From an uncultured Ruminococcus sp. (GTDB taxonomy: Bacteria > Bacillota > Clostridia > Oscillospirales > Acutalibacteraceae), in the NCBI GenBank assembly GCA_902802795.1, contig CADCNI010000035.1, positions 1 to 35,781 on the forward strand: a stretch of DNA of 35,781 bases, written 5' to 3'. Positions within the stretch are counted from its first letter, which is position 1. Every line of letters begins with the position of its first letter. The notes under the pieces were generated by a model that was not told where the DNA came from, ran no database searches, and saw only the letters and a list, made by a program, of their open reading frames with translations. Below are positions 1 to 35,781 of this stretch, piece by piece. The position numbers were made by a program, and so were the translations under genes.

Positions 1-144
1 CTCCCCGCTGGTGGCGCTGCCCCCAGGCCCCTGCCAGGAGGAACTAGTTCCCCCTGGACTCCCACGCTCGCATTCGCTCGCTAGTTGCGCTTCGCTTTTT
101 TTTCTTTTTTCTTTTTCTCTCCACTCCCCACTAAATTCTCATTT
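1..144. repeat. Partial copy of a palindromic dispersed repeat at the window edge
   Basis: Positions 54-144 match, with small changes, one arm of the element at 10911-11140. The shared blocks are the GGACTCCCACGCTCGC segment, a GCTCGCTAGTTGCGCTTCGC segment, a pyrimidine run, and the CCACTCCCCACTAAATT heptamer end. Inside this arm the core differs from the second copy: positions 34-57 form a near-perfect 24-bp palindrome centred on AACTAGTT. The other arm would lie to the left of the window. No gene is visible in this stretch. Confidence 0.8.
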
Positions 145-193
145 ACCGCAACTTGCAGCTTACCGCCGTTATTTGAAACTCACCGAAAAAAAG

Positions 194-222
194 TTGCGGA
201 TAGAACAGGGGAATGGTATAAT
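194..222 (+). promoter_or_regulatory. Putative sigma-A promoter for the 4Fe-4S membrane protein
   Basis: TTGCGG at 194-199, a 17-bp spacer, and TATAAT at 217-222. TGG directly precedes the -10 box, giving an extended -10. The distance to the start codon at 263 leaves a leader of about 35 nt containing AGAAAGG as ribosome binding site. Confidence 0.6.
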
Positions 223-262
223 AAAAATACAAAAAATCCCAATAGAAAGGCCGTGCTCCTGC

Positions 263-1096
263 ATGAAAAATTTCAAAAAATACCTTCCCGCGCTCATCCT
301 GTTCCTCGTCTTTGAAACCGTGGCGGTGTCGCTCTGGCTCGCGCTCGGCAATCTCTTTTATCTCTTCAATTTTTCCTACATCGGCACCTGTATCGCTGTG
401 GGATTGGCGATGTACGTCAGCGGCAAAAAGTACGCCCGCCGCTTCGTGCAGTTCGCGGTCGGCTCCTATATGCTGGTGTATCTCGGCATCATCAGCCGCG
501 AGAATATGCAGATCGAGGGCTTCTGGTATTATCTCTACATGGGCGTGTTTGAAGCGGCCACCATTCATTACGCCGTCGCCAAGATCTTCGGGCCGCTGCT
601 CTTCGGTCGCGGTTGGTGCGGCTATGCCTGCTGGACGGCGATAATTCTCGACCTGCTGCCCTACAAGCAGCCCAAGGCTCCCCGCAAAAAGAAACTCGGC
701 GCGCTGCGCTATGTCATGTTTGTGCTGTCCTTTGCGCTCGTGACCGCGCTCTTTCTCACCCACGCCGCCCATCTGGAAACCATCATGTTCTGGCTCTTCC
801 TCGGCGGCAATGTCCTCTATTATCTGCTCGGCATCCTCCTCGCCTTTGCATTCAAGGACAACCGCGCTTTCTGCAAATACCTCTGCCCCATCACCGTATT
901 CTTAAAACCCATGAGCTACTTCTCCCTCTTCCGCGTGAAATGCGATGAGAGCAAATGTGTAAACTGCGGCAAATGCCAGCGCGTCTGCCCCATGAATGTG
1001 GAGGTCAACAACAACAGCCGCCGCAGAAAATACGGCACCGAGTGCATCCTCTGCTTTGAATGCGTCAAAGAATGCCCCGTCAAAGCGCTTCATTAA
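263..1096 (+). CDS. NapH/polyferredoxin-like membrane 4Fe-4S protein
   Basis: A 277-residue membrane iron-sulfur protein, probably passing electrons at the membrane. About five hydrophobic segments (near residues 8-30, 40-55, 70-85, 155-175 and 182-200) precede a cytoplasmic tail. Two cysteine motifs typical of the NapH/NosR/RdxA group are present: WCGYAC near residues 118-123 and FCKYLCP near 203-209. Two 4Fe-4S ferredoxin motifs of CxxCxxCxxxCP type lie near residues 232-243 and 255-270. The open frame extends upstream to position 11, but that part is the pyrimidine-rich repeat. The ATG at 263 has an AGAAAGG ribosome binding site and a promoter in front, so it was chosen. It is convergent with plsC, 20 bp away, and has no reductase or other redox partner beside it. 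The electron donor and acceptor cannot be told from sequence. Confidence 0.85.
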   Translation: MKNFKKYLPALILFLVFETVAVSLWLALGNLFYLFNFSYIGTCIAVGLAMYVSGKKYARRFVQFAVGSYMLVYLGIISRENMQIEGFWYYLYMGVFEAATIHYAVAKIFGPLLFGRGWCGYACWTAIILDLLPYKQPKAPRKKKLGALRYVMFVLSFALVTALFLTHAAHLETIMFWLFLGGNVLYYLLGILLAFAFKDNRAFCKYLCPITVFLKPMSYFSLFRVKCDESKCVNCGKCQRVCPMNVEVNNNSRRRKYGTECILCFECVKECPVKALH

Positions 1097-1101
1097 CGTG
1101 A

Positions 1102-1118
1102 AATGTGAAATTCACATT
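1102..1118. other. Short palindrome between convergent genes
   Basis: AATGTGAA and TTCACATT flank a single A in the 20-bp gap between the convergent ends of the 4Fe-4S gene and plsC; the palindrome overlaps the plsC stop codon. It could act as a weak two-way terminator, but the loop is tight and there is no long T run. Confidence 0.35.
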
Positions 1119-1836
1119 ATTGAAGTGCTTCGCAGATGGCGGCCTGGGTTTTGGCAGGGAGTTCGCGGAATTCGTTTCTGCCCATGCCTTCCGTCTCGAT
1201 CGGAGGCAGGATGCGCAGTTTGACATTTCCCGATTTGATCCAGTGTCCGTTTCTCTCAAACAGCGCCGCCGTGCCGTCCAGCGCCACGGGAACAATGGGA
1301 GCGCCCGTCTTTTGCGCCACCTTGAAGGCGCCGCCCTTGAATTCTCCCACTTCGCCCGTCTTGCTGCGGGTTCCTTCGGGAAAAATGATGGCGGAATAGC
1401 CGTCGTTGACCACGCTGATCATCTGGTTGATCGCCTCAATGCCTGCCTTCATGTCCGCGCGATCCACATAGACACAGTGAATCTCTTTCATCCACAGTCG
1501 GATGAAAGGTACCTTGCCGATGGAGGCTTTCGACAGCAGCGCGTGCGGCTTGTCCAGATACGCCAGCAGCAGCAGGATGTCAAAAAAGCTCTGGTGATTG
1601 CTCGCGAAAACGCACACCCGGTCGGTCGGAATGTTCTCCGTACCCTGCACATCCACCTTGGCTCCCGCTAAAAACAGCAGCCGACGCGCCCAGTTGCGCA
1701 CCGTCTTGTCCACAAACGCGTCCTGTTTTTCACGGGGAGAAAAACGGTTCATCCACTGCACCCGCAGCCATACCACCATCAGGAGCAGGAGTTCGCCCCA
1801 CATATAGATCATAAATAAAATCGTTTTCAAAATCAT
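1117..1836 (-). CDS. plsC: 1-acyl-sn-glycerol-3-phosphate acyltransferase
   Basis: A 239-residue acyltransferase of the PlsC family, which adds the second acyl chain to lysophosphatidic acid at the inner membrane face in phospholipid synthesis. A hydrophobic N-terminal segment (about residues 5-25) anchors it. The acyltransferase motifs are intact: the catalytic NHxxxxD block at residues 80-86 (H81, D86) and FPEGTRS at 152-158, which binds the glycerol phosphate. The length is normal for the family. The ATG at 1836 follows GGGAGGG at a 7-nt spacing. It lies 128 bp downstream of greA, from which it is separated by a likely terminator. A start close to the terminator suggests either read-through or an unrecognised promoter. 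Confidence 0.92.
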   Translation of the reverse strand: MILKTILFMIYMWGELLLLMVVWLRVQWMNRFSPREKQDAFVDKTVRNWARRLLFLAGAKVDVQGTENIPTDRVCVFASNHQSFFDILLLLAYLDKPHALLSKASIGKVPFIRLWMKEIHCVYVDRADMKAGIEAINQMISVVNDGYSAIIFPEGTRSKTGEVGEFKGGAFKVAQKTGAPIVPVALDGTAALFERNGHWIKSGNVKLRILPPIETEGMGRNEFRELPAKTQAAICEALQ

Positions 1837-1873
1837 GTATTTGCCCTCCCAGACACGATATCATACTGACAAG

Positions 1874-1923
1874 AAAAGCCGCTGCCCACACAGAACGGCG
1901 CCTGCCGTCCGTCGGCAGCAGCT
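1874..1923 (-). terminator. Probable intrinsic terminator after greA
   Basis: On the minus strand, AAGCTGCTGCC and GGCAGCGGCTT pair over 11 positions with one G-T pair. They enclose a smaller GC-rich hairpin and are followed by TTTTCTT. It lies in the gap between greA and plsC. Confidence 0.55.
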
Positions 1924-1964
1924 TCTGCTTGCGGATCATCTGAAAACAGATAAATGATGAAAAA

Positions 1965-2453
1965 TTATTTCGATCTGGCAATCTCCACGATCTGATAACG
2001 AATCACGCCGCCGGGAGCTTCAATTTCAATCGTCTCGCCCAGCTTTCTGCCGACAACCGCCCGACCGATGGGGCATTCGTCCGAAATGCTGCCCTTAAAG
2101 GGATTGGCTTCGGTGGAACCTACAATCTGATATTCTTCTTCATCACCCGAATCGAGATCTACCAGCTTGACCTTGCCGCCGATCTTGACAACGTCGGTGG
2201 AAAGATCGGATTCGTCGATGATGACGGCGTTTTTGAGCATGGTTTCCAGCTCGAGAATGCGGCTTTCCACCTGCGCCTGCTCGTTTTTGGCTTCATCGTA
2301 TTCGCTGTTTTCACTCAAGTCACCAAAGGACAGCGCGACCTTGATCTTGTCAGCAATGTCTTTTCTTTTGACGGATTTGAGATATTCCAGTTCTTCCTCG
2401 CGCTGTTTCAGACCTTCCTCGGTCAGCATGAATTGTCTTGCGTTAGTAGCCAT
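1965..2453 (-). CDS. greA: Transcription elongation factor GreA
   Basis: A 162-residue Gre factor that enters the RNA polymerase secondary channel and stimulates cleavage of backtracked RNA. The N-terminal antiparallel coiled coil carries the tip motif GDLSENSEY, which retains both acids equivalent to E. coli Asp41 and Glu44. It is followed by a complete FKBP-like C-terminal domain with NPFKGSISDECPIGRAVVG and an APGG element. The frame opens 8 codons earlier with TTG, but AAGGAAG lies inside that stretch and is correctly spaced for the ATG at 2453, so that start is used. It lies 52 bp downstream of a second, truncated Gre-like gene and shares its strong promoter. Confidence 0.95.
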   Translation of the reverse strand: MATNARQFMLTEEGLKQREEELEYLKSVKRKDIADKIKVALSFGDLSENSEYDEAKNEQAQVESRILELETMLKNAVIIDESDLSTDVVKIGGKVKLVDLDSGDEEEYQIVGSTEANPFKGSISDECPIGRAVVGRKLGETIEIEAPGGVIRYQIVEIARSK

Positions 2454-2505
2454 ACTGTCACAATCTTCCTTTTCCAATAGTATTTTATGTGTTTCGCTCG
2501 ATCGG

Positions 2506-2748
2506 TCAATCCTCCGTCATGGCACGTCGGAGGATCTCCTCCAGCTCGCCAATCCGGTTTTCAATGCGCGCCTGCTCCCGCTTGGCCTCGTCGTATTCCC
2601 TGTTCTGACTCAGATCGCCGAGAGAACGCGCCACTCTGAGGCGGTCAGTCACTTCTTTTCTGTCAACCGAACGAAGGGTTTCCAGTTCGCGCATATACGC
2701 TTTCAGGCGGCTTGCCGTCATCACGTTCTTTTCTATCTCGTCAGCCAT
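2506..2748 (-). CDS. Stand-alone GreA N-terminal coiled-coil domain with altered catalytic tip
   Basis: An 80-residue protein that aligns without gaps to the first domain of the neighbouring GreA, including RELETLRSVDRKEVTDRL and REYDEAKREQARIENRI. It then stops, so the FKBP-like domain that anchors Gre factors to RNA polymerase is absent. The tip reads GDLSQN instead of GDLSEN. The codon is CAG, so the acid equivalent to E. coli GreA Glu44 is Gln while Asp41 is kept. Cleavage activity is therefore unlikely. The ATG at 2748 follows AAGGAG with a 10-nt spacing. It is the first gene of a two-gene unit with greA, behind a perfect-consensus promoter. It could be a regulator or competitor of GreA, or a decaying duplicate; the uninterrupted frame and strong expression signals favour a working gene. 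Confidence 0.8.
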   Translation of the reverse strand: MADEIEKNVMTASRLKAYMRELETLRSVDRKEVTDRLRVARSLGDLSQNREYDEAKREQARIENRIGELEEILRRAMTED

Positions 2749-2805
2749 GCCGTTTCAGCTCCTTTAGCATCGGACACGCGGATCATCAAAAACCGACTGA
2801 TTATT

Positions 2806-2834
2806 ATTATAGCCGCAATCGCCGCGTATGTCAA
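2806..2834 (-). promoter_or_regulatory. Perfect-consensus sigma-A promoter for the Gre-like pair
   Basis: On the minus strand, TTGACA (2834-2829), a 17-bp spacer and TATAAT (2811-2806): every consensus position matches. Transcription should start near 2799, giving a leader of about 50 nt. This is the best promoter seen in the window. Confidence 0.85.
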
Positions 2835-2860
2835 TCATCAAATCATTTTCTCCACACGGA

Positions 2861-5041
2861 TTACAGGGCACGCAGCACGGAGATCATGGAAATCAGCACA
2901 AAGACCAACTGCATGATGATGATTTCCACCGGGTCGATGGCGTAAGGACTCAGACAGCTCAGACCCGCCACAAAGAGAAATCCCATAGCAAAGCAAATCG
3001 TCTGAATCAGCAGACTCAGCCGGCGGTTCTCCTTAAGACGCACTGCCGCGCGAATGCCCTCCGACAGCGCCCGCAGTGAACCGTCAGTGGCCAGCAGCGC
3101 TTCCTCCTGCTCCGTCACCGCGTAGGTCACGGAATCATAGATGCGGCTGCCCTCGTTGTCGAGAATGGAGATAAAACGGGGCGGCACATCAAACACCGCC
3201 GTGATCAGCGGCACGTTGATGTTGGCGTCGCAGGTGTAGATCATGACGTTGGTGCCGTCGGAAATGAGCCGCACGAGCGCGTTACGCGTGGAAAGAGAGG
3301 CTTTGTATTCCAGCAGATAAACGCCCATCAGACGGTTGTTGACCGCCACATACAGCACCTGATGGCCAGGGCGCTTGCGCAGCGCTTCAAATTCGTCCAG
3401 CCGCGCCAGTCCGCCGTTCGGCACCAGCACACGGTGGGTTTCCATCATGTCGCGGTTGCCGATCAGGATGCGCTTTTCCCGCAGCCACGCCGAAATGCCC
3501 ATTTCGTTTTCGTACTCAATGCTGTCCACATTTTCCCGCAGCTTCGCGTCGTCACCAATGAGCTGCCCAAAGACTTCTGCCAGCGCACCGCCTGCCGCAA
3601 TCAGCACCGAGGCCGCTGTTGTAGTGATCTCCGCGATTTCCATTTCCGCTACGGCAAAGCTGCGGCGCACCTTAATGCTGCCCCGCGGGAAAAGCTCGGT
3701 GGTGTTGATGGCGAACGCGTCGGTGTCTCCGAATTTTTCGACGGCGTTCCAGCCGTTAAGCAGCGCGCCCTTGCGCCGCAGCCTGTTGGTGATGTGACTC
3801 AGCGGTATCTCCAGGCACAGCAGACCCGTGATGGGGATGCCCGTTACCAGCGCCGCGCACAGGGCGGAGAACGCCACGTTGAGGAAATCCCCCTCCATAA
3901 AGAGTCCCCTGACGGCTCCCACCAGTGCCGCAATGACGGAAACGGCGAGAAAATAGGGGTACACTTTGGCGATCATCGCGCTGCTGCTGTCCTCACGGCA
4001 GGCATTGACAAAATAATTGCCGAGCTGTCTGGTGCGCACCACATAGGCGATTCTGGCATTGGTGCTGCCCGACGCAAGCCGCAGATCGGCGGCGATGGGA
4101 CTGTCATCCGCCGCCAGCACCTCCGAGTGAATGCCCCGTCTGGCGGCATATCCGAACCCCTTTGCCACACGCAGGGTGTGAAGCAGGCGGTTAAAGGTGT
4201 AAATTGTCACCGCCAGACAAATGGGCGCGGCAAAAGAATGGGTGGCGGGCTGGCGCCTTACCGTCACGGACAGCAGCATATACAGAATATGCAGCAGTTC
4301 CGCGATGATTGCCGCCGCCACCGCCGCGCGAATATTGAATTGACGGGCAATCAGTTTTTTCAGCCCCGAAATCAGATCCTTGCTTACGATGCAGGACGTA
4401 AATCCCAGACCGCACAGGACAATCAGCAGATAAGCGACCGGCGAGATTTCCGGCATGAAAATGGAGGGAAAGGGAACGCCAAAGGCGGGCAGCAGTTCAA
4501 TGAGGCAGAGAAAGAGCGTCACCGCCCCCACCTCGGCGAGATTGAACATCAGACGCTTGCACATACCCTCCAGCTTGGCTCGGTTGTTTTCCACATCCTT
4601 GGCGCTGCGATAGCTCGATTTTGCCAAAATGGCATCTTCATCCAGCTCGTAATAAGCGACTCCGCTTCCACGGAAGGAACTGCGCCTTTTGAGCTGCTGT
4701 TCCAGCTCATACAGGTCAATGCTGGACTGTCGGTTATGTACGCCGCGCTTCTGATCCTTTCCAAGTATCCGGTCGGCGGGATCCATGTCCACCGGGGAAA
4801 TCATCGGCTCCTCCTCCGGTTTCTCCTGCGGCGGATAAAGCACATCCAGCAGCGCGATTTCCAGCCGCACAAAGGAAATTTTTCCCCGAATCAGCTTCAT
4901 ATTGCCCTTACCGGCCGCGGCGGACGGCCCTATCCCCCATTCGGAAGGAATGGGCATTGCCTCCATCACATGAGAAACAACCGCCTCGTCGGTCGTCTGT
5001 TTTTTATTTCCGATATGTGTTGTGTCTTCTTGAAAAGCCAA
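2861..5041 (-). CDS. Degenerate P-type ATPase-like membrane protein
   Basis: A 726-residue protein with the outline of a P1B-type ion pump but without its catalytic residues. Residues 1-165 are soluble and charged. Hydrophobic segments lie near 170-190, 200-220, 240-262, 270-290, 368-390, 395-415 and 685-726. At residues 441-454 the order D-x-F-A-I-N-T-T-E-L-F-P-R-G aligns with the phosphorylation motif DKTGTLTxG: the phosphorylated Asp is Asn446 (codon AAC) and the closing Gly454 is kept. The preceding transmembrane CPC becomes IPI at 402-404. KRILIGNRDMM (523-533) resembles the nucleotide-domain GN element. TCDAN (603-607) stands where TGDN is expected. No TGE actuator motif or GDGxND motif is visible. 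It starts with TTG at 5041 after AGGAGG. The two genes upstream encode disordered proteins. The fold assignment is inferred; transport by ATP hydrolysis is unlikely. Confidence 0.7.
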   Translation of the reverse strand: MAFQEDTTHIGNKKQTTDEAVVSHVMEAMPIPSEWGIGPSAAAGKGNMKLIRGKISFVRLEIALLDVLYPPQEKPEEEPMISPVDMDPADRILGKDQKRGVHNRQSSIDLYELEQQLKRRSSFRGSGVAYYELDEDAILAKSSYRSAKDVENNRAKLEGMCKRLMFNLAEVGAVTLFLCLIELLPAFGVPFPSIFMPEISPVAYLLIVLCGLGFTSCIVSKDLISGLKKLIARQFNIRAAVAAAIIAELLHILYMLLSVTVRRQPATHSFAAPICLAVTIYTFNRLLHTLRVAKGFGYAARRGIHSEVLAADDSPIAADLRLASGSTNARIAYVVRTRQLGNYFVNACREDSSSAMIAKVYPYFLAVSVIAALVGAVRGLFMEGDFLNVAFSALCAALVTGIPITGLLCLEIPLSHITNRLRRKGALLNGWNAVEKFGDTDAFAINTTELFPRGSIKVRRSFAVAEMEIAEITTTAASVLIAAGGALAEVFGQLIGDDAKLRENVDSIEYENEMGISAWLREKRILIGNRDMMETHRVLVPNGGLARLDEFEALRKRPGHQVLYVAVNNRLMGVYLLEYKASLSTRNALVRLISDGTNVMIYTCDANINVPLITAVFDVPPRFISILDNEGSRIYDSVTYAVTEQEEALLATDGSLRALSEGIRAAVRLKENRRLSLLIQTICFAMGFLFVAGLSCLSPYAIDPVEIIIMQLVFVLISMISVLRAL

Positions 5042-5075
5042 CTATCAAAACCTCCTGCAAATGACAGAGACAACC

Positions 5076-5110
5076 CAAGGGGAAACGATACGGATACCGT
5101 TTTCCCCTTG
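5076..5110. other. GC-rich hairpin between two genes of the disordered-protein cluster
   Basis: CAAGGGGAAA and TTTCCCCTTG pair around a loop of about 15 nt in the 109-bp gap upstream of the P-type ATPase-like gene. On the transcribed (minus) strand no T run follows, so it is more likely an mRNA processing or stability structure than a terminator. Confidence 0.45.
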
Positions 5111-5150
5111 TCGTTATTTTGTCATCTATTTTGCGATCATTGACAGCAGG

Positions 5151-6953
5151 TCAATGTCTCTTTTTAAATCTGCCGCCTTTTGGCTTGCCTTCTTCCACAT
5201 CGGCAGCCGCGGAATCCGCCGCAGCCGATGAAGCCGCGGAAGAAACCGACTTGCCGCCGAATCCGAAGCCGAACTCGTCATCCTCGGAGGCCGTCTGCAT
5301 GGAATCGCTGCTCATGCCGCTAAACGGATCATTGCTAAAAATCGGTGCGACAGGTTCCGGCGGGCCGGATGCGGCGATCGGTGGGCTGAAGGTAAAATCA
5401 GACATATTCGGTTCGGAAGCGATAGGCGCGGACGGCGCTGCCTGTATCGGTTCGGGCGAAACCGGAGGGGTAAAAATCGGCTCCGGTACAACAGGCGCGG
5501 GCGCTTCTGTCCTGACGGGCTCCGGCGGCGCCGTCTGCTGCGGATAAGGCGGTTCGTAAGGTGCTTCCGGATAGGTTCTGCGTTCCGGTTCCCGGCGTGT
5601 GTCGGCATAGGAATCACGATAGCGGTCATCTTGCCGGCGATCATATCGGTTGTCCTGCCGACGATCATATCGGTCGTCTCCCCGGCGATCATACCGGTCG
5701 TCTTCCCGGCGATTATACCGACGATCATCACGTCGGTCATCATATTCCTCCGCGTAACGGTCGCTGTCTCTCCGCTCTTCCCAGCGTTCGTCCCGGCGTC
5801 CTCCACGGCGTTCATATCTCCGATCGTCATACGGAGGATAGGACGGATAGGACGAATACGGCGGATAGGGGGGATATTGGGGCGGATAAGACGGATATTG
5901 AGGCGGATAGGAAGGATATTGGCTGTACATAGGCATCGGCATGGGCATCGGCATGGGATAAGGAATCGGGATGGTCTGATACGGCATGCCTCCCTGACTC
6001 TGATTCTGTCCGCCGTTGGGAATGACCATGGGATAGCTCATCATCTGATTCATGGGAGTCATCGGATAAGACGGATACATGCCACCATAAGGAATGAATT
6101 CCTGCTGGTTTTTGTCCGAATCCTGTGACATATAATCCCCCTCGCTTTCGTAATCGTCATACCGATCGTTCCGATCGTTCCGATCATACCGATCATTCCC
6201 ATCATTCCGGCCGTACCGATCCTCGTTCAAAGGCGGTGTGCTTTCTTTAGGCTGCGAGTGAAAGACGGAGTCCGGCCGGAGCTCGGGCAGATAACTGTCG
6301 GGTTTTTCATTTTCCTCCGCCTTTTTCGGCGTCACCTTCACGGGAAGAGGCGCGGGAGAAACGGGTTCCGGCGAGGATTCAATATCCTCCAAGTCGGGCA
6401 GATCCTCGGGTTCCTTTTTTCGTTTGCGAAAGGAAAAACGGGACGGCGGACGCACCGGTTTATCCTCGTCAAAATATTGGTCAAATTTTTCGGAATCGCC
6501 GTCTTTTTTTTCGTCATAGGTCAGTCCCGCAAGCAGTTCCTTGGCGGTTTCGCTGTCGGAATAAATCGACTGCTCCGGATAGACGTCATCTTCTCTCTCA
6601 TCGCCGTCAACCGGATCGAAAAGATAGGCAAACTCCGAATTGGTACTGCGGATAGGCGTGTTGCCGAAATCACTGCCGTGATCCAGACCCGTGGAAACCA
6701 TGGGGCTGCGCGTCGGGTCAAATATATGATCATCGCTCAGCGCCGCATCGTTGTCATCCACGCGCTGGTGCCGCTGAAACAGGCCTTTTTTCTGCTTGGG
6801 AAGATCGGCGGTTTTCTCGGCGGTTTTCTTTTTTGCTTCCCGCAGTTCCTTTCGGCTCAGCTTCCTGGGTTTCTCTCCGAAGTCGGCGCTGTCGGGATCG
6901 GCTGTCTCGGTTTCAAAATTGTCCTGATAATCTAAATCGTCTTCAAATCCCAT
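5151..6953 (-). CDS. Long disordered low-complexity protein (RYDRR and PY-rich)
   Basis: Unrecognised 600-residue protein with no membrane segment, signal peptide or known fold. Residues 1-240 are charged, with a lysine-rich patch near 30-60. Residues about 241-268 hold NDRYDRND repeats. About 318-376 is rich in Pro, Tyr and Met (runs of PYPMPMP and YPSYPPQ). About 378-456 is a mixed-charge array of DDRYDRRQ octads. About 460-600 is Pro/Ser/Ala rich and ends in a basic GGRFKKRH tail. Such Arg/Tyr-rich, mixed-charge sequence is typical of proteins that self-associate or bind RNA, but that role is only inferred. The ATG at 6953 follows AAGGGAGG at 7 nt; the frame continues 15 codons upstream without a better site. 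It lies 63 bp after the 644-residue gene and 109 bp before the P-type ATPase-like gene on the same strand. Confidence 0.8.
   Translation of the reverse strand: MGFEDDLDYQDNFETETADPDSADFGEKPRKLSRKELREAKKKTAEKTADLPKQKKGLFQRHQRVDDNDAALSDDHIFDPTRSPMVSTGLDHGSDFGNTPIRSTNSEFAYLFDPVDGDEREDDVYPEQSIYSDSETAKELLAGLTYDEKKDGDSEKFDQYFDEDKPVRPPSRFSFRKRKKEPEDLPDLEDIESSPEPVSPAPLPVKVTPKKAEENEKPDSYLPELRPDSVFHSQPKESTPPLNEDRYGRNDGNDRYDRNDRNDRYDDYESEGDYMSQDSDKNQQEFIPYGGMYPSYPMTPMNQMMSYPMVIPNGGQNQSQGGMPYQTIPIPYPMPMPMPMPMYSQYPSYPPQYPSYPPQYPPYPPYSSYPSYPPYDDRRYERRGGRRDERWEERRDSDRYAEEYDDRRDDRRYNRREDDRYDRRGDDRYDRRQDNRYDRRQDDRYRDSYADTRREPERRTYPEAPYEPPYPQQTAPPEPVRTEAPAPVVPEPIFTPPVSPEPIQAAPSAPIASEPNMSDFTFSPPIAASGPPEPVAPIFSNDPFSGMSSDSMQTASEDDEFGFGFGGKSVSSAASSAAADSAAADVEEGKPKGGRFKKRH
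5625..5730. repeat. In-gene tandem repeat of about 24 bp
   Basis: About four imperfect 24-bp units, built on CGGCGATCATATCGGTCGTC, encode the octad DDRYDRRQ within the disordered protein. A shorter 12-bp array of the same kind lies near 6150-6225. The units are a likely source of length variation by slippage. Confidence 0.7.
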
Positions 6954-7016
6954 ATGCGGGCCTCCCTTAATCATGAGGGTATTTTCTGTGCGATGCAAGC
7001 CGCCCTTTCCGCTGTT

Positions 7017-8951
7017 TTATCTGCCGCCGTTTCTTCCGCCGCGTCGGGCCGCACCCGACGGCTGCGGCATACCGCCGCTTCTGCGGGACTGGGGGACAGA
7101 GGGTCTGTTTTGACCGTTTACGCCGGCATTGCTTTTGCGGCTGCCTGTATAGGGCGTTGGAGAGGGCTGCGGCGTCTGTGTGGTATAATATCCCATCGAA
7201 CCGTACTGCGGCGCGTTGGGTGCGGTATGGGGCTGCTGTCCAACCGCACGGGGCGAAGCGACTGTCTGCGGATTACCATAGGCTGCCTGCTGCCGCATCT
7301 GTTCTTCCTGCTGCCGGATGTATTGCTGCTGTTGCTTCTGATACGCCTTGACCTGCTGCTCATAGGCACGGCGCTGCTGTTCATAGGCTCTGCGGCGCTG
7401 TTCCTCGCGTTCACGCGCTTTCTTCTGCTCCGCCTCACGTCTGGCCTTTTCCTGAAGACGGATCACTTCGCGGCCGTCGGCGATCCCCTGCTCCGTGGCG
7501 CGGCGCATTTGTTCCGCCATGTCACGGCGGCGGGAATCACGCTCCTGGCGTTCGCCGCGCGGATATCGGCGTGCGTCTCCATAGGGCTTTTCCCGCTGCA
7601 TATAAGCGCCGGGACGGCCGGCACGGTGACTGCCGCGATAACGTGACTGTTCCGCCTGTTCCGCCATTCCACTCTGGTCGGCCAGCCATTTGGCATACTC
7701 ATTCTCGCGGGAATTGACGCGGCTGTAGCCCATATTCCATTCGTACATCAGCGCGGGGTCGGTGAGTCCTTCGGGGTCGGTCACATGTCCCGGACCGCGC
7801 AGGTCGTGATTGATGACACTGCGCAGGCGTTCGTTGCTGGACTGCACATAGGGATTATTGAATTCGCCTGACATGATGCTTTCGCTAAGGACATTCTTGC
7901 TCGCGCTGATACGGCGGCGCTGTTTATTCATGGTGCGGTAACGGTCATTCGGGTCAAACTCCAGATCGGATACGTAATATTCCCGTCTGCCGCCGCCCGC
8001 ACGGCGGAAGCGGCTGCCGTCGGCCGGCTGCGCACTCTCATCGGGTTCATCGTCATAAATCGTGTTGACCGTGTGCCTCAGCATTTCGCTGCGCGAGGGG
8101 TCGAGCGAGTCGATTTCGCTCCAATGGCGGCTGAACCGCCCGAAAAAGGGCATGGATTTGCTGTCCGGCACCAGCCCGTCCTGCATGGGAATCCGGCTGC
8201 GCCAACTGCCGCGTTCGGTGACGGTCTCCACGTCAAACTGGTCTTCGGGTTCGTAAAATTCTTCCATGCTGCCCGGCGCTGCGGGAATGTCATAAATGCC
8301 CCGTTTGAATTTTCTCTTGCCGGTGTGGTTTTCTATACCGGATTTCGCGTCCTCGATATTCCTCCGCCGCCGGATGTCCTTCATGATGGCTTCGGGGGTT
8401 TCGCTGCGCTCTTCGGGGAGCATCTTCTCCACCTGCGCGCGCCGCTTGTCGATCGGTGTGCTGAGGCGGTCATAGGAGTGCAGCTTCACCTTGGTTTTGT
8501 TGCGTTCCCGTGCGCCTTCGCCCGTGCCGTAAAGATAGGACAGATCCTCGGGAAGTTCTTCTTTAATATCCGCGAGGGCATTGTATTTCAGCTTTTGAAT
8601 GGTGAGGTTGGATATACCGCTGCCCAGACTGCCCTGCGGACGGTAGTTATTGCCGTAAGAGGAATCGTCCAGGTGGGTCGAATCCTGGTCGGCGTCAATG
8701 ATATCTTCTTTGAGCCGGAAGGCGAAGCGGTTCTTTTTCTCGCTCTCTTTCACCGCTTCTTCGGCGGGAAGGGTTCGTCCGTCCTCAAACAGAGAGGGGT
8801 CCAGGTCAAAATTCGCCTTTTGCGGCCGCCATGAACCTTGCTTCCAGCGTTCGTGCGCTTCGTCCATCGAGACAAAGGTGGAAAAACGCGCCGCGTCCGA
8901 TTGTTCATCCACATAAGGATTGACAAACGGCTCTTTAAAATTCTCTGCCAT
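7017..8951 (-). CDS. Large disordered protein with a Gln/Arg-rich coiled coil
   Basis: Unrecognised 644-residue soluble protein. The first 470 residues are highly charged with few hydrophobic stretches; short recurring elements include FVNPYVDEQS near the start and FNNPYVQSSN near residue 365. Residues about 484-560 form a strongly predicted coiled coil rich in Gln, Arg, Glu and Ala, with repeated RRAYEQQ units. The tail from about 560 is Pro/Gln/Ser/Gly rich and ends in GGRNGGR. ATG at 8951 has GGAGG only 3 nt upstream and AAGGGAG 12 nt upstream; either could serve. It lies 83 bp after rlmB and 63 bp before the RYDRR protein, all in one direction. No enzymatic motif was found. Its composition fits a scaffold or nucleic-acid-associated protein, which is inference. 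Confidence 0.78.
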   Translation of the reverse strand: MAENFKEPFVNPYVDEQSDAARFSTFVSMDEAHERWKQGSWRPQKANFDLDPSLFEDGRTLPAEEAVKESEKKNRFAFRLKEDIIDADQDSTHLDDSSYGNNYRPQGSLGSGISNLTIQKLKYNALADIKEELPEDLSYLYGTGEGARERNKTKVKLHSYDRLSTPIDKRRAQVEKMLPEERSETPEAIMKDIRRRRNIEDAKSGIENHTGKRKFKRGIYDIPAAPGSMEEFYEPEDQFDVETVTERGSWRSRIPMQDGLVPDSKSMPFFGRFSRHWSEIDSLDPSRSEMLRHTVNTIYDDEPDESAQPADGSRFRRAGGGRREYYVSDLEFDPNDRYRTMNKQRRRISASKNVLSESIMSGEFNNPYVQSSNERLRSVINHDLRGPGHVTDPEGLTDPALMYEWNMGYSRVNSRENEYAKWLADQSGMAEQAEQSRYRGSHRAGRPGAYMQREKPYGDARRYPRGERQERDSRRRDMAEQMRRATEQGIADGREVIRLQEKARREAEQKKAREREEQRRRAYEQQRRAYEQQVKAYQKQQQQYIRQQEEQMRQQAAYGNPQTVASPRAVGQQPHTAPNAPQYGSMGYYTTQTPQPSPTPYTGSRKSNAGVNGQNRPSVPQSRRSGGMPQPSGAARRGGRNGGR

Positions 8952-9005
8952 ATACCTCCGACACTCCCTTTCTTTTTAGCCGTTAGCTGCTGTAAATTTT
9001 TATTT

Positions 9006-9034
9006 ATCTCACTACTTTTATAGTTGCCTGTCAA
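9006..9034 (-). promoter_or_regulatory. Possible promoter for the disordered-protein cluster
   Basis: TTGACA (9034-9029) directly abuts the rlmB stop codon. At 17 bp the -10 candidate is TGAGAT, a poor match. The perfect -35 box makes a promoter possible, but the -10 is weak. Confidence 0.35.
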
Positions 9035-9961
9035 TTAAAACTGGTTGTTGGCTTTGATGCCGCCCCGCTGGCGGGTGATCTCGTACATCACAATCGCGCC
9101 GGCGACCGAGGCGTTGAGGGAATTGATGCTGCCCTGCATCGGCAGAGACAGCACACCGTCGCACTTTTCGCGCACCAACCGGCTCACGCCGCTGTCCTCG
9201 CCGCCGATGACCAGCGCAATCGCGCCGGTGAGATTGGCTCCGCACCATGTTTCTCCGTCCATGTCGGCGCAGTAGATCCACAGACCCTTCTCTTTGAGGT
9301 CCTCGATACACGCCGAAAGGTTCGCCACCCGCGCGACAGGCATATATTCCAGTGCGCCCGCCGAGGATTTACCGACCGCCCATGTCAGACCCACCGCGCG
9401 GCGCTTGGGGATGATCACACCGTGCGCGCCCGCCGCCTCCGCCGAACGGATGATCGCGCCGAGGTTGTGGGGGTCTTCGATGCCGTCGCAAAGGATGAGG
9501 AAGGGAGATTCCCCTTTGCGCTCCGCCAGCGCCAGCATATCGGCAATCTCCGCGTATTCATGCACCGCCGCCAGCGCCGCGATGCCCTGATGATTGCCGC
9601 CGCACATCGCGTCCAGCTTGGCGGGCGAAACTTCCTTGACAGTAATGCCGCGCTCCTTCGCCATCGCGATGATCTGCCCAAAGGAACGTCCGCCGTTGTC
9701 GGAGGAACGGGCGGTCATGACGCATTCGATAGGGCGGCCGCTTTTCAGCGCTTCGGTGACGGCGTTGCGCCCCGTGATCAGATCGCTGTGTTTTTCCCTG
9801 TCGCCGTGGGGTTCACGCGGTTCCTCGCCGTTGTCTCTGCTGTCCCGCTCCTCAAACCCGTTGCGGCGGGGATGCCCGCCTGATTCAAACTGCTTATTTC
9901 TGTCAAAACGGCGTTTTTTCCCGACGCCGGACGGTTTGCTGCTGCCGTTGGTTTCACTCAA
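9035..9961 (-). CDS. rlmB: TrmH/SpoU-family rRNA 2'-O-methyltransferase (RlmB-like)
   Basis: A 308-residue SPOUT-fold enzyme that should methylate the 2'-O of a guanosine in 23S rRNA using S-adenosylmethionine. A charged N-terminal extension of about 60 residues precedes the substrate-binding domain, starting at LITGRNAVTEAL. The three SpoU motifs are intact: NLGAIIRSAEAAG with its catalytic Arg, VIGGEDSGVSRL, and LPMQGSINSLNASVA with the conserved Asn. The start is a TTG at 9961, since AGGAG lies 9 nt upstream and no suitable ATG follows. It has its own extended -10 promoter and is followed by the disordered-protein genes. Target specificity within the TrmH family (RlmB versus other guanosine sites) cannot be settled from sequence alone. 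Confidence 0.88.
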   Translation of the reverse strand: MSETNGSSKPSGVGKKRRFDRNKQFESGGHPRRNGFEERDSRDNGEEPREPHGDREKHSDLITGRNAVTEALKSGRPIECVMTARSSDNGGRSFGQIIAMAKERGITVKEVSPAKLDAMCGGNHQGIAALAAVHEYAEIADMLALAERKGESPFLILCDGIEDPHNLGAIIRSAEAAGAHGVIIPKRRAVGLTWAVGKSSAGALEYMPVARVANLSACIEDLKEKGLWIYCADMDGETWCGANLTGAIALVIGGEDSGVSRLVREKCDGVLSLPMQGSINSLNASVAGAIVMYEITRQRGGIKANNQF

Positions 9962-10002
9962 TGCAAGGCACTCCTGTTTATATGGTATGGGGTCTTCTTT
10001 CT

Positions 10003-10031
10003 ATTATATCATCGAAAGTTCCTTTACACAA
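10003..10031 (-). promoter_or_regulatory. Probable promoter of rlmB
   Basis: On the minus strand, TTGTGT (10031-10026), a 17-bp spacer and TATAAT (10008-10003), with TGA directly before the -10 box (extended -10). It lies in the AT-rich 151-bp gap upstream of rlmB. Confidence 0.65.
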
Positions 10032-10112
10032 TATCATATCATAAATCTTGCGCGAGAAAATATATTTTTTATGAATTGTGCGTGAAATCGGTTGGAAAAT
10101 TTCGGATTTTAT

Positions 10113-10889
10113 TCATTTTCCTGCCTCCGCGTCCACTGAGGCTGTTACGTTGCCCAACCGATCTTCCATGAGGAAGCAATGTCCCTCCCAACGGGATGTT
10201 TTATATTTGTCGATCAGTGTGATAAAAGCCGGCTTCTTCATGATTTCATATCGGGTAGTGGTGGGAGGGGTTTTGTTCTTTTTGTCTCCTTTTTCCGTGA
10301 TTTCCACCGTCCAAAGCTCCCCTGTGCTGTCGAGCTGTCGGTACACCGCCGCCCGGTAACGCCTGTCCGCACTGGATCCGGACAGCTTTTTGACAGGCAG
10401 CGTCAGCGAAAAGCCGCAGGCCTCCACCTGCCGCGCCGCCTGCTCCACCACGTCCCATTGTGCCTCGCTCCAATGATTGGCCTCCGCCATCGCGCGGAAA
10501 GCCTGCATCAGAACGGCAAGATAAAAGGCATTCCGCTCCTCCGGCTTGAGATGCTCCACCCGCCGCCGCGTTTCCTCACCCACATAATATGCCGACACAT
10601 GAAAATATCCGTCCCGCACATACAGACCGCATCCTTCCGCCGTTTGGTGAAAGGCAATCAAAAGACCGCTCTCTCTGTATTTCACATCGTCCTCCCACAA
10701 GCGAAAATACCGCTCCGGCGGCTCTTCAAACAGAACCGTCAGCCTGCCGCTGCCGTCCAGCTCCGGTTGATGGAGAAAATGGAGAAAAATCTGGGATATG
10801 TGATGCGACTGAAAGTGGATGGGCGTTTTGATGCCGTGCGCCGCCTCGTAATGCTTATTGCTCTGGATGGAAAGAATCGCTAATCGCAT
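10113..10889 (-). CDS. Hypothetical protein, 258 residues
   Basis: No family recognised. It is a soluble protein without signal peptide or membrane segments. It is rich in aromatic residues and His near the N-terminus (HYEAAHGIKTPIHFQSHHIS), has a helical middle (about residues 115-150), and ends with a basic region (about 205-235). ATG at 10889 follows GGAAGGAG at an 8-nt spacing. It stands alone between the palindromic repeat at 10911-11140 and the rlmB promoter region, and its start codon lies only 22 bp from the repeat. Codon use is like that of its neighbours. The uninterrupted frame and ribosome binding site support a real gene. Confidence 0.7.
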   Translation of the reverse strand: MRLAILSIQSNKHYEAAHGIKTPIHFQSHHISQIFLHFLHQPELDGSGRLTVLFEEPPERYFRLWEDDVKYRESGLLIAFHQTAEGCGLYVRDGYFHVSAYYVGEETRRRVEHLKPEERNAFYLAVLMQAFRAMAEANHWSEAQWDVVEQAARQVEACGFSLTLPVKKLSGSSADRRYRAAVYRQLDSTGELWTVEITEKGDKKNKTPPTTTRYEIMKKPAFITLIDKYKTSRWEGHCFLMEDRLGNVTASVDAEAGK

Positions 10890-10910
10890 AGAGAATGCTC
10901 CTTCCGTGAA

Positions 10911-11140
10911 GAAAATGAGAATTTAGTGGGAAGTGGGGAGTGGGGAGTGGAGAGAAAAAGAAAAAAGAAGAAAAAGCGAAGCGCAATTAGCGAGCGAATG
11001 CGAGCGCGGGAGTCCAGCCGATGACGCTTGCCGTCATCGGCTGGACTCCCACGCTCGCCTGGAAAAAAGACGCTCGCTAGTTATGCGCTGCGCTGTGCTT
11101 TTTTTCTCCCCACTTCCCACTCCCCACTAAATTTTCATTT
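10911..11140. repeat. Large palindromic dispersed repeat with heptamer arms
   Basis: A 230-bp inverted repeat. Each arm starts with AATTTAGTGGG, continues with heptamers of AGTGGGA/AGTGGGG type, then a purine run, then GCGAAGCGCAATTAGCGAGCG-like blocks. The core is a perfect 19-bp stem (11008-11026 with 11032-11050) closing a 5-nt loop, extended by 8 bp with one mismatch. The arms are related but diverged. One arm with a different core appears at 1-144. It carries no protein-coding gene. Confidence 0.85.
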
Positions 11141-11151
11141 GTCCTGCATGA

Positions 11152-11190
11152 CAAAAGGGACTGCCGCCCGATCGCACCAGCCCCTTTTTT
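11152..11190. terminator. Hairpin terminator beyond mgsA
   Basis: CAAAAGGGACTG (11152-11163) pairs with CAGCCCCTTTT (11178-11188) with one G-T pair. On the plus strand it is followed by TTTTTTCTTTT. On the minus strand, in the direction of mgsA, the stem ends in CCCTTTTG. It probably ends the mgsA transcript and could work in both directions. Confidence 0.6.
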
Positions 11191-11222
11191 CTTTTATCAG
11201 TAATGACAGTCTGTTACCCGGA

Positions 11223-11621
11223 TTACTTATGCACATAGTTGCGATAATCGAGATCGCCGCGCTCCAGTCCGTGAATCAGCAGTTCCGCTGTCGCCATATT
11301 GGTGGCTACGGGAATCACATGCATATCGCACATACGCAGAATGTCCATATCCTTCGGCTCGCTCGGCTTGGGCGTGAGCGGATCGCGGAAGAAAATCAGC
11401 AGATCAATCTCATTGTAACCGATGCGGGCGGAAATCTGTTCGCCGCCGCCGGCACTGCCCGGCATGAAGCAGTTGATTTCCAGACCGGTTGCCTCTCTCA
11501 CAATCTTGCCTGTAGTACCCGTCGCGCAAAGCTTGTGGCGGCTGAGAATGCCGCAGTAGGCAATGCAGAATTGTACCATCAATTCCTTTTTGTCATCATG
11601 GGCTATCAAAGCAATATTCAT
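11223..11621 (-). CDS. mgsA: Methylglyoxal synthase homologue with substituted active site
   Basis: A 132-residue protein clearly of the MgsA family, whose members turn dihydroxyacetone phosphate into methylglyoxal and phosphate. The phosphate-binding ATGTTG, the early HDDKKE (H8, D9), FFRDPLTPKP and IPVATNMATAE are conserved. Gapless comparison with remembered E. coli and B. subtilis sequences shows changes at catalytic positions. The GGDQQ containing E. coli Asp71 reads GGGEQ here (Gly60, Glu61). The PHDPD holding His98 and Asp101 reads PSEPK. Normal synthase activity is therefore doubtful. ATG at 11621 follows GGGAG; the frame continues 7 codons upstream only to a TTG. It is last in the mre-pbp2 run, the position mgsA takes in many Clostridia. 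Confidence 0.85.
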   Translation of the reverse strand: MNIALIAHDDKKELMVQFCIAYCGILSRHKLCATGTTGKIVREATGLEINCFMPGSAGGGEQISARIGYNEIDLLIFFRDPLTPKPSEPKDMDILRMCDMHVIPVATNMATAELLIHGLERGDLDYRNYVHK

Positions 11622-11703
11622 TATAACGTCATCTCCCAACAAAGTTTTTTCTCTATTTCATTATCATGAATCACATATTCAGTATTGACCGCCTGCGCGG
11701 TTT

Positions 11704-12498
11704 TTATTTTCTTAATATTGTGCGCAGTGTCATTTTTTCGTCCAGCGGCACCGTTTCTCCAAAGATACGCCGCACAGCGTCACGCGCATACCGCATGAAC
11801 TGACTGCCTGTGTCGGGAGGCTGCCCCGAAAGAGCCGCTTCCATGGCAGACAGATCGTGTAGCAGCACGCCCACAAGCCGCGCGCCCACGGTATCAATGC
11901 ATTCGTCAATGCTGCCCGCATAGACCCCGCCGCTCCGCATAGTTTCGGGGGAAAAGTCGGTGAGCAGCAGCCGGAATTCACAGCCGCACGCCGCCTGTTC
12001 CCGCGCCCGCCCCAGCAACCGGCGCAGCGCCGCCGCATAGGACAGGCTGAGTTTGTCGGCACGCGAGCAGAGAATGATCCAATCAAAGCAATTGACCGCG
12101 CCGCAGTCCGGCACCGTGCCCGACGGCAGATCGGCCACCACGTCGCCCTGCCGCGACAGTTCCTCGACCAACCGCCGCGCCTCAACGCAATAGGGCGGCA
12201 GCGGGGTCTCTGAAAACGCGGAAGCCGGCAGAACCCGGAGATTCTCGCCGCAATCCGTCAGCGCTTCTTCCAGCTCGCAGGCGCCGCTCGCCGCGTCGCC
12301 TATATGCATATTGATCTGTTCACCGACCCCCAGCATATGCGCCAGGGTGCCTCCGAAGCCGCACAAATCCACCGCCGCGGCCGCATGACCGAGGTCTGCC
12401 GCCGCCTTAGAGAGATATGCCGCCGAAAGGGTGCTGCCCTGACCGCCGAGGGCGGAAATGACTGCAATTTTCTTGCCCAAAGCCTCACCCACTCGCAT
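11704..12498 (-). CDS. MinD/ParA-like protein with degenerate Walker A motif
   Basis: A protein of about 264 residues that follows the MinD pattern from KKIAVISALGG through GVGEQINMHIGDAASGACELEEAL to a Walker B-like VVADLPSG. In MinD the deviant Walker A is GKGGVGKT; here the aligned stretch is ALGGQGST, so both lysines are missing and the second Asp of the DxD switch is Cys. ATP-driven membrane cycling is therefore unlikely. The C-terminus has RRIFGE, reminiscent of the MinD membrane-targeting end, but extended. The start is uncertain. The frame reaches 12570, but a promoter lies inside that stretch, so the ATG at 12498 or the TTG at 12480 (preceded by GAGTGGG) is more likely. It occupies the place of minC-minD-minE-rodA between pbp2 and mgsA. 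Confidence 0.72.
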   Translation of the reverse strand: MRVGEALGKKIAVISALGGQGSTLSAAYLSKAAADLGHAAAAVDLCGFGGTLAHMLGVGEQINMHIGDAASGACELEEALTDCGENLRVLPASAFSETPLPPYCVEARRLVEELSRQGDVVADLPSGTVPDCGAVNCFDWIILCSRADKLSLSYAAALRRLLGRAREQAACGCEFRLLLTDFSPETMRSGGVYAGSIDECIDTVGARLVGVLLHDLSAMEAALSGQPPDTGSQFMRYARDAVRRIFGETVPLDEKMTLRTILRK

Positions 12499-12516
12499 AC
12501 GTGTCCAGTTAATTGT

Positions 12517-12545
12517 ATGATAGCACAAATTTGAAAAGAAGTCAA
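12517..12545 (-). promoter_or_regulatory. Sigma-A promoter for the MinD-like gene and mgsA
   Basis: On the minus strand, TTGACT (12545-12540), a 17-bp spacer and TATCAT (12522-12517). The start point near 12510 leaves a very short leader. This argues for translation from 12498 or 12480, not from the upstream ATG. Confidence 0.7.
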
Positions 12546-12632
12546 AGAAAATTTTCAATATTTTGGCCATTTGCGTCGATTTTTTATGACAAAAATATAC
12601 TGAAATATTTGGTAATTTTCTATTTCGTTAAA

Positions 12633-14777
12633 TTATGAACCTCTCTTTTCCTCCCATGTGACGATGCCGCCTTCGGGCAGGACATCATAGCCGGAGGTCT
12701 TGGTGGAGAAGAAATACGCGTCGAATACGTCGCGCGCTACCTGCGCCATGACCTTGCCGTGGCCGCACTTCTCACCGATGACCGCCACCGCGATTTCGGG
12801 ATTGTCATAGGGAGCAAAGGCGATAAAGACCGCGTTCGGGGATTCGACCTTATCCTCGTGCTTGGCACTCTGGTTGGTATCGGCGGTACCTGTCTTGCCG
12901 CCGATTTTGAGCTGGTAATTTTCAAAGGTATCGGACGCGGTACCGTCCTCCGTAACGCTTCTCATGCCTTCTTTCACAATGCTCATCATGGTATCGGAAG
13001 CTTCGAGCTTGGCGAGCATGGTCTTGTTGGTTTCCGCGTCCTCCCGCACCGTTTCGGACATATCATAGGATTTGATGGTCTTGACAAGCGTGGCGGAATA
13101 CCGTGTGCCGCCGTTGGCGAGCGTGGACATATAAGTACAGATCTGCATAGGCGTGAAACGGTTGTCACTCTGACCGATCGCCGCCTGGAGCGTATCACCG
13201 GTAAACCAGTTCATATTGCGGCTGGCGCGTTCTTCCGCGCCGGCCAGAATGCCCACCGATTCGCCCAGACCCACGCCCGTCTTGGAACCGAGCCCGAGCT
13301 GCTTGCAATAATCGTTCATCTTGCTGATGCCGATGCGCTGCGAGATGGTATAGAAGAAGATGTTGCAGGATACGGAAATCGCTTTGGTGACGTTGACCTG
13401 ACCGTGTACGCCGTCGCACAAAAAACGCTGTCCGCCGAATTCCTCTAAGAGCATGTAGCCCTCACAGGTAATCTGTTCGTTGCGGTCGATACCGATGGGA
13501 TTACCGGAATCCTTGGTGTTTTCGTACTCCTGCAGGGCCGCCAGCGCCATGGCCGGCTTAAAGGTCGAACCGGGCGCGTAGCCGCCGCTGAGCGCGCGGT
13601 TAAAGAGAGGATTGTCGGGGTTTTTGCTCAGGTCACTGTAATCCTGCAAATAAGTGCTGAGATTGAAGGAAGGATAGGTCGCCGCCGCCAGCACCTCAAA
13701 GGTATTGACGTTCATCACGACCACCGCGCCGGCGTTCGCGTCCGCGCCGCTGCCCTCGATGCCCGCCGCCTGCTGCGCCTTGACGAGGTTTTCGATGGAT
13801 TCCTGCGCCGCTCGCTGCAAGTCCGAGTCGATGGTCAGCACCACGGTGTTGCCCGCCTTGGGTTCGCGGGTGTATTCGCTGTAGATGACGTTGCCGTTTT
13901 CGTCGTGACGCACCTTTTTGATGCCGTTGGTGCCGCGCAGGGTGTCTTCGTATTCCTTCTCCACGCCGAATTTGCCCACCACGTCATTGTAGCCGTAGCC
14001 CTTTTTACGCAGCTTTTCAAATTCCTCGGCGTAGATCTTGCCGGTCAGTCCGATGAGGTGGGGCGCAAGCGTACCTTCGGTGTATTCGCGGATCGGCACG
14101 ATGCTCACCGTCACGCCGCGGAAGAAGTTGGCGTTTTCGCTGATGACCTGCATGGTCTCCTGCGAAATATCCCCCGCAAAGGTAAAAGGGGTGGAGGAGT
14201 TGAAGCCGCAAAGCTCCATTTCCAGACGCACGCCCATGATGACGCGCGCCACATTCGGGGCGAGTCCTTCCGTCTCGTAGCGGTCGGCCATTTCGTCAAA
14301 GCAGTTCTGCGGGGTCGCGTAGGTCTGTAATTCCAGCATGATTTCCATCTTGCGGATGGCGGAGTCGGCATCGTCGGCAAAGCTGACATGCCCCCATTCG
14401 TCCACCACCAGCGGACAGGAGTCCTCCCACTTGGGAGAACCATCCTCATTGCGCCCCTCGTTTTCATCAATGATCTTGGTGAGTCGGTAGATGATTTCGT
14501 TGCGCTCGGGATTTTTTAATTTATTGAATTCCGACGCCTGAAAAATAATGGCGTAGCCCATGCGGTTGGAGGCGATAGTTCTGCCGTAGCGGTCGAGGAT
14601 CTCCCCCCGCGCCGCCGTGACCTTGATGCTCGACGCGGTGTAGGACAGCGCCGAATCGGCGTACGTCGTGTAGTTGAAAATCTGAAAATCCATGAGTTTC
14701 AATATATAGGCGCCCAGTATCAGCATGACCAGTATGACCAGCGTGACACAACGCTTAAAAATCAGTTTCGTTTCCAC
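12633..14777 (-). CDS. mrdA: Penicillin-binding protein 2 (class B transpeptidase)
   Basis: A 714-residue class B penicillin-binding protein that cross-links peptidoglycan during cylindrical growth, partnering MreBCD and RodA. One membrane helix near residues 8-28 anchors a periplasm-facing body. The dimerisation domain begins with ARGEILDRYGRTIASN. The transpeptidase domain has all three active-site motifs: STFK (nucleophile Ser near residue 404), SCN near 469, and KTGTA near 627. The start is GTG at 14777 with AGGAGG 8 nt upstream. It lies 43 bp after the DUF4299-like gene, in the mre run. No rodA is present in this window, so the partner glycosyltransferase must be encoded elsewhere. Confidence 0.93.
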   Translation of the reverse strand: METKLIFKRCVTLVILVMLILGAYILKLMDFQIFNYTTYADSALSYTASSIKVTAARGEILDRYGRTIASNRMGYAIIFQASEFNKLKNPERNEIIYRLTKIIDENEGRNEDGSPKWEDSCPLVVDEWGHVSFADDADSAIRKMEIMLELQTYATPQNCFDEMADRYETEGLAPNVARVIMGVRLEMELCGFNSSTPFTFAGDISQETMQVISENANFFRGVTVSIVPIREYTEGTLAPHLIGLTGKIYAEEFEKLRKKGYGYNDVVGKFGVEKEYEDTLRGTNGIKKVRHDENGNVIYSEYTREPKAGNTVVLTIDSDLQRAAQESIENLVKAQQAAGIEGSGADANAGAVVVMNVNTFEVLAAATYPSFNLSTYLQDYSDLSKNPDNPLFNRALSGGYAPGSTFKPAMALAALQEYENTKDSGNPIGIDRNEQITCEGYMLLEEFGGQRFLCDGVHGQVNVTKAISVSCNIFFYTISQRIGISKMNDYCKQLGLGSKTGVGLGESVGILAGAEERASRNMNWFTGDTLQAAIGQSDNRFTPMQICTYMSTLANGGTRYSATLVKTIKSYDMSETVREDAETNKTMLAKLEASDTMMSIVKEGMRSVTEDGTASDTFENYQLKIGGKTGTADTNQSAKHEDKVESPNAVFIAFAPYDNPEIAVAVIGEKCGHGKVMAQVARDVFDAYFFSTKTSGYDVLPEGGIVTWEEKRGS

Positions 14778-14820
14778 TCAGTCATCCTCCTTTTCTGACT
14801 CGATCATCCCGTTTATTGAT

Positions 14821-15684
14821 TTATATCTCTACCCGGTATTGTTCCACCATCGCGTCCACTTCTTCGTCGGTCAGATCCACCACGATGTGATCCGCGTCGT
14901 AATACTCGCTTTTCTGAACGCTCTCTATCATTTTATCATAGGGAATGGCTTTAATTCCCTCGTTTTCCCTTTTGCTTTCATCGCTGTTGCCCAGCAGCAC
15001 ATACCAATGGTCCACCGTCATATCCTTGTCGGCAAACAGCGGTTTCTGGGGCGTGATCGGCACAATCGAAGCAATGCCCGCGCCGACAGCGTAGGAGCCG
15101 AACAGGGTGCCGTCCTGTTTCTGATAAAAATGCGGCGAGGCATAATAGGCGTCAAGCTGCTGCTTTTCGTTGAGCCACTGGCCGAATTTGTCGATGTCGT
15201 CTCCGATTTCGGCGATTTCCTTCTCCCCCATCACCAGCGGATGCATCACGCCGAAAACCGTGAGATGATGTCCCTCTTCCTCAAACATGGTCACCGCTGA
15301 TCGCAGTCCCGAACGGCTGGCGTCAATATCCTGCTGTATCAACTGCTCGATCTCGCTGAGGTCGTGTTTTTCTCCCTCATAAAGAAAAGTTTTGGTACCT
15401 TGCAGACCGCACACGCGCGACACCATCATATAAAACAGTTCGATGTCGTGACGGCTGTTGGGGTAATTGAGGTGCATTTCCACCGTCGTGCCGTCAAAGG
15501 AAATATCAAAGCCGCGCCCGATATTTTCCGGGTCGAAGATAATGGTGTAATCTCCCTCTTTGCCTTCTTCAAGGCGCTGGCATTCGTCGCCTATACCGTA
15601 GGAAAGCTCCTCCGGCACAATATCGGCCAGTGTCAGCGTTTTGCCGAACAATCCTTTGCGCTTGATGGTAACGGTAGCAGACAT
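14821..15684 (-). CDS. DUF4299-like protein in the mre operon
   Basis: A 287-residue soluble, acidic protein. The opening TVTIKRKGLFGKTLTLADIVPEELSYGIGD resembles my memory of the DUF4299 family; the assignment is tentative and the function of that family is unknown to me. No signal peptide or membrane segment is visible. The second half contains HLTVFGVMHPLVMGEKEIAE and a strongly acidic C-terminus (DLTDEEVDAMVEQYR). ATG at 15684 follows AAGGAG at 10 nt. It sits between mreD and pbp2, which are usually direct neighbours in Clostridia, so it is an insertion into a conserved gene order. A role in wall growth is suggested only by position. Confidence 0.72.
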   Translation of the reverse strand: MSATVTIKRKGLFGKTLTLADIVPEELSYGIGDECQRLEEGKEGDYTIIFDPENIGRGFDISFDGTTVEMHLNYPNSRHDIELFYMMVSRVCGLQGTKTFLYEGEKHDLSEIEQLIQQDIDASRSGLRSAVTMFEEEGHHLTVFGVMHPLVMGEKEIAEIGDDIDKFGQWLNEKQQLDAYYASPHFYQKQDGTLFGSYAVGAGIASIVPITPQKPLFADKDMTVDHWYVLLGNSDESKRENEGIKAIPYDKMIESVQKSEYYDADHIVVDLTDEEVDAMVEQYRVEI

Positions 15685-15778
15685 TATTATCGCTCTCCTT
15701 ATTGAATCGTCAGGTCATGCAATAATGATAAATGAGAAATTTTCATTTATTACTTTTACAATCGCCTGTTTGAAATAA

Positions 15779-16288
15779 TTACTCGTCGTACAGCCGCGTG
15801 GCGATGGCGCGGTTGAAGTAGAAAAACAGCGGCATGGCCGCCGTGGAATAGGCGGCGCGGGGAAGCAGGATATGCGGAACAAAGAACGTCACGTCATGAC
15901 CGCCCGGTCCTGCGAGAAAAATCCATTGCACCGTGCAGACAATCACTACCGCCGCCAGTCCTAAAATCAGCGCCGTGACAATGTTGTTACGCATGAGGTA
16001 CATGACCAGCATGCCGCAGCCGAAGCAGAGCACCAGATGAATGAGTCCGTAAAAGCCGAACGGCGCGGTGCTGCCGACATCCATCATGAGTCCCGCCGCC
16101 AGACCGAACCACATGCCCGCCACATCACCCTCAAATACCGCCATGCTCACGGCACACACCGTCAGCATCATGGGCAGTTCTCCGAAAAAGGCGGGAATCA
16201 GTGAGGGGGTGGATTGGACTATATAGACCAGAAGAATCTCCATGCCGTAGACAATGTATTTGATGGTTCTGCCGTTGAGACGTATCAT
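15779..16288 (-). CDS. mreD: Rod-shape determining protein MreD
   Basis: A 169-residue integral membrane protein with about five hydrophobic helices (near residues 10-28, 38-52, 55-75, 83-100 and 105-127) and few charges. Length, hydrophobic pattern and position directly after mreB and mreC identify it as MreD, part of the elongasome. ATG at 16288 lies just after GGGGGAAAGGA. Between it and mreC sits a 116-bp MITE, so the spacing inside the operon has been enlarged. Confidence 0.88.
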   Translation of the reverse strand: MIRLNGRTIKYIVYGMEILLVYIVQSTPSLIPAFFGELPMMLTVCAVSMAVFEGDVAGMWFGLAAGLMMDVGSTAPFGFYGLIHLVLCFGCGMLVMYLMRNNIVTALILGLAAVVIVCTVQWIFLAGPGGHDVTFFVPHILLPRAAYSTAAMPLFFYFNRAIATRLYDE

Positions 16289-16316
16289 GTCCTTTCCCCC
16301 CTGTCTGTCTTTCTTA

Positions 16317-16432
16317 GAGCCTGTTTAGAATCTCTCCACGCACGTCCTGCTTGCATCTTTTCCGCCATATTTTGCCAAAATCCTCGTTAATACACAAAGT
16401 ATTGCCTGCACGCGGAGATTCTAAACAGGCTC
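16317..16432. mobile_element. MITE with IS5-like terminal inverted repeats
   Basis: A 116-bp non-coding element bounded by perfect 18-bp inverted repeats, GAGCCTGTTTAGAATCTC and its complement. It is flanked on both sides by TTA (16314-16316 and 16433-16435), a 3-bp target duplication of TNA type as made by some IS5-family transposases. The right TTA is also the mreC stop codon. The interior has no reading frame of note. A single diverged end of the same family is at 33544-33561. Confidence 0.85.
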
Positions 16433-17332
16433 TTATTCTCCGCTGCTTTCTTCGGTCTGATAGCCTTCTATCGACTTGTCTCTGACGCTTCTCTGTCCTT
16501 CAAATTCTGTAATGATGAACACGTCAGTACATCCTTTGATATCCGCCGCCGGTGTGATGACGGCGTAAAGCGAAATATTTTCCGACTCGGCCAGGATTTC
16601 CTTAACCTCTCCGATGATGACGTCGCGCGGGAAAATGGAACCGAATCCGGAAGTCACCACGATATCCCCTGCCGTAACGTCGCAGTCGCGTGACAGATAG
16701 TTGAGCCGCGTCTCGCCGCTCTTGGCCGCAGAAAGCTCCCCGAACAGCGTGCCGCCGTCGCGGGTTTCCTTATCCACTGCGCCTACCTCTAGGCCAGGGC
16801 TGAGAATAGTCGTTACCTTGGAGGACGTAACCCCCAGCGCGGATACGTAGCCTACCAGACCGTCCTCCGTAATAACCGGGTCAAAGAGCGAAACGCCGTC
16901 CGCCGAACCTCTGTCCAGCGTGAACGCGCCATAATAATCGGCCGCGTCCCGCGCGATCACCGTGGAGGCAAGGAACTGGTAATTTTCGTTTTCTTCTTTG
17001 AGTCCGAGCAGCTTGCGATAGCGCTCGTTCTCGGTTTTCAGATCCTCATAATCCACCGTCTTGCGGTTCATCTCGCGCACTTTCTTCTTGAGGAGCTCGT
17101 TTTCAGCGCGAATCGCCTCAATGTCCTCAAATTCTCCCGAAAAGGAGCCAAAACCCGCCGAAATCATGGCGCTCACACGCTGAATCGGCGTGGTAATCAC
17201 ACCGCAGATCGACGAGATCAGATCGCTGTTGCCGCCCGTCCCCGCCGAATAGAGGATGACGCACGTCATCACCAGCACAGCGGCAAAAAACAGCCGCAAA
17301 TTGGAATCTCCCAAACGAAATCGGTTTCGCAA
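16433..17332 (-). CDS. mreC: Rod-shape determining protein MreC
   Basis: A 299-residue bitopic membrane protein that links MreB filaments to the penicillin-binding proteins outside the membrane. A basic N-terminus and one hydrophobic helix (about residues 11-28) are followed by a coiled coil (about 70-110, KKKVREMNRKTVDYEDLKTE) and the beta-barrel MreC core with SADGVSLFDPVITEDGLVGYV and GDIVVTSGFGSIFPRDVIIGEV. The start is TTG at 17332 with GGAGG 8 nt upstream; no ATG alternative precedes the membrane helix. The stop codon doubles as the target-site duplicate of the MITE. The heptamer repeat at 17352-17443 separates it from mreB. Confidence 0.92.
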   Translation of the reverse strand: MRNRFRLGDSNLRLFFAAVLVMTCVILYSAGTGGNSDLISSICGVITTPIQRVSAMISAGFGSFSGEFEDIEAIRAENELLKKKVREMNRKTVDYEDLKTENERYRKLLGLKEENENYQFLASTVIARDAADYYGAFTLDRGSADGVSLFDPVITEDGLVGYVSALGVTSSKVTTILSPGLEVGAVDKETRDGGTLFGELSAAKSGETRLNYLSRDCDVTAGDIVVTSGFGSIFPRDVIIGEVKEILAESENISLYAVITPAADIKGCTDVFIITEFEGQRSVRDKSIEGYQTEESSGE

Positions 17333-17351
17333 GCCAGTTTCCTCCTTCTAT

Positions 17352-17443
17352 AGTGGTCAGTGGTCAGTAGTCAGTGGGAAGTGAGAAGTGGGAAGTGAAA
17401 ATTAATCTACTAATCACTAACCACTAATCACTAATCACTAATC
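17352..17443. repeat. Inverted arrays of 7-bp repeats between mreB and mreC
   Basis: Seven consecutive heptamers of AGTGGTC/AGTGGGA type fill 17352-17400. Five heptamers of ACTAATC type fill 17409-17443; the second set is the complement-oriented AGTGATT form. The two arrays could fold into one imperfect hairpin in the mre mRNA. The AGTGGGA unit and the following AAAATT match the arm ends of the repeat at 10911-11140. Confidence 0.85.
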
Positions 17444-17446
17444 ACT

Positions 17447-18457
17447 TTAATTCCGTATTCTCCAGTAGGAGCCGGTATCGCTGATGTCGAGCATGCGGCC
17501 TGTTCCCTCTGCCACGCAGTCAAGGGGATGTTCCGCCACGTTGACGGGCATACCGGTTTCCTGCGCGATCAGCCTGTCAAGCCCGCGCAGCAGCGCTCCG
17601 CCGCCTGTCAGCATAATGCCGTGGTCGAGAATGTCGGCCGACAGCTCCGGCGGCGTTTCGGACAGCGTTTGCTTGACCGCGTCCACGATATCCACCAGCG
17701 GCTCGGTCATCGCCTCGCGCACCTCCGCGCCGGAAATAACCACCGTTTTGGGAAGGCCGTCCACCAAGTTTCTGCCTTTGACGGACATGGGCTTTTCTCC
17801 GGATGAGGGGAACGCGGAGCCGGCGCTGATTTTGAGGTCTTCGGCGGTGCGCTCGCCGATAAGCAGATTGTATTTGCGCTTGACAAAGGAAAGCAGCGCC
17901 GCGTTGAGCGCGTCGCCCGCCTTGCGCACCGAACGGGAAATGACGATATCGCCCAGAGAAATCACCGCGATATCGGTGGTACCGCCGCCGATGTCAATGA
18001 CCATGCTGCCGGTCGCTTCGGCTACGGGAAGTCCCGCGCCGAGCGCTGCCGCCATCGGTTCCTCGATCAGCTCCACCACGCCGCCGCCTGCCTGACGCGC
18101 CGCGTTTTCCACCGCGCGGCGCTCCACTTCGGTCACGCCCGAGGGAATACAGATGACCACACGGGGACGCGCAAACAGATTGGACTGCACGGCGTTGCGG
18201 ATGAAGTGTTTGAGCATTTCAGCGGTGATGTTGAAGTCCGCGATCACGCCGTCGATGAGCGGCCGCAGCGCCACGATGGAGCCCGGAGTTCTGCCGATCA
18301 TCTCTCGCGCCAGATTTCCCACCGCCAGCACCTCGTCTGTGCGGATGTCCACCGCCACCACTGACGGCTCCCGGATAACAATTCCCTTGCCCTTGACATA
18401 TACCAACGTATTGACCGTTCCGAGGTCAATGCCGATGTCCTTTGAAAATAATCCCAT
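17447..18457 (-). CDS. mreB: Rod-shape determining actin homologue MreB
   Basis: A 336-residue bacterial actin that forms membrane-bound filaments guiding lateral wall synthesis. The actin/Hsp70 nucleotide-binding motifs are clear: GIDLGTVNTLVYVKGKG at residues 9-25, IDIGGGTTDIAVISLG in the middle and LTGGGALLRGLD near the C-terminus. VVICIPSGVTEVERRAV is also typical of MreB. ATG at 18457 follows AAGGAAGCGGAG at 6 nt. It is the first of the mreBCD genes and lies 79 bp after the transglutaminase-like gene; no clear promoter was found between them, so they may be co-transcribed. Confidence 0.95.
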   Translation of the reverse strand: MGLFSKDIGIDLGTVNTLVYVKGKGIVIREPSVVAVDIRTDEVLAVGNLAREMIGRTPGSIVALRPLIDGVIADFNITAEMLKHFIRNAVQSNLFARPRVVICIPSGVTEVERRAVENAARQAGGGVVELIEEPMAAALGAGLPVAEATGSMVIDIGGGTTDIAVISLGDIVISRSVRKAGDALNAALLSFVKRKYNLLIGERTAEDLKISAGSAFPSSGEKPMSVKGRNLVDGLPKTVVISGAEVREAMTEPLVDIVDAVKQTLSETPPELSADILDHGIMLTGGGALLRGLDRLIAQETGMPVNVAEHPLDCVAEGTGRMLDISDTGSYWRIRN

Positions 18458-18536
18458 TGCAAACTCCGCTTCCTTTTGTGGTTTCGGAAGGTCCGGCGGT
18501 CTTTTCGCACGCGCTTCCGAATAAAATTGCTATAGA

Positions 18537-19943
18537 TCAGGCATAAATCAGGCGCACCGCGTACAGATTCGGCCACACGTCGTCCTCTCCGGAGGACATG
18601 CGCACCAGATTGCAGGTCTTGATGCGGGAGATTTTGCCCGATTGGTTGGCTTTGGAAAGACTTCTTCCCAGAGCGGAATATTGACCGCCCGTGTTTTTGC
18701 TCAGCCACGTTTCCGCTTTTTCCGCGGATTCCGATTCGTCAAAAAGAATGTAAAGCAGTTCGCCCTTCGCCTGTGCCGTTTCGATCATCTTGTTGGTGAT
18801 GAGAGTCACCGCCGCGTCGTTCATCGCGTCAATGGTGAGCGCGTGCATGGCGTAGTAATTCGCGTCGGTCGAGGTACAGACTTCCAGATCAAAATTGTAC
18901 AGTTCCGAGGTCACATATACATCGTCCTCGGTGTATTCGCACTCCATCTCACTGATATTTTTCCCGGTCTTGTGATTGCGGTTGAGGCGCTCGTCGGTCA
19001 GGTTGAAATAGCTGTAGCGGCTGTAAAGCACGTCGCTTTCGGTGGCGGAATCGTCCCATGTCACATCGAGATTGTACCATTTTTCATTGATTTTCACTTG
19101 GTTCCACATATGCCCCGAATTTTTGGACATACCTACCACCGTACGGCACTCGATGCCCACGCGGTTGAGCAGCATCTTCGCGCTGCACGCGTAACCGCTG
19201 CAGACCGCCTTTTGTTTGACCAGCGCACCGTAAATATTAAACGCGTCCTGCGAGGAATCATCCGCCTCCGCCGCTTCAAAGTCGTAGGAAACGCTGTCCA
19301 CCAGCGCGTCGTGAATGACCGTTTCCCGCGTCAGCTCGTCGGCATTGTCGGGAATCTGCGCCAGAATGCGCTCGGTGGCCGTGTTGATGTCGTTGTAAAA
19401 TGCTGTAATTTCCTCATAGGAATATTTGGAATACAGCACCAGATAATTGCCGTCGTGGAAATTGTTGCGGATATCGTAGCTGCCCATCACCCAGAAGGCT
19501 TCAGGATGATCGGTCAGCACCGCTTCCTTGACAATGTAGATGTCGTCAAACTCCAGTTCGGAGGGCAGCCGCGTATAACGGAGCAGAAAACAGCCGTTGT
19601 CAGCACGTTCCGAGGAAATCTGATAGATGGATTCCTCTATCTTCTGATAGGCTTCTTTCATGGTCGTGTCTTTCAAAGAGGCGTACGCCGTCTTGTTTTC
19701 GATGGGCGTAAAACCTTCGCGCACGGGCAGCATCAGTTCCAGACGGTCGCACGACTGCAAACCGGAGCCGAAAAGATCGTTTTTCATCGCCTGCATGACC
19801 TCACCGAAGCCCTTGCCGTCGGCCATCGCCTCGGAGGTCGCGCAGCCCGAAACGCACAGTGTCGCCGCCAGACACAGTGCCATCAGAGCAATTCGTAAGG
19901 CAGACCCGCCTTGAAAGGCAAACCCGCCATTGCCCTTTTTCAT
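18537..19943 (-). CDS. Transglutaminase-like lipoprotein
   Basis: A 468-residue exported protein. A basic start, a hydrophobic stretch and a VSGC lipobox (Cys34) mark it as a lipoprotein held on the outer face of the membrane. The transglutaminase-like cysteine protease core has the full triad: Cys248 in AVCSGYA, His278 in SGHMWN and Asp293 in NLDVTWDD. Such domains may cleave or modify wall peptides or proteins; the substrate is unknown. The C-terminal third is unassigned. ATG at 19943 follows GGAGGG at 7 nt. It lies 20 bp after the U32 peptidase gene and upstream of mreB. This placement suggests co-transcription and a possible wall-related role. Confidence 0.85.
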   Translation of the reverse strand: MKKGNGGFAFQGGSALRIALMALCLAATLCVSGCATSEAMADGKGFGEVMQAMKNDLFGSGLQSCDRLELMLPVREGFTPIENKTAYASLKDTTMKEAYQKIEESIYQISSERADNGCFLLRYTRLPSELEFDDIYIVKEAVLTDHPEAFWVMGSYDIRNNFHDGNYLVLYSKYSYEEITAFYNDINTATERILAQIPDNADELTRETVIHDALVDSVSYDFEAAEADDSSQDAFNIYGALVKQKAVCSGYACSAKMLLNRVGIECRTVVGMSKNSGHMWNQVKINEKWYNLDVTWDDSATESDVLYSRYSYFNLTDERLNRNHKTGKNISEMECEYTEDDVYVTSELYNFDLEVCTSTDANYYAMHALTIDAMNDAAVTLITNKMIETAQAKGELLYILFDESESAEKAETWLSKNTGGQYSALGRSLSKANQSGKISRIKTCNLVRMSSGEDDVWPNLYAVRLIYA

Positions 19944-19963
19944 AGATCATCCCTCCAGATTGT

Positions 19964-22132
19964 TTAAAATACTCCTTTGAAGTAAAGACCCGATGTGATG
20001 CCGGGTTCTCTGGAAATGTCGCCCGACACATATTGGTCTATCAGGCGGGCGCATTCCTCGGCGCTTTCGTCGGTGAAGCGGAACGCCACCCAGTCGAGCG
20101 CCAGATCGTCGCAGGTGCGCCCCGCGACGTTTTCCACCACGCTCATCATCACGGGATTGAAGATTTCAGAGCAGTCCATGCGGCACATCACGGGAAGATT
20201 TCTGCCCGTGCGGTCGGTAATGCCGCAGACGCCGCCTTCTTTTGCATGCCCCGGACAGCCCCCCAGCGACAGCGCCGCCGGACAGTTGCGGGTAAGCATC
20301 ATGGGGATTCTGCCCCGCACGGTCATGCCGCGCGGCTGACAGGAACCCAGCGCCGCGATCTGCGGCAGGGTCAGCTCGAAGCTCAGCTCGTTGTCGGTGA
20401 GTCCCATGCCGACGGACTGGTCAAGAGAACGGCTGTTGAACACATTGAGTCCGAATCCGCCGTGCAGCCGCAGTCCGGTATCCCGCAGCAGGGGAATCAG
20501 CCCGACGTTATGTATCATGATATCGTTGACGCCGATGAATTTGACCGCCTGCGCCCACCGCAGAATGTCGGCTTCTCTGCCGAAAAGTCCCCGCGGCACT
20601 TCCACAGCGGGAACCGCGCCGCGCCGTCGGAGCACCCCCACAGCGTATTCCAGCAGCGCCGCGTCGGTTTCGATGGGAAGATACGCCATCTCCACGCCCG
20701 CGAGACGCAGGGGAACCTGCTCGGCCGAGTGGAAAACCACCCGCAGCGCCGGCTTATCTTTCCCGAATGTGCGGCGGGTTGCCACGGCTTCCGCCGTCGC
20801 ATCCGACGGCCCGAACGAGACGGCCCGCGGCAGTCGGCGCGCCGCGTCGATCGCGTCCAGCGCGTCCCGCTTCATGCCCGACAGCGCGGAGGACGGCAGC
20901 GTCAGCCCCTCCCCCACCTCGGCGGCCAATGTATCCAGATAGTAGGGCGTGCCGCCCGTCTTGCCGAGAATCTTGCGGCCGTATGCCTCGTCAAAAGGCG
21001 CTTTGAGCGCGGACTGGGGACATTCGCCCCTGACTTCGGCGGCGTGTCCCTCGCCGTCGCTCACGCGGAGCAGCGCGGGGGTCTGCCCGTTGCGTGCGGT
21101 CAGCTCCATGCGCAGCGGCACGCGCCGGTATTCGTTTTTATAGAGCGGATGCAGCGAGCCGAGCAGCGCCGGGGAAGCGGAAACCACATCCTCCTTGGTG
21201 CGCTTGCCGAACATGCCGCGCCCGCGTTTGGCGGTAAAGTAGCCGTCGGTAAAGCCCGAACGCGAAAAGACCGCGCTCAGTTTCTCCGCAAGGTCGGGCG
21301 GTACTTCGCCCTCGTCCCGCATGAGACGGCAGGCTGTCACCGCCGCCGCCACATATTCAGGGCGCTTCATGCGTCCCTCGATCTTGACGGAAGCCACGCC
21401 CATCTCTATGAGGGCGGGAATGTGCTGTATGTGCGACATATCTTTCAGGCTCATGCAGCCGTCAAAACCGCTCCTGTCTCCCGTCACCCGGAAGGGCAGG
21501 CGGCAGGGCTGGGCGCAGAGTCCGCGGTTGCCGCTTCTGCCGCCCAGCACAGCGCTGAAAAGGCACTGTCCCGACACGCACATGCACAGCGCGCCGTGAA
21601 TAAACACTTCCGTTTCGATGGGCGACGCGCTGACGATTTCCCGAATTTCTTTCCCACTGAGTTCCCGGGCGAGAACCGCGCGGCGAAATCCCATCTCCGC
21701 CGCTGCCTGCGCGCCGCCGGGGGTGTGCAGCGACATTTGGGTGGAGGCGTGCAGCACCAGATCGGGAGCGACGGCGCGGATGTACCGCGCCAGCCCGATA
21801 TCCTGCACGATCACCGCGTCGATACCGAGTGCGCACGCCTGCGCGATCAGTTCTTCGGCGGCGCTCCATTCGTCATCCCGCACCAGTATATTGGCGGTGA
21901 GATGCACGTCCACGCCCGACGCGTGGCAATAGGCCACCGCTTCCCGCAGGCTGTCGGGGCTGCCGAAATTTTCCGCGCCGCGCCGGGCGTTGAGTCCGCC
22001 CGCGCCGAGATAGACCGCGTCGGCGCCCGAACGCACCGCGGCGACGAGCTGCTCGCGGGAACCTGCCGGAGCGAGAATTTCAATGGTTTTTCTTTTCTGT
22101 GTGCCGGTCTGAAAAACCTCGCCGGACATCAT
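19964..22132 (-). CDS. U32-family peptidase-like protein with DUF3656-type domain
   Basis: A 722-residue member of the U32 (collagenase-like) family. The TIM-barrel-like N-terminus begins EILAPAGSREQLVAAVRSGADAVYLG. The U32 signature follows: ETEVFIHGALC, then SGQCLFS and GRSGNRGLCAQPCR, with its conserved cysteines. A middle domain (about residues 370-460) resembles DUF3656, and the C-terminal part has further cysteines (NCPA, GGCPGH, VCGI, CRMDC) that may bind a metal or Fe-S cluster. Some U32 proteins act in tRNA or rRNA hydroxylation instead of proteolysis, so the activity is open. Its ATG overlaps the zapA stop by 4 nt, implying translational coupling, an arrangement I recall from other Firmicutes. 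Confidence 0.88.
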   Translation of the reverse strand: MMSGEVFQTGTQKRKTIEILAPAGSREQLVAAVRSGADAVYLGAGGLNARRGAENFGSPDSLREAVAYCHASGVDVHLTANILVRDDEWSAAEELIAQACALGIDAVIVQDIGLARYIRAVAPDLVLHASTQMSLHTPGGAQAAAEMGFRRAVLARELSGKEIREIVSASPIETEVFIHGALCMCVSGQCLFSAVLGGRSGNRGLCAQPCRLPFRVTGDRSGFDGCMSLKDMSHIQHIPALIEMGVASVKIEGRMKRPEYVAAAVTACRLMRDEGEVPPDLAEKLSAVFSRSGFTDGYFTAKRGRGMFGKRTKEDVVSASPALLGSLHPLYKNEYRRVPLRMELTARNGQTPALLRVSDGEGHAAEVRGECPQSALKAPFDEAYGRKILGKTGGTPYYLDTLAAEVGEGLTLPSSALSGMKRDALDAIDAARRLPRAVSFGPSDATAEAVATRRTFGKDKPALRVVFHSAEQVPLRLAGVEMAYLPIETDAALLEYAVGVLRRRGAVPAVEVPRGLFGREADILRWAQAVKFIGVNDIMIHNVGLIPLLRDTGLRLHGGFGLNVFNSRSLDQSVGMGLTDNELSFELTLPQIAALGSCQPRGMTVRGRIPMMLTRNCPAALSLGGCPGHAKEGGVCGITDRTGRNLPVMCRMDCSEIFNPVMMSVVENVAGRTCDDLALDWVAFRFTDESAEECARLIDQYVSGDISREPGITSGLYFKGVF

Positions 22133-22494
22133 CTGTCGTCCAGCTCGGCAAGATGCAGACGCACGCCCTGCAATTCGCGGCGCAGGCGTTCGATTTCCCG
22201 CTTGGCTTCCTCCGCCTCAACCCGCGAACGCTCGCTGTCCTCGATATAGGCCTTGATCTGGCTGCGCAGACCGGCGGACGCCGCCTGTGCCTTTTTGCAT
22301 TCGTCGGCATAACTCAGCGCGCAAAGTACCGCCGCCATTGTAGTGGAAACGCGGTCACTGCCCGCCATCATTTCGTTCATTCTCGCATCTACCTCGTCGC
22401 CGATGGATCGGATGTAACTCTCGTCGTCCTCCGAAGCAATGTAGTAATCGGTTCCGCAGACATTCAGACGTACCTTGTTTTTCATATGATTCAT
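22129..22494 (-). CDS. zapA: Cell division protein ZapA
   Basis: A 121-residue protein that bundles FtsZ filaments at the division site. The N-terminal globular part has KVRLNVCGTDYYIASEDDESYIRSIGDEVDARM, the usual ZapA head. After an AVLCALSYADE helix comes a long coiled coil (about residues 65-118), slightly longer than in short ZapA proteins. ATG at 22494 follows AAAGGAG at 5-6 nt. It is the first gene of the long leftward run and has its own promoter. Confidence 0.88.
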   Translation of the reverse strand: MNHMKNKVRLNVCGTDYYIASEDDESYIRSIGDEVDARMNEMMAGSDRVSTTMAAVLCALSYADECKKAQAASAGLRSQIKAYIEDSERSRVEAEEAKREIERLRRELQGVRLHLAELDDR

Positions 22495-22536
22495 TCAAAC
22501 TCCTTTGATGCATAGTTTGCACAGTGATACCTATCT

Positions 22537-22565
22537 ATTATAATACATATCCGCGCAAGTTGGAA
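22537..22565 (-). promoter_or_regulatory. Probable promoter of zapA
   Basis: On the minus strand, a perfect TATAAT (22542-22537) lies 17 bp after TTCCAA (22565-22560), a weak -35. The -10 is 43 bp upstream of the zapA start codon. Confidence 0.6.
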
Positions 22566-22817
22566 GTGGATTTTAACACGTTTACAAAAACTTTTAAAAT
22601 TTTTTCTGTTTATCAGAGAAATTATAAATTTTTTGTTACATCATTGCCACCGCTTTCAGGAAAGAATCCTGCAAAATCACAAATGCCGCGCTTAAATTCA
22701 TGCGTTTTGTACTATTTTTTTGTAAATTTATACAAATTTGACTATCATTTATGAGCAAATCCAAATCGGTATATGATTTTTGCACAATTTACGGCGTAAA
22801 TCCCTCCGTTTTTGCGC
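22566..22817. other. AT-rich divergent intergenic region
   Basis: About 250 bp of AT-rich DNA between the zapA and glgP promoters. I see no convincing gene, RNA or long inverted repeat in it. Several A and T runs (22584-22610, 22710-22740) suggest curved DNA or upstream promoter elements. Confidence 0.6.
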
Positions 22818-22846
22818 TTGAAAAAACTTTTGTTCTATGCTACAAT
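22818..22846 (+). promoter_or_regulatory. Sigma-A promoter of the glycogen phosphorylase operon
   Basis: TTGAAA (22818-22823), a 17-bp spacer, and TACAAT (22841-22846). The expected start is near 22853, leaving a leader of about 87 nt before glgP. Confidence 0.75.
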
Positions 22847-22852
22847 AAAAAA

Positions 22853-22915
22853 GTCCCGGCATTCTCGTAATGTAACAGACAAAAGCCGGAGACAGCGCAT
22901 CACTGCGGATTTTTT
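22853..22915 (+). promoter_or_regulatory. Structured glgP leader
   Basis: Two possible hairpins lie in the 5' leader. GTCCCGGC (22853-22860) pairs with GCCGGAGAC (22885-22893) with one bulged A. Then a 4-bp CGCA/TGCG hairpin (22896-22907) is followed closely by six T (22910-22915). The second resembles a weak attenuator, but its stem is short. No known riboswitch was recognised. Confidence 0.35.
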
Positions 22916-22939
22916 AACAACCCTCGGAGGTTTCAACTT

Positions 22940-25339
22940 ATGAACAACATCAACGCAAAGCAAATGAAGGCGCTCATCGACGCTAAACTCTCTCACCACT
23001 ACGGACTCAAGCCTGAGGACGCGGACAACGAGCATATCTACAAAGCGCTCGTTCTGGTCATCCGCGACGTTCTGTTTGAGGCACGCAAGGATTTTGCTGA
23101 CAAAAACGACAAAAACGGCGGCAAAAGAGTGTATTATCTCTGCATGGAATTTTTGATGGGCCGCTCCCTCCGCAACAATCTCTACAATCTTAATCTGGAA
23201 AAGGCCGTCGCACAGTGCCTTTCCGAATATGATACCACCCTTGAAAAGATTTACGAGCAGGAGCCGGACGCGGGTCTCGGCAACGGCGGTCTGGGTCGCC
23301 TCGCCGCCTGCTTCCTCGACGGCCTCGCCAACGACGGCTACTGCGGCATGGGCTATTCCCTCCGCTATGAGTTCGGCATCTTCAACCAGAAGATCATCGA
23401 CGGCTGGCAGACCGAGCTGCCCGAATTCTGGCTGCCAGGCGGCGAGGTGTGGATGATTCCCCACCGTGAGGACGCGGTGGACATACGCTTCAACGGCCAT
23501 GTGGAGGAAACATGGAACAACGGCTATCATCACGCCGAGCACAAGGATTATAACGTCATCACCGCCGTTCCTTATGATATGATGTGCGCCGGCAAAGACG
23601 GCGCCGGCGTTTCCACCCTGCGTCTGTGGGCGGCGGAATGCCCCCACTTTGATATGAAGCTCTTCAACGAGGGTGACTACCTGCGCGCCATGGAGCAGAA
23701 CGCTATGGCGGAAATGCTCACCAAGGTGCTCTATCCCGGCGACAACCACATCGAGGGCAAGAGCCTGCGCCTGTCGCAGCAGTATTTCCTCGTGTCCGCC
23801 TCGGTGCAGGATATCGTCAAGCGCCATCTGCGCAGACACGGCGGCTCTATGGAGAATTTCGCGGAATTCAACGCCATCCACATCAACGACACCCATCCCA
23901 CCCTCGCGATTCCCGAGTTCATGCGCCTGCTCATGGACGAGTGCGGCTTCGACTGGGATAAGGCATGGGATATGACCACCAAGGTCATGGCCTACACCAA
24001 CCACACCGTCATGGCGGAAGCCCTCGAGTGCTGGGACGAGAATCTCTTCCGCTCCAAGCTGCCGAGAATCTACCAGATCATCTGCGAGATCAACCGCCGC
24101 TTCTGCGCCGAGATGGACGTGCGCACCGGCTACGACTACAACAAGGTCGCCCGCATGAGCATCATCCGCGACGGCTGGGTCAAGATGGCCAATCTCTGCG
24201 TCGCTGCCTGCCACCATGTCAACGGCGTTTCCGCGCTGCACAGCCAGATCATCAAGGACAGCGTGTTCAAGGATTTCTACTCCGTTATGCCTGAGAAGTT
24301 CACCAATGTCACCAACGGCATCGCTCACCGCCGCTGGCTCAACCAGAGCAATCCCGGCCTCGCCTCGCTCGTCACCGACCTCATCGGGGACGGCTACGTC
24401 AAGGACGCCTCCAAACTGGAAAATCTGATGAAGTATAAGAATGACAAGGCGGTGCTCGACAAACTGGCGGACATCAAGCACCAGAGCAAGGTGGAAATGT
24501 CCAATTATATCCTCAAAAACAACGGCATTCTCGTCGATCCCAATTCTATCTTTGACGTACAGGTCAAACGCCTGCACGAGTACAAGAGACAGCACCTCAA
24601 CGCGCTGCACATTCTGGCGCAGTACCAGTGGCTGCTCGAAAATCCCGACGCGCCCTTTACCCCCAAGACCTACATCTTCGGCGCAAAGGCGGCGCCCGGC
24701 TACTTCCTCGCCAAGCAGATCATCCAGTTTATCTGCACCCTCGCCAACGTCATCAACAACGACAAGCGCGTGAGCGACAAACTGAAAGTGGTCTACCTCG
24801 AAAACTACCGCGTCACCGTCGCGGAAAAGCTCATTCCCTCCGCTGAGATCAGCGAGCAGATTTCCCTCGCCGGCACCGAAGCCAGCGGTACCAGCAACAT
24901 GAAGTTCATGATGAACGGCGCGGTCACCCTCGGCACCGAGGACGGCGCGAACGTCGAAATCCATCAGGCGGTGGGCGACGACAACATCATCATCTTCGGC
25001 ATGTCCACCCCCGAAGCGGTCAATTTGCAGAAAATCTATTCTCCCCGCGACTGCTACAACAACAACCACGAGCTGCACAGAGCCATCGACTTTATGAGCG
25101 CGGGCTTCGGCGGCAAACAGTTCCACGATGTGGTCAACTCCCTGCTCAATCAGGACAAATATATGGTTCTCGCGGACTTTAACGACTATTGCAGAGCGCA
25201 GAATGACGCTTCCGTCCTCTACGGCGACAAGTACAGATGGAACTCCATGAGTCTGGTCAACATCGCCCAGTCCGGCATCTTCGCCGCCGACCGCTCCATC
25301 GAGGACTACGCCAGAGATATCTGGGGCTGCAAGAAATAA
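22940..25339 (+). CDS. glgP: Glycogen/starch phosphorylase
   Basis: A 799-residue GT35 enzyme that releases glucose 1-phosphate from alpha-1,4-glucan ends using phosphate and pyridoxal phosphate. The family hallmarks are present: YYLCMEFLMGRSLRNN near residue 55-70, EPDAGLGNGGLGRLAACFLDGLA near 110, and EASGTSNMKFMMNGAVTLGTEDG with the cofactor lysine at Lys655. Length is standard for the bacterial enzyme. ATG at 22940 follows GGAGG at 9 nt. It is followed 28 bp later by a GH13 enzyme, forming an operon for breaking down stored or imported glucan. Confidence 0.95.
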   Translation: MNNINAKQMKALIDAKLSHHYGLKPEDADNEHIYKALVLVIRDVLFEARKDFADKNDKNGGKRVYYLCMEFLMGRSLRNNLYNLNLEKAVAQCLSEYDTTLEKIYEQEPDAGLGNGGLGRLAACFLDGLANDGYCGMGYSLRYEFGIFNQKIIDGWQTELPEFWLPGGEVWMIPHREDAVDIRFNGHVEETWNNGYHHAEHKDYNVITAVPYDMMCAGKDGAGVSTLRLWAAECPHFDMKLFNEGDYLRAMEQNAMAEMLTKVLYPGDNHIEGKSLRLSQQYFLVSASVQDIVKRHLRRHGGSMENFAEFNAIHINDTHPTLAIPEFMRLLMDECGFDWDKAWDMTTKVMAYTNHTVMAEALECWDENLFRSKLPRIYQIICEINRRFCAEMDVRTGYDYNKVARMSIIRDGWVKMANLCVAACHHVNGVSALHSQIIKDSVFKDFYSVMPEKFTNVTNGIAHRRWLNQSNPGLASLVTDLIGDGYVKDASKLENLMKYKNDKAVLDKLADIKHQSKVEMSNYILKNNGILVDPNSIFDVQVKRLHEYKRQHLNALHILAQYQWLLENPDAPFTPKTYIFGAKAAPGYFLAKQIIQFICTLANVINNDKRVSDKLKVVYLENYRVTVAEKLIPSAEISEQISLAGTEASGTSNMKFMMNGAVTLGTEDGANVEIHQAVGDDNIIIFGMSTPEAVNLQKIYSPRDCYNNNHELHRAIDFMSAGFGGKQFHDVVNSLLNQDKYMVLADFNDYCRAQNDASVLYGDKYRWNSMSLVNIAQSGIFAADRSIEDYARDIWGCKK

Positions 25340-25367
25340 TTCCATATAAAAAGGGACGATAATTGAT

Positions 25368-27254
25368 ATGAAGAAAACGCTTTTTAATTCGAGAGACCCT
25401 TTCTTCCGCAAACCGACAGGCGCGGTTCCCTGCGGAGTGCAGGTGCATTTCAAGCTGTGCCTGCCCCGCTATCTCTGCTGCTCCGCCGCCGCTCTCGTCA
25501 TCCACAATGAGCACAGCGGCAAGGTGGAACGCGGCAACCTCTTCTGGTGCGGCATGGACGGCAGCGATTTTGAATACTGGGAGGTGGATTACACACCCGA
25601 AGAGGCTTCCCTGAATTACTACTACTTTGAACTGCAAACCTCCTCCGGCACCAAGTATCTCTGCCGCACCCGTTCGGGACTGGGCGAATTGCAGTCGCAG
25701 CCCGTCGCGTGGCAGCTTACGGTATATGACAGCACCTTCAAAACTCCTGACTGGCTGGCGGGCGGCACGATGTACCAGATCTTCCCCGACCGCTTCCACA
25801 AATCCGGCAAGGTGCATGAAAACGTCCCCCAAGAACGCAAAATCCACGAGGATTGGAACGATCAGCCCGACTGGCGGCCTGACGAGCACGGCATGATCAC
25901 CAACTCCGACTACTTCGGCGGCGATCTGAAGGGTATTACCCAAAAACTCGACTATATCAAGTCACTGGGCGTAAGCTGCATCTATATCAACCCCATCTTT
26001 GAGGCGCACGAAAATCACCGCTACAACACCGCCGATTATTCCAAAATCGACCCCATGCTCGGCACCGAGGAAGATTATATCGAACTTTGCGAAGAAGCGA
26101 AAAAACGCGGCATCAAGATCATCATCGACGGCGTTTTCTCCCACACGGGCGACGACTCCATCTACTTCAACAGAAAGAACCGCTACGACTCGGTAGGCGC
26201 TTACAATTCCAAGGAATCGCCCTATTATTCGTGGTTCAAGTTTTACCATTGGCCCGACACCTATCATTCCTGGTGGGGCATCGACACCCTTCCCGAAGTC
26301 TACGAGGACGATCCCGCCGTGCTGGATTATCATACCAGCGAAAACGGCACCGTCGCCAAGTGGCTGGAAAAGGGCGCCGGCGGCTGGCGGCTCGACGTGG
26401 CCGACGAACTGCCCGACATCTTTCTCGACCGACTGCGCTACGCCGCTAAAAAAGTCGATCCCGACGCGGTGATCATCGGTGAAGTCTGGGAGGACGCAAG
26501 CAACAAGGTGGCCTATGGACAGCGCAGACGCTATCTGCTGGGCAAACAGCTTGATTCGGTCATGAATTACCCCTTCAAGGACGTCATTCTCGGCTTCCTC
26601 ACCGGTTGGTCGAGTGATGAGGCCATCGAAGTGGTCAACAACATTGTGGAAAACTATCCCCCACAGGTGACCCGCCTGCTGATGAATTCCCTTGGTACCC
26701 ACGACACCGAACGCGCCATCACCATTCTCGCGGGCGAACCCGCCCACAACAGGGGCCGCGACTGGCAGAGCCAGGCGCACCTTTCCCCTCAGCAGCGTGA
26801 ACACGGCATCCGGATGATGAAGCTCGCCACCGTGCTGCAATACACCCTTCCCGGCGTTCCCTGCGTCTACTACGGCGACGAGGCCGGCGTGGAAGGCTAT
26901 AAGGATCCCTTCAATCGCGCCACCTATCCGTGGGGCAGAGAAAGCAAGGCGCTCATCGACTGGTACAAAAAACTCGGCAAGCTCCGCGCCGACGTAGACT
27001 GTCTGGCCGAAGGCGCATTTGAAACGGTCAAGTGCCTCGATGCGGTGATGTCCTATGTGCGCCGCGGCAAGAAAGACTCCCTCTTTATCGCCGTCAACCG
27101 CTCCGACAGCAATACCCACCACATTGAGCTGCCCCAGGGCTTCAACGGCGCGCGCACGGTCCTTGGCAAAGCTTCGGTCTATAAGGGTGTCGTCACCATC
27201 CCGCCGTCGAGCTGCATCGTACTGCGAGCCAACAACCACTCTATGTTCAAATGA
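25368..27254 (+). CDS. GH13 alpha-amylase family glycosidase (neopullulanase-like)
   Basis: A 628-residue cytoplasmic enzyme acting on alpha-1,4 and possibly alpha-1,6 glucans. No signal peptide is visible. An N-terminal beta domain (about residues 1-120) like that of cyclomaltodextrinases and neopullulanases precedes the catalytic barrel, which begins MYQIFPDRFHKSG. The catalytic triad is intact: Asp343 in GWRLDVADE, Glu372 in IIGEVWEDA and Asp446 in LGTHDTER. The calcium/substrate-loop motif DGVFSHTGDDS is also present. ATG at 25368 follows AAGGGA at about 13 nt. It shares the glgP promoter and ends at a strong terminator. It probably feeds short or debranched chains to the phosphorylase; exact specificity needs assay. 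Confidence 0.9.
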   Translation: MKKTLFNSRDPFFRKPTGAVPCGVQVHFKLCLPRYLCCSAAALVIHNEHSGKVERGNLFWCGMDGSDFEYWEVDYTPEEASLNYYYFELQTSSGTKYLCRTRSGLGELQSQPVAWQLTVYDSTFKTPDWLAGGTMYQIFPDRFHKSGKVHENVPQERKIHEDWNDQPDWRPDEHGMITNSDYFGGDLKGITQKLDYIKSLGVSCIYINPIFEAHENHRYNTADYSKIDPMLGTEEDYIELCEEAKKRGIKIIIDGVFSHTGDDSIYFNRKNRYDSVGAYNSKESPYYSWFKFYHWPDTYHSWWGIDTLPEVYEDDPAVLDYHTSENGTVAKWLEKGAGGWRLDVADELPDIFLDRLRYAAKKVDPDAVIIGEVWEDASNKVAYGQRRRYLLGKQLDSVMNYPFKDVILGFLTGWSSDEAIEVVNNIVENYPPQVTRLLMNSLGTHDTERAITILAGEPAHNRGRDWQSQAHLSPQQREHGIRMMKLATVLQYTLPGVPCVYYGDEAGVEGYKDPFNRATYPWGRESKALIDWYKKLGKLRADVDCLAEGAFETVKCLDAVMSYVRRGKKDSLFIAVNRSDSNTHHIELPQGFNGARTVLGKASVYKGVVTIPPSSCIVLRANNHSMFK

Positions 27255-27335
27255 CTGACCTCTTTCGCGTCGGCGTGTAAACGGCGGTTAATGAATTTGT
27301 TTTGCAGGACAAAAGATAACAAATCGTAAAAAAAG

Positions 27336-27388
27336 ACACCCGCATTGACGGATTTTTGAACGAATTCTGTCAGTGCGGGTGTTTTTTT
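27336..27388. terminator. Strong intrinsic terminator after the glgP operon
   Basis: ACACCCGCATTGAC (27336-27349) pairs with GTCAGTGCGGGTGT (27369-27382) with one G-T pair, followed by a run of seven T. The A run on the left side makes it functional in both directions. Confidence 0.9.
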
Positions 27389-27503
27389 CATATAACAATC
27401 GGGCAAAAAGTTACAAAAATAAAAAGAAAAAATTACACCGATGTCATCTTTTACAAATAATTCATATATTCTTTGTTGCTTTTCACGTTTTTATTTTACT
27501 ATA

Positions 27504-27533
27504 TTGACTTTTATTATTCAGGTATGATAGAAT
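27504..27533 (+). promoter_or_regulatory. Promoter of the secreted peptidoglycan-binding protein
   Basis: TTGACT (27504-27509), an 18-bp spacer, and TAGAAT (27528-27533), in a very AT-rich stretch 66 bp before the start codon. The rest of the 27389-27503 gap holds nothing else recognisable. Confidence 0.65.
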
Positions 27534-27598
27534 TTAACATATCCGAAATTTGTTGAACTTTTAACAAAGTCGGGGATGTATAAAAAAGGGGTGTCATC

Positions 27599-29101
27599 AT
27601 GTCTGTAAAGAAAAGAGGAATTTCGTTTTTGCTGATGGTTATGGTTATCCTGCTGCTGCTGCCGAGCGGTATGCTGGAAACCACCGTTTACGCCAATTCT
27701 CTGGGGCTGACCTCCATCAGCGGCTGGCGGTTTGCCACGCACTACGCTTCTTCCGACAAACAGGTAAACAAGGTTTTTCAGCTTGCCAAATCCAAAGCAT
27801 CCTCGTCCGTCGCCTCCCGACTGTACGACGTGATGTACAAAGCCACCTACCGCCCCGCTGTCAACGGAGGCAGCAAGTGGTGTTCCGGATGGATGACTTC
27901 GGTCTATGACGAAGGTCTCGGCGCCATCGTTTCTTTTCCCGGCTCGCAGGGGTGTTTCGCCTATGCCAATTATATCTCCCAGTATGTGCGCGGCTCGACC
28001 GGAACCAAGATCTATATTCCTCAATTGAATCCGACCGTCGATGACGTGAAGAATTTTCTGGAAAAAAATGCCCAGCCGGGGGAACATTTCCATTTCTACA
28101 ACACTGTGTACGGCAGGGAGCATTCCTTCATCTATCTGGCCAGCGACAAAGAGGGATTTTATGTGTTAAGTTCCTCGGCCGGCGCCAATGTGGATCTTTT
28201 TTACTGCACGTACGAAAAATTCCTCAGCGTGCTGCGCTATGACAACGGTCCTCCCGTGGTGCTTTATGACACCAACGGCAACACTTCCGGTTCCGCGCTG
28301 TCATCCAATGTCATACCCGTCAGTTACAGCGATCCCTCCAAATGCAAGGTATCCTATCAAAGAGCGCTTCGGCCCTCCGGCGCCACCAAGGGCAGCGACG
28401 TGGTCTATATGCAGATCTGCCTGAAATATCTTGGTTACCCAGTCACGGTAGATGGTTGTTACGGCAACGGTTCCGCCTCTGTGGTGAAACAATTCCAGTC
28501 TGATTATGGCATCGGTTCTGTTGACGGCATATGCGGCCGCGTCACATGGAACGCAATAGAAAAGGCGGTGAATGCAAAGAAAAATCCCAGCCGCACACCT
28601 GTTCTCACAGAATCCGCCACTAATGTCGTTCCTACCGTTTCCTCTGTCTCCGTCAAGTCCAAGCCTTCCAAGACTTCCTACACCGTCGGGGAATCCTTCA
28701 ACGCTTCCGGACTGCGGCTGATAGTCACCTATTCCGACGGCTCTTCCAAGGAAGTCACCAGCGGCTTCACCTGTTCCCCCTCCGGCAAATTGGCCTCCCC
28801 CGGACAACAGAAGATTACCGTCACTTACGGCGGCAAGTCAACAGGCTTCTATATCACGGTGGAAAAAAATATCTCGTCGGTGACCATCTGCAAGAAGCCC
28901 GCCAAACTTACCTATAAGGTCGGAGAAAGCTTCAACGCCAGCGGCATGATCCTGACACTCCATTACAGTGATGGTTCCACCCAGAATATCACCCAAGGCT
29001 TCACCTGTTCCCCCTCCGGCAAGCTGGCCAAAGCGGGACAGCAGAAAATCGTTGTGAGCTTCCGCGGAAAATCCACCGGTTTTTATGTAAATGTGGGCTG
29101 A
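27599..29101 (+). CDS. Secreted papain-like/CHAP-type protein with PG-binding and Ig-like domains
   Basis: A 500-residue exported protein. A signal peptide (residues 1-32, cleavage near VYA-NS) is followed by an N-terminal domain with a likely cysteine-peptidase or amidase site: Cys119 in GSQGCFAYANYI and His175 in REHSFIYLAS. A peptidoglycan-binding repeat domain spans about 262-324 (VYMQICLKYLGYPVTVDGCYG through GRVTWNAI). Two tandem bacterial Ig-like group 3 domains (about 346-421 and 425-500) share VGESFNASG, YSDGS and GFTCSPSGKLA. This suggests an enzyme or binding protein tethered to the cell wall. It has its own promoter and terminator and a good AAGGGG ribosome binding site. The peptidase assignment rests on the Cys/His spacing and context only. 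Confidence 0.82.
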   Translation: MSVKKRGISFLLMVMVILLLLPSGMLETTVYANSLGLTSISGWRFATHYASSDKQVNKVFQLAKSKASSSVASRLYDVMYKATYRPAVNGGSKWCSGWMTSVYDEGLGAIVSFPGSQGCFAYANYISQYVRGSTGTKIYIPQLNPTVDDVKNFLEKNAQPGEHFHFYNTVYGREHSFIYLASDKEGFYVLSSSAGANVDLFYCTYEKFLSVLRYDNGPPVVLYDTNGNTSGSALSSNVIPVSYSDPSKCKVSYQRALRPSGATKGSDVVYMQICLKYLGYPVTVDGCYGNGSASVVKQFQSDYGIGSVDGICGRVTWNAIEKAVNAKKNPSRTPVLTESATNVVPTVSSVSVKSKPSKTSYTVGESFNASGLRLIVTYSDGSSKEVTSGFTCSPSGKLASPGQQKITVTYGGKSTGFYITVEKNISSVTICKKPAKLTYKVGESFNASGMILTLHYSDGSTQNITQGFTCSPSGKLAKAGQQKIVVSFRGKSTGFYVNVG

Positions 29102-29137
29102 TATTTTCCCTCAAAGAAAAACAAATCAACATAAAAC

Positions 29138-29185
29138 AGGCGCATGCCCCTTCCTTTCGCAAGGCAGGAGTCATGCGCCTTTTTT
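29138..29185. terminator. Bidirectional terminator between convergent genes
   Basis: AGGCGCATG (29138-29146) pairs with CATGCGCCT (29172-29180), enclosing an inner CCTT/AAGG hairpin, and is followed by TTTTTT. On the minus strand the stem is followed by TGTTTTATGTT. It serves the secreted-protein gene and the glycosyltransferase gene, which converge here. Confidence 0.85.
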
Positions 29186-29194
29186 GTTGGCTCA

Positions 29195-30178
29195 TCAATA
29201 CGAAGCGTGTTTATCAATCACATTTACATATTCATAAGCCGGATTTTTTCTATACTTGGCCACAATTGTCGCACCGCAAAGTCCGCCGATTAAACAGGAA
29301 CATCGGTTGAGAATGTAAAGTGTGGTGATATAGTCCAACCCCGCGTTGTAAGCGCTTGTCTGTTCCCGTATGTGATTGCCGATCAAGCCGCCGCAGGTGG
29401 TATCGACTGTTCCCGCATTGTACGAGAGCAGCTTATCGTTGGGCAAATGGGTCTTGACCGATTCAAAGATACTTTTGTCTTCCGTTGCGATAAAATAATA
29501 ATCGCAGTGATAATCATGAAATACCTGGACGGCTTCCTTCATCACGTCTGTCACGTTGGGCTGCTTCATATGATGAAATGTTTTGTAATCGGTTCCTCTT
29601 ATACAGATTCCCAGCAATTTACTTCGCGGATTTTTGTCCGGAATGATGCTTGCAAGCCGTTCCTCGCAGATCTTGGCAATGGAGGGCTTTAATCGTATAT
29701 ACTTTGCAAAATTTTCCCGCAAATAATCTTCCTCATTGATCTTGTTTGGTTTTCTCATCCTGATATAAGTAAACCATTCATGTGATATATCCGCCAATAC
29801 ATAATTTCCACTTGCCAGCGCTTCTTCAAGCGATACGCCTGCGGGCTGTTCATAAAAAGTATCCCATACATTCACTTTTCCAAAATCTTTTTCTTCCTGA
29901 TAGATGGACGGATGATCCCGCATATCGACTACCGGAATCATGCCGTGATCAGCAGCATAAATACAGTTATACAGTACCACTCTTTCCCATACCGTCCAGC
30001 CGCTTCTTTGTAAATCCTCATATCCTATAATAAAATAGATTTTCTCTTTTCGTGATGTAATATGTTTCTTCTCCCGTTGGTTGTGATCATGTGCCAACAG
30101 ATTCAGATAATGGACGAACCAATTGCCGTAGCTGCTGCGTGATATCCATCCCATTATTTTTTGTTTGATTCCTGCCAT
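29195..30178 (-). CDS. Fucosyltransferase-like glycosyltransferase (GT-B, NodZ/O-FucT-like)
   Basis: A 327-residue cytoplasmic protein. GICIRGTDYKTF resembles the HxRxTD donor-binding motif of GDP-fucose-dependent transferases (NodZ, FUT8, O-fucosyltransferases). YYFIATEDKSIFESVK resembles the second conserved block (FIATDD), and the C-terminal CLIGGLCGATIVA fits the third. The exact family and sugar are uncertain. ATG at 30178 follows AGGAG; the frame continues 27 codons upstream through the hairpin at 30225-30267, which is unlikely to be coding. Its base composition is clearly more AT-rich than that of neighbouring genes, with many AAA, ATA and TTT codons. This, and the lack of other surface-polysaccharide genes nearby, suggests transfer. 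It lies 109 bp after argF. Confidence 0.72.
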   Translation of the reverse strand: MAGIKQKIMGWISRSSYGNWFVHYLNLLAHDHNQREKKHITSRKEKIYFIIGYEDLQRSGWTVWERVVLYNCIYAADHGMIPVVDMRDHPSIYQEEKDFGKVNVWDTFYEQPAGVSLEEALASGNYVLADISHEWFTYIRMRKPNKINEEDYLRENFAKYIRLKPSIAKICEERLASIIPDKNPRSKLLGICIRGTDYKTFHHMKQPNVTDVMKEAVQVFHDYHCDYYFIATEDKSIFESVKTHLPNDKLLSYNAGTVDTTCGGLIGNHIREQTSAYNAGLDYITTLYILNRCSCLIGGLCGATIVAKYRKNPAYEYVNVIDKHASY

Positions 30179-30224
30179 TGATTTCTTCTCCTCACTGCCT
30201 TTCGTGAATCTTATCAACGCCAAG

Positions 30225-30267
30225 GCAACACCGCACGAAGCCGCCTGACGGCTTTGCACGGTGTTGC
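30225..30267. repeat. Near-perfect hairpin downstream of argF
   Basis: GCAACACCG (30225-30233) pairs with CGGTGTTGC (30259-30267), and AAGCCG with CGGCTT inside, giving a long stem with a CCTGA loop and a small internal mismatch. No T run follows on the argF strand, so it looks more like an intergenic palindromic repeat than a standard terminator. Confidence 0.65.
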
Positions 30268-30287
30268 TCCATTATGCTATTATTTTT

Positions 30288-31199
30288 TTATCTCTTGTTG
30301 CCGAGCAGCTTGACAAGAACCGCTTTCTGCGCGTGCAGACGGTTTTCCGCTTCCTCAAAGATTTCGGCCGCGTGCGCTTCGAGCATGGTGGTAGTGATTT
30401 CTTCGCCGCGGTGTGCCGGCAGACAGTGCAGCACCATCGCGTCGCTCTTGGCGTACTTCATCACTTCGTCGTTAATCTGGAAGTTGGCAAACACAGCTCT
30501 GCGCTGCGCCGCTTCTTCCTCCTGTCCCATGGAAGCCCACACGTCGGTGATGCATACATCCGCCGCACGCGCCGCGCCTCTGGGGTCGCGGTACATCTCG
30601 AATCCGCCGACCTGCGCCGCGAATTCGATGACCGATTTGTCCGGCTCATAGCCTTCGGGACATGCCACCGCCACTTTCATGCCGCATTTGAGCGCGCCGA
30701 CGATAAGGGAATTCATCATGTTGTTGCCGTCGCCGATGAAGCAGAGCTTCAGACCGTCGAGACGACCCTTGACTTCGCGGATCGTCATGAGGTCAGCGAG
30801 CACCTGGCAGGGATGGGCGAAATCAGTCAGACCGTTGATGATCGGGATAGAGCCGTATTTGGCGAGATCCTCCACTTCGCGCTGCTCAAAGGTACGGATC
30901 ATGATGCCGTCGAGATAACGGGACAGCACGCGCGCGGTGTCCTCGACCGGTTCTCCTCTGCCGATCTGGAGATCGTGGGACGAGAGGAACAGCGCCTGAC
31001 CGCCGAGCTGGTACATACCCACTTCAAAGGAAACGCGGGTACGGGTGGAAGCCTTCTGGAAGATCATGCCGAGGGTCTTTCCCTCAAGCAGACGGTGGCT
31101 GATGCCGTGCTTCTGTTCATATTTGAGCTGGTCGGCCAGATTGAGGATGTCGTTGATCTGACCGGGTGTGAGATCCAGCATTTTCAGCAAATGGTTCAT
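30288..31199 (-). CDS. argF: Ornithine carbamoyltransferase
   Basis: A 303-residue enzyme that makes citrulline from ornithine and carbamoyl phosphate in arginine synthesis. The carbamoyl-phosphate site STRTR is at residues 51-55. HPCQ is at 129-132, and the ornithine-side HCLP is at 258-261. Length is normal and there are no gaps. ATG at 31199 follows GGAGG at 9 nt, behind its own extended -10 promoter. A second, divergent and interrupted carbamoyltransferase lies at 32602-33526, and argC is at 33924-34889, so arginine genes are loosely clustered here. Confidence 0.95.
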   Translation of the reverse strand: MNHLLKMLDLTPGQINDILNLADQLKYEQKHGISHRLLEGKTLGMIFQKASTRTRVSFEVGMYQLGGQALFLSSHDLQIGRGEPVEDTARVLSRYLDGIMIRTFEQREVEDLAKYGSIPIINGLTDFAHPCQVLADLMTIREVKGRLDGLKLCFIGDGNNMMNSLIVGALKCGMKVAVACPEGYEPDKSVIEFAAQVGGFEMYRDPRGAARAADVCITDVWASMGQEEEAAQRRAVFANFQINDEVMKYAKSDAMVLHCLPAHRGEEITTTMLEAHAAEIFEEAENRLHAQKAVLVKLLGNKR

Positions 31200-31252
31200 A
31201 CAAATTAACCTCCGTTAAATGATTATGAAAATAGTAAAATTTGTTACATGAT

Positions 31253-31261
31253 ATTATAGCA
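31253..31261 (-). promoter_or_regulatory. Extended -10 promoter of argF
   Basis: On the minus strand, TGC directly precedes a perfect TATAAT (31258-31253). The -35 region at 17 bp (AATCAT) is poor, as allowed for extended -10 promoters. No clear ARG box was recognised nearby. Confidence 0.6.
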
Positions 31262-31329
31262 TAGATTCCGAAAAAATGATTGAATATTATATGAAATTAT
31301 CGCGCAGGAACCCTGCAAATTTCGCATCA

Positions 31330-32052
31330 TCACAGCTCCGAAAACACTTCGCCCATGCTCTCGTGTATCACGAGATTTGCCTCGCTGTCATACGGCGTTG
31401 TGTCGCGGTTGATAAGCACCAATCGTTTGCCGCGGTAATAGCGGATCATCCCCGCCGCCGGATAAACCGTCAGCGACGTACCCGCCACAATCAGCATATC
31501 CGCGTCATAAATGGCTCTGGCGGCACGTTCCATAATATGTCCGTCAAGCCCTTCCTCATACAGCACCACATCCGGCTTGATGATGCCGCCGCATTCGCAG
31601 CGGGGAATTCCCTCGCTCCCGAAAATCTCCTCGGCAGTATGGAATTTGCCGCATTTCATGCAGGTATTGCGCAGGACGCTGCCGTGCAGTTCGAGGACGT
31701 TTTTGGAACCCGCCTTCTGGTGCAGGCCGTCGATGTTCTGGGTGACGACGGCTTTCAGCTTGCCCGCCTGTTCCAACTGAGCGAGTTTGTAGTGGGTGAC
31801 ATTCGGTTCGTATTTCAGGGAATTGAGCTTGTCGCGGTAGAAGCGGTAGAATTCCTCCGTCTTGCGGTCGAAAAAGGTGCGGCTGAGAATTTCTTCCGGC
31901 GGATAGTCGTATTTCTGGTGATACAGCCCGTCCTTGCTGCGAAAATCGGGAATGCCGCTCTCGGTGGAAACGCCCGCGCCGCCGAAGAATACGATATTAG
32001 GGCTGTCCGTTACCCATTGTTTCAGCTGTTCGATTTTTTCTTGCTTTGTCAT
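31330..32052 (-). CDS. cobB: NAD-dependent protein deacylase (Sir2 family)
   Basis: A 240-residue sirtuin that removes acyl groups from lysines with use of NAD+. The NAD-binding GAGVSTESGIPDFRS starts at residue 25. TQNIDGLH contains the catalytic QNID (105-108), and the general-base His123 is in ELHGS. The zinc site is formed by Cys131, Cys134, Cys152 and Cys154. ATG at 32052 follows GGAGGG at 7 nt. The frame extends 63 codons upstream, but that part overlaps the lipoprotein gene and has no ribosome binding site. It lies 31 bp after the lipoprotein gene, probably in the same transcript. Confidence 0.92.
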   Translation of the reverse strand: MTKQEKIEQLKQWVTDSPNIVFFGGAGVSTESGIPDFRSKDGLYHQKYDYPPEEILSRTFFDRKTEEFYRFYRDKLNSLKYEPNVTHYKLAQLEQAGKLKAVVTQNIDGLHQKAGSKNVLELHGSVLRNTCMKCGKFHTAEEIFGSEGIPRCECGGIIKPDVVLYEEGLDGHIMERAARAIYDADMLIVAGTSLTVYPAAGMIRYYRGKRLVLINRDTTPYDSEANLVIHESMGEVFSEL

Positions 32053-32083
32053 GTTCAATCCCTCCGTTTCGTAGTGATTCCTA

Positions 32084-32569
32084 TTAAAATGCCGTGCCGT
32101 AGCTTGCCAGCTTGTAGTCGTTGTCACCCATCGGCACCAGATAGCCGCACAAGGAATTATCCCGGCTCCACTCGCCGTCCGGTGTGCCGTTGGGAGCAAT
32201 AAACCACTCCATATCCTTGGGGTCGGTGGGTTTGATATCAAAGGTCACTTCAAACGCAATGTCCTTTTCATCAAAGGTACGTTCCGCCACTTCTTCGATG
32301 GATTCTTTGATTTCCTCACGGGTGTAAATTTTGATATGGGTAAACACCACTTCATCATACGGCTTTTCGTAGATGGTTTCAAATTCCGCGCGAAGCAGCT
32401 TTTCCACCCATTCCTCATCGGTCAGCACAGCCGAAGCGCTCACCGTGTCGGAAGGACTGACGTTGCTGTTGTCCTTCTTCCCGTCACCGCAGGCGCAGAC
32501 ACAGACTGTCAGCACGGCGCAAAGCAGGATAGCCGCGATTCCGGACAACGGTTTTGTGGTTTTCATCAT
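32084..32569 (-). CDS. Small lipoprotein of unknown function
   Basis: A 161-residue exported protein. The N-terminus MMKTTKPLSG, a hydrophobic run and a VCAC lipobox mark it as a lipoprotein; the mature part starts CGDGKKDNSN, followed by a Ser/Thr-rich linker. The rest is acidic (EEWVEKLLRAEFETIYEKPYDE). No family was recognised. ATG at 32569 follows AAGGAG at 8 nt; an adjacent second ATG is possible. It lies between the interrupted carbamoyltransferase and the sirtuin, with gaps of about 32 bp on each side. Confidence 0.75.
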   Translation of the reverse strand: MMKTTKPLSGIAAILLCAVLTVCVCACGDGKKDNSNVSPSDTVSASAVLTDEEWVEKLLRAEFETIYEKPYDEVVFTHIKIYTREEIKESIEEVAERTFDEKDIAFEVTFDIKPTDPKDMEWFIAPNGTPDGEWSRDNSLCGYLVPMGDNDYKLASYGTAF

Positions 32570-32601
32570 CAGACACGCTCCTTTCCAATTACATCTGATT
32601 C

Positions 32602-33526
32602 TTATAATCCCATGCAATACAGCAGCACCGCCTGCTGCACTTCCAGCAGGCAGGATTTAAAATCGTAGTTCACAAAATATTCCTCTTGGCTTTCCAGCAC
32701 CTCCGCCGAAATCTCCTCGCCCCGGTAAAACGGCGGGCAGGGATTCAGAATGCCGTTGTCGGTCAGCCGCATGATATCGGAAGTGACCTGATAGTCCGAA
32801 AAATCGGGCAGTTTGTCGGGAGTGAATGAGTCGGTGCAAATGACATTTCTGCCGGCTGCCGCCTGCCGCAGGTCGGGTATCTGCCTGACGCCTTCCATCG
32901 CGTAACGGGGCGGACAGCTCTGCGCCAGATCGAAGCCGAACAAATCGGCGGCTTCCTTCCACGCCAGTCCGATATTGCCGCCTGCGCCGACAAACAGGAT
33001 GTTCAGCTTGGCAATGTCCCCGTATATCTTCGACAGCGCATAGCAATCCGACAGCACCTCGCAGGGGTGATTGACGTCGGTCATGGCGTTATAGCAATCC
33101 AAATAATCAGGGAGACAAAAGGAGGCGATGATGGTGAGTGCAGGGCAAGGCGGAGGACGACGGTGGGCTGGCGCCCACCTAGGACACGGGGATATCCGCA
33201 TGTTCCGCCAGCCGTTCCGTCACGGCGATGTGTTTGTGCCGGACAACCAGCGCCGCCGCCCAGTTGCTCAGATACCCCTCCACGTCGCGCAGATCCTCTT
33301 TCTTATCCAGCGCCGACGGCGGAAAGAGAATGCTCTGTCCGCCCAGCAGGTGAATGCCGCGTTCAAAGGTCACGCGCGTGCGGATGCTCGATTCGGGGAA
33401 GAACAGCACGACGGTTTGTCCCTCCAACACTTTCGGGTATTTTCCCGCGCGAAGGGCATCCGCCATTTGGAAAACCTGCCGCGCGTCATGTTTGTCCCAA
33501 TCGCTGAGACGAATCAGGTGTTTCAT
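32602..33526 (-). pseudogene. Divergent carbamoyltransferase gene split by a 91-nt insertion
   Basis: A second member of the aspartate/ornithine carbamoyltransferase family, in two pieces. The first (33526-33179, 115 codons) has the ribosome binding site GGAGG, the phosphate motif SSIRTR and ends ADIPVS-stop. The second resumes at 33093 in another frame with YNAMTDVNHPCE, then a Rossmann-like LNILFVGAGGNIGLAW, and ends at 32602. The expected join is PV-YNAMTD, so 91 nt (33094-33184) with an in-frame TAG interrupt the gene; everything else is open. The HCLP motif reads NPCPPFYRG, so it probably never used ornithine in the usual way. It is either a recent pseudogene or a gene rescued at the RNA or ribosome level. 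A translated C-terminal fragment alone would lack the carbamoyl-phosphate site. Confidence 0.82.
33094..33184. other. 91-nt insertion with stop codon and hairpin inside the carbamoyltransferase gene
   Basis: The block separates codons that join in a conserved motif (PV / YNAMTD). It begins on the coding strand with TCC-TAG and has a perfect 7-bp hairpin (33162-33168 with 33173-33179, loop TGGC on the plus strand) directly at the stop codon. On the plus strand it carries an AAAGGAGG-like sequence ahead of ATGATG. Length is 3n+1. It carries no gene of its own. Confidence 0.75.
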
Positions 33527-33543
33527 ATGGTTTCCTCCACAAG

Positions 33544-33561
33544 GAGATTCTGAACAGGCTC
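33544..33561. repeat. Solo terminal repeat of the MITE family
   Basis: GAGATTCTGAACAGGCTC differs at one base from the right end of the MITE at 16317-16432 and is followed by TAA. No matching left end was seen nearby, so it is a remnant. Its last base is part of the TAG stop of the DUF3592-like gene, the next gene to its right. Confidence 0.75.
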
Positions 33562-33875
33562 TAAAACTTCATCTTCGCGTCGGCAGGGTCGGCGGGATTG
33601 TAGCGTACCTCCACGGTGCTGCCGATTTTCTTCTTGACCGAGCCGTAATTGTGCGCCACGCCGCTGGCCTTGCGGTAGGTCTGCCCGTCCACGGTGTATT
33701 CAAACACGGGATAGCGCGAGCTGCCGCCGCCCGCAGAGGAAATGCCGATACTGACCGACACCTTCACGCCGTTGTCCAGCTCCGTCTCGCGTCCGCTGTT
33801 ATAATTGTGCGCGTTGAGGCACATACCCACGATGGTTCCCTGCGTGGTTGCGGTGTATTTCTTGCTGCCAAACAT
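33561..33875 (-). CDS. DUF3592-like small protein without membrane segments
   Basis: A 104-residue protein with RYPVFEYTVDGQTYRKASG followed by KIGSTVEVRYNPADPADAK, a pattern like DUF3592. Members of that family usually have flanking membrane helices; none is visible here, so this is a soluble, Gly/Ser-rich version. The function is unknown. ATG at 33875 follows GAGGGG at 10 nt. It lies between argC and the interrupted carbamoyltransferase gene on the same strand, and its stop codon abuts a MITE end. Confidence 0.75.
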   Translation of the reverse strand: MFGSKKYTATTQGTIVGMCLNAHNYNSGRETELDNGVKVSVSIGISSAGGGSSRYPVFEYTVDGQTYRKASGVAHNYGSVKKKIGSTVEVRYNPADPADAKMKF

Positions 33876-33923
33876 TTTTTCATTACCCCTCTATATGATG
33901 ATTTTATGTTCCTTTATTGGTCA

Positions 33924-34889
33924 TTAAATTTGCAGTCCTTTGCGCTCGTCGCAGCCGAGCATGATATTCAGGCATTGGATCGCCGCGCCGGACGCGCCTT
34001 TGCCGAGATTGTCAAACTGCGCCGAAACCACGATGCGCTCATCGTTGCCTGTCACCACAATTTTCAGACCGTCCCAGCCCGCGAGGACATTGCCCGCCAG
34101 CATACCGCCGTAGAAGTCAGCTCCGCCTGTTTCATCGACTTTGATGAATGGCTCGCCCTTGTAGTAATCGGCATAAAAGGCGGTGAGTTCCGTGACATTG
34201 CGGCACTTATTGAAAAATTCGGTATAGAGCGGCACCGACACCACCATGCCGCAGTAATAATCCGCCACGATGGGCGAAAAGAGAGGCAGTCGGTCAATGC
34301 CTGTGACCGCTTTCATTTCTTTGAGGTGCTTGTGCTGCTGGGTGAGGGCATATTCACGCGGCGCGTCCAGTTCCAATTCGCGGGCGGTCGCGGAATATTC
34401 CCCGATCATCTTCTTGCCGCCGCCGCTGTAGCCTGTGAGCGAAAAAGCGGAAACGGGATAATCCTTAGGCAGAATGCCTCCCGCGATCAGCGGATAAACC
34501 ACCGAGATAAAGCCCGTGGCGTGGCATCCCGGAACGGCAACGCGCTTGCCCTGCCGGATCGCTTCACGGTGCCGCGGGGACAACTCCGGGAAACCGTAGG
34601 CCCAGCCGGGTTCGGTGCGGTGCGCGGTGGAAGTGTCGATAATGCGGACGTTTTCGTTTTCGACGAGCGACACCGATTCCTTCGCCGCCGCGTCGGGCAG
34701 GCAGAGGAAGGTGATGTCGGACTGGTTGATAAGACGCGCGCGTTCGGCGGCGTCCTTGCGCAGTTCACTGTCGATATACAGCAGTTCAACGTCGTCACGC
34801 TCTTTGAAGCGGTCGAAAATGCGCAGTCCGGTGGTGCCTTCACTGCCGTCGATGAAGATTTTCGTTTTTTGGGTTTGCGTTTTTTCCAT
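33924..34889 (-). CDS. argC: N-acetyl-gamma-glutamyl-phosphate reductase (type 2)
   Basis: A 321-residue enzyme that reduces N-acetylglutamyl phosphate with NADPH in arginine synthesis. The N-terminal nucleotide-binding part (KIFIDGSEGTTGLRIFDRF) and the compact form with FLCLPDAAAKES match the shorter type 2 ArgC group. The catalytic Cys is in VPGCHATG, and GNDERIVVSAQFDNLGKGASGAAIQ is the conserved C-terminal block. ATG at 34889 follows AGGA at 10 nt; a TTG three codons upstream lies too close to that site. No argJ, argB or argD is in the window. Confidence 0.92.
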   Translation of the reverse strand: MEKTQTQKTKIFIDGSEGTTGLRIFDRFKERDDVELLYIDSELRKDAAERARLINQSDITFLCLPDAAAKESVSLVENENVRIIDTSTAHRTEPGWAYGFPELSPRHREAIRQGKRVAVPGCHATGFISVVYPLIAGGILPKDYPVSAFSLTGYSGGGKKMIGEYSATARELELDAPREYALTQQHKHLKEMKAVTGIDRLPLFSPIVADYYCGMVVSVPLYTEFFNKCRNVTELTAFYADYYKGEPFIKVDETGGADFYGGMLAGNVLAGWDGLKIVVTGNDERIVVSAQFDNLGKGASGAAIQCLNIMLGCDERKGLQI

Positions 34890-34954
34890 GTTGTTCAAGT
34901 CCTGTCCGTTTGATTTTTTTATGCTTTTATGAAAAATATAAAAAATAATCTATG

Positions 34955-35332
34955 TCAAAGATGGCGGTCGATATAACTTCTCACCGCATCCCAGAATGCA
35001 TCGTAATCATTGTGCAGCGCGAGCTGTCGGTAAACGGCTTCCCTCGCGTCGTCCGGCGTATCGGGCGTGATTTCTTCCAGCAGCGCCGCCTCTTCCGACA
35101 GACCGCAGCGCCGCAGCGCGTCTATAAGCCTTGCGTCATAGTCCCGGTCGAGTCCTTCCATTTGCAGTTGCGTATCATAATCAATGACGGCAATCACGTC
35201 GCTGACCCATAGGGGATAGCGCGACAGTTCTTCCCTCACTTCGGGAAAGGCGTCTATCTCCGCCATCGCCTGCAAAAAATCATCCGCACTGCCGTGACCT
35301 TGCAGGGCTTCGTCTATAAAATTGTGCTGCAT
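34955..35332 (-). CDS. DUF4375/DMP19-like small acidic protein
   Basis: A 125-residue, acidic, helical protein. LALHNDYDAFWDAVRSYIDRHL resembles the C-terminal block of DUF4375 (DMP19-like) proteins, and ALRRCGLSEEAALLEE fits its helical middle; the assignment is tentative. The family has been linked to DNA mimicry in a few members, which cannot be claimed here. ATG at 35332 follows AGGAGG at about 10 nt. It lies upstream of argC on the same strand. Confidence 0.65.
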   Translation of the reverse strand: MQHNFIDEALQGHGSADDFLQAMAEIDAFPEVREELSRYPLWVSDVIAVIDYDTQLQMEGLDRDYDARLIDALRRCGLSEEAALLEEITPDTPDDAREAVYRQLALHNDYDAFWDAVRSYIDRHL

Positions 35333-35371
35333 CCCTTTGCCCTCCTTTGCTGTGGGTCAATCGAAAAAGGC

Positions 35372-35653
35372 TTATAGCAGTCCTCCGCAGACACAGCATC
35401 CGAATCCCATGATGACCTGACTCTTTTTGAGTCGGCGGTCAAGTTTCCGGATTCTCTGCGAAATCAGCTCCACAATGCCTGTCAACACCGACAGCGCCGC
35501 CGCCGCGTTGAGAAGAAACGTGACCGACAGAATCACCGTTCCCAGTCCGTCCGCGCCACTGAGCAGATAAAGCGTGAACCCCGCAAAATACAGCAGCCAG
35601 CCCACATCGGAAATCAGCCCCAGCGCCAGCCATTTTCCATCCACTATCCACAA
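35372..35653 (-). CDS. Small membrane protein with a non-ATG start
   Basis: About 93 residues with two or three hydrophobic segments (near 8-30 and 38-60 plus a short Cys-rich end, GFGCCVCGGLL) and a basic stretch RIRKLDRRLKK. No family recognised. There is no ATG in the first 80 codons. The TTG at 35653 has GAGGGAG 8 nt upstream, while GTG at 35662 has no room for a site. The ribosome binding site lies inside the repeat at 35650-35778, so the repeat may have supplied or replaced the original start region; the gene may also be a truncated remnant. Confidence 0.55.
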   Translation of the reverse strand: MWIVDGKWLALGLISDVGWLLYFAGFTLYLLSGADGLGTVILSVTFLLNAAAALSVLTGIVELISQRIRKLDRRLKKSQVIMGFGCCVCGGLL

Positions 35654-35778
35654 CTTAAGCACTCCCTCAGTCAGCTTCGCTAACAGCTCCCTCAGGGAGG
35701 GAGCCGGATATTGCCTCCCTCTTTGAGGGAGGTGGCACGCCGCAGGCGTGACGGAGGGAGTTAATTTCCCTAAGTTGT
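35650..35778. repeat. Palindromic GAGGGAG-rich dispersed repeat at the window edge
   Basis: Outer arms ACAACTTA and TAAGTTGT, then ACTCCCTCAGTC and GACGGAGGGAGT, enclose smaller hairpins: CTCCCTCAGGGAG, CCTCCCTCTTTGAGGGAGG and ACGCCGCAGGCGT. The nested symmetry is typical of non-coding dispersed repeats in gut Clostridia. No gene is visible. Confidence 0.8.
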
Positions 35779-35781
35779 AAA

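What the first reader, a model, noticed from the sequence alone, without database searches (positions are those of the whole stretch)
2861..5041. P-type ATPase homologue with Asn in place of the phosphorylated Asp
The pump outline is recognisable, but DKTGTLTxG reads NTTELFPRG, CPC reads IPI, TGDN reads TCDAN, and the TGE and GDGxND motifs are missing. The frame is full length (726 codons) with a strong ribosome binding site, so the loss appears tolerated or selected. A membrane pseudo-pump could act as a sensor, scaffold or regulator.
Basis: partly seen in the sequence, partly recalled or inferred. Interest (0 to 1): 0.78.

Follow-up and report, generated by a model that had tools for sequence, protein, structure and literature searches.

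The report
Order-wide dead relative of metal pumps
A membrane protein with the overall shape of a metal-pumping ATPase but without the parts that pumps need is kept under strong selection in most sampled genomes of one bacterial order, usually beside a ribosomal RNA methylase gene, so it probably works as a membrane-anchored scaffold or sensor instead of a pump.

The parts
2861..5041 (-). CDS of the pseudo-P1B-ATPase, 726 aa, TTG start
   Evidence: dN/dS
5051..5056 (-). Shine-Dalgarno AGGAGG, 9 nt before the TTG
   Evidence: read directly
3830..3838 (-). I402-P403-I404 in place of the CPC metal motif of M4; the Pro is kept in 68 of 75 family rows
3680..3706 (-). NTTELFPRG (446-454) in place of DKTGTLTxG; family form xxx[DE]LFPxG
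3221..3235 (-). TCDAN (603-607) in place of TGDN; D605 in 73 of 75, N607 in 72 of 75
5151..6998 (-). 615-aa low-complexity, probably disordered protein between rlmB and the pseudo-pump; shares a [FY]S[YF]LF motif with the N-terminal tails of four other members; proposed split-off part of the tail
   Evidence: no Pfam match at E<=1
7017..8951 (-). 644-aa probably disordered protein; proposed split-off N-terminal part of the tail
   Evidence: only a weak sub-threshold Pfam match (TAF4, 0.08)
9035..9961 (-). rlmB (23S rRNA G2251 2'-O-methyltransferase family), the family's usual upstream neighbour
   Evidence: (TIGR00186 2.4e-69)
2806..2834 (-). 12-of-12 sigma-70-type promoter match behind the pseudo-pump stop: the greA copies may start a separate transcript
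   Evidence: consensus match only
1965..2748 (-). GreA-N (2506-2748) and GreA (1965-2477), flanking, probably not part of the module

Best explanation
A membrane pseudoenzyme. An ancestor of this bacterial order took a copy of a copper/zinc-type P1B-ATPase, lost the GDGxND segment of the P-domain and about half of the A-domain loop, replaced the DKTGT loop by xxx[DE]LFPxG, and lost the membrane Cys pair and the ATP-holding His of HP. The helical membrane body and the P/N head were kept and then held by selection, so the protein probably cannot run the phosphorylation cycle but offers a rigid membrane-anchored cytosolic head. A disordered cytosolic tail (25-1076 residues, median 263, in 58 other genera; in this genus probably split, with parts now in the two upstream ORFs) carries in about half of them a conserved N-terminal motif around [VIL][DE][DE]I[LI]x[ED] that probably docks a partner. 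The gene usually sits directly behind rlmB and is probably co-transcribed with it. I propose that it acts as a scaffold or ligand sensor at the membrane: the remodelled P-domain pocket (LFPxG loop near TxDxN) and the N-domain Gly loop bind a ligand or protein, and the tail recruits the client. Shown here: fold (predicted), loss of motifs, monophyly, selection, spread, linkage to rlmB. Inferred: absence of pumping, scaffold or sensor role, docking, tail fission, co-transcription. Not known: partner and ligand.
Against: No experiment; no partner identified. ERMA/TMEM94 is reported to pump Mg2+ despite DKQGI, GSSANL and no TGES (PMC13322241, passages), so degenerate motifs do not prove inactivity. 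N-domain glycines are kept, so nucleotide binding is not excluded. The split ORFs are not alignable to the fused tails as a whole (best hmmsearch E 0.068): fission rests on short words and gene order. 30 of 58 tails lack the motif under the pattern above, and so does this window's own protein; the strict form [FY][ST][VIL][DE][DE]ILxE is in only 14 of 58. Three tails are 25-53 residues only. Three genomes keep rlmB without the gene.
Confidence: 0.7

Rival explanations
1. An unconventional but active transporter, as claimed for ERMA/TMEM94: another acid (E/D449 or D605) or another energy source drives ion movement through the membrane body.
For: Acid at 449 in 67 of 75 rows, D605 73/75; membrane body with M4 Pro kept in 68/75; precedent PMC13322241 (passages).
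Against: The Mg2+ ligand segment GDGxND is deleted in 75/75, TGE at its place in 0/75 and the HP His in 0/75; no Cys pair at the CPC place and no fixed metal-ligand side chain among the M4-M6 columns that I listed; in ERMA the Asp is kept, here the column is D in only 29 of 75.
Confidence: 0.12
2. A ligand-gated or passive channel, or a metal sensor that uses the old transport path without ATP.
For: Membrane body kept under selection (dN/dS 0.058 and 0.146 in the membrane plus A part, 0.115 and 0.116 in M5-M6); P403 in 68/75 and P413 in 62/75 in M4.
Against: Selection is strongest in the cytosolic head, not in the membrane; no conserved metal-binding side chain seen in the listed columns.
Confidence: 0.13
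3. A decaying pump gene (pseudogene) or a sequencing/binning artefact.
For: Loss of the catalytic motifs; one of 60 loci (L053) is split by an in-frame TGA.
Against: Open frames in 17 of 17 rows of this genus, one of them (L018) cut by its contig end; dN/dS about 0.1; the same shared architecture in 75 rows and members in 24 of 26 sampled family labels.
Confidence: 0.01
4. A helper of RlmB or of the ribosome: the gene is kept with rlmB because the membrane protein tethers or regulates 23S rRNA modification or ribosome assembly.
For: Directly behind rlmB in 56 of 60 loci while downstream genes change; rlmB not found above its cut-off in 10 of the 17 genomes without a detected copy.
Against: Neighbours are easily lost together, in one deletion or one missing contig, and I did not search rlmB over all genomes that have the gene; RlmB also exists in E. 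coli and B. subtilis (controls), which I did not search for this family; three genomes keep rlmB alone.
Confidence: 0.18

Closest known systems
P1B-type (heavy-metal) P-type ATPases: CopA, ATP7B, ZntA
   Same: Fold over about residues 148-726, with helices that fit the P1B membrane plan and A, P and N domains in the same order (the helix count is my reading of the model, no membrane predictor was run).
   Different: No CPC, DKTGT, TGE, HP or GDGxND; shortened A and P domains; usually a long, probably disordered tail.
ERMA/TMEM94, eukaryotic P-type-like protein of the ER
   Same: P-type architecture with degenerate phosphorylation loop, GDGxND replaced and TGES absent (PMC13322241, passages read).
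   Different: ERMA keeps the Asp and is reported to transport Mg2+; here the Asp is not kept, GDGxND is deleted, the nearest pumps are P1B and the host is bacterial.
Degenerate P4-ATPase domain of Plasmodium guanylate cyclase beta
   Different: Fused to a cyclase, P4-like, eukaryotic.
NCBIfam TIGR01525 heavy metal translocating P-type ATPase
   Same: 21 of 27 members scanned match at E<=0.01.
   Different: Window protein 41 bits against a cut-off of 346; 0 of 27 members match any Pfam family at E<=0.01.

Membership tests
P-type ATPase superfamily (functional pump) | Three-domain head on helical membrane body (fold) | tested here: met
   predicted models
P-type ATPase superfamily (functional pump) | DKTG[TS] with phosphorylated Asp | tested here: not met
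   0 of 75 rows exact; column 446 is N in 20 and D in 29 of 75
P-type ATPase superfamily (functional pump) | GDGxND (Mg2+ ligand) | tested here: not met
   gap in 75 of 75 rows
P-type ATPase superfamily (functional pump) | TGE(S) dephosphorylation motif in the A-domain | tested here: not met
   0 of 75 at the aligned columns; loop 39-54 against 113 residues; the letters TGE stand elsewhere in 6 of 75 rows, near the A-domain stretch in L060 and L067
P-type ATPase superfamily (functional pump) | TGD Asp | tested here: met
   D605 in 73 of 75, though TGD itself is TxDxN
P-type ATPase superfamily (functional pump) | ATP-dependent phosphoenzyme | not testable with these tools
   needs biochemistry
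P1B (heavy-metal) subfamily | closest by sequence and fold to P1B | tested here: met
P1B (heavy-metal) subfamily | CPC/CPx or other metal-ligand motif in M4 | tested here: not met
   Cys at 402 in 1 of 75, at 404 in 3 of 75
P1B (heavy-metal) subfamily | HP (SEHP) motif in the N-domain | tested here: not met
   His in 0 of 75: G 51, S 14, A 3, C 2, M, T, L, N, W one each
ERMA/TMEM94-like non-canonical P-type ATPase | degenerate loop with the Asp kept and needed | tested here: not met
   Asp in 29 of 75 rows
Sporulation-linked protein | present with and absent without sporulation genes | tested here: not met
   Genomes with neither a Spo0A_C nor a SpoIVA match have it (e.g. G030, G032, G039, G063) and genomes with both lack it (e.g. 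G050, G064, G102)

The most novel reading that the evidence does not exclude
An ancient, order-wide bacterial pseudo-P-type ATPase that is the dedicated membrane partner of RlmB: a dead metal pump whose remodelled P-domain senses a ligand or nucleotide state and whose tail recruits the 50S-maturation or translation machinery to the membrane. It would be a new kind of membrane-ribosome regulator.
Probability: 0.15. Interest if true: 0.88.

Novelty: new variant of a known kind. Interest (0 to 1): 0.72.

Why it matters
Pseudoenzymes are well known among kinases and phosphatases (recalled); for P-type ATPases my searches turned up only eukaryotic, debated cases (passages of PMC13322241 and PMC6592433). 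Here is a bacterial one that is monophyletic in my tree, present in at least 181 of 198 genomes sampled from its order, without a Pfam family, and most constrained exactly in the domain that lost its chemistry. It gives a clean test case for what the P-type fold can do without the usual ATP cycle, and an uncharacterised gene linked to a ribosome-modification gene.

Tried and rejected
Sporulation link: rejected (against 9, 49).

Reading other members as intact pumps: rejected, no aligned row has DKTGT or GDGxND. Spread beyond the order: not seen. In the 291-genome class draw the 12 same-order genomes gave 319-871 bits; every other match was partial in the rows listed and scored at most 123 bits (the list is cut but ordered by E-value). 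In the 398-genome phylum draw 6 genomes matched at E<=1e-45, all of the same order. A very distant member under those scores would be missed.

N-terminal motif as a general tag on other proteins: 20 genomes gave 10 matches, 7 of them in this gene by coordinates, 3 elsewhere against 4 for the backward control; an earlier, looser version over 6 genomes gave 8 against 1 and was not followed up. Whole-tail homology between the split ORFs and the fused tails: not detected. Defence system: no PADLOC match for the three proteins. PHROGs: one weak ATPase match, 0.0018.

My first count of 188 of 198 genomes was lowered to 181 after a profile recheck of 42 genomes: G106, G115, G123, G145, G151, G179 and G184 gave only partial, pump-like matches or none at E<=1e-10. 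The stretch behind rlmB then showed that G145 and G095 are cut by a contig end just after rlmB with a recognisable start of the tail or of the 644-aa ORF, and that G022 and G123 are cut too, so 181 is a lower bound. Searches contain my orientation mistakes (ignored the strand; one search read L003 and L015 on the wrong strand); the seed profile was built without L002, L003 and L015, and L002 was used as the pump row. Rows dropped before counting: L032 (same place as L003) and L053 (split by an in-frame TGA into 363 and 430 aa; pieces not joined). The 59 loci beside the window were picked by me from the list, one per genome, over many genera and families.

An earlier wording of the tail motif count (32 of 58) used a broader expression that also counted hits deep in the tail; the recount is 28 of 58.

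Full report
What is there. The frame at 2861-5041 lies on the minus strand: 726 aa, TTG start, an AGGAGG 9 nt before it. NCBIfam sees a heavy-metal P-type ATPase at E 8.7e-11, far below that model's cut-off; Pfam sees nothing at E<=1 and phmmer finds no PDB chain at E<=10. A family profile reaches LpCopA at 2.6e-34 over positions 319-596. A search of the own genome finds this one copy and, as the only other match, an intact pump with DKTGT and CPC (L002).

Family. With the window protein as query 188 of 198 genomes matched at E<=1e-3 (own genome, 17 of the genus, others of the family and order). I rechecked 42 weak or negative genomes with a profile: 22 of 22 and 3 of 20 held a family member; 7 of the earlier positives did not. 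That leaves at least 181 of 198, in 24 of the 26 family labels. The 156 positives that were not rechecked matched at 2.9e-15 or better. Outside the order no match above 123 bits was seen. The order is unnamed here; titles of the nearest records say uncultured Ruminococcus, Clostridiales, Clostridia or Bacillota, some with goat stomach sample names, so I take it to be GTDB's Oscillospirales (recalled). In a tree of 28 members and 26 pumps the members are one side of a branch, 100/100 (the tool warns of several long branches).

What was lost and what was kept. 75 rows: the window, 16 of the genus, 58 from other genera. GDGxND columns are gaps in 75/75; DKTGT, CPC and TGE are exact in 0/75. The A-domain loop is 39-54 residues against 113 in the own pump and the P-domain stretch 68-74 against 104. 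Column 446 is Asn in 17/17 of the genus; elsewhere D 29, S 8, R 6, T 5, G 3, N 3 and four single letters, of 58. So Asn446 looks like drift at a site that had already lost its job. In its place a new pattern is conserved: acid at 449 (67/75), L/I/V at 450, F451 (68/75), P452 (65/75), and near it in a P-domain (established knowledge of that fold; I could not measure the model) D605 73/75 and N607 72/75. G515 and G528 of the N-domain are 75/75, Y579 74/75. G515 and G528 line up with the second Gly of the GxG loop and the Gly of VLxGN in pumps; the HP His is gone in 75/75 and the first Gly is kept in 21/75, so ATP binding of the usual kind is doubtful, not excluded.

Selection. Nei-Gojobori dN/dS of the window against L003 is 0.078 and against L004 0.117; the other five pairs with dS under 0.9 give 0.067-0.126 (distant pairs are near saturation and range up to 0.28). 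By region against L003 and L004: tail 0.13 and 0.17, membrane plus A 0.06 and 0.15, P/N head 0.016 and 0.022, M5-M6 0.115 and 0.116. The domain without chemistry is the most constrained.

Surroundings. Of 60 loci examined (window and 59 others) 58 have rlmB upstream on the same strand: 50 within -52 to +155 bp (median 20.5), 6 with a longer nominal overlap (-62 to -226) that I put down to start-codon calls, and 2 (window, L034) about 4 kb away with two ORFs between. L033 has none in its stretch; L070 has no gene called upstream, its frame reaching the contig end. Downstream genes vary; an EF-G-like gene lies near 15 loci and an Era-like gene near 4 (names recalled from the sequence, not searched). 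In the 17 genomes without a detected member, rlmB is missing or below its cut-off in 10 and present in 7. Of the 7, three (G083, G109, G115) have more than 5 kb of sequence behind rlmB without the gene and four (G022, G095, G123, G145) end too soon; the G145 stub holds an FSVEDILAEF tail and the G095 stub resembles the window's 644-aa ORF. Of the 10, six are at least 93% complete. Adjacency makes joint loss easy, so this is support, not proof.

Tail. In the 58 rows from other genera the part before the membrane region is 25-1076 residues, median 263, counted from the first possible start. A motif [VIL][DE][DE]I[LI]x[ED] occurs in 28 of 58 of these tails, each within the first 110 residues, against a shuffled mean of 0.1 and maximum of 2; the strict form [FY][ST][VIL][DE][DE]ILxE in 14 of 58. 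In 20 genomes a DNA pattern for it hits mostly this gene (7 of 10). The window genus lacks it but has two extra ORFs between rlmB and the pseudo-pump: the 644-aa one is matched in 12 of the 12 genus loci that reach that far, the 615-aa one in 11 of these 12 (no match in L126) and as a fragment in L115. The 615-aa ORF shares SEFSYLFD-like words with four fused tails (4 of 58, shuffled mean 0.01); the 644-aa one has MDEAHERW where L034 has YNFDIVMEEARERL, reminiscent of the motif. I read this as fission of the tail; whole-length homology was not detected.

Mechanism. Shown: predicted fold, losses, monophyly, selection, linkage. Inferred: it does not pump; it is a membrane scaffold or ligand sensor with a recruiting tail. 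The precedent ERMA/TMEM94 warns that motif loss alone does not settle activity (PMC13322241, passages only); there the Asp is kept. Literature searches for bacterial pseudo-P-type ATPases found none in their listings (library of open-licence PMC papers only; in the review PMC10654040 I saw passages only).

Verdict. Function remains to be found.

Noticed in passing
window 2506-2748 (-): GreA N-terminal domain alone (80 aa) next to a full greA (1965-2477); among the genus loci it is a separate gene only in L112 and L113.
   Followed up: partly
window 2806-2834 (-): Perfect 12-of-12 sigma-70-type promoter match between the pseudo-pump stop and the GreA-N gene.
   Followed up: no
window 5077-5109 (-): Inverted repeat AAGGGGAAA...TTTCCCCTT in the 109-bp gap before the pseudo-pump; possible attenuator or leftover terminator.
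   Followed up: no
window 5619-5717 and 5860-5922: Tandem repeats (24 bp x 4.1 and 21 bp x 3.0) in low-complexity stretches of the 615-aa ORF.
   Followed up: no
window 10113-10889 (-): 258-aa ORF without Pfam or NCBIfam match between MinD-like and rlmB; 95% identical in L113, no match at E<=1e-3 in the other genus loci.
   Followed up: partly
window 11704-12570 (-): MinD/ParA-like ATPase, weakly scored (TIGR01968 1.4e-10, 40.9 bits against a cut-off of 212.9), between PBP2 and rlmB; matched in L116, L124 and L125.
   Followed up: no
other genera, e.g. L079:1608-3701, L075, L083: Short N-terminal motif of the type FSLDDILxEF in a probably disordered tail, predicted as a short helix in L079 (residues 38-44); looks like a docking peptide.
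   Followed up: partly
window 3362-5143 (+): Long antisense open frame (593 aa) over the pseudo-pump; probably a codon-usage shadow.
   Followed up: no
L053:5253-5255: In-frame TGA splits this one relative into 363 and 430 aa, although the genome search reported an 811-aa open frame there; sequencing error, decay or recoding not decided.
   Followed up: no
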